64,000 bases of DNA from Nafulsella turpanensis ZLM-10. GTDB taxonomy: Bacteria > Bacteroidota > Bacteroidia > Cytophagales > Cyclobacteriaceae. The translations under genes and the position numbers were made by a program. The notes under the pieces were generated by a model. That model did no database searches and was not told the origin of the DNA. It was given only the letters and a program-made list of their open reading frames with translations. The DNA is taken from contig NZ_ANNU01000030.1 of NCBI RefSeq assembly GCF_000346615.1, forward strand, positions 1-64,000, written 5' to 3'. Shown here piece by piece: positions 1 to 64,000 of the stretch (position 1 is its first letter; every line of letters starts with the position of its first letter).

Positions 1-428
1 TAAATAAAGAAATAGAAGCTGCCTAAATTACCGACGAAGGAGGTTTTGTTCAACTTGTTTATAACAGCAGTTGAGCTTTCTATTGCTGTTATTTTTCCTA
101 TCCTTCTGCCAACATACCATTTAGCAGAATTAAGCACAAGCTTTCCGGCCGATATTAGGCGTTTAAAAATCATCAGGGGAATGCACATGATTTCCCTACA
201 TGCTATTAACCTTTCGCTCTGTCTGTAAACGCGGCTCTCCCAGGCATAAAGCAATTAAGGCAGCGCGACTGAGCAGGATAGGTGTTTTTCTCCAGCCCAA
301 ATAAAGACTTTACCTTCTAAATTCCACACCTCCATTCTCCCCTTAAATACCCATCTTTCATTATTTCCGTATAGATAAAGTGATGATAATCAGATAAATA
401 TATTTTTAAACTTAAAACATTTTTACAT
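1..428. other. Stretch without a recognised gene upstream of the first SDR
   Basis: Apart from the hairpin at 61-96, nothing recognisable is present. A 60-codon open frame at 46-228 has no family resemblance and runs through that hairpin, so it is not taken as a gene. The last 60 bases before 429 are very AT-rich and probably hold the promoter of the SDR gene, but no clear -33/-7 pair could be picked. Confidence 0.5.
61..96 (+). terminator. Rho-independent terminator-like hairpin
   Basis: ATAACAGCA (61-69) pairs perfectly with TGCTGTTAT (84-92) across a 14-base loop, and a run of five T (92-96) follows. The orientation suits a plus-strand gene that ends at or just before the window start. 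Confidence 0.6.
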
Positions 429-1433
429 ATGGATATTTCATTAAAACCACTTAATAAACAGGTAATGGTCATTACCGGTGCCTCCAGCGGAATAGGACTG
501 GCAACAGCAAAGGCGGCGGCTAAAGAAGGAGCCAGTCTGGTACTTGCTTCCCGAAATAAGGAAGAACTGGAAAAAATTGTGGAACAGATTAAAGCCGAAG
601 GAGGAGAAGCCATTTATGTGGTAGCCGATGTCGGAAAAAAGGAGGATGTGCAGAAAATTGCCGATAAGGCCATTGAGAAGTACGGCCAGTTCGATACCTG
701 GGTGAATGATGCGGGGGTTGCCATCTATGGCCGGCTCGAAGAGGTAAGCGATGAAGACAATAAGCGCCTCTTCGATACCAATGTATGGGGCGTGGTATAT
801 GGCTCACTCATTGCCGCAAAGCATATGAAGAACAGGGGTGGCGCCATTATTAACCTTGGGAGTGTGGTATCTGATGTTGCCATTCCGCTGCAGGGCATGT
901 ATTCAACGACTAAACATGCCGTAAAAGGCTTTACCGATGCTCTCCGCATTGAACTTGAAGAGGAGAAAGCAGGCATTTCCGTTACGCTGATAAAACCTTC
1001 CGGTATCAATACCCCTTACCCGGAGCATGCCATGAACTATACCGACAGGGAGCTAACCCTTCCGCCACCGGTATATGCCCCTGAGGAGGTTGCCAATGCT
1101 ATTTTGTATGCAGCCACCCACCAGAAGCGCGATATTATGGTAGGTGGAGGCGGAAAGATGATGAGCCTCACGAATAAGTATGCTCCCGGCCTGATGGACT
1201 GGATTAGTGAAAACTTTATGAGCAAACAGGAGGTGAAGAATAAGCCTGCCCGCCATAAAGACAGCTCCCTGCACCACGCCGGGGAAGATGGAAACCTCCA
1301 TGGTAATTATGAAGGCCATGTCAGGAAAAAAAGCTTTTATACCCGCAGTGCAGCCATGCGACCCCTTATAACAGGGGCGGTAGTGGCAGGAGCCGGTGCA
1401 GCAGCTTATGCCTTAAGCAATCGTAAGGGCTAA
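429..1433 (+). CDS. SDR family NAD(P)-dependent oxidoreductase
   Basis: A 334-residue classical short-chain dehydrogenase/reductase. The Rossmann motif TGASSGIG lies at residues 16-23, an NDAG variant of the usual NNAG at 93-96, the catalytic Ser at about 145, and Tyr158/Lys162 in YSTTK. It is longer than the usual 250 residues: after the SDR core comes a polar linker and a C-terminal hydrophobic Ala/Gly-rich segment (about 311-330) ending in basic residues, which may anchor it to the membrane. SDRs with this kind of tail are common as general oxidoreductases. The substrate cannot be told. It stands alone between two terminator-like hairpins, so it is probably monocistronic. Confidence 0.85.
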   Translation: MDISLKPLNKQVMVITGASSGIGLATAKAAAKEGASLVLASRNKEELEKIVEQIKAEGGEAIYVVADVGKKEDVQKIADKAIEKYGQFDTWVNDAGVAIYGRLEEVSDEDNKRLFDTNVWGVVYGSLIAAKHMKNRGGAIINLGSVVSDVAIPLQGMYSTTKHAVKGFTDALRIELEEEKAGISVTLIKPSGINTPYPEHAMNYTDRELTLPPPVYAPEEVANAILYAATHQKRDIMVGGGGKMMSLTNKYAPGLMDWISENFMSKQEVKNKPARHKDSSLHHAGEDGNLHGNYEGHVRKKSFYTRSAAMRPLITGAVVAGAGAAAYALSNRKG

Positions 1434-1755
1434 AGAGCAAAGGCGTTGTCAATTTTTTACAGGAGAGCCCCTGCTTTTTCTTAAAACAGAAAGCAGGGGC
1501 TTTCCCATTTTCCAGCTCATCATTCCAATTAGTTCGGCAATAGCTGTAACCAATGAAGTAATAGTAAGTCCTTACATAAAGCGAAAGGCGAAAGCTCTTA
1601 AATCAGGTATTTCCTATCCATTTTAAAAGCCACTATAGAGAAGTTTTTAGCCGCTTATCAAAATACTGCTGTAGTTGTATGATACTTTGATGAGCTTTGC
1701 TTTTGTAAGTATTTACGAACAGTGCCTTATGATACTCAGCCAAACTAAAGGATCG
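1434..1755. other. Intergenic stretch between SDR and DUF5916 genes
   Basis: It holds the terminator at 1466-1503. The rest is non-coding and probably contains the promoter of the DUF5916 gene. An in-frame upstream ATG at 1675 would extend that gene, but it puts an implausible polar segment before the signal peptide. Confidence 0.4.
1466..1503 (+). terminator. Strong rho-independent terminator after the SDR gene
   Basis: A 12-bp perfect stem (1466-1477 with 1490-1501, AGCCCCTGCTTT and its complement) encloses a 12-base loop. The A/T-rich stem ends make it partly bidirectional. Confidence 0.8.
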
Positions 1756-4404
1756 ATGCGATTCCCACTTCTAATTTTTTTAGCCCTTCCTTCTTTCCTC
1801 TTCGCCCAGGAGCAGGAAGAAGGGGCTACATCCATTCCTCGAAAAAGCTATACAACGGAACGGGTACAGGAGCCGCCGGTTATTGACGGGCTCCTGAACG
1901 AGGAGGTATGGGAGCAGGTGGAGTGGACGGGCGATTTTACTCAGATACAGCCCGATAAAGGAGCTGCTCCCGCCCAGAAAACAGCTTTCAAAATCTTATA
2001 CGATGACAAGAACCTCTACGTAGCCATCCGTGCTTTCGATACCGAAACCAGTAAAATTGTAAAGAGGATGTCCAGGAGGGATGGGTTTGACGGAGACTGG
2101 GTGGAAATTAATATCGACAGCTATTTCGACCACCGTACGGCCTTTTCTTTCACTGCCAGTGCATCGGGGGTAAAAGGCGACGAAGCGGTTTCCAATAATG
2201 GTGATATATGGGATCCGGGCTGGGACCCTATCTGGTACCTTGAGACTTCGATAGATGAAGAAGGCTGGATTGCCGAAATGAAGATTCCACTCAGCCAGCT
2301 TCGCTTTGCCGACCTGGAACGACATGTGTGGGGACTGCAGGTGAACAGGCTGTTTTTTCGTGGGCAGGAAAGATCCAGCTGGCAGTACATTCCGCCCGAT
2401 TCGCCTGGCTGGGTACACCTTTTTGGCGAACTGCATGGGCTAGAAGGAATAGAGCCGCAGAAACAGCTGGAGATTATGCCCTTCATCCTCGGGAAGGCCG
2501 AAACCTATGAACAGGAGGAAGGAAACCCCTTCGCCGACGGAACGGATCATTCGCTAAGTGTTGGGGTAGATGGCAAAATTGGCATCACCAGCGATATTAC
2601 GCTCGACTTTACCGTTAACCCCGATTTCGGGCAGGTAGAGGCCGACCCCTCGCAGGTAAACCTCAGTGCATTCCAGGTCTTTTTTCCCGAGCGGCGGCCT
2701 TTCTTTCTCGAAGGAAATAACATTCTTACCTTCCCCCTTACCGAATCGGTTGCGGGCGGAAGCTTTAACAGCGATAATCTCTTTTATTCAAGAAGAATAG
2801 GTGGGCTCCCGCACTACCGGCCGGGACTGGAGGAGGGTGAATATGTCAGGATGCCCGAAAATGTAACCATACTGGGAGCTGCCAAAATAACGGGAAAGAA
2901 CAAAAAAGGCTTCTCCTGGGGAATTCTCGAGTCTGTAACTGAGGAAGAAGAAGCCGAAATAGACCTGGGCGGAGAGCGGAGAGAGGTGACCGTGGAGCCC
3001 CTGACGAATTACCTGGTTGGCCGTTTTCAGCAAGACCTGAAAGAAGGAAAAACAATGTTTGGAGGGATGTTTACGGCCATTAACCGGCAGCTGGAGGAAT
3101 CTCACCTGGAGTATCTTCATGAAGCAGCTTATTCGGCCGGGTTCGATGTAAAGCATTACCTGAAAGACCGGAAGTATTACTTTGCCGGCAACTTTTCGGT
3201 AAGTCAGGTAAGAGGAAGCGAAGAAGCCATCCTGCGGACCCAGAGAGCGAGCGAACGATTCTTTCAGCGACCCGATGCAGATTACCTGTCGGTCGATTCC
3301 AGTCGGAATTCACTGACCGGCACCGGAGGCGCCCTTCATTTTGGTAAGTCAAGTGGCAGAATCATTTTTCAGACAGGCTTTACCTGGCGGTCGCCTGAAC
3401 TGGCATTGAACGATGGCGGCTTTCTCTATAATTCCGACCTGCTCAATCAGTGGGCGTGGATGCAGTACCGCAAGCAGCAGCCCTTTTCTATTTTCAGGAG
3501 CCTCAGTATAAATTTTAATGAATACCTTCATTTCGACTTTGGCGGTACCAACACCTACAGGGCCGTTAATGTAAATGCCCACACCCAGTTTAAGAACTTC
3601 TGGCGATTAAGCATGGGAAGTACGGTGGAGGGAGCCTCTGTTTCCAACGCTGATCTAAGAGGCGGACCCGCTATTAAATACCCGGGTGGCCTTGAGCACT
3701 GGTACGTAATAGGAAGCGACAACCGCAGGAAGCTGAGTTTTCAGCTGCAGCACGTTAACTTTTGGGGTGATGAAGGTTTCAGTCGCAGGCAGGGAGTTTA
3801 CAGCGGTCTAACCTACCGTCCGCTCAACTCCCTGAACCTCTCGCTGGGAGCCGATATTTCTTTTAATGAGTATCAGCTGCAGTATGTGGCCACAAAAGAT
3901 TACATGGAGGAGAAACGCTATCTGGCTGCTACTATTGAGCAGGAAACCTATGGCATGGAAATGCGACTTACCTATATCATTCAGCCCAACCTCTCACTGC
4001 AGTTCTGGGGCCAGCCATTCGTTTCTAAAGGAAGCTACAGTCAGTTTAAGAGGATCGGTGATGCAGGAGCGGAAGAGTACAGCGGCCGTTTTATTCCATT
4101 TACAGCAGGCCAGCTTTCGTACAACAGCGAAGAGGAGGTGTATCTGATAGATGAAGACAGAGATCGGGTAACGGACTACAGCATCAGCAACCCAGATTTT
4201 AACTTCGTGGAATTCCGATCGAATATGGTGCTGCGCTGGGAGTATATCCCTGGCTCTACTCTTTTCCTTGTCTGGAACCAGGGCCGCTCCGACCTCCTGC
4301 CACTGAACCGCTCATACCAGGTTGAGGCACTATCGGAAGGGCTGATGGAGGTATATCCGCATAACATCTTTCTGGTGAAGTACACCTACCGCTTTATTCT
4401 GTAA
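1756..4404 (+). CDS. DUF5916 outer-membrane protein with N-terminal CBM9-like domain
   Basis: About 882 residues from the chosen start, the ATG at 1756. It is preceded by AAAGGA and begins a clear signal peptide (MRFPLLIFLALPSFLFAQ). The ATG at 1675 only adds a polar leader. After the signal comes a carbohydrate-binding family 9-like beta-sandwich (roughly residues 30-220, with the typical VIDGLLNEEVWEQ opening). The long C-terminal half alternates aromatic and polar strands and ends in an aromatic residue pattern, as in the DUF5916 beta-barrel family. Such proteins are widespread in Bacteroidota and their exact role is not settled. A surface role in ligand binding or transport is inferred. 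No sugar-utilisation gene is directly adjacent. Confidence 0.8.
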   Translation: MRFPLLIFLALPSFLFAQEQEEGATSIPRKSYTTERVQEPPVIDGLLNEEVWEQVEWTGDFTQIQPDKGAAPAQKTAFKILYDDKNLYVAIRAFDTETSKIVKRMSRRDGFDGDWVEINIDSYFDHRTAFSFTASASGVKGDEAVSNNGDIWDPGWDPIWYLETSIDEEGWIAEMKIPLSQLRFADLERHVWGLQVNRLFFRGQERSSWQYIPPDSPGWVHLFGELHGLEGIEPQKQLEIMPFILGKAETYEQEEGNPFADGTDHSLSVGVDGKIGITSDITLDFTVNPDFGQVEADPSQVNLSAFQVFFPERRPFFLEGNNILTFPLTESVAGGSFNSDNLFYSRRIGGLPHYRPGLEEGEYVRMPENVTILGAAKITGKNKKGFSWGILESVTEEEEAEIDLGGERREVTVEPLTNYLVGRFQQDLKEGKTMFGGMFTAINRQLEESHLEYLHEAAYSAGFDVKHYLKDRKYYFAGNFSVSQVRGSEEAILRTQRASERFFQRPDADYLSVDSSRNSLTGTGGALHFGKSSGRIIFQTGFTWRSPELALNDGGFLYNSDLLNQWAWMQYRKQQPFSIFRSLSINFNEYLHFDFGGTNTYRAVNVNAHTQFKNFWRLSMGSTVEGASVSNADLRGGPAIKYPGGLEHWYVIGSDNRRKLSFQLQHVNFWGDEGFSRRQGVYSGLTYRPLNSLNLSLGADISFNEYQLQYVATKDYMEEKRYLAATIEQETYGMEMRLTYIIQPNLSLQFWGQPFVSKGSYSQFKRIGDAGAEEYSGRFIPFTAGQLSYNSEEEVYLIDEDRDRVTDYSISNPDFNFVEFRSNMVLRWEYIPGSTLFLVWNQGRSDLLPLNRSYQVEALSEGLMEVYPHNIFLVKYTYRFIL

Positions 4405-4546
4405 TTTTAAGCTGGTATCTCCTTCCCTCCTATCGTTAACAGTGGAGGGTATAGGTTTTGCGCAGGAATTAAATGTCAATTCGTGGAGAATGAGTGCTTT
4501 TTTCTGATCTTTGCTTTTGCGTAGACTGATGAAAAAAAGAAGCAAA

Positions 4547-5026
4547 ATGCTTAAGTTCAGAGAAATTACAAAGGAAGATAACCCTCGCATTGCAGCCATT
4601 ATACGCGCTGTAATGCAAAGCTTTAATGCCGACCCAGCTACTACCATACTGGGCGATCCGGTGGTGGATAGGATGTTCGAAAGCTACCAGGTGGAGCGGG
4701 CGGTTTATTATGTGGCTCTGCTCGATGGTGAGGTGGTGGGAGGCTGCGGCATTAAAGCGCTGGATGGCGGGCCTGAAGGCGTGGCCGAGCTGCAGCGGAT
4801 GTTCCTGAAACCTGAAGCAAGGGGGCTGGGAATTGCGGGCCAGCTGATGGAACGCTGCCTCCATAAGGCTGCGGATTTTGGCTACCGGCAGGTATATCTC
4901 GAAACTTTAGGCGACATGCTCCCTGCCCGGGCGCTTTACCGGAAGTATGGCTTTAGTGAAATAAGCCAGCCAATGGGCAATACCGGCCACGGCGGCTGTG
5001 ACATCCGGATGCTTAAAGAGCTTTAG
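4547..5026 (+). CDS. GNAT family N-acetyltransferase
   Basis: A 160-residue GNAT-fold acetyltransferase that moves acetyl from acetyl-CoA to an amine. The acetyl-CoA-binding signature appears as LKPEARGLGIAGQLME (R-x-x-G-x-G/A type), followed by the expected helix and the YLETLG...ALYRKYGF strand-helix that closes the fold. The ATG at 4547 (MLKFREITKED) begins at the usual first strand. ATGs at 4529 and 4511 would add basic residues and cannot be excluded. The substrate is unknown. The gene converges with the large regulator on the other strand, 34 bases away. Confidence 0.8.
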   Translation: MLKFREITKEDNPRIAAIIRAVMQSFNADPATTILGDPVVDRMFESYQVERAVYYVALLDGEVVGGCGIKALDGGPEGVAELQRMFLKPEARGLGIAGQLMERCLHKAADFGYRQVYLETLGDMLPARALYRKYGFSEISQPMGNTGHGGCDIRMLKEL

Positions 5027-5042
5027 GAGAATCTTTCTCCTA
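5024..5042. terminator. Short hairpin between convergent genes
   Basis: TAGGAGAA (5024-5031) and TTCTCCTA (5035-5042) form a perfect 8-bp stem with a 3-base loop. The left arm includes the stop codon of the GNAT gene. There is no long T run, so its strength as a terminator is uncertain. Confidence 0.4.
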
Positions 5043-5060
5043 AACAAGCTTTTCAATACC

Positions 5061-7949
5061 TTAGAAGCTCAAAATAAACTCCAGCAGGTTTTCCTGACGG
5101 TCGAGCTCGAGCTTTTTGCGAAGGCGGTAGCGACTAATTTCCACCCCACGTACAGAAATGTGCATGAGCTGGGCAATTTCTTTGGTGCTCAGGTTGAGCC
5201 TCAGATAGGCGCAGAGTTTCATTTCCTGAGGCGTAAGGCTGGGGTAGGCAGCCCGTAAACGCCTGGAGAAGTCGCCATGCACACGGTCGAAATGGATCTG
5301 AAACTGCTCCCAGTCTTTATCCGTGGCAATATTCTGGTCAATCTCCTTAATAATTTTGTTCAGCTCCTTACTAATCCCTTTCGACTCCTTCTCGCGAATA
5401 ATACTGTTCAGGTGAGCCTTTATTTCGCCAATAAACTCGTTCTTGGTAACAATGTGCATGGTAGAGGTGGCGAGCTCTTTGTTTTTATGCCGGATTTCCG
5501 ATTCCAGCTTTTCATTTTCCAGCCTTGTAATCTCGTCTTTGCTTCGTTTACTGAGGCTGTCGAGCTCCATTGTCTTCTGGTTCAGGGCTTTTTTCTGCTT
5601 TAAGGTAAGAAGTTCTCTTTCGCGTTTATGCTTGCGGTCTACCGTAAAAATACCTACAAAGAAAAGCCCGGCGAGCAGGAGTGAATAAGTGAAGTAAGCC
5701 AGTGGTGCCCGGTACCAGGGCGGTGAAATTTTAAATTCATACCGGGCCGCCGGACTGATTTCGCCATAAATATTTTTTGCCCTTACCATAAACGTATAGC
5801 TCCCTTCCGGCAGGTTGGTATACTCTTTAAATGCCTGGGCAGACCAGCTGCTCCATCCTTCCTCAAACCCTTCGAGCTGGTACTGGTAAGTGAGGTGAGC
5901 AGCGCCATCGAAATAAGGAGCCGAAAAGCGGAAGCGGAGGGAGTTTTGCTGATAAGGTAGCTGAAGACTGGCTGTTTTTACATTCGGCTCCCGGCCCGCT
6001 GGTTGAAAACTACCACCAAACAAGGTGGTATCCTGCTGCGCATTACTCTCTACCCGCCGAATGAGCACCTGCAGGGGAACTGCTTCGGTACGTACCTGCA
6101 TGGGGTTGAAATGAATAAACCCTTCCTTTGCGCCAAATAATACATTCTGATTGTCCAGGATGGTCAGGTAGTTCAGGTCATCGTTCAGTAAGTTGATAAT
6201 TTTGAAGAAGCGGTTGGTGTCTGCCTCCCATCTGCCAAACTCGTCCTGCAGTACACTGCCCAGCTTGGTGCTGCTCATAAAATAAAGTCGGCCATTGGCA
6301 TCCTGTGCCAGCTTTTGGATGTGTGTTCCTTTTCCAAGAACATTCGTGAGGCTGCTGTCCTGCACGAAGCGGTCGGTGGTGGAGTGGTAACGGTAAACAC
6401 CTGTTTCGGCTGTAAAAATCAACTGGTTTCCCAGTTTATGTACATTGTTTAATACATTCGAAGGCAGCCCGTCTTTTTGTCCGTAAAAGCGTATGTCGCT
6501 GAACTTCCCTTTTTTCGCATCAAAACTTAGTTTATAGACTCCCTTGTAGCCATGCGTCATCCAGATATTTCCTTCTTCATCTTCCTCGAATATGCGGGAA
6601 GATTCGGTAAAGTTGCTGAAATCCTTCTTCCATCGCCAACCGGTTTCCTCTTTTTCATAAAGGGAGAAACCGCTATAGGTTCCTTTCAGCATCAGGCGAT
6701 TGCTGTTCTGGAGGCGCATAAATTTCCATACACCGGTTTGGCGGGAGAGAGGGAGGGCTTCCATATTGCGGATGCGGAAGGCACCATTGTGATGTCCCAT
6801 GAGTAGCTCGTCGCCCTGCCTGGATATATGGTAAACCTGGCCCTGGCTGTTTTTTACAGGCTGAAAACCAGCGCTTCTGCTGTTTTGCAGCACTCCGGCA
6901 AACAGCCCGTTATTGGTTCCTAAATAGAGGGTGTCATTTTCTTTAAAAGCAGCATAGCCACTGCCCGGTATTTTTAGCTTTTCATCCAGCAGGGTAAAGG
7001 GGGAGCTTAATTCAATATATGAAAGGCCGTTGTTATGTCCTGCCCACAGGTTATGATGGCGGTCTTCATACAGGCTAAGAATGGTGTGGTCGTTCAGGCC
7101 ATGCTCTTTATCGAGCTGCCGGACCAGCCGTAGCTGATGGTCCAGGATAAACAGGCCGTGGCTTTGGCTGCCAATCGCATAGGTCCCGTTCCGGAGGCGA
7201 ACAGCACAGTTTAGCAGCTTCTGGTCAAGAATATTTGCCGGGCCAGGATCTACAGAAGAGAAGTGGTGGCCATCGTAGAGGAAGAGACCATTCTGCTGTG
7301 TAACGATAAGTAAGTGCTGCTGGTCGTAGGGTAAAATGGCTACCAGGCGCTGGTGCCTGAATTTCTCTCCTTCATTAACTGGTACAAGAGACTTGTTTTG
7401 GAGAACCGTAAGACCTCTTTCCCAGTCAAGCACATAAAGGCGGTCATTGGCAAGGAAAGAAAACTCTAAAGGATTAGGCGGATGGATGGTTTCAATCGAT
7501 TGCCCATCATAGACATAAATATTCTGGAAGGTGCAGAAGTAAATCTTGTCCTTTAGCTGAAAAATACGCCAGGTTTCATCGAAATTGCGGCTTCCCTCGG
7601 GTAGCATTTCTGCCAGTGAGGTATACACCCAGCTACCATTGGACGAAGGGGAGAAATAACCAAAATCGCCCTGGGAGCCGGTATAGACCCTTCCGTCTGT
7701 CCCTACCGATACACAGCGCACTTTAGAGCCGGTTTTAACCGGGTAGGTATGCCAGTAATGTCCATCGTATTCCAGTAAACCAAAATTGTTGGCAAAATAT
7801 AGCAAGCCTCGTGCATCCTGTGTTATATCCCAGTTCTGGATACCGGCTGCATAATCGCCACTGCCAAAAGTTTGAATAAAAGGAAGACCGCGAAATGACT
7901 GGGCTTTAAGGTTATGGAAAAACAGGCAAAGCAGGATGCTTACTGCCAC
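5061..7949 (-). CDS. Membrane-anchored two-component-propeller regulator (Y_Y_Y, LuxR-type HTH)
   Basis: A 962-residue sensor-regulator. Order: N-terminal signal/anchor (ends near LKAQ), about 600 residues of beta-propeller repeats of the reg_prop kind, a triple-tyrosine (Y_Y_Y) domain near 665-730, one membrane helix near 740-760, a charged coiled coil, and a C-terminal LuxR/GerE-type helix-turn-helix (SLTPQEMKLCAYLRLNLSTK...). It has no kinase or receiver domain, so it is not a classical hybrid two-component system; ligand sensing outside would have to reach the DNA-binding domain directly. The start is a GTG preceded by AAAAGGG; the only upstream in-frame codons before a stop are few and hold no ATG. 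It is divergent from susC with 305 bp between them, so it is the likely regulator of the glucan locus (inference from position). Confidence 0.85.
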   Translation of the reverse strand: MAVSILLCLFFHNLKAQSFRGLPFIQTFGSGDYAAGIQNWDITQDARGLLYFANNFGLLEYDGHYWHTYPVKTGSKVRCVSVGTDGRVYTGSQGDFGYFSPSSNGSWVYTSLAEMLPEGSRNFDETWRIFQLKDKIYFCTFQNIYVYDGQSIETIHPPNPLEFSFLANDRLYVLDWERGLTVLQNKSLVPVNEGEKFRHQRLVAILPYDQQHLLIVTQQNGLFLYDGHHFSSVDPGPANILDQKLLNCAVRLRNGTYAIGSQSHGLFILDHQLRLVRQLDKEHGLNDHTILSLYEDRHHNLWAGHNNGLSYIELSSPFTLLDEKLKIPGSGYAAFKENDTLYLGTNNGLFAGVLQNSRSAGFQPVKNSQGQVYHISRQGDELLMGHHNGAFRIRNMEALPLSRQTGVWKFMRLQNSNRLMLKGTYSGFSLYEKEETGWRWKKDFSNFTESSRIFEEDEEGNIWMTHGYKGVYKLSFDAKKGKFSDIRFYGQKDGLPSNVLNNVHKLGNQLIFTAETGVYRYHSTTDRFVQDSSLTNVLGKGTHIQKLAQDANGRLYFMSSTKLGSVLQDEFGRWEADTNRFFKIINLLNDDLNYLTILDNQNVLFGAKEGFIHFNPMQVRTEAVPLQVLIRRVESNAQQDTTLFGGSFQPAGREPNVKTASLQLPYQQNSLRFRFSAPYFDGAAHLTYQYQLEGFEEGWSSWSAQAFKEYTNLPEGSYTFMVRAKNIYGEISPAARYEFKISPPWYRAPLAYFTYSLLLAGLFFVGIFTVDRKHKRERELLTLKQKKALNQKTMELDSLSKRSKDEITRLENEKLESEIRHKNKELATSTMHIVTKNEFIGEIKAHLNSIIREKESKGISKELNKIIKEIDQNIATDKDWEQFQIHFDRVHGDFSRRLRAAYPSLTPQEMKLCAYLRLNLSTKEIAQLMHISVRGVEISRYRLRKKLELDRQENLLEFILSF

Positions 7950-8076
7950 CCCTTTTACAAACGATTGCTAAAAAAATACTCTACCTTCCATCGGATGCAT
8001 CAGTTTTTCTACTTGTTGAGTTGGTAACACTAAAAATAGACGAAAAAATCATTTAAAGCTAGTTTTTCTTTCTAAT

Positions 8077-8128
8077 TGATGTAGCGATGATGTAGTCGTT
8101 TTTGGTGCCTGATGTAGTAATGTTGTAG
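8077..8128. promoter_or_regulatory. Four phased TGATGTAG-like direct repeats (putative operator)
   Basis: TGATGTAG occurs at 8077-8084, 8088-8095 and 8110-8117, and TGTTGTAG at 8121-8128. The starts are 11, 22 and 11 bp apart, so all copies lie on nearly the same face of the helix with one slot (8099) degenerate. The array sits in the divergent region between the LuxR-type regulator and susC. A role as a multi-site binding array is inferred. Confidence 0.55.
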
Positions 8129-8201
8129 CTTGTTATTTGATTTACCTCCTAAAATGAGCTTTTATTGCTTCATGACCTGCAATCGTTTTCGGTGAGCAGG
8201 A

Positions 8202-8230
8202 TTTGTACATAAAATCTCAACTTAACTTTT
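8202..8230 (+). promoter_or_regulatory. Putative Bacteroidota-type promoter of the glucan locus
   Basis: TTTG (8202-8205) followed after 17 bases by TAACTTTT (8223-8230) resembles the TTTG/TAnnTTTG pattern of Bacteroidota primary-sigma promoters, with the last base differing. It lies 25 bases before the susC start and 74 bases downstream of the repeat array. Confidence 0.35.
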
Positions 8231-8254
8231 TTATTTATTCTAACCTCTACATGT

Positions 8255-11200
8255 ATGAAAGTAAAAGTGTACGCAAGTGTATGGCTTCTGCTTCTTTCGC
8301 ACTGGGCATGGGCGCAAACAGGAACGGTTACCGGTACCGTTATCGATGCACAGTCAGAAGAAGGGCTTCCGGGAGTCAACATCAGGATTAAAAATACCAG
8401 CGAGGGAACCATTACGGATTTTGATGGGAACTTCCGGCTGGTTGCTGCCGCAGGAGATACCCTGATTGCATCTTTTGTTGGTTATGTTTCTGAAGAAGTA
8501 CCGGTAGGAGACCAGGCCAACCTCCTTATTAATCTGATGCCCGACCTCCAAACATTAAGTGAAGTAGTGGTGGTGGGTTATGGCCAGCAAAAGAAAAGCC
8601 TGGTTACAGGAGCGATCTCCTCTGTAAAGGCCGAAGAAATAGCCAGTATTTCCGGTGCCCGTCTTGAACAGGCGCTACAGGGCAGAACGGCCGGTGTAAA
8701 TGTTTTACCTTCCTCCGGTTCTCCGGGCAGCGGGATGCAGATCAGAATCAGGGGTACCGGATCAAACAGAAATAATGAGCCACTTTACATCGTAGACGGA
8801 GTACGGGCTGGTGGCATCGAATATCTGGCTCCTTCCGAAATTGAATCGATAGAAGTGCTTAAAGATGCGGCCTCTGCTGCTATTTATGGTGCTGAAGCGG
8901 CAAACGGTGTAGTGATTATTACCACCAAAACCGGAACCCCCGGTGTAAGCGAAATCAGCTATTCGGGCCAGTATGGTGTGCAGTCAGTAAGAAATGACCT
9001 AATGGAGCTGATGACTGCCCGGCAGTACCAGGAGTACCTGGAGGAAGCCGGTGCAACCCAAGGCCTTCTGCAGCAGATGTGCTGGATGAAGAAGGAACGG
9101 ATTGGTTTAATGAAATTTTTGAGGTAGCGCCACAGCAAAGCCATGCACTTAACTTCAGCGGCGGCTCCGAAAAAACCACCTATTTAATAGGTGGCACCTA
9201 TTTCCAGCAGGAAGGTATTGTAGGAGGGGATAAGTCCCGCTTCGATCGTTTCACCCTCCGACTGAATTCCACCCATCAGGTAAGAGATTGGCTAGAAATA
9301 GGAGAGCGCCTCTCTTATTCTCACTTTAGCAGAAATGCCATTGCAGAGAATAGTGAATTTGGCGGCCTTATTACAAGTGCACTGGCCCTCGATCCCCTCA
9401 CTCCTGTAGTTTATACCGATCCTACTGCCTATCCTCCCCATTTATTAGCTGCCATAAATGGATTCACTCCAGGTGAAGTTCCTATTGGCCAACTTTTGGT
9501 TACGGATGAAAACGGTTATTACTATGGAATTTCAAATTATGTCCGTGGAGAGTTTGGAAACCCACTTGCAAGAATCCAGAATACAAAAGGTGGTCTCAAT
9601 CAGAATAAGGTGGTGGGGAATGTATATGCGGAAATTACTCCGTTTGAAGGATTCGAGTTTACCACCCGTTTTGGTATTGATGCAGCATTTCAGCGTGAGC
9701 GTTACTGGACCCCTACTTTCTGGTATTCCAGCGAAAGTTTAAATACAGAATCTGGTGGGTCAGATTTCCAGAATAACTGGTTTAGCTGGCAGTGGGAGAA
9801 CTTTGCCACCTATACCGAGCAAATAGACAACCATCAGCTTACTTTTCTTCTAGGTTCTTCGGCTATTGAAAACCAGTGGAATTTTGTGGGCGGTACTTAC
9901 TCAGGCCTGTTTAAGGAATCCGATTTATTCGCCTATGGGGCGTTTACACCGAATACAAACGATGATATCATCAGTAATGGGAATTCGAGAAGTCTCCTTT
10001 CTGTCTTTGGTAGGCTGGGTTACAGCTATGAGGAAAGATACCTTTTAAATGCTATCATAAGACGCGATGGTTCTTCTGTATTGGCACCGGGAAATAAATG
10101 GGGGACCTTCCCTTCTGTTTCAGTGGGGTGGAACATCCACAATGAAGACTTTTATGAGGCCAGTGGGCTGTCCGATATCGTAAACTCCGTAAAACTTCGT
10201 GCCAGCTGGGGCCAGAATGGTAATCTTGGTTCAGTTGGAATCGGAGCATGGATGAGCCGGATTTCTGCCATACAGCCAGGTTATTACGATTCAGAAGGAA
10301 ATTACCTTGTTGGAGCTGCTTCCTTTACAATCGAGAATCCTGACCTGAGGTGGGAAACGAGTGAGCAGCTGGATTTTGGTGCGGACATTTATATGTTCAG
10401 CAATCGCCTGTCCTTCACGGTGGATTACTTTGAAAAAATAACACGCGACTTGCTTACTAACGCACTTTCTTTTGGTCCGGCTGGTAACGACCTTCCGGTG
10501 TTGAATGGTGGTACAGTAGAAAATAAAGGATGGGAGTTTGAGCTTGCCTACAGAAGTGAGGCTGCCGATGCCTTTCAATATGAGGTAGGTGCTAATTTTA
10601 CCACCCTTGAAAATGAAGTGACCTTCCTGGAAGAAGCTGTGCCAGAAATTCCAGGTGCCGGAGTAGGTACTGGATGGGTTGCTACTTACTTCAGTCTTGG
10701 CGAACCTATCTGGTATTTCAGAGGCTATGAAACCGATGGCATTTTCCAGAATCAGGCAGAGATCGATGCATACATTGAGGCAAATAACCTTGGTGACAGT
10801 TATAATCCTGCACCGGGCGATCCAATAGTAATTGATACAAATGGCGATGAGCAGATAAGCCCACAGGATGTAACTAATATCGGAAGTCCGCACCCGGATT
10901 TTATCTTTGGTACACGCCTGAACCTTGGGTACAAAGGCTTCGACTTCCTGGTATTCCTGCAGGGGCAAATTGGAAATGAGGTATTGATGGGCTTTAACAG
11001 AACAGACCGCCCGACTGCCAATCGTCCTGCTTTCTTCTATACCAATCGCTGGACCGGCGAAGGCAGTACCAATGAATTTCCGGCTGCCAATACCACCTCT
11101 GTATATATTTATAACAGCGATTTAATGGTATTCGATGGTTCTTATGCCCGTATTCGTCAGCTGCAGTTAGGTTATACCCTTCCTGAAACTGTTTTCGGTT

Positions 11201-11370
11201 CGGAAAATGTAAGAAATGTCCGGATTTATGCTTCACTCGATAACTACTTTACTTTTACCAACTATCCGGGCCTGGATCCTGAAGTAGGGCAGGGGAATAG
11301 TGTTGGTATTGACAGAGGTGCCTATCCAGTTCCCCGTAAGGCAATGGTAGGTCTTCAGTTTAGTTTCTAA
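8255..11370 (+). pseudogene. SusC/RagA-type TonB-dependent receptor, interrupted by a one-base frameshift
   Basis: The outer-membrane channel of a SusCD glycan importer. Frame one (8255-9127) gives a signal peptide (ends WAWAQ), a carboxypeptidase-regulatory-like domain (about 22-100), a SusC-type EVVVVGYGQQ segment and the plug domain up to residue about 270. It then runs into a stop at 9127. The second frame, open from before 9079 to 11370, continues without loss as ADVLDEEGTDWFNEIF and carries the whole beta-barrel to the C-terminal aromatic (QFSF). The frames overlap at about 9050-9085 and one missing base, most simply an A in ACCCAAGGCC, would restore one protein of about 1039 residues, normal for SusC. 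It could be a true mutation or a sequencing error; the absence of any other lesion favours the second. SusD follows 19 bp downstream. Confidence 0.85.
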
Positions 11371-11389
11371 GATTAAAACAGGAATCAAC

Positions 11390-12916
11390 ATGAAAAATAT
11401 ATTCAAAAAAAGTGTTGTCGCTGCAGGTTTATCTGCAGTACTCTTAAGCACTGCAGGCTGCTCCGATTTTCTCGACCAGGAAGTGCCGGGAGCTGTTACG
11501 GCCGACGTTTTCTATGAAACAGAAGAGGAGGCCCTTCAGGCTACAACAGCGATTTATGATGGATTGACTGCTCACTATAACTCTGTGTGGGCCAGTAGCT
11601 ACCTTTTAAGAACGTTGCTTTCCGACGAAAGTAATGCCGGAGGAAGTGGCTTTGGCGACCAACCGGCTTACCAGTCCCTGGACGATTATACTTTCGATGC
11701 ATCCAATGATGTGGTAGAAGGCGTATGGCGTATTACCTACAATGCCATCTTTAACGCCAACCGGGTAATTAACAGGGTTGAACCAACCACTGAGCTACGG
11801 GAAAGGCTTATTGCAGAAGCTAAAGTGCTGCGTGCTTATGCCTACCTCGACCTGGTTAGCCTCTGGGGTCCTGTACCAATTGTGCTGGACAACCTGGATC
11901 CGGGAGAATGGTCCTCCACCATTCGGAATCCAGTGGAAGAAGTATATGCCCAGATAGAGCAGGACTTAAAAGAAGCCATTGAAGTCCTCCCTGTAAAAAG
12001 CGGCTACGGACCTTCAAATTTGTTTCGTGTAACGCAGGGTACCGCACAGGCTTTGCTCGGAAAAGCTTATCTGTATCAGGAAAGATGGGCAGAGGCGGCC
12101 GCAATGTTCGATCTGGTAATTACTTCCGGTGAATATGGTTTGGAACCTTCCGTGGGAGCAGTTTTTTCTCCCGCTGGTGAATTTGGACAGGAATCTGTTT
12201 TTGAACTGAGCTATAATCCTACAGAAGGCTACGACTGGGGTAGTTTTCCCTGGGACTGGCGTCCGGAAAGTAACATTCACATACAACTGATGGGACCAAG
12301 AGCTGATTATTATACCAAGGCACCTGAAGATTCTTTAATTGGCGGCTGGGGCTTTAATACGCCCCGAGAAGAGCTGTTCCTCGAGTTTGTAGAAAGTGGT
12401 GAGATTGAAGGTGAAAGATACTGGGCAACCATTATGACGGAAGAACAGCTGATTGAGTTGGGAGGAAACTGGACTGCGCCCGATGCTTATGACTATGAAG
12501 GGTTCTTCCAGCGGAAATATGGGACCTATGTTACGCAGTCCCAAAGTGGAGTAACTGAACTAAACTATGGCACGAACTGGCGCTTAATCCGCTATGCCGA
12601 TGTACTTCTGATGGCGGCTGAAGCGAATTTCCGTGCCGGTGATGAAGCACAGGCCCTGCTCTACTTAAATATGGTGCGGGAACGCTCTGAGCTTGAACCG
12701 GTTTCCGCTACAGGTGAAGCACTCTTCCAGGCCATAGTAGATGAAAGAGAGCTGGAGCTGGCTTTTGAAGGGTTCCGCTTTATCGACCTGGTTCGCTGGG
12801 GCTTGGCGGAGGAAGAGTTAGGGCACCTGGGATTTGAGGCAGGTAAAAATGAACTACTTCCTATTCCTGTATTAGATGTGACTGCGTATGGCCTTGAGCA
12901 GAATCCGGGCTTTTAA
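11390..12916 (+). CDS. SusD/RagB family glycan-binding lipoprotein
   Basis: A 508-residue surface lipoprotein that caps the SusC channel and binds oligosaccharide. It has a lipoprotein signal with lipobox STAGC (Cys24), then the SusD helical TPR-like N-terminal part (ATTAIYDGL..., ARRLxAEAKVLRAYAYLDLVSLWG-like segment: RLIAEAKVLRAYAYLDLV) and the typical C-terminal RYADVLLMAAEA, VRERS and FEGFRFIDLVRWG motifs. The gene starts 19 bp after susC and is clearly co-transcribed. Neighbouring GH16 and GH3 genes point to beta-1,3-glucan as ligand (inference). Confidence 0.93.
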   Translation: MKNIFKKSVVAAGLSAVLLSTAGCSDFLDQEVPGAVTADVFYETEEEALQATTAIYDGLTAHYNSVWASSYLLRTLLSDESNAGGSGFGDQPAYQSLDDYTFDASNDVVEGVWRITYNAIFNANRVINRVEPTTELRERLIAEAKVLRAYAYLDLVSLWGPVPIVLDNLDPGEWSSTIRNPVEEVYAQIEQDLKEAIEVLPVKSGYGPSNLFRVTQGTAQALLGKAYLYQERWAEAAAMFDLVITSGEYGLEPSVGAVFSPAGEFGQESVFELSYNPTEGYDWGSFPWDWRPESNIHIQLMGPRADYYTKAPEDSLIGGWGFNTPREELFLEFVESGEIEGERYWATIMTEEQLIELGGNWTAPDAYDYEGFFQRKYGTYVTQSQSGVTELNYGTNWRLIRYADVLLMAAEANFRAGDEAQALLYLNMVRERSELEPVSATGEALFQAIVDERELELAFEGFRFIDLVRWGLAEEELGHLGFEAGKNELLPIPVLDVTAYGLEQNPGF

Positions 12917-12932
12917 TTTTAATCTGATCATT

Positions 12933-14393
12933 ATGAAAACAGCTATAAAAATTCAACGCTCATTTTCTTTCCTGTTCCTCATTTTGTTGGCGGGGGTATT
13001 TGTCTCCTGTTCCGATAAATACGAGCAGGAACTGGGACCGCGGCCTGAGGGTGACTTTACAGTTACGCCTATCGAAGGGATGCCCAATACCTTTTTACTT
13101 AGCAGTAATGTGGAGGAAGCTTTCCGCCATAAATGGTTTACAGATCCGGCAATTGGCTGGAGAGAAGGTGGCCCTACCGATACCGCTTATTTCGAGCTGG
13201 CTGGCACCTACGATGTGAAAATGATTGCCATGGCTCCTAACGGGCACGTGGTAGCCGAAAAAAACATAGTGGTAGAAGAAAATGCTCCGGGTGTAGCCTG
13301 TGCTGGCGATAACCTGGCACTTTTAACCGGCTGCGAGGAGTCTCAAACATGGGTGCTGGATGGAGAAGGCTCTCTCTGGATTGGCCCTGTGGATGAGTCC
13401 CAAACCTGGTGGTCCCTTCCGGCTGCAGACCTGGAAGCCAGAGCATGTGTTTTAAATGATGAATTTACCTTCTTTGAGGATGGTACCTTTATCTTTGAAA
13501 ATAATGGAGACTTTTGGGTAGAAGAAGAAGCAGGTGCACCGCACCCGGCTGATATTGGTTTGGAAATCGGCTGTAACCCTGCCGATGCGTGGCCGGAGCA
13601 ATATGCCGCATGGAACTCAGGTACCCACCAGTTTGAGGTAACAGAAGAGGAGCTAATGGTGAATGGCTTGGGAGCTTTCCTTGGCATTTATAAAGTTGGT
13701 GGTGGAGTAGCCGCCGTAGCCGAGCCCCAGGAATCCATTACCTACGAAATTGTAGAGTTAACGGCCGAAAAGCTGGTAGTTGAGTATACATTTGGCGATG
13801 GTGCCGGAAAATGGCGCTTCACCTTCCGCCCCGCAGATCTCGATCCGGGAGAAGAACCGGAAGAGCCGGAAATGCCTCTTGAGGAAAACGATATAGCGGT
13901 AGACTTCGACGGAACCAGTACCATTACAGAAGACCAGTGGCTGCTGGACCAGGTAACCGCCTATGAGTTCCCTGTTGCGAATCCGGATCCGGATGATGTG
14001 AATCCTTCTGCAAATGTGTTCCGCTACGACAGAGGCACTGGAATGTACGAAAATGTCCAGATTCATCTCGACCATAAAATCGACCTCACTAACCGGAACA
14101 AGTTCAGTATCCTGGTATACTTCCCTTCTGCGAACGATTATACCGGCGACCTGGCCCAAACCTTTGCAGTAAAGCTGCAAAACAGAGAACTTGGTGGCGA
14201 TGCCTGGACTACTCAGGAAGAAAGAAAGCCTGAGGTGGAAGTGCTGGATGAGTGGGTGAAATTAACCTTCGACTTTAGCGATGTAACCGACCGGACCGAT
14301 TTCGATAGCATTGTGCTCCAGCCAGGTGGCGAAGGACACACCGCACCAGGTACCTTCTATTTCGACGAGTTTCAACTGCTTCCGGCAGAATAA
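12933..14393 (+). CDS. Surface glycan-binding lipoprotein (PKD-like plus carbohydrate-binding beta-sandwich)
   Basis: 486 residues. The ATG at 12933 is chosen because it starts a lipoprotein signal peptide with lipobox VFVSC (Cys26); upstream in-frame codons overlap susD. After the Cys there is a PKD/Ig-like domain (about 35-105, ending in an AGTYDVKMIAMAPNG strand). A middle region with conserved Cys and Trp follows, then a C-terminal beta-sandwich (about 335-486) with the DFDG...VKLTFDFS...GTFYFDEFQL pattern of carbohydrate-binding modules. Position right after susCD is that of SusE/F-like or surface glycan-binding proteins, which hold the polymer for the enzymes. The specificity for beta-glucan is inferred from neighbours. 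Confidence 0.75.
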   Translation: MKTAIKIQRSFSFLFLILLAGVFVSCSDKYEQELGPRPEGDFTVTPIEGMPNTFLLSSNVEEAFRHKWFTDPAIGWREGGPTDTAYFELAGTYDVKMIAMAPNGHVVAEKNIVVEENAPGVACAGDNLALLTGCEESQTWVLDGEGSLWIGPVDESQTWWSLPAADLEARACVLNDEFTFFEDGTFIFENNGDFWVEEEAGAPHPADIGLEIGCNPADAWPEQYAAWNSGTHQFEVTEEELMVNGLGAFLGIYKVGGGVAAVAEPQESITYEIVELTAEKLVVEYTFGDGAGKWRFTFRPADLDPGEEPEEPEMPLEENDIAVDFDGTSTITEDQWLLDQVTAYEFPVANPDPDDVNPSANVFRYDRGTGMYENVQIHLDHKIDLTNRNKFSILVYFPSANDYTGDLAQTFAVKLQNRELGGDAWTTQEERKPEVEVLDEWVKLTFDFSDVTDRTDFDSIVLQPGGEGHTAPGTFYFDEFQLLPAE

Positions 14394-14414
14394 TTTTAAG
14401 TGAAACCCTCTTCT

Positions 14415-14446
14415 GGAGGCAGGCCCGGGGGCCTGCCTCCTTCTTA
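14415..14446 (+). terminator. GC-rich hairpin inside the glucan operon (terminator or attenuator)
   Basis: GGAGGCAGGCC (14415-14425) pairs perfectly with GGCCTGCCTCC (14430-14440) around a 4-base loop and is followed by TTCTTAAT. It separates the binding proteins from the hydrolases. In an operon such a hairpin may stabilise the upstream message or lower downstream transcription. Confidence 0.6.
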
Positions 14447-14500
14447 ATGTTGAAAATAGAGAAGATAAACGAGCCGGAAACGCGTGAGTAACCAAAAAGT

Positions 14501-15622
14501 ATGATGAAGCTAAAATTTTTGCTGCTCCTTTTTTTCTGTGGCTTTATAACAGGAAGCTGTGAGGATGAAACAGGGAGCGGAATTCCTCCAATGCCAGCTG
14601 ATTTGAGTATGGAGGTGACACAGGGTCCGGAAAATCCGGCAATGGTAACGGTAAATTTTTCCGCACAAAATGCAGCCTTCTACAGGGTTTACTTTGGTGA
14701 TGAAGGAGGAAAAATACCGCTGGCGACCAAAGAAGAGCAGCTAAGTCATACCTATACCGAATCGGGCACCTATAACGTAAGGGTGCAGGCCCATGCGACC
14801 GAAACTGAATTTATTTCAGAGAGCCAGAGTGTTACCATTGACTTAGGAGATAAGGATGGAAACGGCGAAATGCCCATCGGTGGTTACACCACGCCCGAAA
14901 GCTATGAAGGCTGGGAACTGGTCTGGCAGGATGAGTTTAATGGCGAATCGCTGAATACGGGTGACTGGAACTTCGAAACAGGCACCGGCTCCAATGGCTG
15001 GGGCAATAACGAGCTTCAGTACTACCGCCAGGAAAACACCATAGTGGAAGATGGAAAGCTGATTATTACTGCTAAAAAGGAAGGTTTCGGTGGCAGGGAA
15101 TACACCTCCTCTCGCCTCACCACGCAGGGAAAGCAATCCTTCCAGTATGGCCGAATCGATATACGTGCACTGCTGCCGGAAGGGCAGGGCATCTGGCCGG
15201 CTCTCTGGATGCTTGGTTCCAGCATCACTACAGTAGGCTGGCCCGCCAGCGGTGAAATCGATATTATGGAAATGGTAGGGGGGCAGGGCCGCGAAAATAC
15301 CGTTCATGGCACTGTTCACTGGGATCACAACGGCCAGCATGCCAGCTATGGGCAGGGCTATACCTTGGAAGAAGGAACCTTCGCCGATAACTATCATGTA
15401 TTCTCCATCATCTGGGATGAAAATTCCATTAAATGGTATGTCGATGATGTGCTGTTTAACGAAATAGACATCACCCCGGAGGCGTTGAGTGAATTTCAGC
15501 AGGAGTTCTTCCTCATCTTTAACGTTGCTGTAGGCGGTAACTGGCCCGGAAGCCCGGATGAAAGTACCCGGTTTCCGCAGCAGATGAAGGTTGATTATGT
15601 AAGAGTTTTTCAGCCGGAATAA
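14501..15622 (+). CDS. Glycoside hydrolase family 16 lipoprotein (laminarinase-type) with PKD-like domain
   Basis: A 373-residue endo-beta-glucanase, probably beta-1,3(-1,4)-specific. The signal peptide ends in lipobox ITGSC (Cys20), so the enzyme is lipid-anchored and probably surface-exposed. Residues about 30-115 form a PKD-like domain (HTYTESGTYNVRV). The GH16 domain follows (about 135-373) with the catalytic GEIDIMEMVG motif: nucleophile Glu252, Asp254, acid/base Glu257. The extra Met between Asp and Glu is the beta-bulge form usual in laminarinases. The C-terminal VDYVRVFQ strand completes the fold. It is the first enzyme of the locus and would make oligosaccharides for SusCD. Confidence 0.92.
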   Translation: MMKLKFLLLLFFCGFITGSCEDETGSGIPPMPADLSMEVTQGPENPAMVTVNFSAQNAAFYRVYFGDEGGKIPLATKEEQLSHTYTESGTYNVRVQAHATETEFISESQSVTIDLGDKDGNGEMPIGGYTTPESYEGWELVWQDEFNGESLNTGDWNFETGTGSNGWGNNELQYYRQENTIVEDGKLIITAKKEGFGGREYTSSRLTTQGKQSFQYGRIDIRALLPEGQGIWPALWMLGSSITTVGWPASGEIDIMEMVGGQGRENTVHGTVHWDHNGQHASYGQGYTLEEGTFADNYHVFSIIWDENSIKWYVDDVLFNEIDITPEALSEFQQEFFLIFNVAVGGNWPGSPDESTRFPQQMKVDYVRVFQPE

Positions 15623-15818
15623 ATCAGTAGTCAGAAAAAAAGAATCTATAAGAAGCACTGGCTTTACCATCCCTAATCCTGGTACTGCAACAGCGGCTTC
15701 CGCTATCAAAAACGAGTACATAAATCATATTTACAGTTACAGCCAGGCTGGTGTACAGGAAGAATTTCTGTGCAGCGGGGAGTGGCTTGGCTAAAAATAG
15801 CATAAGGAGCAAGAAGTT

Positions 15819-18152
15819 ATGAAAAATAGATACACGGAAAAGATCATTGCGCTGCTTTGTTTTGCGGTCATTATTGCAAGCTTTGGAAGTACACCAGTGG
15901 TGGCCCAGGCGGACCCTGAGGCAATAGAGCAAAAGATTGATGAGCTCATCAGCAAAATGACCCTGGAAGAAAAAGTGGGGCAAATGGCTCAGATTACCCT
16001 CGATGTGGTGGGTAAGGGCGAAAATCGCTATTCCAGCTATGAGCCTCTTGAACTGGATGAGGAAGAACTGCGGAAGGCCCTGGTGGAGCACCACATTGGC
16101 TCCATCTTAAACACGGCAAATAACAGAGCTCTCACGCCGGAAAAGTGGCATAGCATTATCAGTCAGATTCAGGATGTGGCCATGGAGGATACACGCCTTG
16201 GAATTCCGGTTTTGTACGGAGTAGACCAGATTCATGGTGGCACCTATACAGATGGGGCAACGCTGTTTCCGCAGCAAATCGGGCAGGCCGCCAGCCGCAA
16301 CAGGGATCTGGTACGCCGGGGCGCTGAAATTACCGCTTATGAAACCCGCGCCAGCAGCATTCCCTGGACCTTCTCGCCTGTACTTGACCTGGGAGTGGAC
16401 CCACGCTTTTCGCGACAGTTCGAAACCTTTGGCGAAGACCCTTATCTGGCTTCTGAACTTGGGGTAGCCATGATTAATGGTTATGAAGGTATAAATAACA
16501 CCATTGGCGATCCGGAGCATATTGCTTCTACCATGAAGCACTTCCTCGGCTATCAGGTGCCTGTTACGGGGAAAGACCGAACGCCGGCTAACATCTCTCC
16601 TGTTGCCCTTCGCGAGTATCACCTGCCGCCTTTTAAAGCAGCTGTAGATGCAGGTGCCCGCACGCTTATGGTAAATTCAGGCATTATTAACGGAGTACCG
16701 GTGCACGCCAATTACGACTTGCTTACCAAACTGCTGAAAGAAGAACTGGATTTTGATGGCCTGGTGGTAACCGATTGGGCCGACATTGAAAACCTGCACC
16801 GCCGCGACAGAATTGCTGCCACCGATAAGGAAGCCATTATGCTGGCCATTAATGCCGGTATCGATATGTCCATGATTCCTTATCAGTACGAAACCTTTAC
16901 CAACGGACTGGTAGAACTGGTAAAAGAAGGAAAAGTAAGTGAGGAAAGAATCAATGATGCGGTTCGCCGGATTTTAAGAGTAAAGTACGCACTTAACCTC
17001 TTCGATAATCCGGTAACCCATCCGAAAGATTACCCGGAATTCGGCAGTGAAGAATTTGAGCAGGCAGCTTACGATATGGCCGCTGAATCCATTACCCTGC
17101 TAAAAAATGAAGAGGATATTCTTCCTCTTGATAAGGATGTTAAAGTTCTTGTAACAGGACCAAATGCCCATAGCATGCGAACCCTCAACGGCGCCTGGAG
17201 CTACTCCTGGCAGGGAGAGAAGACCGAAGAATTTGCCGGCGAATACAACACCATTCTGGAGGCTGTCCAGAATGAGATTGGGAAAGAGAATGTAAGCTAT
17301 GTACCCGGCGTAAGCTATAAAATGGATGGAAAGTACTACGAAGAGTATGCCGACAAAATGGAAGAAGCCGTAGCGGCCGCAGCTGATGCCGATGTAATTT
17401 TACTGGCGGTAGGAGAAAACACCTCTACCGAAAAGCCGGGCGACCTCAACGACCTCTACCTGTCCGATTTACAGACAGAGCTGGCCCAAAAGCTTGCCGC
17501 CACAGGTAAGCCGGTGGTACTGGTACTGAATGAAGGCCGTCCGCGCATCATCAGCAAATTTGAGCCTGAAATGAGTGCCATTGTGCAGGCTTATCAGCCC
17601 GGAAACTTTGGCGGCGATGCACTGGCCGATATTCTTTTTGGGGATGTAAATCCATCCGGAAAGCTCCCTTACAACTACCCACGCTACCCTAACTCTCTGG
17701 TGCCTTACATCCATAAGCCATCCGAGGAGCAGAAGAAATCAGAAGGCGTATATGATTACGAAGCCGATTATAACCCACAGTTTGCTTTTGGCCATGGATT
17801 AAGCTACACCACCTTCGAGTACAGCGACCTTCAACTCGACAGGGAAGAAATAACAAAAGACGGCGAACTGGCGGTAAGCGTGGAAGTAACCAATACCGGT
17901 GAAAGGGAAGGGAAAGAAACGGTCGAACTCTACACCTCCGACCTTTACGCCAGCAGTGTTACGTCGGATGTAAAACGACTCCGCCGTTTCGAAAAAATAT
18001 CGCTGAAGCCGGGCGAAAGTAAGGTGGTGACTTTTACGCTCAAACCCGAAGACCTGGCCTATATAGGCAGAGATGGTAAAGCATTGATTGAAGCAGGGGA
18101 GTTTGATGTGCAGGTAGGCAACCTAAGCAAGCGGTTTACCCTTGTTGATTAA
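15819..18152 (+). CDS. Glycoside hydrolase family 3 beta-glucosidase
   Basis: A 777-residue periplasmic exo-acting beta-glucosidase. It has a signal peptide (ends VVAQA), the GH3 (alpha/beta)8 domain (about 35-400) with nucleophile Asp319 in GLVVTDWADIE, the C-terminal alpha/beta sandwich domain (about 425-640), and a fibronectin III-like domain at the end (GKETVELYTSDLYAS..., RLRRFEKISLKPGES). The domain order and length match BglX-like enzymes. It would cut imported beta-glucan oligosaccharides to glucose. It follows the first GH16 by 196 bp, which leaves room for a separate promoter, but the order with the second GH16 suggests one unit. Confidence 0.93.
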   Translation: MKNRYTEKIIALLCFAVIIASFGSTPVVAQADPEAIEQKIDELISKMTLEEKVGQMAQITLDVVGKGENRYSSYEPLELDEEELRKALVEHHIGSILNTANNRALTPEKWHSIISQIQDVAMEDTRLGIPVLYGVDQIHGGTYTDGATLFPQQIGQAASRNRDLVRRGAEITAYETRASSIPWTFSPVLDLGVDPRFSRQFETFGEDPYLASELGVAMINGYEGINNTIGDPEHIASTMKHFLGYQVPVTGKDRTPANISPVALREYHLPPFKAAVDAGARTLMVNSGIINGVPVHANYDLLTKLLKEELDFDGLVVTDWADIENLHRRDRIAATDKEAIMLAINAGIDMSMIPYQYETFTNGLVELVKEGKVSEERINDAVRRILRVKYALNLFDNPVTHPKDYPEFGSEEFEQAAYDMAAESITLLKNEEDILPLDKDVKVLVTGPNAHSMRTLNGAWSYSWQGEKTEEFAGEYNTILEAVQNEIGKENVSYVPGVSYKMDGKYYEEYADKMEEAVAAAADADVILLAVGENTSTEKPGDLNDLYLSDLQTELAQKLAATGKPVVLVLNEGRPRIISKFEPEMSAIVQAYQPGNFGGDALADILFGDVNPSGKLPYNYPRYPNSLVPYIHKPSEEQKKSEGVYDYEADYNPQFAFGHGLSYTTFEYSDLQLDREEITKDGELAVSVEVTNTGEREGKETVELYTSDLYASSVTSDVKRLRRFEKISLKPGESKVVTFTLKPEDLAYIGRDGKALIEAGEFDVQVGNLSKRFTLVD

Positions 18153-18204
18153 CATGGTCTGTGAAAGTTACCTCTATGACTTAGGCTGAATAAAAAATGG
18201 CAAA

Positions 18205-19080
18205 ATGATGAAAAAGAGTATTGTAACAGTATGCCTTATGGCTGGTACAGCCATGTGGATGTCCTGCTCTGCTCCGGAACAGCAGCCGACCGCAATCTCC
18301 GGCGCAGAGGGTACCGAAGTAGAGGAGGGCGAAAGGGTGCTGGTATGGAGCGATGAGTTTAAAAGTCCCGGCAATCCTGATTCCAGCCGCTGGGCTTACG
18401 ACCTCGGCGACGGCTGCCCCGATATCTGTGGCTGGGGCAATAACGAGCTGCAGTACTATACGGACCGGCCGGAAAACGTACGGATTGAAGATGGAAAGCT
18501 GATCATAGAAGCCCATAAAGAACCTTTCAAAGGGAGCGAGTATACCTCAGCCCGCCTGGTATCGCGCGAGAAGGGTGACTGGAGGTATGGTTATATTGAG
18601 GCACGGGCGAAGCTGCCGCAGGGAACCGGCGTTTGGCCAGCCATCTGGATGTTACCCACAAACTGGGAGTATGGCGGCTGGCCTGCCAGCGGCGAAATCG
18701 ACATTATGGAGCATGTTGGCTATGAGCCCGAAACCATCTATGGTACAGTGCATACTGAAGCCTTTAACCATGGCATTGGAACGCAAAAAGGCGATTCCAT
18801 TCTGGTGGCCGATGTACAAAATCAGTTTCATACCTATGCCATTGACTGGTCGCCGGAGAAAATAGATTTCCTGGTCGACGAGGAGATATTCTTTACCTTT
18901 AAGAATGAAGGAACCGGTTTCAAAGCCTGGCCTTTCGATCAGCCCTTTCACCTGCTTATGAACCTTGCCGTTGGTGGTAACTGGGGGGGCGCCAAAGGGA
19001 TAGATGAAAGCATCTGGCCCCAGCGTATGGAGGTAGACTATGTTAGAGTATACCAGTATCCGGAGGAGGCAGTAGAATAA
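18205..19080 (+). CDS. Glycoside hydrolase family 16 lipoprotein, second copy
   Basis: A 291-residue GH16 enzyme with lipoprotein signal (MWMSC, Cys21). The catalytic domain starts soon after the anchor (WSDEFKSPGNPDSSRW) and carries GEIDIMEHVG, with Glu164 as nucleophile and Glu169 as acid/base in the beta-bulge form. Unlike the first GH16 of the locus it has no PKD domain. The two GH16 catalytic domains share motifs such as WGNNELQYY and YTSARL/YTSSRL, but they differ enough to suggest division of labour, for example on branched and linear glucan. It is the last gene of the locus, followed directly by a terminator. Confidence 0.92.
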   Translation: MMKKSIVTVCLMAGTAMWMSCSAPEQQPTAISGAEGTEVEEGERVLVWSDEFKSPGNPDSSRWAYDLGDGCPDICGWGNNELQYYTDRPENVRIEDGKLIIEAHKEPFKGSEYTSARLVSREKGDWRYGYIEARAKLPQGTGVWPAIWMLPTNWEYGGWPASGEIDIMEHVGYEPETIYGTVHTEAFNHGIGTQKGDSILVADVQNQFHTYAIDWSPEKIDFLVDEEIFFTFKNEGTGFKAWPFDQPFHLLMNLAVGGNWGGAKGIDESIWPQRMEVDYVRVYQYPEEAVE

Positions 19081-19118
19081 AAGGACACCCAAAAAGTTAA
19101 TTGAGTATATTCTTACAG

Positions 19119-19147
19119 AAGGCGGCATTTTGCTGCCTTTTGTTTTT
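19119..19147 (+). terminator. Rho-independent terminator at the end of the glucan locus
   Basis: AAGGCGGCA (19119-19127) pairs with TGCTGCCTT (19131-19139) with one G-U, followed by a T-rich tail to 19147. It closes the susC-to-GH16 operon. Confidence 0.75.
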
Positions 19148-19981
19148 AGTAGATAATAAGGTGGTGATTCTTCATCCTGGCTTAAGAGTAAAAAGACCTT
19201 TAAAAGGTGGATGGCAATTAAGATTGTGAGAGATGCTACCCCGGCTATTAATTACGAGGTGGCACCTGTACAGCCTGTAGCGGGTTAGCTGGTAGAAATG
19301 GAGTTTACTTTATTGTTCCATAATAGATCTTTAAGAAAACTGCAGGTGTCTGAAAGAGGCCTTTTCAGAAAAGATGAAATCAGAACCTTCCATTATTATT
19401 TATTCCATCTGGCTTGCTGCCAGTACGGCGTCTATTAAATTTAACAGGAAAAGCATAATAAAACCACCGGTATTTTAGTTCTTGGACGATAACTTTTCTG
19501 GTAAAAGAGGGGGGATAGGTTAGCCATAAATCAAACTTATGGGCTATCTGCTGATGTTTAAGTCTCTCAATAATCCTTTAATTCCAATCATTTTCCTTTG
19601 TATTGTTATGGTATTGTGCTATTATTGTTTAATAAATGTGTGCCAACGCAATGAAAAATTTCTACAAAAAATAGGGAAAGAAGAAATTTTTCCATGAAGC
19701 AAGGAAAGATTTTAATTTTATCCTTGTTGAGAAAAGAGCAGAATTACTGCTTAATAAAGTTAGCATGAGAGTGAACTGTTATAGGTGGTAAAATGGATTG
19801 GGAACAGAACCTGTTCGACTTACCTCATACCTCATTCGGGGGTGAATATAAGACTGGGGTCGGGAATATAGCTCCTTTAGACGTCCGAGAAATTAATTCC
19901 GGTTTTTTACCGAGCACTATACAGGCTTTTGCTTCCGTTGTTCCTTGTGCTGGCCATTTATTTTAATTTAACTCTACAAAA
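19148..19981. other. 834-bp AT-rich stretch without a recognised gene
   Basis: No frame shows family resemblance. A 25-codon frame near 19210-19288 (MAIKIVRDATPA...) ends at TAG and is too short to judge. The stretch separates the GC-richer glucan locus from the AT-richer signalling island and may mark an insertion boundary or long regulatory leader. Confidence 0.4.
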
Positions 19982-20389
19982 GTGACCTTCTGCAAAACGG
20001 TTTGGCTTATTGATGATGAGGAGGTATCCAATCATTTAACAGCCGCTGCACTCCAAATTAACGGTTTCGCTTCTGAAATTAGGAGCTTCACAAATGGGAA
20101 GGAAGCCCTGGCTGCTTTAGAGACCTCGGAAAAAGACGGCCTTCTTCCAGACTACCTCTTCCTCGACCTCAATATGCCTGTTTTAGATGGTTGGGAATTC
20201 TTACATACTTACCGGCGATTCTCAGAAGAGGTAAAGAAGGAATGTACTCTTTATATCCTTTCCTCTTCTATTGACGAAGAGGATGCTAAAAAAGCCAAAA
20301 TTCATGAAGATGTACGAGACTTTATTGCTAAGCCTTTAAATAAGAATAAACTGGAAATGGTAAAATTCCAGAATAAGGAAGTTAGCTGA
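19982..20389 (+). CDS. Stand-alone response-regulator receiver protein
   Basis: 135 residues, receiver domain only. The acidic pair is Asp11/Asp12, the phospho-acceptor Asp62 in LFLDLNMP, the switch Ser in YILSSS (about 94), and Lys117 in FIAKPL. It uses a GTG start; no upstream ATG is in frame with a plausible leader. There is no output domain, so it would act as a CheY/Spo0F-like phosphate shuttle or through protein binding. It precedes the multi-PAS kinase by 189 bp and is similar to the second receiver after the kinase (both have DGWxFL after the phospho-site), so the two probably arose by duplication. Confidence 0.85.
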   Translation: MTFCKTVWLIDDEEVSNHLTAAALQINGFASEIRSFTNGKEALAALETSEKDGLLPDYLFLDLNMPVLDGWEFLHTYRRFSEEVKKECTLYILSSSIDEEDAKKAKIHEDVRDFIAKPLNKNKLEMVKFQNKEVS

Positions 20390-20578
20390 AACAATAAATA
20401 TTAGATTTTTAGCTTATGGAGCATTTATAACTTTATATCCAGACGTCAGGTAAAGTTATCTTTAGCCTTTGGGTTGGGCTTACAGGTACAGGATTTACTA
20501 AAATCATTTATCGCTTTGTTGCTTAAGCTTTATAATTAGATTTAACTGGATTTTATACTTTAGAATAGAGAAAGCTTT

Positions 20579-23152
20579 GTGAATACTTTCAGTTTAAGAG
20601 AAGCAGGCAGAAGTTTTGATGCCTGGGAAAAGATTATAAAGAATTCCCTTGACATAATATGTACGGTAGATAGGGAGGGTTATTTTGTAAATGTAAATGA
20701 AGCAAGTAAGACTGTTATAGGCTATGAAAGCGGTGAATTAGCAGGTAAGCACTTTCAGCATTTTATCCATCCTCATGATTTGGAGCCAACGAAAGCGGTT
20801 GTCCGGGAGGTGGTAAAAGGATTGGACACAAAGAACTTCAGGAACCGTTATATTCATCGTTCAGGTGAGGAGGTGCTGTTGTTGTGGTCTGCAGTCTGGT
20901 CGGAGGAAGAAGAGGTGCTTCTCTGTGTAGGTAGGGATATAACAGAGCAGAAACAGGTACGCCGGAAATTGCGGGAAAAGGAGGAATTATATAAGGCTTT
21001 AATTGAGCATGGTTCAGACATGCTTGCTTTATTTGATGAAGAATTAAACTTTATTTTTAGCGGACCTTCTACTGCAAGAGAATTAGGGTATGAACCAGAG
21101 CAGCTGGTGGGTACAAATGGTCTTCAATACGTGCACCCGGAGGATGTTCAAAAAATAGAAAGTTCCCTCCACCAGCTTTTACACTCTCAGGAGCAGGTTA
21201 AGGTTCCTGAATTTCGTTTTAAAGATGCATGGGGAGGATGGAGATGGATGGAAACCATTGGCAGTAACCAGCTTCATAATCCTGCTGTGAGAGCCATTGT
21301 GGCAAGCTCCCGTGATATTACCGAAAGGGTTGAAAGCAGGATTGAGCTAAAGGAAGGGCACCAGCGTTTCCAGTCTCTTTTTGAGCATCACCTGGATATT
21401 GTCCTGTTTCAGGATAGGGAAGGAATAATTGCAGATGTAAACGCTGCCACGCTTTCTTATTTTAAACTTCAGAAAGAAACCTTATTAAACCAGCCACTTT
21501 CGAACTTTCTTTCTGCCGAGGTGGTGAATGATTTTAAGCAGGGACTGCGGCATTCCCTAGAAGGAAAGCCTGTACACTTTGTTAGCTTTTTGCCCTTCAG
21601 AGAAAAGAAGCAGGATATCTTTGATATTGTTAAGGTTCCGGTTGTGGTGAATGAGGTGATTGTAGGGGTGTATTGTATATTTAGAAATATAACTGAGCTT
21701 ATACATTCTAATACAACCATTAAAACCCAGGCAGAAAAGCTAAATGCTGTCCTGGAAAGTGTTACAGACTCCTTTTTTACCTTAGATAGAAACTGGCGCT
21801 TTACTTATATGAATAGTGAATTTGAAAGGTTGGTAGGGGTTGAAAGAAAGGAGCTTTTAGGGAAAAACGTATGGGAGCTGTCGCAGGAAATGCTAGGGAG
21901 AGAGTTTTACCAGGAGTTTCATTCTGCCACAGAAAGTGCTAAAGCTGTTCATTTTGAGACATATTATAAGCGCCTGGAGAAATGGATGGAAGTAAAAGCT
22001 TTTCCCTCAGAGGAAGGTTTATCTGTTTTTATTAATGATATAACAGAAAGAATGGAATCCCGGCAGGAGTTGGAGAAGCTGTCGCTGGTGGCCAGTAGAA
22101 CAACTAATGGAGTGGTGATTACTAATCCCAATGGATTTACAGAATGGGTAAATGAAGGTTTTACCAAGCTCACAGGTTATACATTTCCAGAAGTGGAAGG
22201 AAAGCTGCTGGGACCTATTCTTATGGGCGAGGAGACAGATAGGACGACCTCTGAGCGGCTGGCAGAAAGGTGGAAGCAGAATAAGCCATTTTCTGATGAA
22301 ATACTAAATTACAAAAAGTCCGGAGAGAAGGTGTGGATTTGGCTGGATGTTACACCAGTTTTAGATGATGATGGAGAGGTGGTTAAGGTTGTGTCGATTC
22401 AGACAGATATCACCGATAGAAAAGAGGCAGAGGCCCTTCAGTTGCAGATGACCAGGGACCTCTATCGCCAGAACACCGACTTACAGCAGTTTACCTATAT
22501 TGTTTCTCATAACCTCCGCTCACCCGTTGCCAATGTAATGGGGCTGGCCGAGTTGCTTACTATAGTAGATAAAAATTCAGAAACCTTTGAAACTTCGCTT
22601 GGGTACCTCCAAAAAGGAGCTCACCAATTAGACTTTGTACTACGGGATCTGAATCAGATATTGACTATCCGGAATAAAAAGGGGACCACGGTAAATGAAA
22701 AGGTAGAGGTGAGACTCGTATTCCAGCAGGTAATGGCTACTTTACAGGAATCGCTAAACGACTGCCAGGGGGAAGTTAATATGATTATTGATGAAGGTGT
22801 TGGTGTGAGGGGAAATAAAGCATACCTTTACAGTATCTTCTATAATCTTCTTTCAAATTCCCTTAAATATAGGTCTCCTGATCGAAAATTAAAGGTTACG
22901 GTAAAATGTGTAAGCAGGCCGGAAAGTGAAGGAGTTTTTATCTACTTCTCTGACAATGGTATAGGCTTTGATATGCAGGCGGTGGGAGATAATCTCTTTA
23001 AGATGTATAAAAGATTTCACCACCATTACGAAGGACGAGGCATTGGCTTGTTCTTAGTTAAAACCCATGTGGAAGCGATGGATGGTTATATTGAAGTTAA
23101 TAGCCAGCAGAATAGAGGGACAACCTTTCTTATCTATCTTAAAAAACCTTAA
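20579..23152 (+). CDS. Multi-PAS sensor histidine kinase
   Basis: An 857-residue soluble hybrid-less histidine kinase, GTG start. About five PAS/PAC repeats fill residues 10-620 (segments such as VDREGYFVNVNEASKTVIGY and VTNPNG-type motifs, each ended by DITE/DITD). A kinase core follows with His644 in IVSHNLRSPVANV, N-box around 756-760 (NLLSNSLKY), DNGIGFD and GRGIGLFL. No membrane segment was seen, so it probably senses a cytoplasmic cue, redox, light or a small molecule, through PAS. It overlaps the downstream receiver gene by one base (TAATG), which makes that protein its most likely partner. Confidence 0.9.
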   Translation: MNTFSLREAGRSFDAWEKIIKNSLDIICTVDREGYFVNVNEASKTVIGYESGELAGKHFQHFIHPHDLEPTKAVVREVVKGLDTKNFRNRYIHRSGEEVLLLWSAVWSEEEEVLLCVGRDITEQKQVRRKLREKEELYKALIEHGSDMLALFDEELNFIFSGPSTARELGYEPEQLVGTNGLQYVHPEDVQKIESSLHQLLHSQEQVKVPEFRFKDAWGGWRWMETIGSNQLHNPAVRAIVASSRDITERVESRIELKEGHQRFQSLFEHHLDIVLFQDREGIIADVNAATLSYFKLQKETLLNQPLSNFLSAEVVNDFKQGLRHSLEGKPVHFVSFLPFREKKQDIFDIVKVPVVVNEVIVGVYCIFRNITELIHSNTTIKTQAEKLNAVLESVTDSFFTLDRNWRFTYMNSEFERLVGVERKELLGKNVWELSQEMLGREFYQEFHSATESAKAVHFETYYKRLEKWMEVKAFPSEEGLSVFINDITERMESRQELEKLSLVASRTTNGVVITNPNGFTEWVNEGFTKLTGYTFPEVEGKLLGPILMGEETDRTTSERLAERWKQNKPFSDEILNYKKSGEKVWIWLDVTPVLDDDGEVVKVVSIQTDITDRKEAEALQLQMTRDLYRQNTDLQQFTYIVSHNLRSPVANVMGLAELLTIVDKNSETFETSLGYLQKGAHQLDFVLRDLNQILTIRNKKGTTVNEKVEVRLVFQQVMATLQESLNDCQGEVNMIIDEGVGVRGNKAYLYSIFYNLLSNSLKYRSPDRKLKVTVKCVSRPESEGVFIYFSDNGIGFDMQAVGDNLFKMYKRFHHHYEGRGIGLFLVKTHVEAMDGYIEVNSQQNRGTTFLIYLKKP

Positions 23153-23532
23153 TGAAAATATTCATCATTGATGATGAGGAGGTAAGCCTTTTTCTTTCTC
23201 AACGAATGCTGCTGATTCAGGAAGAGGATGCGGAAATCTCTCTTTTTCTTTCTGCAGAGAAAGCCCTGAAGGTTTTACGGGAAGGTAAGCCAGAGGATTC
23301 TCCGGATGTAATTCTACTTGACATTAACATGCCTGTTATAGATGGATGGAAATTCCTGGAGCATTTTACATCTATGGAAGAACTAATCCAGAGGAAATGC
23401 AGTATTTATGTCTTAACCTCTTCTCTTGATGCTTCAGACGAAGAAGCTGTGAAAAATCACCCTTCTGTAACAAGTATCATTCATAAGCCGCTCAAAATAG
23501 AAGATATCAAATTATTATTCTCTCATTCGTAA
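23152..23532 (+). CDS. Stand-alone response-regulator receiver protein
   Basis: 126 residues, receiver domain only: Asp7/Asp8, phospho-acceptor Asp57 in ILLDINMP, Thr89, Lys112 in HKPL. The start codon overlaps the stop of the kinase gene, so translation is coupled. As with the receiver at 19982 there is no output domain. The pair may compete for the kinase, one acting as sink and one as relay (inference). Confidence 0.88.
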   Translation: MKIFIIDDEEVSLFLSQRMLLIQEEDAEISLFLSAEKALKVLREGKPEDSPDVILLDINMPVIDGWKFLEHFTSMEELIQRKCSIYVLTSSLDASDEEAVKNHPSVTSIIHKPLKIEDIKLLFSHS

Positions 23533-23584
23533 CGCTCACTATGCCTTTTCTTTCCAGGAAAGGCTGCTATTCATCTTTTTAAAA

Positions 23585-24097
23585 ATGGAAAATTTTCTAA
23601 GCGAGCTAGGCATGCCTGCCAGAAATTGGCATGCCAACCTGAATGATGCTCAAATACAGGGAAGAATTGAAAAGACTGGTCCATTAGGATATATGGCAGC
23701 GATGGCTGTAAATATTTTTAAAGTACCCATTGCCTTTATAGTTTTTATAGCTCAGGAATGCATTAAGAAAGAACCTGTAGACTTCCCGTTAGGAGATGGG
23801 GTTATGGATCATAAAAGTTTAAACTCCTCTGCTGTACTTTACAATAATTCATTTCTTCTTCCTTCAAATAAGGATAATGCTATTTTTTTGTTAGCAGATC
23901 CTCTAAATGCAGCAGGCGGGGGATTTGGATTTTATGCCGGGGCACCTTTAATCGATAAGGAAGGTTGTCATTGGGGTACTGTATGTTTATTAGATAAAAA
24001 TAAACGAGAGCTTACCGAAGCTGATCAAATTTTGTTAGAAGAATTGGCAGCTATTGCGATCTTTGAGCTGGAAGAGCAGTGGTTTAAGCAAAAATAG
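23585..24097 (+). CDS. GAF domain-containing protein
   Basis: A 170-residue protein that is almost only a GAF domain (about 20-165). The GFYAGAPLIDKEGCHWGTVCLLD stretch has the F/YYAGAPL...G..LGTLCVID signature of GAF domains that often stand before PAS kinases. It has no output domain. It ends the signalling cluster, 52 bp after the second receiver, and could be a detached sensor for the kinase. The bound ligand is unknown. Confidence 0.75.
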   Translation: MENFLSELGMPARNWHANLNDAQIQGRIEKTGPLGYMAAMAVNIFKVPIAFIVFIAQECIKKEPVDFPLGDGVMDHKSLNSSAVLYNNSFLLPSNKDNAIFLLADPLNAAGGGFGFYAGAPLIDKEGCHWGTVCLLDKNKRELTEADQILLEELAAIAIFELEEQWFKQK

Positions 24098-24246
24098 TTT
24101 TGATGCCTCCTTTAAAGAGTTCTTTGATAGAGTAATTCGATATAAAGGGGAAGTATGTCCAGTGTTTTAATTAATTCTGTTCCAATGTCATATTGAAAAA
24201 GCCCTCAGAGTTCCGATGATCCTTTTGTGCCAGTTATTTCAAATTT

Positions 24247-24954
24247 TTACCGGCTAAGCTGTTCCAGTACCTCCTGCCGAAAGCTGCGGCTGATGGGGAG
24301 CTGGCGATCCCCTACTTCGACAAACTCCTGTGTAAAAGCCTGCAGGTGGCGGGAGTTTAAGATATAGGACCGGTGGATGCGCATAAATTCGGGCGGAAGC
24401 TTCTGCTCGAGGACACTGATTTTTTCTTTGGTCAGGAGCATCCCTCCGGTAGTATAAATTTTTAGGTAGTCGCTCATACTCTCCATATACAGCACCTCTG
24501 CCAGTACCAGCTTTACGGTTTTTCGGTCTACCCGTATAAAGAGATGTTCGCGTGCTTCCTCCATATTCAGTGGGCCGGGAGCGGAAACTGGCTGTAACTG
24601 CCGGTATTTATCCAGGGCCTTCAGAAAACGTTCGAAGGAAACAGGCTTAAGCAGGTAGTCGACCACATCCAGCTCAAAACCTTCCAGCGCATATTCACGG
24701 TGGGCCGAAACCATAATTACCCGTGGCCTGTGATGGAGGGAGCGCAGAAATTCAAGCCCGTTTAGCTGCGGCATCTGGATGTCGAGAAAGAGGAGGTCTG
24801 GCTGCTGTTGTTGTAGCGCCGAAAAACACTCCAGGGCAGAACAACACTCACCGGCCACGCTAAAGCCGTTCACCTTCTCCAGGTGATTCTTTAAAATTCG
24901 GCGGGCAATGGGCTCATCATCCACCAGCAGACATTGTACATCATGGTAGGGCAT
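24247..24954 (-). CDS. LytTR family response regulator
   Basis: A 235-residue response regulator: receiver domain (1-120; phospho-acceptor Asp58 in LLFLDIQMP, Lys in LLKPVSFERF) and a C-terminal LytTR DNA-binding domain (about 135-235; FIRVDRKTVKLVLAEVLYMES, RIHRSYILN). It follows the LytS-type kinase gene with a 14-bp overlap and is clearly its cognate regulator. LytTR regulators bind pairs of direct repeats; the 14-bp inverted repeat upstream of the kinase is a possible site, though it does not have the usual direct-repeat form. Confidence 0.92.
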   Translation of the reverse strand: MPYHDVQCLLVDDEPIARRILKNHLEKVNGFSVAGECCSALECFSALQQQQPDLLFLDIQMPQLNGLEFLRSLHHRPRVIMVSAHREYALEGFELDVVDYLLKPVSFERFLKALDKYRQLQPVSAPGPLNMEEAREHLFIRVDRKTVKLVLAEVLYMESMSDYLKIYTTGGMLLTKEKISVLEQKLPPEFMRIHRSYILNSRHLQAFTQEFVEVGDRQLPISRSFRQEVLEQLSR

Positions 24955-26047
24955 AAGCGACTTTTGGGTCAGTGTTTAAACTGAGCTGCAGTTCGGCACC
25001 ATAGGAACCGGCGGAAATTCCGCAGGTACGTAACTGGTATCTCCGTGGGTAAAGTAAGGCCAGTCTTTTTCGGACGTTTTTCAATCCGATGCCTCCTGCC
25101 ATAGCAGAGGGATTGCGAGTAGGGCCAACAGAATTAGTTACCTTAAAATGCAAGGTTCCTCCCCGCATAAGGGCCTCCACTTTTAAATGGAGTCCATCGG
25201 TACTCCCTGAAAAACCATGTTTAAAAGCATTTTCCAGGAAGGGAAACAGGAGGAAGGGTGCAATGAGGTAATCTTCCAAGGGCCCCTCCATCTTTATATC
25301 CACCTCGAGCCGCCCCTCGAAGCGCAGCTTTTCCAGGCTCACATAATCCTCTATCAGCTTCAGCTCACTTTTTAGCGGAACTTCCTGCTGATGACTCCGG
25401 TAAAGCAGGGCCTCCAGCAGGCCCGAAAGGCGTAAGATGGCATCGGGCATCTGGTCGGATTTCTCCAGTGCCAGGCCATAGAGGTTGTTGAGGGTGTTAA
25501 AGAGAAAGTGCGGGTGAATTTGTCCCTTTAGCAGCTGAAGTTCTGCCTCTCTTAGCTTGAGCGTAGCCTCCAGTTGCTGTTGCCGCAGTTCGCTGAGGTG
25601 CTGCTGGCTGCGGTACCAGTGCCGTAGCAGGTTAATGGAGGTGCTGAGAAAAACAAGAAAATACAGGCTGGTTACGAGGTAAAAGATATTGGTCGTAAGG
25701 GGCGCCATATTCCCGTAGCGGTAGTCGGCCAGTTGTATAAGGGCCCCGACCATTACCAGCATTTCGGCCCAAACCGACAGGATGATGGTAAATAGTAAAT
25801 AAGCAATAAAGCGCCTGTAACGCTTCCTGAGCAGGTAGCGGGGTATCAGAAAATAATTGATGAGGTAGGTAGTGCCTACCGCTACCGGCAGTAGCAGGCA
25901 TACAAATAAAAAAGTATAGCGATAATCGGCGGTAAAATGCCCGAAGAAATACAGCAGAAAAGCGGCGGCGGCCAGCCAGAAAAGCAGATGGAGGAGGAGC
26001 CTTCCGGCCAGGGTATGTAAAAAGTTATGTTGCGAAGCCTGCCACAT
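24941..26047 (-). CDS. LytS-type membrane sensor histidine kinase
   Basis: 368 residues. Four hydrophobic segments (about 20-40, 46-68, 82-105 and 120-142) lie at the N-terminus, without a large periplasmic domain. They are followed by a coiled coil rich in Leu/Gln and a His_kinase domain with phospho-acceptor His180 in QIHPHFLFNTLNN. The ATPase part has FLLFPFLENAFKHG and GGIGLKNVRKRL. These kinases sense membrane or cell-wall state in several species. It is co-transcribed with the LytTR gene and divergent from the ExbB-like gene, 217 bp away. Confidence 0.9.
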   Translation of the reverse strand: MWQASQHNFLHTLAGRLLLHLLFWLAAAAFLLYFFGHFTADYRYTFLFVCLLLPVAVGTTYLINYFLIPRYLLRKRYRRFIAYLLFTIILSVWAEMLVMVGALIQLADYRYGNMAPLTTNIFYLVTSLYFLVFLSTSINLLRHWYRSQQHLSELRQQQLEATLKLREAELQLLKGQIHPHFLFNTLNNLYGLALEKSDQMPDAILRLSGLLEALLYRSHQQEVPLKSELKLIEDYVSLEKLRFEGRLEVDIKMEGPLEDYLIAPFLLFPFLENAFKHGFSGSTDGLHLKVEALMRGGTLHFKVTNSVGPTRNPSAMAGGIGLKNVRKRLALLYPRRYQLRTCGISAGSYGAELQLSLNTDPKVAYALP

Positions 26048-26124
26048 TTGCCAATAGATTATCCTCTAAAATAGAGAAAATATCCTTATCTTTTGCTAAA
26101 AGTCGGCGGGTAGCACGGTTTGGG

Positions 26125-26173
26125 CGATGAATGACTGCTATGCAGCTAATGCCCGAGGGGCAGTCATTCGTCG
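26125..26173. repeat. 14-bp inverted repeat in a divergent promoter region
   Basis: CGATGAATGACTGC (26125-26138) and GCAGTCATTCGTCG (26160-26173) are complementary at 13 of 14 positions (the exception is a G-U type pair), with a 21-base spacer. No T run follows, so it is not a normal terminator. It lies between the LytS kinase and the ExbB-like gene and could be an operator or a structured leader. Confidence 0.55.
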
Positions 26174-26264
26174 AGATTCCGGCATTTTCGGCCGATGTTT
26201 AAAAAATTGTTCGGACAGCTTTCGTAGGATTGGGAAAGATTGTTTCACCAAACCTATTTTCATT

Positions 26265-26642
26265 ATGTTTAACTTGTTTTTTGAGGGAGGCTGGGAGTTT
26301 ATGAGCCTTATTACCTTATTTGCTATCGCAATGCTTTTTTTCGCCGGAAAAGGAGCCTCGGATATTTATGGCGATGCCACTTCCTATCAGTCCGGAAAGC
26401 TGTACTATATCAGGTTCTTCGGCATGCTGGCCCTGGTGGCGGGTATATTCGGCCAGCTGATTGGCCTGTACGATGCCATGCAGGCCATTGCCCGTATGGG
26501 GGGAGTTTCGCAGGAAATGCTGGCAGCTGGCTTCAGAGTATCCTTTATCACCACCCTCTATGGCTTTGTTATTTTCCTGATTGCCCACCTCATCTGGTTC
26601 TTTCTGGATATGAAAGGAAAGAAAGCAGGTGTGGCCTCCTAA
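26265..26642 (+). CDS. Small MotA/TolQ/ExbB-like proton-channel family protein
   Basis: 125 residues from the ATG at 26265; the longer frame from 26127 runs through the inverted repeat and has no plausible leader. Three hydrophobic segments are visible (about 12-30, 50-75 and 90-115). The GxxxGQLIGLYDAMQAI and FRVSFITTLYGF stretches resemble the channel-forming helices of ExbB/TolQ/MotA, where a Thr/Ser in the last helix lines the proton path. Typical ExbB is nearly twice as long and has a partner ExbD; none is nearby. A role downstream of the LytS system is possible but is only inferred from position. Confidence 0.6.
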   Translation: MFNLFFEGGWEFMSLITLFAIAMLFFAGKGASDIYGDATSYQSGKLYYIRFFGMLALVAGIFGQLIGLYDAMQAIARMGGVSQEMLAAGFRVSFITTLYGFVIFLIAHLIWFFLDMKGKKAGVAS

Positions 26643-26644
26643 AA

Positions 26645-26688
26645 AGAAAGGCTGAAAGAAGCATTGATAGTTTTCTTTCAGCCTTTCT
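26645..26688. terminator. Bidirectional terminator between convergent genes
   Basis: A perfect 16-bp stem (26645-26660 with 26673-26688, AGAAAGGCTGAAAGAA and complement) with a 12-base loop lies between the ExbB-like and FabF-like genes and serves both strands. Confidence 0.85.
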
Positions 26689-26689
26689 G

Positions 26690-27943
26690 CTATTCAGCTT
26701 TTCCCAGTACAATCGTGGCGTTGTGGCCGCCAAAGCCAAAGCTGTTGCTCATGGCATAGCGAATGGTACGCTGCTCCGCTTCGCCCTGCGGAATGTGCAG
26801 GCCGGCAGGCAAGGCAGGGTCTTTTTTCTCCAGGTTAACGACAGGTGGAATAAAACCCGTGTGCAGGGCTTTTACACAAATGAGCGCTTCGAGGGCCCCG
26901 GCTGCACCCAGTAAATGGCCCGTCATGGATTTGGTAGCTCCCAGGCTGATGTCGGTTAAATGCTGGCCAAACACTTTTTCCACGGCCTTTATTTCTGAAA
27001 GATCGCCGACAGGGGTTGAGGTAGCGTGTAAATTAATATAGCCAATCTTCTCCGCTGCCAATTCTGCATCGTCCAGGGCAGACTGCATGCTTAATGCGGC
27101 ACCTTCGCCTTCCGGATGGGTGGCGGTAGCATGGAAGGCATCGGCCGACATACCGCCGCCCAGCACTTCAGCATAAATTTTAGCACCACGGGCTTTGGCA
27201 TGTTCATACGACTCCAGCACGAGGGCCGCGGCTCCCTCGCCCATCACAAAACCGTCGCGCTCCTCGTCCAGGGGGCGGGAGGCTGTTTCGGGCGAATCGT
27301 TTCGGGTCGAAAGCGCTTTGAGGGCGTTGAAGCCGCCTATCCATGCAGGGGTAATGGGCGCTTCCGATCCTCCGCAGATAAACAAGTCGGCCTTGCCCCA
27401 GCGGATATAATTCATGGCTTCGATGATGGCGGTATTGGCGGCGGCGCAGGCGGAAACTGTTCCGAAGTTGATCCCCTGCAGGCCAAAACGGATAGCCAGT
27501 ACACCTGAAGGGGTGTCGGGTAGCATTTTAGGCACAAAATAAGGGTTGAAGCGGGGCTGCTCACCCTGCAGGTAGAAATCGCGCACCTCTTCTTCGAAAG
27601 TGCCAACCCCGCCGTTTCCGGTGGCCCATATTACACCGCAGCGCTGCCGGTTGAGCGGCTGCTCCTCAAGGCCGGCATCGGTCCAGGCTTCCGCCCCGGC
27701 AATGAGGGCATACTGGGTAAAGGGATCGGCTGTTCGGGCCGCTTTACGGTCCAGAAAATCGGTGGCTGAGAAATTTTTCAGTTCGCAGGCAAAGCGGGTC
27801 TTAAACTTTTCGGCATTAAAGCGGGTAATAGGGGCTGCCCCGCTTTTTCCTGCCAGCAGTCCGTTCCAGCTGTCGGCTACATTATTTCCAAGAGGACTAA
27901 GCGCACCCAGTCCTGTTACGACTACTCTTTGAGGTTTTTGCAT
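26690..27943 (-). CDS. fabF: 3-oxoacyl-[acyl-carrier-protein] synthase II (FabF-type)
   Basis: 417 residues from the ATG at 27943 (MQKPQRVVVTGLG), the usual FabF start; a 12-residue extension from 27979 is possible but atypical. It condenses malonyl-ACP with acyl-ACP in fatty-acid elongation. The whole KAS II set is present: Cys166 in GTVSACAAANTAI, His306 in INLHATSTP, Lys338 and His343 in GATKSMTGHLLGAAGA. It is not beside acpP or other fab genes, so it may be a second copy with a special role rather than the housekeeping one. The fold and active site are certain, the exact substrate is not. Confidence 0.88.
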   Translation of the reverse strand: MQKPQRVVVTGLGALSPLGNNVADSWNGLLAGKSGAAPITRFNAEKFKTRFACELKNFSATDFLDRKAARTADPFTQYALIAGAEAWTDAGLEEQPLNRQRCGVIWATGNGGVGTFEEEVRDFYLQGEQPRFNPYFVPKMLPDTPSGVLAIRFGLQGINFGTVSACAAANTAIIEAMNYIRWGKADLFICGGSEAPITPAWIGGFNALKALSTRNDSPETASRPLDEERDGFVMGEGAAALVLESYEHAKARGAKIYAEVLGGGMSADAFHATATHPEGEGAALSMQSALDDAELAAEKIGYINLHATSTPVGDLSEIKAVEKVFGQHLTDISLGATKSMTGHLLGAAGALEALICVKALHTGFIPPVVNLEKKDPALPAGLHIPQGEAEQRTIRYAMSNSFGFGGHNATIVLGKAE

Positions 27944-28066
27944 AGAATTATAAAATTGAATCAGACTTCCACAGAGCAATAGTTAATTCTCCTTCTCTGT
28001 GAATGCTGGTTTTAAATCATATCTGTTTTTCTGAAGCTCTTCCACCGCCATAGGCATGTAAGGTAC

Positions 28067-28894
28067 TTACAAATTCAGCAGTTGAGAGCCGACTTCCTTC
28101 CCCAGGAAAAAGGCAGCCTTTTTATTGAAATCTGTAACCGACTCGGTCGTGAAATACTCTTTGCGGCCTCCTTTGGAACACAGTGCTTCAATTTCAGGGT
28201 GGCGTTGCAGGTAATCGGCCAGACTGTGGGCTACGATATGTCCCTGCGATACCAGCTGAACATGCGGAGGGAGAAACTCTCTTATTTTATCCATCAGCAG
28301 AGGGTAATGGGTGCAGGCCAGAATGATGGTATCGATATCGGCCGACTGCTGCAGGAGCTGCTCGATATGCTTTTTTACAAAATAATCGGCACCGGGGGAG
28401 TGGTGTTCGTTATTCTCTACCAGTGGCACCCACATCGGGCAGGCTTCCTGGTACACCTTTACCTGCGGGAAAAATTTATTGGCTTCAATCACATAAGATT
28501 CAGAATTGACCGTGCCCATGGTAGCAAAAATGCCTACATGTCCGCTTTTACTCAGCTCGCCAATAATTTCAGTCGTAGGCCGGATAACGCCCAGCACCCG
28601 GCGGAGAGCAGGCCCCTTCGGCAGGTCTTTCTGCTGAATGTTGCGCAGTGCTTTGGCTGAAGCCGTATTGCAGGCCAGGATAATGAGCGAACAGCCTTTT
28701 TCGAACAGGTGGTTCACGCATTCGAGGGTATACTGGTACACGGTTTCAAAGGAGCGGATGCCGTAAGGTACACGGGCATTATCGCCCAGGTAAATATAAT
28801 CGTACTGCGACAGCTCTTTTACCAGCTCTTTAAATACGGTAAGGCCGCCATAGCCCGAATCGAATACACCAATAGGTCCGCTTTTTTGCTCCAT
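28067..28894 (-). CDS. murI: Glutamate racemase
   Basis: 275 residues. It makes D-glutamate for peptidoglycan. Both catalytic cysteines are present, Cys75 in ILACNTASA and Cys194 in ILACTHYPLL, with the FDSGYGGLTV N-terminal motif (Asp11, Ser12) and YLGDNARVPYG. Length and motif spacing are normal. Upstream on the same strand are the DUF1232, DUF4260 and LptD-like genes, all with short gaps, so they may form one envelope transcription unit. Confidence 0.96.
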   Translation of the reverse strand: MEQKSGPIGVFDSGYGGLTVFKELVKELSQYDYIYLGDNARVPYGIRSFETVYQYTLECVNHLFEKGCSLIILACNTASAKALRNIQQKDLPKGPALRRVLGVIRPTTEIIGELSKSGHVGIFATMGTVNSESYVIEANKFFPQVKVYQEACPMWVPLVENNEHHSPGADYFVKKHIEQLLQQSADIDTIILACTHYPLLMDKIREFLPPHVQLVSQGHIVAHSLADYLQRHPEIEALCSKGGRKEYFTTESVTDFNKKAAFFLGKEVGSQLLNL

Positions 28895-28969
28895 GCTGCA
28901 AGTATATCATTTTCTTCCCTAATCTGTAAATTCCGGGGCTGTTTCACGGCAAGGCTTCTATGCCAACAG

Positions 28970-29344
28970 CTACTCCTGAACCCAGCCCCAGGCATACCAG
29001 GAGAGTAACGCATAGAGAAACACAACAGGCAGGGCGAAATACCATTTCTTTTGCAGTTTTAGATTCTGGCCTGCCGCCTGCCCGACTTCCTGCATTACAT
29101 CGGCCGGTATCAGCCGAATACAAAGCGCGATAAGAGCGGGAACAATGAGGAGATCATCGAGCAGGCCAAGGACGGGAATGAAATCAGGAATAAGGTCAAT
29201 GGGGCTAAGCAGGTAAGCCAGCGTGAGGAGGGCAAGAGCTTTGGCAGGCCAGGGGGTGCGGGCATGTTGCAGGGCCAGGTGAATTTTGCCTGCCTGCTCT
29301 TTAAGTTGCTTTACCTTTTGCTTGAATTTTCGGAGAGTCTCCAT
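28970..29344 (-). CDS. DUF1232 (YkvA family) membrane protein
   Basis: A 124-residue protein with the DUF1232 signature AYLLSPIDLIPDFIPVLGLLDD in the middle (about 48-70), an adjacent hydrophobic helix and a further C-terminal membrane helix (about 103-122). The N-terminus is basic and amphipathic. The function of the family is not established. It lies between murI and the DUF4260 gene on the same strand. Confidence 0.82.
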   Translation of the reverse strand: METLRKFKQKVKQLKEQAGKIHLALQHARTPWPAKALALLTLAYLLSPIDLIPDFIPVLGLLDDLLIVPALIALCIRLIPADVMQEVGQAAGQNLKLQKKWYFALPVVFLYALLSWYAWGWVQE

Positions 29345-29439
29345 CTTCCTGATAAGCGAAAATAAGTGCGGCAGGTTCCCGTGGAAGGGCTTTGCGCTTA
29401 GCCTGGTAGTTAAAAAAGGGCAGGATTAGGCAAAGGAGC

Positions 29440-29820
29440 TTATCCCTTTACAACTGGGACTTTTTTTCCATCTCTTCCAATTAGCCCTAAATGAGTGTGC
29501 CGAAAGGATTGGGTATGTTTTAAGCCATAGCCAAGGGCGCGGTCCATGGCGCTGTGGCCAAACAGTATAAGACCAGCCAGCTGTAACAGTGGAAGAGACA
29601 AAAATAAACCTGCCACCCCTACAAGAACGGCTATTCCCTGGTGATGGAAAAAGTTGTAGCTGTAGGCTCCCCAGCGGGGACTGAAGAGGTAACCCAGCAT
29701 GCCAAGGTCGGGTAGCAGCAGTAAGGCCGGAAATAGCCACCAGTCGAAGCTCATGTACAGGCTCAGGAGGAAGCAGAGCAGGAATTTCGCCCATTCTTCC
29801 AGGCGCAGGAGAGTATGCAT
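29440..29820 (-). CDS. DUF4260 family membrane protein
   Basis: 126 residues with three to four hydrophobic segments and the DUF4260 pattern DLGMLGYLFSPRWGAYSYNFFHH near 38-60 and HSAMDRALGYGLKH near 88-101, ending with a basic tail. The family has no known function. It follows the LptD-like gene by 51 bp on the same strand. Confidence 0.8.
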   Translation of the reverse strand: MHTLLRLEEWAKFLLCFLLSLYMSFDWWLFPALLLLPDLGMLGYLFSPRWGAYSYNFFHHQGIAVLVGVAGLFLSLPLLQLAGLILFGHSAMDRALGYGLKHTQSFRHTHLGLIGRDGKKVPVVKG

Positions 29821-29871
29821 AGTGCTAAAATAAGAAGAAGTTACAGTAGTTTGCGAAGGTGGCCAGGCAGA

Positions 29872-32598
29872 TTAGTTATCAAACCAGCTGCGGCGACGGC
29901 TCAGTTTGAGGTCCTGCAGTACGGAAGCTTTTACATTTATATCCACCGAAAAGCTCTGGTAAGCACCGAAAGGAACCCAGTTGACGTTCATCTGCCAGCA
30001 GTGCAGGTCACGGTAAATGCTCAGGCGGGTTTGTGTAAATTCTCTTCTTTTAACATCATAGCCACTGTTAAAGCCCACCTTCCATTTGTCGGTTACTTTT
30101 AAATCGCCACTAAAGTTGGCCGACTGGGTAATATTTTGGTCGGCAAATCCAACCTTGCTGTAATTGAATGAATAGTTGAAGCGGAGCGTCCAGGGAAGGG
30201 TAAAGTCTACATATTCATTCGGGTCGTCATAAATATAGGCCATGTCTTCTTCTATGGAGGTTTCTCCAGAAGGGGTCACCAGCGGAACCCCTGCCGTATT
30301 GGGGGCTGCCATATTGGTAGTGGGTTGCTCTCCTTTGGTAAAAGTGGCTGAGCTTAGGCTGGTCGTAACGCTAAAGTTTGCTCTTGTAAGCTGGCCCAGG
30401 CCTTTTCCATTCTCCCAGGCATACTCATTGATTTGTTCCTGATACACCCGTCGGGTACCGGCATCGGAGTAAGTAATGCTATCGAGCCGGTAAATATACG
30501 GATCAATGGTGGCGCCAAAGTTAAGGGTAATAAGGTTATTAAGAATGCTGGTATTTCCACTGATAGCAATATCGCTCAGGTTAAATTCTTCGGCAATAAG
30601 GTTATAGCTTGTCCTGAAATTAAGGCTGCGCAGGAGCGATACTTTTTTATATTCCACCGTGCTGTCATTGCCGGTCCTTACTTTCATTTCAATATTATTG
30701 GTTACACCAAGGCTAATGTTTCCCTGTTCTCTGCCGCCGCTGGGCACATAGGCAAAGCCCTGGTACAGGTTAAGATAGTCACGCTGTGCTACATCATTTC
30801 TGTCATAGCCGGTAATTACCTCCTGAAACAGGCCAAATTTCTCCTGCTGGAAGTCGGGACTATAGCTAAAGCCTATGCTCGGGATAATCAGGTGACGGAT
30901 GGCCTGGATGTAAGGCTCCTTGTTCCGCTCATTAAAGTAAAAGGTGCCAAACAGCTTCGTGCTCAGGCCGGTGCTGGCAGAGTAAGTACCTACGCGCGAA
31001 AATCCATTGACCGTATCTACTTCTATCCCTTCCAGTTCCTTATTATAGTCGCTGTACCGGAGCTTTTCGAGGAACCAGTACTCTTCGTAGGTAATAGAAG
31101 GCGATACCTGGAAATAGTTGAGGATATTAAATGAGGTGCTAATGGGAATAGAGTGTCTTGCGCCTGTTTTTGCTCTTCCCAGTAAGGCCGAAATATTTTC
31201 AAAGTCAAATGAAAGGGTATCATCCGCATAAGGATCATGGCTGATGATGGGCAGTCCGCTTCTGTTCCGGACGGGGCGGTTGCTAATAGAGTTGGTAGCC
31301 TGGAAAGAATAGCCGACCCCAATTTGCTCATACCAGCTTCTGCCGCTGCCACCCAGGTTTTTGAAAGGCTGCTGGCGGTTCATACTCACCCCAATGTCCG
31401 GAAGGGTAATATCAACAAGTCCTTCTCTTACATCCTGTACCACCCGGGCCCGGCTGCTGATGCTGAAGGGAGAATTAAATATGTTATTGTAGCTGTAGCT
31501 TACGCTGGAGGTAAACTGCTGCTGCAGGTTTCTTTCAATATTGCTAATGGAAGGGTTGTTGGTGGTATACGAGCTGGTACCCCCGTTTACCGAAGCAGAA
31601 AAGCGGCCTTTGCCTTTCGACTGCGGGCTATGGCTCCAGGTTACCCATAAATCTTTCGATATATTCTCAAGCCCTTCCACATCACTGATGTTTTGCCGGT
31701 TATAGCGGATATTAAAATTACCGTTATAGGCATAGCGCTTGCGGTAATTAGAGGCAAGACCAATACCGCGACTGCCTTTAGAGTAAATTTCGCCGGTAAT
31801 AGCCAGGTCGAGGTATTCATTAACCGCAAAATAGTACCCACCATCTGCCAGGAAAAAGCCTCTCTTTCGCTCTTCGCCATACTTCGGTACAATTATGCCC
31901 GAAACCCGCTTTCGCGGCGCAGGAAACATACCAAACAAAAAGCCGAGAGGGGTGGAAACATCGGCTATTTTCAGGTGAAAAGGTCCGGATATTACTTTGT
32001 CGTTGGGGAGTACTTTAAGCTTGTCGGCGGCAATATGGAAGTGCGGATCTTCCAGGTTACAGGTGGTATAGCGGGCATTCTCGATATAGAGCTGGTTATC
32101 GGGTCCTTTTTTTACGGTTTCGCCATGGATAAAAGCTTCTTCCTGCTGGGTAACAATGCCTTTTATAATGGCTTTGCGGGTTTTGAAATTATAGCGGATG
32201 TTATCGGTAACAAATTGCTGCGGGCCATCGGTAAATACCGGTTTGCCTATGGTTTTGCCGAGGGAATCTTCTGTTCCGGTGGCCGTGAGCATGGTCGTTT
32301 CCCAGTTGGTGGTAATGCGGTCGGCCTCCAGTTTTATTTTGCCATAGTCGACCTTTGCACCGCCAAACATATACACCGTGCGGTCATTTACATCGAAGCG
32401 GATGGAGTCCGTGGCACTATAGTTGATAGTGGTATTGATATCGCCCCTGGGAGCAGGAACAATTGTGGTGTCGGTTTGCGTTACTTGCAAACTATCTGCC
32501 AGTGGAGCCTGAAGGCTGTCGGCCGGAATGGTTTGTCCTCCTGCAGAAAATGCAAAGGCGCATAGGAACAGAAACAGCAGAACGAACTTGTTAGACAC
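29872..32598 (-). CDS. LptD-like LPS-assembly outer-membrane protein
   Basis: 908 residues: signal peptide (ends AGGQT), an OstA/LptA-like N-terminal beta-jellyroll (about 50-230, with TVYMFGGAKVDYGKIKLEADRI), then a long beta-barrel region with alternating aromatic residues ending at the C-terminus. In Bacteroidota this putative LptD inserts lipopolysaccharide into the outer leaflet of the outer membrane; it differs from the proteobacterial type in sequence and disulphide pattern. It is divergent from the amidase gene (74 bp to that start codon) and heads a run of four same-strand genes. Confidence 0.85.
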   Translation of the reverse strand: MSNKFVLLFLFLCAFAFSAGGQTIPADSLQAPLADSLQVTQTDTTIVPAPRGDINTTINYSATDSIRFDVNDRTVYMFGGAKVDYGKIKLEADRITTNWETTMLTATGTEDSLGKTIGKPVFTDGPQQFVTDNIRYNFKTRKAIIKGIVTQQEEAFIHGETVKKGPDNQLYIENARYTTCNLEDPHFHIAADKLKVLPNDKVISGPFHLKIADVSTPLGFLFGMFPAPRKRVSGIIVPKYGEERKRGFFLADGGYYFAVNEYLDLAITGEIYSKGSRGIGLASNYRKRYAYNGNFNIRYNRQNISDVEGLENISKDLWVTWSHSPQSKGKGRFSASVNGGTSSYTTNNPSISNIERNLQQQFTSSVSYSYNNIFNSPFSISSRARVVQDVREGLVDITLPDIGVSMNRQQPFKNLGGSGRSWYEQIGVGYSFQATNSISNRPVRNRSGLPIISHDPYADDTLSFDFENISALLGRAKTGARHSIPISTSFNILNYFQVSPSITYEEYWFLEKLRYSDYNKELEGIEVDTVNGFSRVGTYSASTGLSTKLFGTFYFNERNKEPYIQAIRHLIIPSIGFSYSPDFQQEKFGLFQEVITGYDRNDVAQRDYLNLYQGFAYVPSGGREQGNISLGVTNNIEMKVRTGNDSTVEYKKVSLLRSLNFRTSYNLIAEEFNLSDIAISGNTSILNNLITLNFGATIDPYIYRLDSITYSDAGTRRVYQEQINEYAWENGKGLGQLTRANFSVTTSLSSATFTKGEQPTTNMAAPNTAGVPLVTPSGETSIEEDMAYIYDDPNEYVDFTLPWTLRFNYSFNYSKVGFADQNITQSANFSGDLKVTDKWKVGFNSGYDVKRREFTQTRLSIYRDLHCWQMNVNWVPFGAYQSFSVDINVKASVLQDLKLSRRRSWFDN

Positions 32599-32672
32599 TG
32601 GCTTTCAGATTATCTGAAAAATTTACAATTTTGTACAAAGTTATTGGATTAATAATTAACTACCGAAGGAAC

Positions 32673-33455
32673 GTGAGAAATATTGTATCTGTCTGCGGCT
32701 TTTCCCTTTTAATTTTACTTTGTGCTTTTACCCCTGTAGGGAAGGTGGAGTATAAAATAAGAACAGTGGTCATAGATGCAGGGCATGGCGGTAAGGACCC
32801 GGGAACACATGGTGTTATATCGGAGGAAAAGGATGTGGCCCTGGACATTGCCCTGGAGGTAGGTTCTATTATTCAGCAATATTTACCCGACGTAAAAGTC
32901 ATTTATACCCGTAAAGATGATACCTTTGTGGAGTTGGAGGAAAGAGCCAATATTGCCAATGAAGCGGGCGCTGATGTGTTTATCTCCATCCACTGTAATG
33001 CCATAGGGCGGGAAGATGTGTATGGCACCGAAACCTACATTATGGGAACGCACGTAAGCGACCGTAACCTGCAGGTAGCACAGCGCGAAAATGCTGTAAT
33101 TTTAATGGAAGATAATTACGAGCAGAAATATGAAGGTTTTGACCCTGAGTCGCCGGAATCGTATATTATGTTTTCGCTGATGCAGAATGCTTTTATGGAA
33201 AACAGCCTTCGCCTGGCCTATAATGTGGAGCACCAGTTCGAAGAACGGGTAGGACGCCACAGCAGGGGCGTAAAACAGGCTGGCTTTGTGGTGCTCTGGC
33301 GTACGACCATGCCCAGCATTTTAGTAGAAGTAGGGTACCTGACAAATAAAAAAGAAGAGCGTTTTTTGAACGACGATTTGGGGCAGACCTATATAGCCTC
33401 CGGTATATTCAGAGCCTTCCGCGATTATAAGGTGGAGATCGAATCTATGAACTAA
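32673..33455 (+). CDS. N-acetylmuramoyl-L-alanine amidase
   Basis: About 260 residues from the GTG at 32673, chosen because GAAGGA precedes it by two bases; a TTG at 32631 gives a 274-residue version. A single hydrophobic N-terminal segment (signal or anchor) leads into an Amidase_3 domain. The zinc ligands are His in VIDAGHGGKDPG, Glu in LEERAN or nearby, and His in ISIHCNA. The catalytic Glu lies in LVEVGYLTN. It cleaves the amide bond between muramic acid and the stem peptide. It is 15 bp upstream of the MCE gene and very probably co-transcribed. Confidence 0.92.
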   Translation: MRNIVSVCGFSLLILLCAFTPVGKVEYKIRTVVIDAGHGGKDPGTHGVISEEKDVALDIALEVGSIIQQYLPDVKVIYTRKDDTFVELEERANIANEAGADVFISIHCNAIGREDVYGTETYIMGTHVSDRNLQVAQRENAVILMEDNYEQKYEGFDPESPESYIMFSLMQNAFMENSLRLAYNVEHQFEERVGRHSRGVKQAGFVVLWRTTMPSILVEVGYLTNKKEERFLNDDLGQTYIASGIFRAFRDYKVEIESMN

Positions 33456-33470
33456 CCCAAACTTATCCTT

Positions 33471-34406
33471 GTGAAAATTTCGAAAGAAGCTAAAGTAGGA
33501 ATTCTGGCTATCAGTGCCATTGTAATTCTGTATATAGGATTTAACTTCCTGAAGGGTATCAATTTCTTTGATCCTTCTGTCACCTATTATGCAGTCTATT
33601 CCAATGTAGATGGTCTTTCTGTTTCCAATCCGGTTAAAATTAACGGTTACCGTATCGGGAGGGTAAGTTCCATTGAACTGCTGCAGGCTGGTGAGGAGCC
33701 CCGGATGCTGGTAGGCATGGATGTAACTGACGACCTGAAAGTATTTCGCGGATCGAAAGCGGTGTTAGTAGATGACGACCTTCTGGGAAGTAAAGCCATT
33801 GTAATGCAGATAGAAGCAGGCGGCCCTTTGCTCGACGAGGGCGATACCCTGATTAGTGTAATTGACCAGCCCCTTACAGCCATGATTCAGGAAAGAGCCG
33901 ACCCCATCATTGCCGATATTGATACAACTTTAACCCGTGTTAACAATATTCTGGGAGAGTTGTCGGGTAGCGGAGGCAAGGTAGAAAGTGCTGTGGGAGA
34001 GCTCGACCAAACGGCTCAGCTGCTGAAGCAGATGGTGCTGGAGAACAGAAGGGATATTAATGTAATTATCAATAATATGCGGCAGCTCACTGAAGCACTT
34101 ACGGACCCTGAAAGCGGCATTAAGCCTTTTGTGGCCAAACTGAACCAGGTGGCCGATACCCTGAATGACCTGCAGCTGAAACAAACCGTTGCCAGTGCCA
34201 ATCAGGCGATTGCCAGCCTGGAGAAAATTACCAAAGGCCTCGAAAATGGGGATGGAAGTCTCGGAAAGCTGCTGCAGGACGACTCGCTGTATACCAATCT
34301 TAATAAAAGCTCTGCCGACCTTGACCGACTCCTGATAGACATCCGGGAAAACCCCGGTCGTTACATCGACCTGGATTTCTCTCTGATAGGCGGCGGTAAA
34401 AAATAA
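33471..34406 (+). CDS. MlaD/MCE family lipid-transport protein
   Basis: 311 residues, GTG start. One N-terminal membrane helix (about 9-28), then an MCE domain (about 36-125; YYAVYSNVDGLSVSNPVKINGYRIGRVSSI) and a long alpha-helical C-terminal part. MCE proteins form rings that carry lipids between the membranes with an MlaE/F-type ABC permease, which is not in this window. In other Bacteroidota an amidase-MCE pair next to lptD is seen, pointing to envelope upkeep. A terminator follows at 34435. Confidence 0.9.
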   Translation: MKISKEAKVGILAISAIVILYIGFNFLKGINFFDPSVTYYAVYSNVDGLSVSNPVKINGYRIGRVSSIELLQAGEEPRMLVGMDVTDDLKVFRGSKAVLVDDDLLGSKAIVMQIEAGGPLLDEGDTLISVIDQPLTAMIQERADPIIADIDTTLTRVNNILGELSGSGGKVESAVGELDQTAQLLKQMVLENRRDINVIINNMRQLTEALTDPESGIKPFVAKLNQVADTLNDLQLKQTVASANQAIASLEKITKGLENGDGSLGKLLQDDSLYTNLNKSSADLDRLLIDIRENPGRYIDLDFSLIGGGKK

Positions 34407-34434
34407 AGAAAAAACTTCCGAACAATCGTTAGGC

Positions 34435-34469
34435 TGGCCTGCTTCTTTCTGTGGCAGGCCAATTTTTTT
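34435..34469 (+). terminator. Rho-independent terminator after the MCE gene
   Basis: TGGCCTGC (34435-34442) pairs with GCAGGCCA (34454-34461) and is followed by seven T. It closes the amidase-MCE operon. Confidence 0.85.
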
Positions 34470-34472
34470 CTA

Positions 34473-34480
34473 TATATTTG
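34473..34480 (+). promoter_or_regulatory. Putative -7 element of the acyl-CoA carboxylase gene
   Basis: TATATTTG fits the Bacteroidota TAnnTTTG consensus exactly and lies 37 bases before the start codon. No clear TTTG was found at the -33 position, which overlaps the terminator. Confidence 0.35.
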
Positions 34481-34516
34481 GCATACCTGTTTTTTTAGCT
34501 TAAATCTTTACATTTT

Positions 34517-36172
34517 ATGGATCTCGCCTTCAATAAAAACGAAGACCTTCTCAAACAGAAAATCTATCAGCTCAAAACCCGCCTGGAAAGAGTTCAGCAG
34601 GGTGGAGGCCCAAAAAAAATAGAATCGCAGCATAAAAAAGGAAAGCTTACTGCCCGCGAGCGAATTGACTACTTAACCGACCAGGATTCTGAATTCCTCG
34701 AAATTGGCGCCTTTGCCGGGGAGGGAATGTACGAAGAGGTAGGCGGTTGCCCAAGCGGTGGTGTAGTAACCGGCATTGGCTATGTGTGTGGCCGGCAGTG
34801 CGTGCTGGTAGCGAACGATGCCACGGTGAAAGCCGGTGCCTGGTTCCCCATTACAGCGAAGAAAAATATGCGGGCACAGGAAGTGGCCATGGAAAACAGA
34901 CTTCCTATTATTTACCTGGTCGACAGCGCCGGAGTTTTTCTGCCCATGCAGGACGAGATTTTCCCGGACAAAGAGCACTTTGGCAGGCAGTTTCGCAATA
35001 ATGCCCGCATGAGCAGCATGGGCATTATACAAATTGCCGCTATTATGGGCAGCTGTGTGGCCGGTGGTGCCTACCTGCCCATTATGAGCGATGAGGCCAT
35101 GATCGTCGATAAAACCGGCTCCATCTTCCTGGCAGGCTCTTATCTGGTAAAAGCTGCTATAGGCGAAGATGTAGATAATGAAACCCTCGGCGGTGCCACC
35201 ACCCATTGCGAAATATCCGGTGTAACCGATAATAAATACCCTAACGATGAAGCCTGCCTCGATGCCATTCGTAAGCTGATGGATAAAATAGGCGATGCCG
35301 ATAAAGCAGGCTTTAACCGCGAAACACCCGCCCCACCGGCGAAAGATGAAAAAGAAATTTACGGTATCTTTCCTTCCGACAGGGTAAAGCCTTACAACAC
35401 CCGCGACATTATTGAGCGCCTGGTCGACAATTCAGAATTTGATGAATATAAAGAAGAGTATGGCAAAACCATTTTGTGTGGCTATGCCCGTATCGATGGC
35501 TGGTCGGTAGGCATTGTAGCCAACCAGCGCCAGATTGTAAAAGCCAAGAAAAGCGGTGGACCTTCCGGCGGTACTCAGAACGAAATGCAGATGGGCGGCG
35601 TAATTTATTCCGACTCTGCCGATAAGGCGGCCCGCTTTATTATGAACTGCAACCAGCGCAAAATTCCACTGGTATTTCTGCAGGATGTAAGCGGTTTTAT
35701 GGTAGGTAGCCGCGCCGAGCACGGGGGTATTATTAAAGATGGAGCCAAAATGGTAAATGCCATGGCCAATTCGGTAGTACCCAAATTTACCATTGTCATG
35801 GGCAATTCCTACGGTGCCGGAAATTATGCCATGTGTGGCAAGGCCTACGACCCCCGCCTCATCTACTCATGGCCAACGGCACAAATGGCGGTAATGAGTG
35901 GTGCATCGGCAGCCAAAACCCTTCTTCAGATAAAAGTGGCGACCTTAAAAGCCAAAGGAGAAGAAATTACCCCCGAGGCAGAACAAAAGTTGCTGAAAGA
36001 AATTGAAGATAAATACAACGAGCAGCTGAGTCCTTATTATGCTGCCGCCCGTTTGTGGGTCGATGGAATTATCGATCCGCTGGAAACGCGTAAGGTTATA
36101 AGCATGGGTATAGAGGCCGCCAACCATGCCCCTATTACCGAACGCTTTAACGTGGGAGTACTGCAAACCTGA
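34517..36172 (+). CDS. Acyl-CoA carboxylase, carboxyltransferase beta subunit (methylcrotonyl-CoA type)
   Basis: A 551-residue biotin-dependent carboxyltransferase that moves CO2 from carboxybiotin to an acyl-CoA. The sequence VAGGAYLPIMSDEAMIV and IFLAGSYLVKAAIGE with LGGATTHCEISGVTDN is the pattern of the 3-methylcrotonyl/geranyl-CoA carboxylase branch rather than of propionyl-CoA carboxylase; the length also fits. That would place it in leucine or isoprenoid breakdown. No biotin carboxylase/biotin carrier subunit is nearby, so the partner must be encoded elsewhere. The assignment to methylcrotonyl-CoA is an inference from motif similarity. Confidence 0.87.
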   Translation: MDLAFNKNEDLLKQKIYQLKTRLERVQQGGGPKKIESQHKKGKLTARERIDYLTDQDSEFLEIGAFAGEGMYEEVGGCPSGGVVTGIGYVCGRQCVLVANDATVKAGAWFPITAKKNMRAQEVAMENRLPIIYLVDSAGVFLPMQDEIFPDKEHFGRQFRNNARMSSMGIIQIAAIMGSCVAGGAYLPIMSDEAMIVDKTGSIFLAGSYLVKAAIGEDVDNETLGGATTHCEISGVTDNKYPNDEACLDAIRKLMDKIGDADKAGFNRETPAPPAKDEKEIYGIFPSDRVKPYNTRDIIERLVDNSEFDEYKEEYGKTILCGYARIDGWSVGIVANQRQIVKAKKSGGPSGGTQNEMQMGGVIYSDSADKAARFIMNCNQRKIPLVFLQDVSGFMVGSRAEHGGIIKDGAKMVNAMANSVVPKFTIVMGNSYGAGNYAMCGKAYDPRLIYSWPTAQMAVMSGASAAKTLLQIKVATLKAKGEEITPEAEQKLLKEIEDKYNEQLSPYYAAARLWVDGIIDPLETRKVISMGIEAANHAPITERFNVGVLQT

Positions 36173-36357
36173 TTATGGGACGGTCCCTGGCATTGGACTT
36201 TCGCTGTATGTACGCTAAGTTTGTAAGCGGAAGGAAAATTCCGGAGAAAAAAAGTGGAAATAGGATAAGCGAGGGAAAGTGCAGGAAAGTGTTTTCCTTC
36301 GCGAATTAATATAAATGGCAGTCTGCCGCTAGGGTGGCAGCTGCACAGGGGAGAGCT

Positions 36358-37209
36358 ATGGACAGCAAAGAGCTAAAGGCACTGGTATCCTTACTCGACG
36401 ACGAGGACTCAGAAGTGCTTTCGCATGTAGAGAAGAAAATTGTATCGCTTGGAGAAGAGGTAATCCCCTTTCTGGAACAGTATTGGGAAGAAAACTTTAA
36501 TCCCATTGTCCAGCGGAGACTGGAGGATTTGATTCATACCCTGCAGTATGATTTACTGAAAAGCCGCCTCCATGATTATAAAGAGAGTGGGGGCGAAGAC
36601 CTGCTGGAAGGAATGTGGCTGGTTGCTACTTACCAGTACCCGGAGTTAAGCCTGCAGCAGCTCAGGCAGGACCTGGAGCAGATTTATTATGATGCCTGGC
36701 TGGAGTACAAATCCGACCTGCACCCGATTGACCAGGTAAAGCTGCTCAATAGCGTATTGTTTAGCAAGCTCCGTTTTGCGGCGAATACCCGCAATTTTCA
36801 TTCACCGGCCAATTCCTTTATCAATAATATTCTGGAAACCAAAAAGGGAAATCCTATTGCCCTTTGTGTGGTGTATATGCTGGTGGCCCAGAAGCTGAAA
36901 ATGCCCGTGTTTGGGGTAAACCTGCCCAACCTGTTTATTCTTACCTATAAAACCGACCAGGTGCAGTTTTATATCAATGCTTTTAACAGGGGATTGATAT
37001 TCTCGAAGAATGATATCGATAACTATATCGGTCACCTGCATCTAACGCCGGAAGAGGAGTATTACCAGCCCTGCAGTAACCTGACTATTATTAAAAGGGT
37101 GATTCGCAACCTGATAGCCGCTTATGAGAAGATAGGCGACCATGAAAAAGTGGAGGAGGTGCGGATGCTGCTTTATACTATTTCCGACCCCGGCGATCCT
37201 AAGTTTTAA
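36358..37209 (+). CDS. SirB1-like transglutaminase-fold protein
   Basis: 283 residues from the ATG at 36358 (CAGGGGA lies just before it); a GTG at 36334 would add eight residues. The central part matches the SirB1/Transglut_core2 family: FHSPANSFINNILETKKGNPIALCVVYMLVAQKLKMPVFGVNLPNLFILTY. A Cys stands in PIALCVVYM. The family's usual LPGHFL His is here LPNLFI, so transglutaminase-type catalysis is doubtful. An N-terminal helical region precedes it. The family's function is not known. It ends in a hairpin shared with the next, opposite-strand gene. Confidence 0.75.
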   Translation: MDSKELKALVSLLDDEDSEVLSHVEKKIVSLGEEVIPFLEQYWEENFNPIVQRRLEDLIHTLQYDLLKSRLHDYKESGGEDLLEGMWLVATYQYPELSLQQLRQDLEQIYYDAWLEYKSDLHPIDQVKLLNSVLFSKLRFAANTRNFHSPANSFINNILETKKGNPIALCVVYMLVAQKLKMPVFGVNLPNLFILTYKTDQVQFYINAFNRGLIFSKNDIDNYIGHLHLTPEEEYYQPCSNLTIIKRVIRNLIAAYEKIGDHEKVEEVRMLLYTISDPGDPKF

Positions 37210-37249
37210 GCAGGAAGTGAGGTGCCTTGAAGCGCCTCTCTTCCTGCTT
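37208..37249. terminator. Bidirectional terminator between convergent genes
   Basis: AAGCAGGAAG (37208-37217) pairs with CTTCCTGCTT (37240-37249). Inside, GAGGTGC and GCGCCTC extend the stem with one internal mismatch. The left arm begins inside the stop codon of the SirB1-like gene. Confidence 0.8.
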
Positions 37250-37264
37250 ATAAAGCTTAACCGC

Positions 37265-37747
37265 CTATTCGGGCCACTCAAAACATTCGTCTTCTTCAGA
37301 GTAAAGTGGTCCCCACTGTATTTCCGATACCACCCCTTCATCGAGCCAGAAGTTAATGCCGGCTTCTTCCGAGGCAATAAGTTTGTGATCAGGGCTGTCG
37401 TCCGATGGCCAGTCCTCAAAAATGAGCTCGTTCAACTCCAACTCGTTGAGAAAGTCGAGTAATTCTTCCCGGCTCAGGCCAATGAGGCTGCGCCCTTCAA
37501 ACTGGTAGTGCGGGGCACTTACCGAAAGGTTAACCAGCCGCCAGTCTTCCTGTTCGTCGAAAGAGGCCGAAAGCTCCAGTGAATCGTAATGCCAGGCTTC
37601 GGTGAGCTCATCTTCCTCCTCGGTAGGCGGGAAGGTGTCAATTTCGTCTGGTTCCCCCAGAATGTCACTTACTTCTCTTCTGCTCATGCCGAACCTGAGT
37701 TGGCCTAATCCTTCACCGGCAAGTATATCTTTAAAATCTTTGTTCAT
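37265..37747 (-). CDS. Hypothetical acidic protein
   Basis: 160 residues, very acidic (many Asp/Glu, few basic). The N-terminal segment GLGQLRFGMSRREVSDILGEPDEI resembles the opening of SmpA/BamE-like small domains, in which a helix with a GMS/T-E-V-x-x-LG-P motif follows the first strand; that is only a pattern resemblance. A second segment (GRSLIGLSREELLDFLNELELN) may be a repeat of the same unit. There is no signal peptide, so it is cytoplasmic. Not further recognised. Acidic two-repeat proteins of this type are sometimes immunity proteins, but no toxin is adjacent. Confidence 0.65.
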   Translation of the reverse strand: MNKDFKDILAGEGLGQLRFGMSRREVSDILGEPDEIDTFPPTEEEDELTEAWHYDSLELSASFDEQEDWRLVNLSVSAPHYQFEGRSLIGLSREELLDFLNELELNELIFEDWPSDDSPDHKLIASEEAGINFWLDEGVVSEIQWGPLYSEEDECFEWPE

Positions 37748-37913
37748 GTACTTTTTTCTTTTGGTTGTGTATCCATCAACGCAGCAATAAAAGGCTTGTT
37801 TTAAGATGGTGGGGTGAAATTTACATCAGCTGCCTGATTTAATATACAGTATCTTTTCTTTTTTTCTTCCTGTGGATAATGTACAGTGCGATTTTAAGGA
37901 TAATCGGCCTGGC

Positions 37914-40028
37914 TTAAACCACTGTAACTTCCGGGGTGTTGTAGGGGGCGAAGGGCTGTTTGCTAAGCAGGCGAAAGCTAAACTGGGAGCCAATGTCTTT
38001 TTCGCTGCTGATTTCCAGTTGGGTGCCATGCAGGGCTAAAAACTCCTGGCAGAGGCATAGTCCTAAACCAGTCCCTTTTTCTCGTGCCGTTCCGGGGGTG
38101 CTAAAAGTATCTTCAGGGTCGGCGACTCTTTTGAGGTGTTCAGCCGACATGCCTATACCCGTGTCGCTGATGCTGAACCACAATCCATTGTTTTCGGCAC
38201 GGACAATTACTTTAATGGTGCCATAAGCGGGGGTGAACTTAATGGCATTGCTGAGCAGATTCCGGATGATAAAATCGATCATGCCATGGTCTCCGTGGGC
38301 TACCACCTCTTCCGGAACATCGGTCACCAGGCTCAGCTTTTTTGCTTCCGCATTAAAGCTGTAAAGTTCTGTATTCTTCTGCACGATGGCTTTCAGGTCC
38401 AGAGGTTCTGGTCGAAAGGAGAGGGTGCCCATTTGGGTGCGGGACCAGTTGAGCAGGTTGTCGAGCAGGAAAGACAGGTTATTTACCGATTCGCGTGTCT
38501 TGCCTGAAAGCTTAGACATTTCTTCTTCCGAAATGCGGGTGGCATGCTGGGTAATGATACTGATAAAAGAATCGAGGGTGGCAACCGGGCCGCGCAGGTC
38601 GTGCGAAATAACAGAAAACAGCTTGTCTTTTATTTTATTAAGCTGCCGGAGCCCATCTTCCGACTGCCGGAGTTTATGAATGGTCGCCTGTAGCTCGAGG
38701 GTTTTTTCCTGCAGGGCTGCGGTGCGCGCTGCCACTTTCTCCTCCAGCTCCTTTTTTTGCTGTTCTACCAGCTCTTTTCTTTCTGTTTCCTTTTCCCTTT
38801 CGAGCCGCTCCCGTTCCAGGGTTTGATTAAGGGCTTCCTGCCGGGCTTTTTTCAGGCGGTAAGCAAGACCCAGCGAAAAGAGAATTACCTGCGCAATAAC
38901 GCCCAGCTGTACAGCATAGCGGCTCATTATACTTTCTGTTAGCAGGTGCATTTCTTTAATAATGAACATATTAGCACCCAATACGAAGAGCAGGTTAGCC
39001 ACAATAAAGAAAAGGGCAGGGGTGTAGCCACGGAGGTAGGTAAGAATACCAGCCAGCAGCATACTGCTCAGTACTGCCGTGCCCATAACCCCTGTAACAT
39101 CTATGGTCAACTCATACCATGACAGCTCAAAAAAGAAGGCCAGCAGCCCCATTGCAATGGGCACAAAACAGAGAACCAGCAGCAGGTTAAGAAAGCGATT
39201 GAGCCACGGAATCATGTCCTTTGTGGAGAGGTAAGTCTTCGTAAACATGATGCGCATGATGTTGGTCACCGGCACAATAAGAGAAAAGCTGTAGGCATTC
39301 CAGACAGGCTGGTTTTGCCAGATAGTCTGCAGGCTAAAGCCATAGTAGAAGAAAAAGTAAAGGCCTATCCCTACAATCGAAAGCACATAATAAAGGTAAC
39401 TGATATCGCGCACCGCCAGGAAGAGCATGAGATTATAGAAAGCCATTACCATGATGATTCCGAAGAATAATCCCTGTACCAGTAATCTTCTTTCATTTTC
39501 CTGCTGCAGCACTTCCACAGATTTTAGCTCGGCCTTAAAGGTAGCGGGAAGCGGGTGGCGGTTATCGGTGTCCATTCTTACCCATACCACTGTCTTTTCA
39601 TTTGGCTCCAGAACAAAGCGGAACAGTGATTTATGGTGGGGGGAGCTTCTGCTCCCATAGGGAACAAAAAGGCCGCTCCGCATTTCGGTCAGGGATGAAC
39701 CCTGCTGGAGAAAAAGAGAGAGGAAAGGAACTTCCCCTACCGAAAGAACGGCTTCTTCGGCTTTATTAGCGGTGTTGAGGACGGACCATTGTACCCACAG
39801 GACTCCTTTATCGGTGGGAGTATAAACCTGCGTCAAGGCAGAAGGGGGAAGAGACTGCACCTCCTGTAAAGTAAAAACACGAGCGGTATCGGTAAAGAAG
39901 AGCAGGTTTTGCCCTGTGAAAGGATTGGCACTGGCACCTGCTGCACCAGATAAAATCCACAGAAAAAGGAGCATCCGTTTCTGGTAAACGTTCAGCCGTC
40001 CGCTTTTTCTGCAGATAGTTTTACACAT
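37914..40028 (-). CDS. 7TMR-DISM sensor histidine kinase
   Basis: 704 residues. Signal or first hydrophobic segment (about 18-35), a 7TMR-DISM extracellular domain (about 40-170), seven membrane helices (about 180-390), a charged coiled coil (about 395-455) and a HisKA/HATPase core with His476 in ISHDLRGPVATLD, N-box NLLSNAIKF, DTGIGMS and GTGLGLCL. The extracellular domain is thought to bind carbohydrate-like ligands. The ATG at 40028 is used; a second at 39974 starts nearer the hydrophobic segment. No receiver domain is attached; the divergent LytTR regulator 72 bp away is a possible partner. Confidence 0.88.
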   Translation of the reverse strand: MCKTICRKSGRLNVYQKRMLLFLWILSGAAGASANPFTGQNLLFFTDTARVFTLQEVQSLPPSALTQVYTPTDKGVLWVQWSVLNTANKAEEAVLSVGEVPFLSLFLQQGSSLTEMRSGLFVPYGSRSSPHHKSLFRFVLEPNEKTVVWVRMDTDNRHPLPATFKAELKSVEVLQQENERRLLVQGLFFGIIMVMAFYNLMLFLAVRDISYLYYVLSIVGIGLYFFFYYGFSLQTIWQNQPVWNAYSFSLIVPVTNIMRIMFTKTYLSTKDMIPWLNRFLNLLLVLCFVPIAMGLLAFFFELSWYELTIDVTGVMGTAVLSSMLLAGILTYLRGYTPALFFIVANLLFVLGANMFIIKEMHLLTESIMSRYAVQLGVIAQVILFSLGLAYRLKKARQEALNQTLERERLEREKETERKELVEQQKKELEEKVAARTAALQEKTLELQATIHKLRQSEDGLRQLNKIKDKLFSVISHDLRGPVATLDSFISIITQHATRISEEEMSKLSGKTRESVNNLSFLLDNLLNWSRTQMGTLSFRPEPLDLKAIVQKNTELYSFNAEAKKLSLVTDVPEEVVAHGDHGMIDFIIRNLLSNAIKFTPAYGTIKVIVRAENNGLWFSISDTGIGMSAEHLKRVADPEDTFSTPGTAREKGTGLGLCLCQEFLALHGTQLEISSEKDIGSQFSFRLLSKQPFAPYNTPEVTVV

Positions 40029-40100
40029 ATCGGGTTTTAATTTTGATTTAAGATATAAATTACGGAATTTTTGTCAAAGAACTAGCTAAAGTTTTGTCAA

Positions 40101-40844
40101 ATGAAGGATGCCCGAATTTATATTGTGGAAGATGATTATGTGGTAGCCAAAAACCTCTCTTTTTTACTGGAAAACCTGGGGTACCAGGTGCAGGGAATTT
40201 CTGAAACAGGAGAAGAAGGGCTGTTGCAGATTAAAAAGGAAAAGCCTGAGCTGGTTATACTGGACATTGACCTTGCAGGCGTACTCAATGGCATTGAGGT
40301 AGGAAAGAAGTTAAAGGAGCAGTTTCATGTTCCTTTTATTTATATTACCGCCCATGCCGATGGAAAAACCATGAGCGAAGCGCTTCCTACCGAACCCTGG
40401 GCTTACCTGGCAAAGCCGTTCAATGAAAATACTCTTCGCTCCTCTATCGAGCTGGCACTTTACAAGGTATATCAGCAAAAACAGTCCCCACCTGCTGCCG
40501 AAGCGGAAATCCGGGACAGGAAGTATACCATGGACGATGCCATTTTTATTAAATCAAAAAACCGCCTGGTAAAAGTAGCTCTGCACGATATCCTTTTTGT
40601 AGAAGCCAACGATATTTATGCGAATGTATATACCCATGACCATAAATACATGGTTAACTACACGCTGAAAGCCATAGTAGAGAAATTCCCTGAGAAAAAC
40701 TTCCTGCGTGTACACCGTTCCTACCTGGTAAACCGGCAGATGGTCGAAGCCATCGAGCATAACGAGCTGCTCCTGAAAGGGCACCGGATTCCGGTGGGTA
40801 AGACCTACCGCGACGATTTAATGCGTTATTTTGAAGTAATGTAA
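40101..40844 (+). CDS. LytTR family response regulator
   Basis: 247 residues: receiver domain (1-125; Asp11/Asp12 pair, phospho-acceptor Asp55 in LVILDIDLAG, Lys in YLAKPFNENT) and C-terminal LytTR domain (about 145-245; IFIKSKNRLVKVALHDILFVEANDIY, FLRVHRSYLVN). The receiver is of the VVAKNLSFLLENLGYQV type often found beside DISM-type kinases. Being divergent from such a kinase, it may be its partner, though receivers are more often paired with LytS-type kinases. Confidence 0.9.
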   Translation: MKDARIYIVEDDYVVAKNLSFLLENLGYQVQGISETGEEGLLQIKKEKPELVILDIDLAGVLNGIEVGKKLKEQFHVPFIYITAHADGKTMSEALPTEPWAYLAKPFNENTLRSSIELALYKVYQQKQSPPAAEAEIRDRKYTMDDAIFIKSKNRLVKVALHDILFVEANDIYANVYTHDHKYMVNYTLKAIVEKFPEKNFLRVHRSYLVNRQMVEAIEHNELLLKGHRIPVGKTYRDDLMRYFEVM

Positions 40845-40859
40845 CCGTTCCCTTGGGTA

Positions 40860-40887
40860 TTTGCTCCGTTCACCCCATAATACTTTG
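40860..40887 (+). promoter_or_regulatory. Possible promoter of the symporter operon
   Basis: TTTG (40860-40863), 17 bases, then TACTTTG (40881-40887), near the Bacteroidota -33/-7 pattern but one base short in the -7 element. It lies 117 bp before the symporter start. Confidence 0.25.
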
Positions 40888-40944
40888 CACTGACCGGTTT
40901 TATTAGCGCCATTCTTACTTTTTTAGTAGGTTTATTCTGTGTTG

Positions 40945-40954
40945 CAAACGTTTG
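40945..40954. promoter_or_regulatory. CAAACGTTTG palindrome (possible LacI-type operator)
   Basis: A 10-bp perfect palindrome with a central CG, within TTGCAAACGTTTGAAA, resembles operators of LacI-family repressors. It lies 50 bp before the symporter operon. No LacI-type gene is in the window, so the regulator would be encoded elsewhere. Confidence 0.4.
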
Positions 40955-41004
40955 AAATAATTTTATTTCTGTTTTGCAGGATATGATAAAATAAAATTAG
41001 GAGT

Positions 41005-42519
41005 ATGGCCTCTCAGGAACTGGTACTAGCAGGATGGATAACGGTAAGCCTTTACTTAGCAGTAACCCTGTTTTTCGTTATTCGTGGAGCATCTAAAACC
41101 AAGAGCATTGCAGACTATGCTTTAGGCAACCTTGGCTTTTCTCCCTATGCCGTAGGTTTATCCCTGGCCGCTTCCATGACCAGCGCGGCCACCTTTATTA
41201 TTAATCCTGGTTTTGCCGCCTATGCCGGAATAAGCGGGGTGCTGGCCATGGCACTGATGCTCCCGCTCGGGGCTTTGGTATCGCTGGTGGTGTTTACCAA
41301 GGGCTTCCGGAAAGTAGGAAATGTTATTAAAGCCATGACCATGGCGCAGTGGATAGGGGCCCGCTATAAAAACGGTGCTTTTTCCATGTATTTTGCTTTT
41401 CTCTCCCTGCTGCTTATCACCTTTGTAGTGCTTATTTGTGTGGGCCTTACCAAAGTAATGGCCGCCATGCTCAACACCCATGAGGTGGCTACGCTGGTAG
41501 TGATTGTTTGTGTTATTTTCGGCTATATGATGTTCGGTGGCGCTAATTCCATGGTATACACCAACATGGTGCAGGCGCTGCTCATGATTGTGGTGGCTGT
41601 TATACTGCTTACTTCCGGGCTCGAGCATTTTAAAGAAGGCTTTGATGGCTTCCTGGCTAAACTGGCCGCCATAGACCCGCTGCTTGCCCGCCCCTTAAAT
41701 CCCGAGAGCCACTTATTCCGCGATATGTTCGAAGTGGTATTCTGCCAGATAGTGGTAGGGATTGCCATTGTGTGCCAGCCACATATTATCACCAAATCAT
41801 TGCTCCTGAAAAAGGATAGCGACGTTAACCGCTACCTCTTTACGGGTATAGTGGTGGAAATTTTATTCTTTCTTGTCGTAGCCGCAGGTTTGTATGCCCG
41901 CCTTTCCTTTCCTGACCTGGAAGTGGCCGGTGTGGCAATTTCGGTCGATGATGTCATTCCAACCTACGTACTGCAGGAATTTAGCTGGGTAGTGGGGCTG
42001 GTCGTTATTCTGGGGCTTATTTCGGCAGGTATTTCTACGCTGGAAGGTTTAATTCAGTCGCTTTCTACCACCATTACTTCCGATATTCTGGGTAGCCTGG
42101 CTACAAGAAGGGGCAAATCCCTTTCAAATGAGGTGGGCGTAAACCGTATGGTGATTGTCTTTCTGGCTGCTGTTTCATTCTTTTTCTCTTACCGCCAGCT
42201 GGTGGCACCCAATTTAAGTGTGGCCATTTTTGCCCAAAATGGAGTGTACGCCTATTTCTCGGCTGCTTTTATTCCCGTTCTGTTCGGTATCTTCTTTAAG
42301 CGGGTGCCATTGGCAGTGCCGGTGACAGGCGCCATTGCCGCCATAGTGGTGCACTTCGGAATTTATTACGGCCGGCTTACCCCCTATATGGAAGGGCCGG
42401 TACGGAACCCTGCCGTGGCGGCTGCTTTGGCTATTTGCGCCTCTACGCTGCTTTCGCTGGGGATTTACGGAATTCATATGGCCCGCACCTCTAAAAATGT
42501 TAAAGCCGTGAAAGTATGA
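41005..42519 (+). CDS. Sodium:solute symporter family transporter
   Basis: A 504-residue SSSF (APC/LeuT-fold) permease with about 13 membrane helices. The first-helix region (SIADYALGNLGFSPYAVGLSLAASMTSAATFI) carries the family's conserved pattern, including the Ser/Thr-rich start of the unwound helix. SSSF proteins take up small organic solutes such as acids, sugars or amino acids with Na+. It is the first gene of a seven-gene operon, overlaps the next gene by four bases (ATGA), and would import the small acid released by the periplasmic hydrolase (inference). Confidence 0.9.
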   Translation: MASQELVLAGWITVSLYLAVTLFFVIRGASKTKSIADYALGNLGFSPYAVGLSLAASMTSAATFIINPGFAAYAGISGVLAMALMLPLGALVSLVVFTKGFRKVGNVIKAMTMAQWIGARYKNGAFSMYFAFLSLLLITFVVLICVGLTKVMAAMLNTHEVATLVVIVCVIFGYMMFGGANSMVYTNMVQALLMIVVAVILLTSGLEHFKEGFDGFLAKLAAIDPLLARPLNPESHLFRDMFEVVFCQIVVGIAIVCQPHIITKSLLLKKDSDVNRYLFTGIVVEILFFLVVAAGLYARLSFPDLEVAGVAISVDDVIPTYVLQEFSWVVGLVVILGLISAGISTLEGLIQSLSTTITSDILGSLATRRGKSLSNEVGVNRMVIVFLAAVSFFFSYRQLVAPNLSVAIFAQNGVYAYFSAAFIPVLFGIFFKRVPLAVPVTGAIAAIVVHFGIYYGRLTPYMEGPVRNPAVAAALAICASTLLSLGIYGIHMARTSKNVKAVKV

Positions 42520-43457
42520 AAAAGCTCGCCCTCCTCCTATTGCTGATTCTGACTGGAACTGCTGGCCTGATGGCCCAGGGAGCTGCTCCTGCCCTTTCCT
42601 TCCGGGAGCAGCAATTGCCCGGCTCTGTTGAGCTGGCCTATACCGAGGGAGGGGAAGAGAATAAAGAAACCATCCTTTTTCTCCATGGCCTCGGTGGCTC
42701 ACGAGAACACTGGCAGCAGAATTTACCAGAACTGGCAGAGCAGTTTAATGTGCTGGCCGTCGACCTGCCAGGCTATGGTGACTCCTCTATTCCGGCCGTG
42801 CCGCAGGACAGCCTCCTGTATTTCTTCTCCGATGTCTTAAGCAGCTTCCTCGACAGTCTTTCCATTTCAAAGGCGCATGTGGTGGGGCATTCTATGGGCG
42901 GGCAGCTCGCCATGCTTTTTGCCCTTGAGCATCCGGAGCAGGTACAGAAGCTTATACTGGCGGCGCCGGCAGGACTCGAAACCTTTACCGAAGCCGAAGC
43001 GGCAAGCCTGAAAAAGTATGCGGCTGCTACCTTCCCTCAAAAGCAGCCCGAGGCACAAATAAGAATGAACTATGCCATGAACTTTTACCAGATGCCCGAA
43101 ACAGCGGAGCAACTGATACAGGACCGCCTGGCACTTAATGAGTCGGAGGCCTTCCCTGCTTATGCTAAAATACTGATAGAGGGTGTGGAAGGGATGCTCG
43201 ACACACCGCTTTTGAATCGCCTTGCGGAAGTAGAGCAGCCGACCTTGATTGTGTTTGGCCAGGAAGACAGACTGATCCCAAACCGCCTTCTTCATCCAAA
43301 CCTTACTACCGAAGCAGTGGCCCAAAAAGGGCTGCAGGCTATTCCGGAAAGCCAGTTGGAAATAGTGCCTGAAGCCGGCCATTTGCTGATGTATGAAAAG
43401 CCGGAAGTCTTTAATGAACTGCTTATTCAATTCCTGAACCATACAAAAAATAACTAA
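42516..43457 (+). CDS. Exported alpha/beta hydrolase
   Basis: 313 residues with a clear signal peptide (ends GLMAQ). Alpha/beta hydrolase fold: oxyanion motif FLHGLGGSREHW, nucleophile elbow GHSMGG with Ser126, acid in FGQEDRLIP, and His in EAGHLLMYEKPE. The GHSMGG type is common to ester, lactone and C-C bond hydrolases. It shares LLHPNL after the acid residue and a KL(I/V)L(A/V)APAGLE strand with the cytoplasmic hydrolase that ends the operon, so the two are paralogues. It would act in the periplasm on the compound delivered by the TonB receptor. Confidence 0.9.
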   Translation: MKKLALLLLLILTGTAGLMAQGAAPALSFREQQLPGSVELAYTEGGEENKETILFLHGLGGSREHWQQNLPELAEQFNVLAVDLPGYGDSSIPAVPQDSLLYFFSDVLSSFLDSLSISKAHVVGHSMGGQLAMLFALEHPEQVQKLILAAPAGLETFTEAEAASLKKYAAATFPQKQPEAQIRMNYAMNFYQMPETAEQLIQDRLALNESEAFPAYAKILIEGVEGMLDTPLLNRLAEVEQPTLIVFGQEDRLIPNRLLHPNLTTEAVAQKGLQAIPESQLEIVPEAGHLLMYEKPEVFNELLIQFLNHTKNN

Positions 43458-43482
43458 ATACGTCACCCTTAACCTTTAGGCT

Positions 43483-45921
43483 ATGAAACATATTGTCCTT
43501 TGTTGCTTCCTGGTTTTTTCCTGTTTGTCTCTGGTGGCGCAGGAACGAACTGTTCAGGGAAGAGTCTTCTCCCAATTAAATGGTGAGAGCCTTCCAGGTG
43601 TAAACGTTAAAATTAGAGGCACCAGCACGGGTGTGGTCACCGATATTAATGGTTTCTATGAAATTGCCGTGCCCGGACCTGAATCCATACTGATATTTAG
43701 CTATGTGGGCTATCTTACTGAAGAGGTGGTAGTAGGAGAGCGTAACTCCATTGATATATCTCTGGCTGAAGACCTGACGGAGCTCAGCGAAATCGTAATT
43801 TCCGGTACCCGGCGGGCCGAAAAAATAACGGAAACCCCGGCTACTATCCAGATTATAGGCGAAGAAGAGATAGCGAAGATTGCGACTTTTAATCCGGGCG
43901 AGCTTTTGGCAAGGGTGAAGGGCGTGGAGTTTATACGCGCCGGAGTAGCAGGCACGGGCATCAACGTGCGTGGCTTTAACAGTAACTTTAATGCCAAAAA
44001 CCTGCAGGTAACCGATGGCCGTTTCTCTACACTGGTGGCTACTGGCCTTCCCTTTGGCCCGCTGAATACCGTTATTAAAGAAGATATTGAGCGGATAGAA
44101 GTGGTGCTGGGCCCTAATGCAGCCCTGTTTGGCCCTAATGCGCACAACGGACTGGTTAATACCATTACCAAAGACCCTCGTACCAGTGCCGGAACCACCC
44201 TGGCGCTCAATGCCGGGAACCAGAGTATGTTCTCTGCCCGCCTTCGCCATGCACAGATCGTCAGCGGCGAATTCGCTTTTAAAGTAACCGGCGAATATAC
44301 CTCTGCCGAGGAATTTGAATATGCCGACTCAGTATACATCGACCGGAATGCAGATGGAATAAAGGAAGGTTATGAGGAATATCTACTGGATAATACTATT
44401 GAATTCATGAGAGGGGAAACAGCCCTGTATTATACCCCTGTAGATGGAACTGATTTAATTTTCCAGGCCGGGGGCTCTAACTCCACTTACCTCTCCCCAA
44501 CCAACGTAGGCCGTAACCAGATTAAAGACTGGAGAATCTTCTACACACAGGTGAAGCTGGTAAGCGACAACTGGTTTGCGCAGCTGTACCATACCTGGAG
44601 TAAAACTGACAGCACTTATTCCATCGACGACCGCACCAAAGGATACTACCGCTTTAAAGATACCAATCCGGAGCTGACGGAGGCCCAGCTAAGAGCTGCT
44701 TCACTTACAACCGGAGCACTCTTTCAGGATGACTCCCGCCGTTTAAATGCTGAAGTGCAGTACAATAATGACATCGATAACAACTTCTTTTATACGATTG
44801 GTGCACAATGGCAGCGCGATATGGCGAACAGCCTGGGCACCTACCTGCTCGACGAAAATGCCGAGGACTATATCACGGTTAACCAGCTGGGCGTGTATGG
44901 TCAGTTCGATTACCTCTTTGGCGATGGCTTTAAAGTTACGGCTGCTTTCCGGGGAGATAACCATGATGTGTATGGCTTCAACTTCCTTCCGAAAGTTGGA
45001 CTGGTGAAGAGTGGCGACTGGGGCGGTGTCCGCCTGACGTATGGTAAAGGTATTGCAGCACCCACCATCCTCAATATGTACGGAGACCTTTTTGGCGGCC
45101 TCATTCTCGGAAATGCCGAAGGCTTTACGCTGGTAGATGGCACCGTAATAGAAAAGCAGGAGGTAGAAGAAGTTCAGTCGTTTGAGCTTGGCTATAAAGG
45201 ACAGCTGGTACCGAAGAAACTGTTTATAGATGCCAACACTTACTACAACATTTCGGAAAATTTCCTGAGCCCCGTTACAGTCATTGGCGTTGCGGCCAAG
45301 CGCGGCGACCAGCCTATCTCTGAGGTACAAAGCGCCTACGCCATTTACAACGGCCTGGTGGCTACCTATGTCAACTTCGGAAAGTTTAATACCTACGGCT
45401 TCGACTTGGGCCTTAACTACTTCTTTACCGACGACTGGAGCATGGGTGCTACATATTCTTACTTCGGCTATGGCATTGATGAAAATAACCTGGAGAATGA
45501 CTTTGACAAGGATGGAAAAGTAACACCACTTGACCTGCTGGTGAATGCTCCGAAACATAAAGGAACCGCTTCCCTGAATTATATGGGCGATAAGTTCTTC
45601 GGTTCCATTTTTAGTCGCTGGGTACAGGAGTTCAATTACTATTCCAGCTTCCAGATTGCCTCCGAAACCATTCCAGGCTTAAAATACCGTGGGGTTGATA
45701 TTGTGGAAGATGCGCGCAGCGGCGATGCCTGGAACTATGGTCCGCTGGGAGGTTTCCTTACCTTCGATGTAAGCGCCGGCTACCAGTTTAACGATATGTT
45801 CCGCCTGTCGGGCCAGGTATCCAACCTGTTCGATACGGAGATGCGCGAGTTTACGGCAGCGCCTCCAACCGGCCGCCTGTACTCGCTCGAACTTCAGGTG
45901 CAGCTGCCGGCTATCGACTAA
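43483..45921 (+). CDS. TonB-dependent receptor with carboxypeptidase-like regulatory domain
   Basis: 812 residues: signal peptide (ends SLVAQ), carboxypeptidase-regulatory-like domain (about 20-105), TonB-dependent plug (ELSEIVISGTRRAEKITETPATIQIIGEEEI; about 115-225) and a 22-strand-type barrel ending in an aromatic-rich strand (YSLELQVQLPAID). It is shorter than SusC proteins and has no SusD partner, so it is probably for a small or lipophilic ligand rather than a polysaccharide. It is the third gene of the operon, 25 bp after the exported hydrolase, and gives the system its outer-membrane entry. Confidence 0.92.
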   Translation: MKHIVLCCFLVFSCLSLVAQERTVQGRVFSQLNGESLPGVNVKIRGTSTGVVTDINGFYEIAVPGPESILIFSYVGYLTEEVVVGERNSIDISLAEDLTELSEIVISGTRRAEKITETPATIQIIGEEEIAKIATFNPGELLARVKGVEFIRAGVAGTGINVRGFNSNFNAKNLQVTDGRFSTLVATGLPFGPLNTVIKEDIERIEVVLGPNAALFGPNAHNGLVNTITKDPRTSAGTTLALNAGNQSMFSARLRHAQIVSGEFAFKVTGEYTSAEEFEYADSVYIDRNADGIKEGYEEYLLDNTIEFMRGETALYYTPVDGTDLIFQAGGSNSTYLSPTNVGRNQIKDWRIFYTQVKLVSDNWFAQLYHTWSKTDSTYSIDDRTKGYYRFKDTNPELTEAQLRAASLTTGALFQDDSRRLNAEVQYNNDIDNNFFYTIGAQWQRDMANSLGTYLLDENAEDYITVNQLGVYGQFDYLFGDGFKVTAAFRGDNHDVYGFNFLPKVGLVKSGDWGGVRLTYGKGIAAPTILNMYGDLFGGLILGNAEGFTLVDGTVIEKQEVEEVQSFELGYKGQLVPKKLFIDANTYYNISENFLSPVTVIGVAAKRGDQPISEVQSAYAIYNGLVATYVNFGKFNTYGFDLGLNYFFTDDWSMGATYSYFGYGIDENNLENDFDKDGKVTPLDLLVNAPKHKGTASLNYMGDKFFGSIFSRWVQEFNYYSSFQIASETIPGLKYRGVDIVEDARSGDAWNYGPLGGFLTFDVSAGYQFNDMFRLSGQVSNLFDTEMREFTAAPPTGRLYSLELQVQLPAID

Positions 45922-46005
45922 GCTTTTCTCAACCAAAACAGGACAGCAGGCGGTAGAGCTAAAAGCGGTCTGCCCCTGCTTCCATTTCCGAAAGAATTTT
46001 TAAGC

Positions 46006-46749
46006 ATGAACAGACTTCAGAATAAAGTAGCCATTGTAACCGGTGGCGCAAACGGTATTGGAAAAGTAACCGCCCAGAAGTTCTCAGATGAAGGTGCCAG
46101 GGTCATCATCTGGGACCTTGACCAGGCGGGCGGGGAAGCCACAGCCGGAGAAATACAAAGCAGGGGTGGAGAGGCTGTCTTCATGAAGATCAATACCTCA
46201 CAGTTTGAGGAGGTGGAAAAAGCTGCCCGGCAGATTGCAGAGCGCTGGGGGCGCATCGACATCCTCATCAACAATGCAGGTATTACCCGCGACGCTTCCC
46301 TTAAAAAAATGACTACTGAACAGTGGCAGCAGGTCATAGATGTAAACCTTACCGGTGTGTTTAACTGCACGAAAGTGATGTCGGGCTATATGGTGGAGCA
46401 GGGCTGGGGCCGTATTATCAGCGCCTCTTCTGTGGTAGGCCTGTACGGCAACTTCGGGCAAACCAATTATGTGGCGGCCAAAGCGGGCGTTATTGGCATG
46501 ACCAAAGTATGGGCCCGCGAACTTGCCAGAAAAGGGGTTACTGCCAATGCAGTAGCTCCCGGCTTTATTGCGACCGAAATGACCAAAAAAATACCCGATG
46601 AGGTGCTGAAACAAATAGAGGCAAAAATTCCTGTCGGCAAAATGGGCGAACCGGAAGATATTGCCAATGCCTATGTTTTTCTGGCCTCTGAAGAAGCACG
46701 CTACATTAACGGAGCAGTGCTGAGTGTAGATGGAGGCATGGTAGGTTAA
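46006..46749 (+). CDS. SDR family 3-oxoacyl reductase (FabG/PhaB-like)
   Basis: 247 residues, the size of FabG. TGGANGIG (12-19), NNAG (89-92), catalytic Ser at 141/142, Tyr155 and Lys159 in NYVAAK, and VDGGMVG at the end. SDRs of this type reduce 3-oxoacyl-ACP or 3-oxoacyl-CoA to 3-hydroxyacyl forms with NADPH, or run the reverse. As part of an operon with an acyl-CoA ligase and a KAS III-like protein, a CoA-bound substrate is likely. It is not adjacent to the housekeeping fab genes. Confidence 0.88.
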   Translation: MNRLQNKVAIVTGGANGIGKVTAQKFSDEGARVIIWDLDQAGGEATAGEIQSRGGEAVFMKINTSQFEEVEKAARQIAERWGRIDILINNAGITRDASLKKMTTEQWQQVIDVNLTGVFNCTKVMSGYMVEQGWGRIISASSVVGLYGNFGQTNYVAAKAGVIGMTKVWARELARKGVTANAVAPGFIATEMTKKIPDEVLKQIEAKIPVGKMGEPEDIANAYVFLASEEARYINGAVLSVDGGMVG

Positions 46750-46829
46750 AGTTTAAAGTTGGAGATGCAGTCAGCAGGAGTCGGAGGTGAGCCCCGGCTC
46801 CCGCGCTGTTCTTCTTACTAAGAAAGAAT

Positions 46830-47828
46830 ATGGAAAGAAAAAGAAATGCAGTAATACTGGCATCGGGGATGTATGTGCCGGAACAGGTAGTTCCTAACAG
46901 CTATTTTAATGAGATGCTGGGGCAGGATGTAGACAGCTGGCTCCGCGAAAATGTACATATTTATGAACGCCGCTGGGCTGCTGAAGATGAATCAACGTCC
47001 GACCTGGTGCTGAAAGCGGCCCGCCAAACACTGGAACGGGCAAAGGTAAAGCCGGAAGAGCTGGACCTGATTATTGTGGCAACGGATACACCGGAATATG
47101 TTTCGCCATCTACCGCCTCTAAAGTGCAATACTTATTAGGGGCAGAAAAAGCCGGTACGTTCGACCTGAATACCGCCTGTGCGGGCTTTGTGACTGCCCT
47201 CGATACGGCCAGCAAATACATCCGCGACGACGAAAACTATCAGAAAGTGCTGGTGGTAGGGGCCTATGCCATGAGCAAGTACCTTGATAAGACGGATAAG
47301 AAAACCGCCAACCTTTTTGCCGACGGTGCCGGTGCTGTTTTGCTGGGGGCCGAAGAGAACAGTGAGCGTGGCTTCCTGGCCAGCCAGCTAAAAACCCAGG
47401 GCCAGTACCACGACTGGATGGGCATTTATGCCGGCGGTACCAAAGAGCCTGTTACGGCCGGGGTTGTGGAGCGAAAAGACCATAAGCTTAAGTTCGTAAA
47501 ACGATTCCCGACGGAGCTTAACCCGACCATCTGGAGCGAAATGATACTGTCGCTTTGTAAGCGCATAGGCGTGGAAGTGCAGGAGGTGGATCATTTCTTT
47601 ATCACCCAAATCAACATTAACAGCATATGGGCTACGCTCGATAAGCTGGGAGTACCGCATGAGAAAGCACATACTGTTATGCACTACTATGGCTATACCG
47701 GTTCGGCCTGCATTCCTATGGCCCTCGACGAAGCCTGGCAGATGGGAAAGGTAAAGCGGGGCGACCTCGTCTTCTTTATAGGCTCTGGTGGAGGCCTCTC
47801 CTTCGCCAGCGCCGCCTTCAGGCTATAA
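46830..47828 (+). CDS. KAS III-like thiolase-fold protein lacking the His/Asn pair
   Basis: 332 residues with a complete FabH fold: N-terminal SGMYVPEQVV, nucleophile Cys117 in LNTACAGFVTALD, FADGAGAVLLG and C-terminal GSGGGLSFASAAF. The FabH motif with the catalytic His (PHQANIRI) aligns with FFITQININSI, giving Thr259; the motif with Asn (RYGNTSAAS) aligns with YYGYTGSAC, giving Tyr289. His and Asn normally bind and decarboxylate malonyl-ACP, so ordinary Claisen condensation is unlikely. Acyl transfer, thioester hydrolysis or a reversed reaction through Cys117 are possible. The alignment was made by eye. Confidence 0.85.
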   Translation: MERKRNAVILASGMYVPEQVVPNSYFNEMLGQDVDSWLRENVHIYERRWAAEDESTSDLVLKAARQTLERAKVKPEELDLIIVATDTPEYVSPSTASKVQYLLGAEKAGTFDLNTACAGFVTALDTASKYIRDDENYQKVLVVGAYAMSKYLDKTDKKTANLFADGAGAVLLGAEENSERGFLASQLKTQGQYHDWMGIYAGGTKEPVTAGVVERKDHKLKFVKRFPTELNPTIWSEMILSLCKRIGVEVQEVDHFFITQININSIWATLDKLGVPHEKAHTVMHYYGYTGSACIPMALDEAWQMGKVKRGDLVFFIGSGGGLSFASAAFRL

Positions 47829-47874
47829 AGCTAAGCGGCTTTGTCTCAATACTCACTACTCAAGACTTACGACT

Positions 47875-49362
47875 ATGGAATACCGGAAAGACTGGATAGC
47901 GCGTTGGGCCAGCTATCATCCTGAAAAGCTGGCGGTAAGAGAAAGCGGGACAGGCCGGAGCCTCAGCTATGGAGACCTGCAGGAGCTTTCTGCAAGAGCG
48001 GCCTCCTTCCTGCACACCAAACTTGGCCTGCAAAAAGGGAGCCGCATCGCCGTACTGGCCGATTTTTGCCTGGAATATATAGTACTCTTCGCGGCAGCGC
48101 AAAAACTGGGCATCATTCTGGTGCCCCTGAATTACCGCCTCACGGGGCGCGAAATTGCCTATATGCTGGACAACAGCCAGCCTGATTTACTGCTGACCGA
48201 TGAAAAGTACCTGCCTCTCCTGAACGGGCAAAAAGCGCTCGAGGAAATCAGGCATATTTTTAAACCTTCCACTTTCTCTGAAGTACTGGAAACCTTTGAA
48301 TCAAAGGACTATCCTGCAGAGGAACTTGGGGCCGACCACCCGCTTTTTATCCTTTACACCTCCGGTACCACCGGCTTTCCGAAGGGTGCCATTTACACCC
48401 ATGGGATGGCCTTCTGGAACAGCATTAATACCGCTACCCGGCTCGACATCACCTCGCAGGACCATACCCTGGTGTGTATGCCACCCTTTCATACCGGGGG
48501 CTGGAATGTATTTATCACGCCTTTTCTGCACCATGGCGCTTCCTTTACGCTCCTGCCAAAGTTCGATGCATCACAGGTTTTACAGCTACTGGAAGAGGAG
48601 CGGGCAACACTTTTTATGGCAGTGCCTACCATGCTGAAAATGATGCTGGAAGCGCCGGAATTTGAGCGACTGAAGCTCGAAAGCACCCGCTACTTTATTG
48701 TGGGAGGAGAAGCCTTGCCACTGCCTACTATCGAAGCCTGGCACGCTAAAGGGGTGCTCATCCGGCAGGGATATGGTCTTACAGAGGCAGGGCCCAATAT
48801 TACCTCCTTAAATCATGAAGATGCTACCCGCAAGAAAGGCTCCATTGGTAAGCCCAACTTTTATGTAGAGTACCAGGTAATGGACGATGAGGGAAAGCAG
48901 GTCGAAAAAGGGCAGAGGGGAGAGCTATGGCTGAGCGGCCCTATGATAACCCCCGGTTACTGGCAGAATGAAGAAGCCACCAGGGCTGCCATTGAAGAGA
49001 GGTGGTTTAAAACCGGCGATGTGGTGCGGGAAGACGAGGAAGACTTCCTCTATATCGTGGACCGGAAAAAGAATATGTACATCAGTGGTGGCGAAAATGT
49101 ATATCCGGCAGAAGTAGAGCAGTACCTGCTGTTGCATCCTTCCATTGAAGAAGCGGCCGTGGTAGGCGTTCCTGATGAACAATGGGGTGAAACCGGTAAA
49201 GCGTTTGTTACCCTGAAGGAAGGGAGCATGCTGGGTGAGCAGGAAATTGTGAGCTGGTGCCGAAAAGGACTGGCAAAGTATAAAGTTCCCCGCCATATCC
49301 ATTTTATGAGCGAGCTCCCCAAGAATGAAAGCGGCAAAATAGTCCGTAAGCTACTAAAATAA
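47875..49362 (+). CDS. AMP-binding acyl-CoA ligase
   Basis: 495 residues from the ATG at 47875 (MEYRKDWIARWASYHPEKLAV); upstream in-frame codons lie within the KAS III-like gene. It activates a carboxylic acid as acyl-AMP and transfers it to CoA. The P-loop motif YTSGTTGFPKGA is at 161-172, then YGLTEAGP, TGD and the hinge region, ISGGENVYPAEVE, and the C-terminal catalytic Lys488 in SGKIVRKLLK. All are intact, so it should be active. It resembles medium- to long-chain fatty-acid ligases. The last gene starts four bases after its stop. Confidence 0.9.
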   Translation: MEYRKDWIARWASYHPEKLAVRESGTGRSLSYGDLQELSARAASFLHTKLGLQKGSRIAVLADFCLEYIVLFAAAQKLGIILVPLNYRLTGREIAYMLDNSQPDLLLTDEKYLPLLNGQKALEEIRHIFKPSTFSEVLETFESKDYPAEELGADHPLFILYTSGTTGFPKGAIYTHGMAFWNSINTATRLDITSQDHTLVCMPPFHTGGWNVFITPFLHHGASFTLLPKFDASQVLQLLEEERATLFMAVPTMLKMMLEAPEFERLKLESTRYFIVGGEALPLPTIEAWHAKGVLIRQGYGLTEAGPNITSLNHEDATRKKGSIGKPNFYVEYQVMDDEGKQVEKGQRGELWLSGPMITPGYWQNEEATRAAIEERWFKTGDVVREDEEDFLYIVDRKKNMYISGGENVYPAEVEQYLLLHPSIEEAAVVGVPDEQWGETGKAFVTLKEGSMLGEQEIVSWCRKGLAKYKVPRHIHFMSELPKNESGKIVRKLLK

Positions 49363-49366
49363 ACTT

Positions 49367-50233
49367 ATGCTGATTGCTGATACCAAGTATCCTCTTCATA
49401 CCCGGATGATCAGCCTTGCAGAGGGACTATCCGTGGCCTGTACCGATGAAGGCCACGGATATCCGCTGCTTTTTATTCATGGCCTGGGGAGCTATATCCC
49501 CGCCTGGGCCAAAAACATTCCCTTCCTCTCTAATTATTACCGCTGCATCGCTATCGATTTGCCCGGCTATGGCAAATCTTCCAAGGCAGGCTTTAAGCCC
49601 AGCATGCATTTTTATGCCGATGTAGTGGAAGCTTTGCTGGATAAGCTGCAAATAGACAGCTGCTATCTGGCGGGCCATTCCATGGGAGGGCAGGTGGCTA
49701 TGCATGCCGCACTGCGTTTTCCGGAGCGCATCCAAAAGCTGGTGCTGGTGGCTCCTGCCGGTTTGGAAATCTTCGAGCCTGCAGAAGCACAGCAGCTTAA
49801 AAGCTGGTTTGAAACGGAGAAGGTATATGCTGCCGGGGAGGAAATAATTTCCCGTAATGTAAAGGCGAACTTTTATCACTTCCCCGCCGATGCGCAGCCC
49901 CTGCTAACAGACCGCCTTGCCTATACATCCTGTACTGATTACTATCCCTTTTGCGAAACCATTTCTAAGAGTGTATCGGCCATGCTCGGGGAGCCGGTAT
50001 ATGAAAAGCTCACTCATTTGTCTATGCCGGTGTTGCTCCTCTTCGGCCGGCAGGATGCCTACATCCCCAGTCCCTTACTACATCCCAACCTAAGTGTGGA
50101 GCAATTAGCCAGAGAGGCGGCTGCTAAAATGCCACAAGCCACCTTCAGGCTACTCGATCACTGCGGCCACTTCCTCCAATGGGAGCAGGCGGAGTTGTTT
50201 AATGAACGGGTGAGGGAGTTTCTGGGAGATTAA
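49367..50233 (+). CDS. Cytoplasmic alpha/beta hydrolase
   Basis: 288 residues, no signal peptide. Oxyanion motif IHGLGSYIPAW, elbow GHSMGG with nucleophile Ser105, acid in FGRQDAYIP, His in DHCGHFLQWEQAE. It is a paralogue of the exported hydrolase in the same operon (shared DLPGYGxSS, VAPAGLE and LLHPNL). The ATG at 49367 lies four bases after the ligase gene. A hydrolysis step inside the cell, on an ester, lactone or thioester, is inferred. OleB and meta-cleavage hydrolases share this fold, but neither identity can be claimed. Confidence 0.88.
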   Translation: MLIADTKYPLHTRMISLAEGLSVACTDEGHGYPLLFIHGLGSYIPAWAKNIPFLSNYYRCIAIDLPGYGKSSKAGFKPSMHFYADVVEALLDKLQIDSCYLAGHSMGGQVAMHAALRFPERIQKLVLVAPAGLEIFEPAEAQQLKSWFETEKVYAAGEEIISRNVKANFYHFPADAQPLLTDRLAYTSCTDYYPFCETISKSVSAMLGEPVYEKLTHLSMPVLLLFGRQDAYIPSPLLHPNLSVEQLAREAAAKMPQATFRLLDHCGHFLQWEQAELFNERVREFLGD

Positions 50234-50384
50234 TTCTTACTTCAGGTAGAAATGGCTTCCATTAGCAGATTATTTAACTAGTCAGAAGGTTAATTCTTGT
50301 ATATAAGACAAATAAGTGATTCATTTGGATTTACTGCATGAAACACTTATGTTACGCCTCAATTCTGTTTCAACTATAGGACGT

Positions 50385-50410
50385 AAAATAACAAATGAAC
50401 CTGTTATTTT
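50385..50410. repeat. Short AT-rich hairpin upstream of the HNH gene
   Basis: AAAATAACA (50385-50393) and TGTTATTTT (50402-50410) form a perfect 9-bp stem with an 8-base loop. It may terminate the preceding operon (T run within the arm) or be part of the inverted-repeat surroundings of the HNH gene. Confidence 0.45.
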
Positions 50411-50416
50411 CTCCTA

Positions 50417-50426
50417 GTTGGCGGTA
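50417..50426 (+). repeat. Left arm of a 10-bp inverted repeat flanking the HNH gene
   Basis: GTTGGCGGTA here is the exact reverse complement of TACCGCCAAC at 51489-51498, just after the HNH gene. The two arms lie 1.06 kb apart, with the gene as the only content between them. Confidence 0.55.
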
Positions 50427-50441
50427 ATTCATAAAATTCAT

Positions 50442-51485
50442 ATGGAAGAAAGTAGAACCATAAAAAACACGGGTGGTAAAATTCTTCTCTTTGGCCTAGA
50501 TGAATTTAAAGAAAATATAGTAAAAGGTGATTCCTGTTTCATCTGTGGAGCAAGCCCTGAATCTAAGGAATTTAATAACGAGCACGTAATTCCAGATTGG
50601 GTATTACGTAGGTTTTCACTTAATGATAAGTTTGTTACCCTTCCGAATAATACCAAATTCAGGTATAATCAGTACTTAATACCTTGTTGTAAAGATTGTA
50701 ACACTGAGTTAGGTCAATTTTATGAAATACCTATCAGTGCTTTACTAAGTAAGCCATATGAAGAAGTAGTGAGTGAATTAGAAATGGATTATGAGAAATT
50801 TGAGCTATTGTTCAGGTGGCTTAATCTAATTTTTCTCAAAACTCATTTAAAGGATAAAACTATATTACAAAACCGTGATAAACGTAAAGGGGAGGGAGTA
50901 ATTGCTGACAAATATTTTTGGGAAGATTTACATCATATTCATTGTATAGCCAGAGCCTACTACACTAAAGCAAAAATTAGTTCTAGAGCAATAGGCTCTT
51001 TCTGGATTCTAAAGGCAGCCTCAAATATTAATCCTGATAATTTTGATTATGTTGATAATCATACAGGAAAGACTGTAATGGTTCAAATTGGAGAGATTTA
51101 CCTCATAGCTGTACTGGATGATGCGGGGGCAGGCTTTTCTTTAATAAATAATGACCTTTCTAGAATTGATGGAGAACTATCTCCGCTACAGGCAAAAGAG
51201 ATTGTTGCTCATTTAAGCTATATCAATTTAAATTTAAAGGAAAGACCAATTTTTAGTTCTCAATTTTCTCGGAGTCTTGACAGGTACATGATATCCGTCC
51301 AGACTCCTGATGATTTTGAACTTTTTGAGCAACACGAAAGGGTATCTTCCCCACAGGAAATTTTAGCTTTTTATTCTGAAGTAACGTTGCCAGACATTCC
51401 AGAAAGAGAAAAAGTTATACAAGAAGTTCGGGATGGGAAAAGACAATTCTTGTTTGATGGAGAAGGCAGGTTTATAAAAAATTAA
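50442..51485 (+). CDS. HNH-endonuclease-like zinc-binding protein
   Basis: 347 residues from the ATG at 50442. The N-terminal part holds an HNH-type arrangement: Cys32-x2-Cys35 (CFIC), Glu47-His48 in NEHVIPDW, and Cys83-x2-Cys86 followed by Asn87 (CKDCN). The spacing fits a treble-clef HNH fold with structural zinc, but only the central EH can be assigned as catalytic. The remaining 250 residues are not recognised. Base composition is markedly richer in A/T than the operon before it, and inverted repeats lie on both sides, which suggests recent gain. It may be a nuclease of an accessory or defence function; no partner gene is adjacent. Confidence 0.65.
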   Translation: MEESRTIKNTGGKILLFGLDEFKENIVKGDSCFICGASPESKEFNNEHVIPDWVLRRFSLNDKFVTLPNNTKFRYNQYLIPCCKDCNTELGQFYEIPISALLSKPYEEVVSELEMDYEKFELLFRWLNLIFLKTHLKDKTILQNRDKRKGEGVIADKYFWEDLHHIHCIARAYYTKAKISSRAIGSFWILKAASNINPDNFDYVDNHTGKTVMVQIGEIYLIAVLDDAGAGFSLINNDLSRIDGELSPLQAKEIVAHLSYINLNLKERPIFSSQFSRSLDRYMISVQTPDDFELFEQHERVSSPQEILAFYSEVTLPDIPEREKVIQEVRDGKRQFLFDGEGRFIKN

Positions 51486-51488
51486 AAC

Positions 51489-51498
51489 TACCGCCAAC
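51489..51498 (-). repeat. Right arm of the 10-bp inverted repeat flanking the HNH gene
   Basis: TACCGCCAAC, reverse complement of the arm at 50417-50426, starts three bases after the HNH stop codon. Confidence 0.55.
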
Positions 51499-51502
51499 CA
51501 AA

Positions 51503-51608
51503 CAAACAGGTTATTGGGCGTAAGCTGGAAATTCTGGCATCACAGCCATTTATAAACTGAACAGCAATCGGAAACTATGGTGCTATTAAACGCCCAACAC
51601 CCAGTTTG
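51503..51608. repeat. Large imperfect inverted repeat downstream of the HNH gene (attC-like)
   Basis: The arms 51503-51521 and 51590-51608 are complementary at 16 of 19 positions (core TTGGGCGT / ACGCCCAA) and enclose 68 bases with further weak pairing. The size (106 bp) and imperfect symmetry recall integron attC sites or cassette-boundary elements. The canonical order of core sites (RYYYAAC first, GTTRRRY last) is not met on either strand, so this is not called an attC site. Confidence 0.5.
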
Positions 51609-51679
51609 CGGACCGCTGGGCAGCATTAAGAATGAGGCTGTGCAGACTAACTAAAGTTTGAAGAAAGAAGAAATAGTTA

Positions 51680-52714
51680 ATGGGACTTGCAATTGAATCA
51701 TATTATCAGGCTTTAGGCTTAACGAAAAATGCTTCTCTTGCCGAAATCAAACAAGCCTACAGAAGGATGGCAAAGCAGTTGCACCCTGACAAAAATGCAA
51801 GTCCGGAAGCACATGACCAATTTATTTTTTTAACAGAGGCATACGAGTTTCTAATTAATGTAGAGACAGGTAACGCTGAAGGGAGAGAACCAGCTGCTTC
51901 ATTTGAAGAGTGGCACGAATCTTATCAGGAGCAGGCAAGAGAAAGAGCCAGGCAGTATGCCCGGATGCAATATGAGGAGTTTAAAAGGACTGATTATTAT
52001 AAAAAGTCTCAGGCGGCTCTTACAGTTTGGAATCACTTATACTTCTTTTCTTCCCTGTTTTTCCTTTTATCACCTTTGTGGGGCTTTCTCTTTAAAGGAT
52101 GGGCAGGTTTCTTTGGTGGACTTTTCGCTACCTTTATCACTGTGCATTACTGGGCAGGTGTGTTCAGGGAAAAAAGTAAGGTGAATTTCCGGTCCTTTTT
52201 TCATTCAGCAGGGATAATTGTTAGAACCAAGACTTTCCTGTATATAACAGCTGCCATAGCTAACTTAGTCCTCTTTTTCCTTTTCACTCTTAACACCCAG
52301 CTGACAGTTTGGGGAATAGGAGCAGGTCTTTTGGCTATTTATGCCCTCTTCTTTCTTTTCTTAGAATTCAGGGCTATTCACCTAACACCTGTACTAAGGA
52401 ATACCATTTCAATCTGTTGGATACCGACTATTTTTAACCTGTTCTTCCTGATCAATTTCAGTTTTTCATCGAATCCGGTAGTAGAGAAATATCCTTTTGT
52501 TCATAAGGAAGTATGGTATGATGGTAGTTTCTCGAAAGGCCGGTGGGAAAAAATTGCGTCCATTTATTTACCTGGTGAGCAGTATTCCGAGTATAGCTGG
52601 TTTACAGTGTTTTTTGATTTTGAAGCCATGGAACATAAAAGGGAAATTACCTACACGTTCGAGGAAGGATTATTGGGCCTGCGGGTGTTGAAAAAATATG
52701 AATTTACGAAATAA
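51680..52714 (+). CDS. Membrane-anchored J-domain (DnaJ-like) protein
   Basis: 344 residues. The J domain lies at 5-58 (SYYQALGLTKNASLAEIKQAYRRMAKQLHPDKNA) with the HPD motif at 35-37 that triggers Hsp70 ATPase. No Gly/Phe or zinc-finger region follows. Instead, a charged helix leads into about five membrane helices (about 115-275) and a C-terminal soluble part. It would recruit DnaK to the membrane. It shares no operon with the neighbours and follows the attC-like repeat. Confidence 0.8.
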   Translation: MGLAIESYYQALGLTKNASLAEIKQAYRRMAKQLHPDKNASPEAHDQFIFLTEAYEFLINVETGNAEGREPAASFEEWHESYQEQARERARQYARMQYEEFKRTDYYKKSQAALTVWNHLYFFSSLFFLLSPLWGFLFKGWAGFFGGLFATFITVHYWAGVFREKSKVNFRSFFHSAGIIVRTKTFLYITAAIANLVLFFLFTLNTQLTVWGIGAGLLAIYALFFLFLEFRAIHLTPVLRNTISICWIPTIFNLFFLINFSFSSNPVVEKYPFVHKEVWYDGSFSKGRWEKIASIYLPGEQYSEYSWFTVFFDFEAMEHKREITYTFEEGLLGLRVLKKYEFTK

Positions 52715-52789
52715 TATGAAAGCCAAAGTACCCTGGAGGAGAGCAGGTGGCCTTTCGATAACATAAAACACATTTTATTTTAATCCGAA

Positions 52790-53305
52790 ATGAAGAAGAG
52801 CCTCCTGCTGCTATGCTTTTTAATCCTTTCTTTCAGTGCATACGGACAGGAAGAGGAGCGAAAAAACAACCTGCTCCTGGAAGTGGGCGGGTCCAGTGTT
52901 CCCTATACAGTAGGGTATGAGAGAGTCCTGAAAAACAGCGCCTCTAATGAACTTAGGGTAAAGTTTGGACTGGGGCTTATAAAGACGCTGGAGTGTTCAT
53001 ACTGCAGTACAGACGATGCCATAGGGCGTAGCCGGGAAATTGAAGAAATAGTATCGCTCGAACTATTGAATTTGTGGGGTAAAGGCAGAGGCAGGCTCGA
53101 GTATGGTATTGGCTTCGGAATGACGAATGCGTATAATTTTTCTAACACCTACCTGTTGTCTGGAAGGATTGGATATCGCTTCATAAGCTTAAACAACGGT
53201 TTCAACTTTGGGGTGGGACTAAATCCAAGCTGGAAGATATCAGGCTATGAAATCTGGACCGATTTTATTCCTATGCCTGGCCTGAAAATAGGCTATGGGT
53301 TCTAA
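52790..53305 (+). CDS. Small outer-membrane beta-barrel-like protein
   Basis: 171 residues with a signal peptide (ends FSAYGQ) and alternating hydrophobic strands (LLLEVGGSS, RVKFGLGLI, EYGIGFGMTNAY, NFGVGLNPSW) that end in an aromatic residue (KIGYGF), as in small 8-strand barrels of unknown role. No family name can be given. It starts 75 bp after the J-domain gene on the same strand. Confidence 0.65.
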   Translation: MKKSLLLLCFLILSFSAYGQEEERKNNLLLEVGGSSVPYTVGYERVLKNSASNELRVKFGLGLIKTLECSYCSTDDAIGRSREIEEIVSLELLNLWGKGRGRLEYGIGFGMTNAYNFSNTYLLSGRIGYRFISLNNGFNFGVGLNPSWKISGYEIWTDFIPMPGLKIGYGF

Positions 53306-53368
53306 ACAAGTAAAACGATAAAGCTCGGGGCGGGGAGCGCGAAAGAGAAACCAAACCTACAGATAAGG

Positions 53369-53817
53369 ATGCCGGAAAACATCTACACCCAAAAACAGGA
53401 AAGCAAAGCTGTAAACGCTGCAAGCATAGAGGAAGGGGCTGAAAACCAGGTGGCCGACGCAGAAGTACCAAGGTTTTACTCACCAAAGACCATATGGGCT
53501 TTTCTACCTTTTTTACGGTTATTTTTGGAGCAGTGCTGCTCGCTACCAACATTGGCGATAGAAAAGCAAAGTGGGTGGTGATAGGCTTTGGTATCCTATA
53601 CACCGCCCTGGCGATTATTGTTATTAACCAACTTCCGCAAAGCTCGGCTATTACACTGGCAATCAATGCTGCCGGGGCGGTAATGCTGACAGAATTTTTC
53701 TGGAAGAAATATGTAGGAAATAAAACCAGGTTCCGGAGAAAGCCCATCTGGAAGCCGCTGATTATTTCTGTTTTGATTACCATTCCTTTCATTCTGGCGA
53801 TGATTTACGGGTACTAG
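53369..53817 (+). pseudogene. Frameshifted small membrane protein
   Basis: Frame one from 53369 encodes a polar N-terminus (MPENIYTQKQ...) that ends ...FYSPKTIWAF. The second frame continues from 53494 as STFFTVIFGAVLLATNIGDRK and three more hydrophobic segments up to 53817. Inserting one T in the GCTTTTC run at about 53494-53499 joins them into one protein of about 150 residues with a cytoplasmic N-terminus and four membrane helices. Alternatively the 107-residue second frame alone (ATG at 53494) is the gene. The join is more likely, because the first frame is in phase right up to the point where the second becomes membrane-like. Confidence 0.6.
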
Positions 53818-53936
53818 AAAAAGTAACAAATAGGTGAGGTGGTAAACTATAATTTACCGGTAAGAAGCTAACAGCTCATAGGGTTTTCTTGCTATATTGA
53901 TATCCGGTACACCTGAATAATTTAACGCACCGCCCT

Positions 53937-54851
53937 ATGCCCAGCATTAGCTATTACCTTATCCGGATGGTTCTGAAAGTAAAGGGCATTAAAAAGACCT
54001 TTTCTAAAGTGCCACTGGATGTTCAGCGACTAAGGAAGGAAGATATCCACCAGCCCTCCGGGAAGCTCCTGGCAGGGAGTGCAGCTACTACTTTTTCGGT
54101 TCAGCAGTCTACGGTAACTGAAATCAGCCCCCCATCTTCGGCGACTGATTTTCTGCTGCTTTATTGTCCCGGAGGAGCTTATGTCTATGGTCCCACAGAA
54201 CTCAACTGGAGGCCCCTTGCCCGGCTGGTAAAAAATACCCGCACCAGAGCCTGGGTGGTCGATTATCCTAAAGCACCGGAAGCGAATATCAGGGAAATAG
54301 CCACGAATATCGATGCGGTATATGCGGAGGCCCGCCGGCGCTATTCGCCTGCCAACATTATGCTGCTGGGCGATTCCGTGGGTGGCAGTTTGGTGATTTC
54401 CCTGGTGCAGCGGCTGATAAAAGCGGGTGAAACCCCGCCATCTCATCTCATTATTATTTCCCCCGTTCTGGATGCGAGTATGAGCAATCCGGAGATAGCA
54501 GAAATTGATAAGGTGGATCCTATATTAAGCAGGCCCGGCGTATTATCGGCGAAAAGAATGTGTGCTGCAGGGATGGATTTGAAAGACCCGCTCATTTCGC
54601 CCCTCTATGGCAGCTTTCAGCAGTTCCCCGCTACCAGTCTCTTTATTGCCGAAAACGACATTATGCGCCCCGACCAGGAACTCGCCGGCTGGGAAATGCA
54701 GGAAGAGGACGTTGAGTTTACTGTCATTGAAGGCAAGGGTATGCCGCATGTCTGGCCCCTGCTGCCGGTAATGAAGGAAGCGAAAGAGGCATTGAATCAG
54801 CTGGAAGAAATTGTGCTTAAGACCATCCAATCGAAAAAGCAGAAAGTGTAA
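53937..54851 (+). CDS. Alpha/beta hydrolase, esterase of the HSL/steryl-acetyl type
   Basis: 304 residues. LLYCPGGAYVYG stands for the HGGG oxyanion motif of the hormone-sensitive-lipase family (HG replaced by PGG), GDSVGG carries nucleophile Ser147, the acid is in FIAENDIMRPD, and His in GKGMPHVWPLL. Such enzymes hydrolyse short-chain esters, often acetyl groups. No signal peptide is present. It stands alone; the following 60 bases lead into the GbsR-type pseudogene on the opposite strand. Confidence 0.85.
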   Translation: MPSISYYLIRMVLKVKGIKKTFSKVPLDVQRLRKEDIHQPSGKLLAGSAATTFSVQQSTVTEISPPSSATDFLLLYCPGGAYVYGPTELNWRPLARLVKNTRTRAWVVDYPKAPEANIREIATNIDAVYAEARRRYSPANIMLLGDSVGGSLVISLVQRLIKAGETPPSHLIIISPVLDASMSNPEIAEIDKVDPILSRPGVLSAKRMCAAGMDLKDPLISPLYGSFQQFPATSLFIAENDIMRPDQELAGWEMQEEDVEFTVIEGKGMPHVWPLLPVMKEAKEALNQLEEIVLKTIQSKKQKV

Positions 54852-54910
54852 CTGGCTTCTGCTTGCCTTTAGCATTTCTTTATGAATAGCAGTCCTTCTT
54901 TGGGCCCCTG

Positions 54911-55395
54911 CTATGCTCTGGTCTTTAGCACGCTCCGTCTGAAAGCCAGCAGGATCTGCTGCTCCCAATTCCTGGAGCGCTCCCGGATTTCGTCCGGCAT
55001 AAAATCGGTAAAGCTGATGCGCACGCGGGGCTTTTCCTGCTGCTGGGGTACTTAATGGCTGTCATCGAGTATGGCTTTAAAAATGTCGTTGAGCTGTTTA
55101 ATGCGGTCCACATTTTCAAGATAGCTTTCCTTCCTGTTGGCAGTTCTGGTTTTGAAGTATCTTTCTCGCTCCCCGACTTTGCTAACATGCTCAATCCGGT
55201 GGGTGTCGAGCAGCTATTTAATGCCGTTACTGGTAGCGCTCTCGCTTATCTGAAGGCTCTACTGAATTTCATCAAAAGTCAATTCGGGTTCGTCGGCTAC
55301 CCTGAGCAGGGCCAGCACTTTGGCTGCCCCTGCCTGCATTCCATTTTTTCGAGGTATACACTTTGTTTTCCGATGAGTTCTTTTTTGTGCTAAGA
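54911..55395 (-). pseudogene. Decayed GbsR/MarR-type transcriptional regulator
   Basis: Translating the minus strand gives the GbsR-type pattern GMQAGAAKVLALLRVADEPELTFDEIQ, stop, SLQISESATSNGIK, stop, LLDTHRIEHVSKVGERERYF, then LKQLNDIF and a C-terminal tail ending at TAG (54911-54913). Three in-frame stops (TAG at 55259-55261 and 55214-55216, TAA at 55052-55054) share one frame. The N-terminal part KKELIGKQSVYLEK continues in another frame, one base being lost in the A run complementary to 55344-55349. This combination shows a real, multiply disabled gene. Confidence 0.75.
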
Positions 55396-55625
55396 GAGAT
55401 GCAAAATGTTCTACTCTAAAGTGCCTGTAGATATAATAAACATTAACTCGCGAAAGCTCCTAGTATGCGGAGGGTTAGCTGAATAAGCGGATGGGCTGGT
55501 ACTTTATAAATTATTATTTTACTTTGATTTAGTTGTAAAATGGGTTATGTTGTGAGGCGAAAAGTTAAAGGCTAATTAGGTATATCGAATAAACAGTAGA
55601 AGTTTGCCTTTACAGTTAGTTTCTT

Positions 55626-57479
55626 ATGGCTGCACATCAAAAGCTTCCCGGACAGATCGTAGTCTTCCTTTTCCTGTTGGTCTGGCCTTTTCTGGCCTTC
55701 GGACAGTATGAGAATGAAGTTCTTGAATACAGGACGAAAATTACCATTGAGAACAGGAAGAGAATAGAAGAAGTCACCTGCCTGATCCAGATCAACAGAC
55801 CCTCCGGTGACTGGATAGCCGAGATTGAAATCCCCTTTCAGGAAGATAATAAGGTGGAAATTCTGGAGGCATCTGTACTCAACCTAAAGAATGAAGTGGT
55901 AAGGGAACTGAAGAAAAAGGAGATAAAGACCAGAAGCAATATTTCCCGGGAGTCTTTTTTCGAAGATCACTATGTGAAATCCTTCTTTTTAGGAGGGAAC
56001 GCTTACCCCTACCGTATCAGGTACAGCTATAAAGTAGAGGTAGATAATTTCCTGGATGTTACCCGTTGGCTTCCCATACTGTTTACGGATGTTCCGGTAA
56101 GAAAGGCTTCTTTAGAGCTTAATTTACCCTTTGATTATAAAGTAAACATTCGTGCTTCTGATAAACTGAAATATGCAGCAAAAAGAGAAGTGGGATATCA
56201 GGTTCACCGATGGGAGATGGATGGACTAGAACCGGTACGGCCTGAGCCTTTTTCTCCGCCCCTTCAGGAGCTCCTGCCAACTGTAACGGTTGTGCCGGAA
56301 AGCTTTCGCTACGGGCCGGAAGGTTCCACTGCCTCCTGGGCATCTTTCGGCCACTGGCAGGCGCAAATGAATGAAGGCCTGGATGAGCTCCCCCCTTCCG
56401 AAAAGGCTGTCGTAGACCAGTTGATTGCCGGAGAAACGGATAAAAGGGAAGTGATAAAAATACTGTACCACTACATGCAGGATCATACCAGGTACATTAA
56501 TGTAACTATAGATGAAGGAGGCTTAAAACCTTATCCGGCCAGTTATGTCTGCGAAAAGAAGTATGGGGACTGTAAGGCCCTCACCATTTATATGAAAGCC
56601 CTTTTAAAGTACGCCGGTATCCCTGCTTACTATACGATAATACATGCAGGAGATAATCCGGTAAGAATTGATACAAGTCTTCCCGCTCAGCAGTTTAATC
56701 ATGTTATTCTAAGTATTCCCCTGGAAGGTGACACAGTGTGGCTGGAAAATACGGCAGGCCATTTGCCTTACAATTACCTGGGTACCTTTACCCAGAACCG
56801 CTATGCCCTGCTGGTCAATGGCACCGTCAGTAAACTGGTGAAAACACCTGCCCTGCAGGCGGAAGATGTAGAGGAGAATAACTTCTACACCTTTAAGCTA
56901 GAGCCCGATGGGAAAGGGGAGGTTACAATTGTTAAAAAAATGGAGGGAGAGCTATTTGAATCTTTCAGGTACTTTCAACGCCACCTGCAGGAAGAGCAGC
57001 TGGGCCAGGAAATAAAAGACCGTTTAGCGCTCCGGAATTACAGGCTGCTTAACTGGCACTTTAATCAAAAAAACCGTGATGATACACAGTTGGAACTGAC
57101 GCTTAATCTGGCTTTGGAGGAGCAGTTCAGGAACATTGGCGGGATGAAAATTTTAAAGATTCCTCCTATCCGGGAATTTAAGACAGGAAAAGCGGCCGCC
57201 AGAGTAAATTATCCTGTAAACAGGAGTGACTCTATTGTGTACCAGTTGCCCTTTGCCAGGCAGTATAAGGTGGAAGTGCCACAGGATGTGTTTATAGAAA
57301 CCGCTGCCGGCAGCTTTAGTGTGAGCTACTCCCTGCAGAAAGAGCAGCTGCTGGTGGTCAGGAAGTTTCAATTATACAGAGGCGATTACTCAGTGGAGGA
57401 GTCTGCTTCTCTACACTCCTTTCTCGACCAGGTAAATCAGTCTTCAGGAAAATCAGTTATTGTCCTTAATGCTTTGTAA
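55626..57479 (+). CDS. DUF3857 and transglutaminase-like domain protein
   Basis: 617 residues. Signal peptide (ends LAFGQ), DUF3857 domain (about 30-230; immunoglobulin-like beta region), then a transglutaminase-like core with Cys316 in KYGDCKALTIYMKALLKYAGIPAYY, His in FNHVILSI, and Glu/Asn instead of the usual Asp in WLENTAGH. The C-terminal part is beta-rich. In this family the core may act as peptidase or transglutaminase. The stop codon is followed with no gap by the start of a second protein of the same family, so the two are co-transcribed and likely work together in the periplasm. Confidence 0.85.
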   Translation: MAAHQKLPGQIVVFLFLLVWPFLAFGQYENEVLEYRTKITIENRKRIEEVTCLIQINRPSGDWIAEIEIPFQEDNKVEILEASVLNLKNEVVRELKKKEIKTRSNISRESFFEDHYVKSFFLGGNAYPYRIRYSYKVEVDNFLDVTRWLPILFTDVPVRKASLELNLPFDYKVNIRASDKLKYAAKREVGYQVHRWEMDGLEPVRPEPFSPPLQELLPTVTVVPESFRYGPEGSTASWASFGHWQAQMNEGLDELPPSEKAVVDQLIAGETDKREVIKILYHYMQDHTRYINVTIDEGGLKPYPASYVCEKKYGDCKALTIYMKALLKYAGIPAYYTIIHAGDNPVRIDTSLPAQQFNHVILSIPLEGDTVWLENTAGHLPYNYLGTFTQNRYALLVNGTVSKLVKTPALQAEDVEENNFYTFKLEPDGKGEVTIVKKMEGELFESFRYFQRHLQEEQLGQEIKDRLALRNYRLLNWHFNQKNRDDTQLELTLNLALEEQFRNIGGMKILKIPPIREFKTGKAAARVNYPVNRSDSIVYQLPFARQYKVEVPQDVFIETAAGSFSVSYSLQKEQLLVVRKFQLYRGDYSVEESASLHSFLDQVNQSSGKSVIVLNAL

Positions 57480-59480
57480 ATGAACAAGTTATTACTCGTG
57501 GCTTTGAGCCTTTTGCTATTGACGAATCCTGCTTTCTCGCAGGAACTTAAAAGTAAGTTCGGAGAGGTAAATCAGGAGGAGCTCACGCTTACTGCCTATC
57601 AGAAGGATCCTGAGGCAGCCGCCCTTGTTTTATTTGATAAAGGGGAATCTTACTTCTTTGATACCGAGCGGGGTTACGATATACGGTTTACCCGAACCAG
57701 AAGAATCAAGATTTTTGATAAAGCCGGTATACCATTTTCTGAAGTTGCTATACCGTTTTATGTCGATGGGTATGGAAGAACAGAAAGAGTGGTATCGATT
57801 GAAGCTTACACCTATAACCTGGAAAACGGGGCACTGAGAAAAACAGCCTTAGACCCGAACACGGTTTTTGAAGAAAAGATAAATGAAAGCTGGAGAGTTA
57901 AAAAGTTTGTATTCCCATCTGTAAAAGAGGGCTCTGTTATTGAATATAAGTATGTGCTGGAAACCCCTTTCCACTTTAACCTCCCGGACTGGACATTTCA
58001 GGATAAAATACCCACCCTTTACAGCCAGTATACGGTAAAAATGATTCCCTTCTATGAGTATGCCTTCCTGGCGCAGGGAATTAGCAGGTTCCATTATCAT
58101 GATACCCGTTTAGGTGATGCGGAAAGAACATTCGGGCAGGTGAGCAAGGTCTATGGCAACAATTTCGGCAGTGGCTTTGAGTTCAAAGACATGATTCATA
58201 CCTATGTAATGAAGGATGTGCCGGCCTTTAAGGATGAGTCTTTCATTACTTCTTCGAAAGACTACCTGATGAAGATTGATTTTCAGCTATCTAAATTCCA
58301 CAGTCCTGCAGGTGGCACAAATGAAGTTGTTACTACCTGGCCGGAGCTGAATAAGAGCCTCCTGAAGAATGATCATTTTGGTAAATACCTTCGGAAAAGC
58401 AAAAGGCAGGCAGAGAAAATCATTGAAGCAGAAATGAATCTCACCGGCAAGAGTAGCGCGGAAAAGGCTCAAATGGTAATTGAATATGTAAAATCCAGTT
58501 TCCGGTGGAATGGATTTAACTCCAAGTACACCTCTAAAAAGCCTAAAGAACTGGTAGAGCAAAAGAAGGGGAATGCTGCTGAAATTAATCTCTTTATGGC
58601 TGCCATGCTGGAGGCTGCAGGAGTGAGCGCCCGGCCGGTTATTTTGAGTACCCGTGACCATGGAAAAATAAAGGTTGATTATCCCTTTGATCATTTCTTC
58701 AATTATGTGGTGGTATTGGTGGAAGGCGAACAATTTGCCTTTCTGGCAGATGGTACCGAAAAGCTCCTGGCTTTTAACAGAATTCCCCCAAGATGTATAA
58801 ATGAAAGAGGGCTGATAGTGGCGGAAGGGGAGCCGCAGTGGGTGAACCTGATTAATAATGTAGGTTCTCTGGATAGCAAAATGATTGATCTTAAAATAAA
58901 TCCGGAAAAGCTTTTGGCAGATGCGATGGTAACTATACAGGCAACCGAATTTGAAGCCTTTGATTATAAAAATAGCTACCACAATGATACGATTGCCTTG
59001 AAGGAAGGCTTATTAAGTAAGGGTTTTAACAAACTTGGGCGGATAAAAACCCTTGGCTTTAACGAAAATGAACGGCCTTATGTAATTTCTCTGGAAGGGG
59101 AGGTTCCTCTTGAAGAGATTAGCAATAAGATTATAGTTTCGCCATTTCTGCAGTTTCCGATAAAAGAGAATCCTTTTACCCAGGAGAGCCGCTCTTATCC
59201 GATCGATTTTATTTATCCCAGAACAGAGAAACTTCGTTCTACCATTCATGTGCCTCAGGGGTATAAAGCATTTAGTATTCCTGCGAACTTTAAAATGGAT
59301 AATGGACTTGCCCAGCTTATAGTAAACTACACACAAAATGGTGGACAGGTTATAGCAGATGCCAGTTATACATTTAGAAAAGCCGTTTACACCGCTGAGG
59401 AGTATACCAGAATTCAGACTTGTTTTGAAATGATGGTAAAAAAACTCAATGAGCAGATTGTATTACAGGCGGTGGAGTAG
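57480..59480 (+). CDS. DUF3857 protein with inactive transglutaminase-like core
   Basis: 666 residues, signal peptide (ends PAFSQE). The DUF3857 domain (about 45-250) is followed by a transglutaminase-like core in which the expected Gly-Asp/Asn-Cys is GNAAEINLFMAAMLEAAG, with Ala366 in the Cys place. The His region DYPFDHFFNYVVV is kept. The protein is therefore probably not a transglutaminase but may bind or scaffold the active neighbour. The ATG directly follows the stop codon of that gene, so the two are translated together. The gene ends 799 bp before the next intact gene. Confidence 0.85.
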   Translation: MNKLLLVALSLLLLTNPAFSQELKSKFGEVNQEELTLTAYQKDPEAAALVLFDKGESYFFDTERGYDIRFTRTRRIKIFDKAGIPFSEVAIPFYVDGYGRTERVVSIEAYTYNLENGALRKTALDPNTVFEEKINESWRVKKFVFPSVKEGSVIEYKYVLETPFHFNLPDWTFQDKIPTLYSQYTVKMIPFYEYAFLAQGISRFHYHDTRLGDAERTFGQVSKVYGNNFGSGFEFKDMIHTYVMKDVPAFKDESFITSSKDYLMKIDFQLSKFHSPAGGTNEVVTTWPELNKSLLKNDHFGKYLRKSKRQAEKIIEAEMNLTGKSSAEKAQMVIEYVKSSFRWNGFNSKYTSKKPKELVEQKKGNAAEINLFMAAMLEAAGVSARPVILSTRDHGKIKVDYPFDHFFNYVVVLVEGEQFAFLADGTEKLLAFNRIPPRCINERGLIVAEGEPQWVNLINNVGSLDSKMIDLKINPEKLLADAMVTIQATEFEAFDYKNSYHNDTIALKEGLLSKGFNKLGRIKTLGFNENERPYVISLEGEVPLEEISNKIIVSPFLQFPIKENPFTQESRSYPIDFIYPRTEKLRSTIHVPQGYKAFSIPANFKMDNGLAQLIVNYTQNGGQVIADASYTFRKAVYTAEEYTRIQTCFEMMVKKLNEQIVLQAVE

Positions 59481-59589
59481 TTTTCTTCAACCTCTGAAGA
59501 GGAGCACCCTCAATTTGGATCCTCCTCACTTCTTCTGTATCTGAATGTATTTTTATTTAATAGGAGGGTAATAATGGTTTGAATTGCCA

Positions 59590-59745
59590 TTGGGAGCATA
59601 AGGGTCGTGCTTCCCCACCGGGACCGCAGCCGCATCTGTCGCTATTTGTGGAGCAAGCTGCCTGCAGATAGCTTGCTCCGGCTGCTGCCCTTTTGTACAG
59701 CGCGCGATCCGCCTCCTCGCAACGACAGCCATAATTTAATTTTGT
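59590..59745. repeat. Intergenic repeat-like block with a 10-bp hairpin
   Basis: GGAGCAAGCT (59650-59659) and AGCTTGCTCC (59670-59679) form a perfect stem. On the minus strand the flanking sequence reads GTCGTTGCGAGGAGGCGGAT, which resembles the start of the widely found GTCATTGCGAGG...GAAGCAATC type of dispersed repeat. The surrounding composition differs from the coding regions. No gene is seen between 59481 and 59840. Confidence 0.45.
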
Positions 59746-59840
59746 CCTGTTACTTACAACCAATAAAAAGCTTAGACTATTCCTCTCTATTGTCGCCTGA
59801 GTTGCTGAGGAACTGCTAAATACGGTCCGACCCTAAGGGC

Positions 59841-60173
59841 CAGTCCGAAGGCTTTGGTACACCTGGTATGGCCTTGCTGGCCTCTATTATCTTTGTGTAC
59901 TTCATTATGATGGGTTTACGACAGCTATATATACCCGCTGGTGGTGCTGTTTTCGATTCCGCTCGCCATTATCGGAGCCCTGCCGGCCCTGGCTTTGTCG
60001 GCTTCCGCGTTCAGTATTTCTCCATATTAGGTATTATTATACTGATTGTTCTGCCCTGGAAGTTGAGAGCTTGAGCGCTACTCTTATTCCCGATGGTGTG
60101 CCTCCCCGGCGAGTCAATGACCTCATCGATTATTATTGTGCCACTCCTCTTAAGCAGGCAGGCTGAGGAGTAA
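59841..60173 (+). pseudogene. Remnant of an RND efflux pump (AcrB-type)
   Basis: One frame gives SEGFGTPGMALLASIIFVYFIMMG, then a shift gives YDSYIYPLVVLFSIPLAIIG followed by ALPALALSASAFSI. Another shift, where one T is missing at 60017-60019, gives SILGIIILIVLPWKLRA and a stop. These match the membrane region of HAE-1/RND pumps. A further piece, GESMTSSIIIVPLLLSRQ, near 60110-60173 resembles the end of the last helix, so about 100 residues or more between them are lost, as is the whole N-terminal two thirds. It is a decayed, deleted pump gene. Confidence 0.65.
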
Positions 60174-60278
60174 AACAGGAGCCTTCATTTTTCCTAACAA
60201 AGGCCTGAGCAGGTGCGTAACTATATCTGTAAAACAGGTACAGGACAGCCTGCTAAGGACTTTGTTTTTTTTGATTAT

Positions 60279-61649
60279 ATGAATTTAATAACTAAAGTAA
60301 AAGAACACGAAACCCTCTTTTCCCTTTTAAAGCTCTCCGGCCCCATTGTGCTGGCCAACATTTTGCAAACAGCTTATCAGCTGATTGATACCTTCTGGCT
60401 GGGCCGTATAGGAGCTGGTGCCGTGGCGGCAGTGTCCTTAAGTTTTCCGCTTTTATTCCTGATTATTTCGCTGGGCATTGGCTTAACCCTGGCCGGTTCC
60501 ATTCTTGCCTCGCAGTATAAAGGAATGGATAACCAGCGGATGATTAACTATGCCAGCGCGCAGACGTATTTTGTGATGCTGTTTATAGGCACTTTACTGG
60601 CGGCAGCAGGTTATTACTTTGCAGAGCCCCTCATGCGGCTGGTAGGGGCAGAAGGTGAAATTCTTCGTGATTCGGTCGACTACTTTAAAGTGTCTTCCAT
60701 TGGTTTTATCTTTCTATTCCTGTTTTTTGTATTTCAGTCACTCATGAGGGGTATCGGGAATGTGGTCATTCCTACTTACGTAGTGCTCTCCACCGTTTTC
60801 CTCAATCTTTTCCTGGACCCGCTCTTTATTTATGGTTGGGGTGCTTTCCCGGCCATGGGAGTGGCGGGCGCTGCCATGGCCAGTGTTATTACCCAGGGAT
60901 TATCGGCCCTTGCCGGCTTTATCATTATTTATCGGGGGAAGAACGGAATTCAGCTAAGCTGGAAAGATTTTAAATTCGATTTTGAGTTCACTAAAATTCT
61001 CGTAAAACTGGGAGTGCCAGCCAGCATGGAAATGTCAACCCGTGCTTTGGGAATGGCCGTGCTGATGGTGCTGGTGACGGGCTTCGGGGGGATGGTTATT
61101 GCTTCCTACGGTATTGGAGCACGTATTCTCAGCTTCGTCATTATTCCGGCGCTGGGGCTTTCTTCGGCCACCACCGCTTTAGTGGGGCAATATGTGGGGG
61201 CCGAAAGAATTAAAGAAGCAGCAGATGTAGGAAGGTTAAGTGCCAAGCTGGCCTTTTTCAGCTTAACGCTTATTGGAGGCTTACTTTTTTTAGTAGCAGA
61301 ACCCCTTACCGCTTTTTTTGTGCCGGGCGAGGAACGGGTTATCCATAATGGCGCCATGTTTATTAAAGTGATGGCGCCCAGCTTCGGCCTGTTAGGTGTT
61401 CAACAGGTAATCAACGGGGTATTTAATGGCGCTGGTTTTACGCTTGCCTCCCTGCTTTTATCGGTCCTTTCATTGTGGATTATCCGCTTCCCGCTGGCCT
61501 TTATACTTTCGAACCAAACATCTCTATCCTTCGAGGGTATCTGGTGGGCCTTTCCGGTTTCCAACCTAATAGCCGCCATTGCCGCCATTATATGGTTCAG
61601 AACAGGTAGCTGGAAGGGCAAAAAGAGAGTAGGCTTTAATGTAAAGTAA
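60279..61649 (+). CDS. MATE family efflux transporter
   Basis: 457 residues from the ATG at 60279 (MNLITKVKEHETLFSLLKLSGPIVLANILQTAY); an in-frame GTG at 60213 would add a polar stretch. Twelve membrane helices in two halves of the MatE fold are visible, with the WLGRIGAGAVAAVSLSFP motif in the first half. It exports drugs or metabolites using Na+ or H+. It follows the RND pump remnant on the same strand. No adjacent regulator was seen. Confidence 0.9.
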   Translation: MNLITKVKEHETLFSLLKLSGPIVLANILQTAYQLIDTFWLGRIGAGAVAAVSLSFPLLFLIISLGIGLTLAGSILASQYKGMDNQRMINYASAQTYFVMLFIGTLLAAAGYYFAEPLMRLVGAEGEILRDSVDYFKVSSIGFIFLFLFFVFQSLMRGIGNVVIPTYVVLSTVFLNLFLDPLFIYGWGAFPAMGVAGAAMASVITQGLSALAGFIIIYRGKNGIQLSWKDFKFDFEFTKILVKLGVPASMEMSTRALGMAVLMVLVTGFGGMVIASYGIGARILSFVIIPALGLSSATTALVGQYVGAERIKEAADVGRLSAKLAFFSLTLIGGLLFLVAEPLTAFFVPGEERVIHNGAMFIKVMAPSFGLLGVQQVINGVFNGAGFTLASLLLSVLSLWIIRFPLAFILSNQTSLSFEGIWWAFPVSNLIAAIAAIIWFRTGSWKGKKRVGFNVK

Positions 61650-62028
61650 GAGGGGAGCTAAGATATTAGACTATGGACAATGGATTTAGGAGTCTGGCGT
61701 GGAGCCAGGAGTCAGGAGTGTCCATTAAGCGCCTGTCATTGCAAAGCAGGGGGCGCCCAGCAGACGCAGGAAGCTGAAGCAACCCGCCTGCCGGCAGGTC
61801 TTTATCCAGCTGAAAGGGAGCACTAAAGGGAAAGCTTCGAAGGAGCTAAAATGGACGGGAGAGTTATCTTTGCGGGCAGAATACCCCAACAGAGCGTCTC
61901 CCTCACTTCGTAAATCTCCTTTCCCCGCAAGCACAGTTTCCATTGAAATTTGCTTGATAATCAATCCGTACAACCTACGACTAACCACCAGCCACTAACT
62001 ACAAACAACTACCAGCCAACAACTAAAA
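61650..62028. other. Intergenic stretch with dispersed-repeat and low-complexity sequence
   Basis: It holds GTCATTGCAAAGCAGGGGGC (from 61736) continuing to GAAGCAACCC, a degenerate form of the GTCATTGCGAGG...GAAGCAATC dispersed repeat. Before it are short repeats of AGGAGTC/CAGGAGT (61692-61716). From about 61969 to 62031 an A/C-rich low-complexity tract (CTAAC, AACTAC units) leads up to the end of the thioredoxin-like gene. No gene is seen. Confidence 0.5.
61731..61800 (+). repeat. Dispersed intergenic repeat of the GTCATTGC...GAAGCAA type
   Basis: TGTCATTGCAAAGCAGGGGG opens it and GAAGCAACCCGCCTGCCGGC closes it, a known kind of short intergenic repeat in many bacterial genomes. A second, less clear copy lies near 59590-59745 in the opposite orientation. 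Confidence 0.45.
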
Positions 62029-62619
62029 CTACATTTTAATCATACAGCCAACGGGGCGTTTATGGGGAGCATTAACGATTCTGCCTTTTAATACCGAGTC
62101 GAGAGCCTGCTTCAGGTATTCCTGGTTTACATCTGCGGCCACCTGTGGGTTGTCATCAAGAGCACCGGAATAGGCAACAGTGAAAAGGTTTGGCTTATTG
62201 GAAAGCACAAAAACTTCGGGCGTTTTGGTGGCGCCGAACAGTGCGGCTACCTTTTGGTCGGAATCGGCCAGGTAAGGGATGTTAAGGCCCCAGCTGGCAG
62301 CTTTAGCCTTCATCGACTCCATAGAGTCTTCCCTGCTTTCGTTCGGGTCGTTGGGGTTTATCATTAAAAAGGCAACGTCCTGTCCGGCATAAGCCTTTAC
62401 CAGAGCAGAAAAACGCTCTTCGTACAGCTTGGAATAGGGACAGAAGTTACTGGTAAACAGCACGACCACTGCCTTGCGGTTCTGGAAATCAGATAACGAA
62501 ACCTCCTTGCCGCTGACCGCATCGGGCAGGGTAAAATTCTCTACTCTTTTGGTTTGTGCCTGCAGGCTGCCGGAGACTGCAAAGACCAAAATGAGCAGGA
62601 CTACTAATATTTTTTTCAT
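62029..62619 (-). CDS. Thioredoxin-like (redoxin domain) periplasmic protein
   Basis: 196 residues with a signal peptide (ends SLQAQ). Redoxin/thioredoxin fold: FTLPDAVSGKEVSLSDFQNRKAVVVLF, active site SNFCPYS (Cys60 without a second Cys, Ser63), cis-Pro region ATKTPEVFVL. The single-cysteine CxxS form, as in many Bacteroidota peroxiredoxin-like proteins, suggests reductase or scaffold rather than oxidase work. It follows the phosphopantetheinyl transferase gene by 70 bp on the same strand. Confidence 0.82.
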   Translation of the reverse strand: MKKILVVLLILVFAVSGSLQAQTKRVENFTLPDAVSGKEVSLSDFQNRKAVVVLFTSNFCPYSKLYEERFSALVKAYAGQDVAFLMINPNDPNESREDSMESMKAKAASWGLNIPYLADSDQKVAALFGATKTPEVFVLSNKPNLFTVAYSGALDDNPQVAADVNQEYLKQALDSVLKGRIVNAPHKRPVGCMIKM

Positions 62620-62689
62620 GGATGTTTCTGTTAGTTCAGCTTATCAGCTTAATAATTACAGTTTAAAACTATCAAATAAAGTGCCATAA

Positions 62690-63325
62690 TCAAAGGCTAA
62701 AACAGATGAGCAGGTCGTTATGGTAGCGGTAATGTAAGGTATGTTCTTCTTTAACAGCCCTTGTATGTATACGGCCCCGGAGCTGCCCTTGTTGCTGTAA
62801 CAGAAAAGGCTCAATAAAAATTTCGTCCTGAAAAGTAAGTCCTCTCCTGCCATAGCACTTGTACAGGGCTTCCTTGGCGGCCCAGTAAATGCATAGCTTC
62901 TGCACCTCATCTCCGGCGGCAGATAATTCTTCCGGATGCAGGATTCTTGGCCCTATCCTGAGGAGTTGCTGCCGGGGCTTTTCAATATCGATGCCAACCG
63001 GCTGGCGGGTGTGGATAATGGCTGAAGCATAGGGGTAGGAGTGGGACAGGGAAATATGGGCAGCGGTATTGTGTAAAAAAGGCTTCCCGTGCTCGTCTTT
63101 CACTACGTCAGGATAATCAATTTTGTATTCTTTTGCCAGCTGCCGGAGGAGCAGGCGGCTGGACAACCATTCGAGCTTTTGCTTTTCTGATTTTATGACA
63201 TCAAGCTCTGTGGCTGATGGCTGGTTTGCCTGCAGGGACTCCTGTAGTTCCGCAATGCCTTCTTCGATGTGCCAGAGGGCCCAGGAGGAGTGCTCATGCA
63301 GTTTTTCGTGTAGTATCTGGGGCAT
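62690..63325 (-). CDS. 4'-phosphopantetheinyl transferase (Sfp type)
   Basis: 211 residues. It attaches the CoA-derived phosphopantetheine arm to acyl- or peptidyl-carrier proteins. The magnesium-binding set is Asp113 and Glu115 in VGIDIEKPR and Glu152 in WAAKEALYK (Lys151, Lys156), with the SLSHS motif at about 92-96. Length fits Sfp. Not next to any carrier protein or synthase gene; it probably serves the whole cell or a cluster elsewhere. Confidence 0.9.
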   Translation of the reverse strand: MPQILHEKLHEHSSWALWHIEEGIAELQESLQANQPSATELDVIKSEKQKLEWLSSRLLLRQLAKEYKIDYPDVVKDEHGKPFLHNTAAHISLSHSYPYASAIIHTRQPVGIDIEKPRQQLLRIGPRILHPEELSAAGDEVQKLCIYWAAKEALYKCYGRRGLTFQDEIFIEPFLLQQQGQLRGRIHTRAVKEEHTLHYRYHNDLLICFSL

Positions 63326-63503
63326 TGGTGGTGGTAGCTTGAGCTTTTAGTTTGAGTCGGTAGAGGATCCAGCTGCTTTCTCAGGGGACATAAGGTTCAA
63401 AACCCAGGACGATTATTCTGCCAATATCTTCACAAAAGAGCGTTTTAGTCCTTATTTTTACAAAAGTAACAGAAAAAGTAGTCCTCACCTAAGAAAGTGC
63501 TGA

Positions 63504-64000
63504 ATGTCCCGACTAAATGTAAAGAAAAGGTATACCATTAGCGGTCATAAAGACAGCATTTATGCTTTAGCCCATGGTCCGGAGCAGGGCTCTTTTTTTT
63601 CGGCAGGGGCCGATGGAATGGTGGCGCAGTGGCAGGTAGAGCAGCCGGAAGAAGGGCGCCTGGTGGCGAAGTCCCCTTCATCGGTCTATGCCCTCAAATA
63701 CCTGCCGGAGAGAGGCCTCCTGGTGCTGGGGCAGAACTTTGATGGTATTCACCTGGTCGATATGAAGACGCGCAAAGCAGCCGGCTCTCTGCAGTTAACG
63801 CCGGCGGCTATTTTTGCTATTGAAGAGTACAATGGCAGACTTTTTATTGGCAGCGGAGATGGCACCCTGAGTGTGGTGGAGCTGGATGGGCTGCAGCTGC
63901 TTTACCAGCAGAAAGTTTCTGACAAAAGTATTCGAACCATTCAGGTTCACCCGCAAAAGGAGGAATTTTCCGTAGGATGCAGCGATAATACCATTAAAAT
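63504..64000 (+). CDS. WD40-repeat protein, 5' part (runs off the window)
   Basis: The open frame starts at ATG 63504 (MSRLNVKKRYTISGHKDSIY) and runs without a stop to the window end, 165 codons. Repeats of about 40 residues carry the GH...D pattern of WD40 blades (SGHKDSIYALA, FSAGADGMVAQWQVE, FIGSGDGTLSVVELDG, EFSVGCSDNTIKI). No signal peptide. It would be a protein-interaction beta-propeller. It is divergent from the phosphopantetheinyl transferase gene. Confidence 0.8.
   Translation, partial: MSRLNVKKRYTISGHKDSIYALAHGPEQGSFFSAGADGMVAQWQVEQPEEGRLVAKSPSSVYALKYLPERGLLVLGQNFDGIHLVDMKTRKAAGSLQLTPAAIFAIEEYNGRLFIGSGDGTLSVVELDGLQLLYQQKVSDKSIRTIQVHPQKEEFSVGCSDNTIK

Follow-up and report, generated by a model that had tools for sequence, protein, structure and literature searches.

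A KAS III-fold protein family with Thr and Tyr at the positions of the FabH His and Asn, encoded in catabolic-type gene neighbourhoods

The window, a 64,000-nucleotide stretch of the Nafulsella turpanensis genome, encodes a protein of the KAS III (FabH) fold which retains the catalytic Cys but carries Thr and Tyr in place of the catalytic His and Asn, and the same combination is found in every aligned member of a family that spans several phyla. In FabH, the Cys takes up the acyl group, and decarboxylation of malonyl-ACP falls to the His and Asn. With a probability of roughly 0.55, we read the Cys-Thr-Tyr proteins as a separate, catalytically re-purposed branch inside the KAS III family, serving the breakdown of an imported carboxylic acid and not fatty acid synthesis. 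The imported compound is probably a hydroxy acid derived from an ester.

Active-site positions of the protein

The gene has an intact frame with an ATG start, and its three active-site codons lie as follows.

46830..47828, + strand: KAS III-fold protein of the Cys-Thr-Tyr subfamily, 332 aa (PF08545, PF08541, PRK09352, AlphaFold, Foldseek)
47178..47180, + strand: codon of Cys117, the nucleophile position (invariant in 110/110 family members)
47604..47606, + strand: codon of Thr259, at the position of FabH His244 (invariant in 110/110; His in 22/22 outgroup proteins)
47694..47696, + strand: codon of Tyr289, at the position of FabH Asn274 (invariant in 110/110; Asn in 22/22 outgroup proteins)

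The protein resembles FabH in its fold (Foldseek E 6e-38), has both KAS III Pfam domains (PF08545 and PF08541, with Thiolase_N fitting far worse) and the catalytic Cys, and is about 30-35% identical. The protein passes the cut-off of NCBIfam PRK09352, a KAS III subfamily model (268.8 vs 249), which counts against the re-purposed reading, but at 231.9 bits it falls below the TIGR00747 fabH cut-off of 292.1. The predicted structure is a confident KAS III fold (AlphaFold pLDDT 95.7, pTM 0.93), and its top Foldseek matches in the PDB are FabH and BioZ. BioZ, the 3-oxopimeloyl-ACP synthase, which handles a CoA substrate, tops the listed PDB matches by TM-score (0.93-0.94), but the identity is just 27% and no biotin genes were seen in the operon.

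The active-site positions were assigned via phmmer alignments to FabH proteins in the PDB. The motif FFITQINI pairs with VPHQANLR of FabH, placing Thr259 at the His, and YYGYTGSAC pairs with YGNTSAA, placing Tyr289 at the Asn, while Cys117 falls in the nucleophile motif. The same three assignments, and with them the absence of the decarboxylation residues, had been made by eye in the first-pass annotation, which had also called the fold motifs intact and the gene not decayed; the alignments, the domain and structure matches and the uninterrupted frame agree with it throughout. A decayed FabH is ruled out by this frame together with the strong conservation of the family. The exchange puts a smaller residue at the His and a larger one at the Asn, which suggests that the Tyr ring may fill the space vacated by the His.

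FabH Lys214 and Arg249, which we take to be basic ACP-docking residues, align with Pro227 and Asn264, positions at which most canonical copies carry Lys and Arg. The loss of both is consistent with CoA and not ACP substrates. Since the His and Asn are gone, no malonyl-ACP decarboxylation is expected; a Cys-Thr-Tyr enzyme could plausibly form an acyl-enzyme and yet be unable to decarboxylate malonate, in which case the acyl group would have to pass to CoA, an alcohol, an amine or water.

PqsC of the PqsBC complex shows that part of this is feasible in the KAS III fold, as its Cys is acylated without need of the His (86.9 per s vs 76.6 per s in H269A) and the protein, with Val-299 in place of the Asn, still condenses (PMC4807248). 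The Cys-Thr-Tyr proteins might likewise be condensing enzymes in which an unusual second substrate supplies the groups that replace His and Asn, as 2-ABA does for the Asn in PqsBC. We consider this very unlikely, given that PqsC keeps a His essential for condensation, H269A nearly abolishing activity (PMC4807248), while the family has no conserved His for a PqsC-type Cys-His dyad, and given that the neighbouring genes encode importers and breakdown-type enzymes.

The His of CerJ and ChlB3 presumably sits at the FabH Asn position. These KS III-like acyltransferases do without the FabH triad and use Cys-His-Asp (PMC9573744), and they share with the present protein the fold, a retained Cys and the loss of the condensation residues. 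An acyltransferase or thioesterase of this type would take the acyl group from CoA onto Cys117 and pass it on, the acceptor being an alcohol, an amine, a carrier or water. It is an improbable account of the family, as Tyr289 stands at the presumed His position with no Asp at +5 or +6, and no carrier protein or acceptor-building genes were recognised in the operon.

Degradative thiolases are distinguished by a GHP motif and a second Cys, neither of which is among the conserved positions of the family. CerJ, PqsC and the thiolases are thus ruled out as groups to which the family could belong, their defining residues being absent. Ser92 is tentatively placed as the equivalent of OleA Glu117, a residue from the partner chain. 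From residue comparison, membership of the OleA group also appears unlikely.

Extent and invariance of the family

A scan of the genome collection yielded at least 571 stretches encoding a relative, of which 80 were kept; the scan was biased, as one of its two patterns included the Tyr motif. The kept relatives come from Bacteroidota, Chlorobiota, Ignavibacteriota, Kapabacteria and Calditrichota. Cys, Thr and Tyr were invariant in 90 of 90 members and remained so in 110 of 110 after 20 more had been added, which were picked by full-length similarity score and not by motif, 19 of them at 46-57% identity. The 110 aligned members are mostly Bacteroidota, with Ignavibacteriota, Chlorobiota and Calditrichota also represented, and relatives are 46-80% identical. 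A copy on a Chloroflexota plasmid, 43% identical, has the three residues as well. Judged from these alignments, the replacement of His and Asn is fixed family-wide and is not an oddity of a single gene. The Gly-rich loop is conserved alongside Cys117.

The first-pass annotation had proposed that its reading would fall if homologues mostly carried the normal triad, or if another His and Asn of the protein took the catalytic places. Within the family, the normal triad occurs in 0 of 110 members, and it is the homologues outside that have it: His and Asn are present in all 22 examined, 18 of them fetched below the score gap and four being paralogues from the same genome. As for a substitute His, none is invariant among the 110 aligned members and none reaches 97% conservation; His218, which comes nearest, is missing in deep members. 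Takeover of catalysis by another His is therefore ruled out at the sequence level.

The family is well delimited. Its members score at least 311 bits and the next matches, FabH proteins, about 202 at most, and in the tree it forms a single clade with a support of 100/100 on a long stem of 1.16 changes per column. Whole-genome searches found close relatives patchily distributed across the order; at the level of the phylum, 57 of the 396 genomes sampled had one. The Nafulsella turpanensis genome itself keeps a canonical FabH, and beside one FabH gene (L002) lie ORFs that by eye resemble DUF177, EF-P and a biotin carrier.

Two damaged copies are exceptions to the intact conservation, through sequencing error or decay: one is split into two frames (L013 and L014, G003:C368), and the other, G567:C3:7533-8513, has one internal TAA.

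A further KAS III-like protein, of the PRK06840 family (NF005308), lies in the same cluster as the family gene at three loci (L085:9646-10659, L117:1439-2443 and L118:10082-11095). It is 21-25% identical to the window protein and carries a His where the latter has Tyr289, at the FabH Asn position. Its presence, and the loss of two of three triad residues, would fit a structural role without catalysis, like that of PqsB towards PqsC. That role is highly unlikely in view of the conserved Cys117 and Gly-rich loop, and most loci lack a second KAS III-like protein.

Gene neighbourhood

In the window, the KAS III-like gene is accompanied by the following genes.

41005..42519, + strand: SSS-family Na+/solute symporter, weakly PanF-like (Pfam, NCBIfam, recurrence)
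42516..43457, + strand: alpha/beta-hydrolase with an N-terminal signal-like stretch, probably secreted (Pfam, N-terminus)
43483..45921, + strand: TonB-dependent outer-membrane receptor with a CarbopepD_reg domain (Pfam; recurs beside the KAS III gene)
46006..46749, + strand: FabG-like SDR of NAD type (Asp37), probable (R)-3-hydroxyacyl-CoA dehydrogenase (domain and profile matches, PDB neighbours, Asp37)
47875..49362, + strand: acyl-CoA ligase, AMP-binding (PF00501, PF13193; nearest PDB entries FadD13 and feruloyl-CoA synthetase)
49367..50233, + strand: alpha/beta-hydrolase without an obvious signal peptide (Ser105-Asp230-His268)

The mechanically called ligase ORF (47788-49362) begins at a GTG within the KAS III gene, and the ATG at 47875 is likely the true start. 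The ligase best matches PRK06839, numbered next to PRK06840, which may point to a related set of genes elsewhere. The symporter gave no PDB match that would indicate its specificity, and among the PDB entries nearest to the FabG are another FabG and a (3R)-hydroxyacyl-CoA dehydrogenase.

The neighbourhood was surveyed at 80 loci, some of them ended early by contig ends. Each locus has most or all of the usual partners: a FabG-type SDR, an SSS symporter (replaced by an MFS transporter in nine loci), an acyl-CoA ligase and an alpha/beta-hydrolase, together with either a TonB receptor or an outer-membrane protein paired with a lipoprotein. Most neighbours share the strand of the KAS III gene and lie close to it (median gaps 39 and 21.5 bp); in 31 of the 74 loci counted, the gene immediately upstream encodes the FabG-type SDR. 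By a crude count, 37 of 50 cluster hydrolases have a hydrophobic signal-like N-terminus. At L050:14081-16591, lipoprotein-like and outer-membrane-like genes, both without a Pfam match, replace the TonB receptor; such pairs were seen in Bacteroidales- and Ignavibacteria-type clusters. Many clusters also hold a protein of about 478 aa near FabG (L064:6343-7776 and members in 27 other loci), for which no Pfam match was found in the single member tested.

An Asp at the end of the second strand is a mark of NAD-dependent SDRs. This Asp (Asp37) is present in 63 of 63 FabG copies in the clusters and absent from that position in the closest other FabG of the Nafulsella genome. The operon of ligase, reductase and hydrolases reported in the first-pass annotation is present and recurs in dozens of genomes, but because of the NAD-type Asp37 and the nearby importers its "reductase" is better read as a dehydrogenase of breakdown.

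The Chloroflexota plasmid cluster (L145, CP069395) has a CoA-transferase in place of the ligase and an ABC system with a periplasmic binding protein in place of the symporter, and also holds an SCP2-type thiolase, a DUF35 protein and a hydrolase. These two swaps point to a carboxylate as the substrate. What the clusters share is genes for taking up an organic acid, converting it to a CoA thioester and oxidising it, and from gene content the conserved neighbourhood looks catabolic and not like one of fatty acid synthesis.

A KAS III, a ligase, an SDR and a hydrolase are also the protein classes of OleA, C, D and B, and a beta-lactone or olefin pathway could be proposed from this match of four classes. 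Such a pathway is extremely unlikely here. According to titles cited in PMC7064751, OleA relies on Glu117 and His285, whereas the family has no His and apparently no such Glu; moreover, the hydrolase retains its Ser nucleophile, the SDR is FabG-type and the cluster includes importers.

Possible chemistry and meaning

In the pathway that we propose, the alpha/beta-hydrolase, usually secreted, would release a hydroxy acid from an ester, which would be imported through the TonB receptor or outer-membrane protein together with an SSS, MFS or ABC transporter. A ligase or CoA-transferase would form the CoA thioester, from which the NAD-type FabG would make the 3-keto form by oxidising the 3-hydroxyl. 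The KAS III-like protein would then load an acyl group on Cys117 and pass it to an acceptor, most likely CoA; possible roles of Thr259 and Tyr289 are binding or protonation of the substrate at its carbonyl or enolate end. Thiolases would complete the conversion to acetyl-CoA. Between the acyltransferase, thioesterase and retro-acting roles suggested in the first-pass annotation, sequence and gene context do not discriminate. The direction is read from the cofactor motif and the importers only, and FabG is reversible. One guess for the substrate is oligomers of (R)-3-hydroxybutyrate; no type I PHA synthase was found in this genome, so a PHB substrate would probably come from outside.

A special form of this explanation is a thiolase-like retro-Claisen reaction. 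FabG would supply a 3-ketoacyl-CoA whose keto carbon is attacked by Cys117, Tyr289 would protonate the leaving enolate, and CoA would free the shortened acyl-CoA. It fits the FabG neighbour and its NAD-type motif directly, and lyases of the thiolase fold with repurposed active-site residues, including Tyr, are known in Sal and Ltp2 (PMC12329534). These steroid aldolases offer a precedent for Tyr as acid/base by analogy only, as they are catabolic lyases of the thiolase superfamily but belong to another subfamily, have their Tyr at a different site and have a DUF35 partner. We regard the retro-Claisen form as unlikely: no general base for CoA activation is apparent, and the enzyme would be redundant with the AtoB/PhaA-type thiolase near FabG in about 18 loci, whose motifs are intact, and with another encoded elsewhere in the Nafulsella genome. 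That co-encoded or genomic thiolases could already perform the last step also speaks against our preferred reading of a re-purposed branch in acid breakdown. More tentatively, the family might represent a new catalytic type in the thiolase superfamily, Cys-Thr-Tyr without a histidine, cleaving or transferring acyl groups by a retro-Claisen reaction or ester thiolysis in an undescribed, multi-phylum pathway for uptake and breakdown of hydroxy-acid esters.

Literature searches found no paper on a Cys-Thr-Tyr KAS III family. Automatic annotation gives the family the name of an enzyme of fatty acid synthesis, ketoacyl-ACP synthase III, which is probably wrong; with the FabH His and Asn absent and a context unlike fatty acid synthesis, we would not file the family as a beta-ketoacyl-ACP synthase. 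The family probably performs a different reaction from FabH. Should the family carry out other chemistry, many genomes would be misannotated and a whole catabolic pathway would have been missed, and the family offers a clean test of what the KAS III fold is capable of without the decarboxylating His and Asn.
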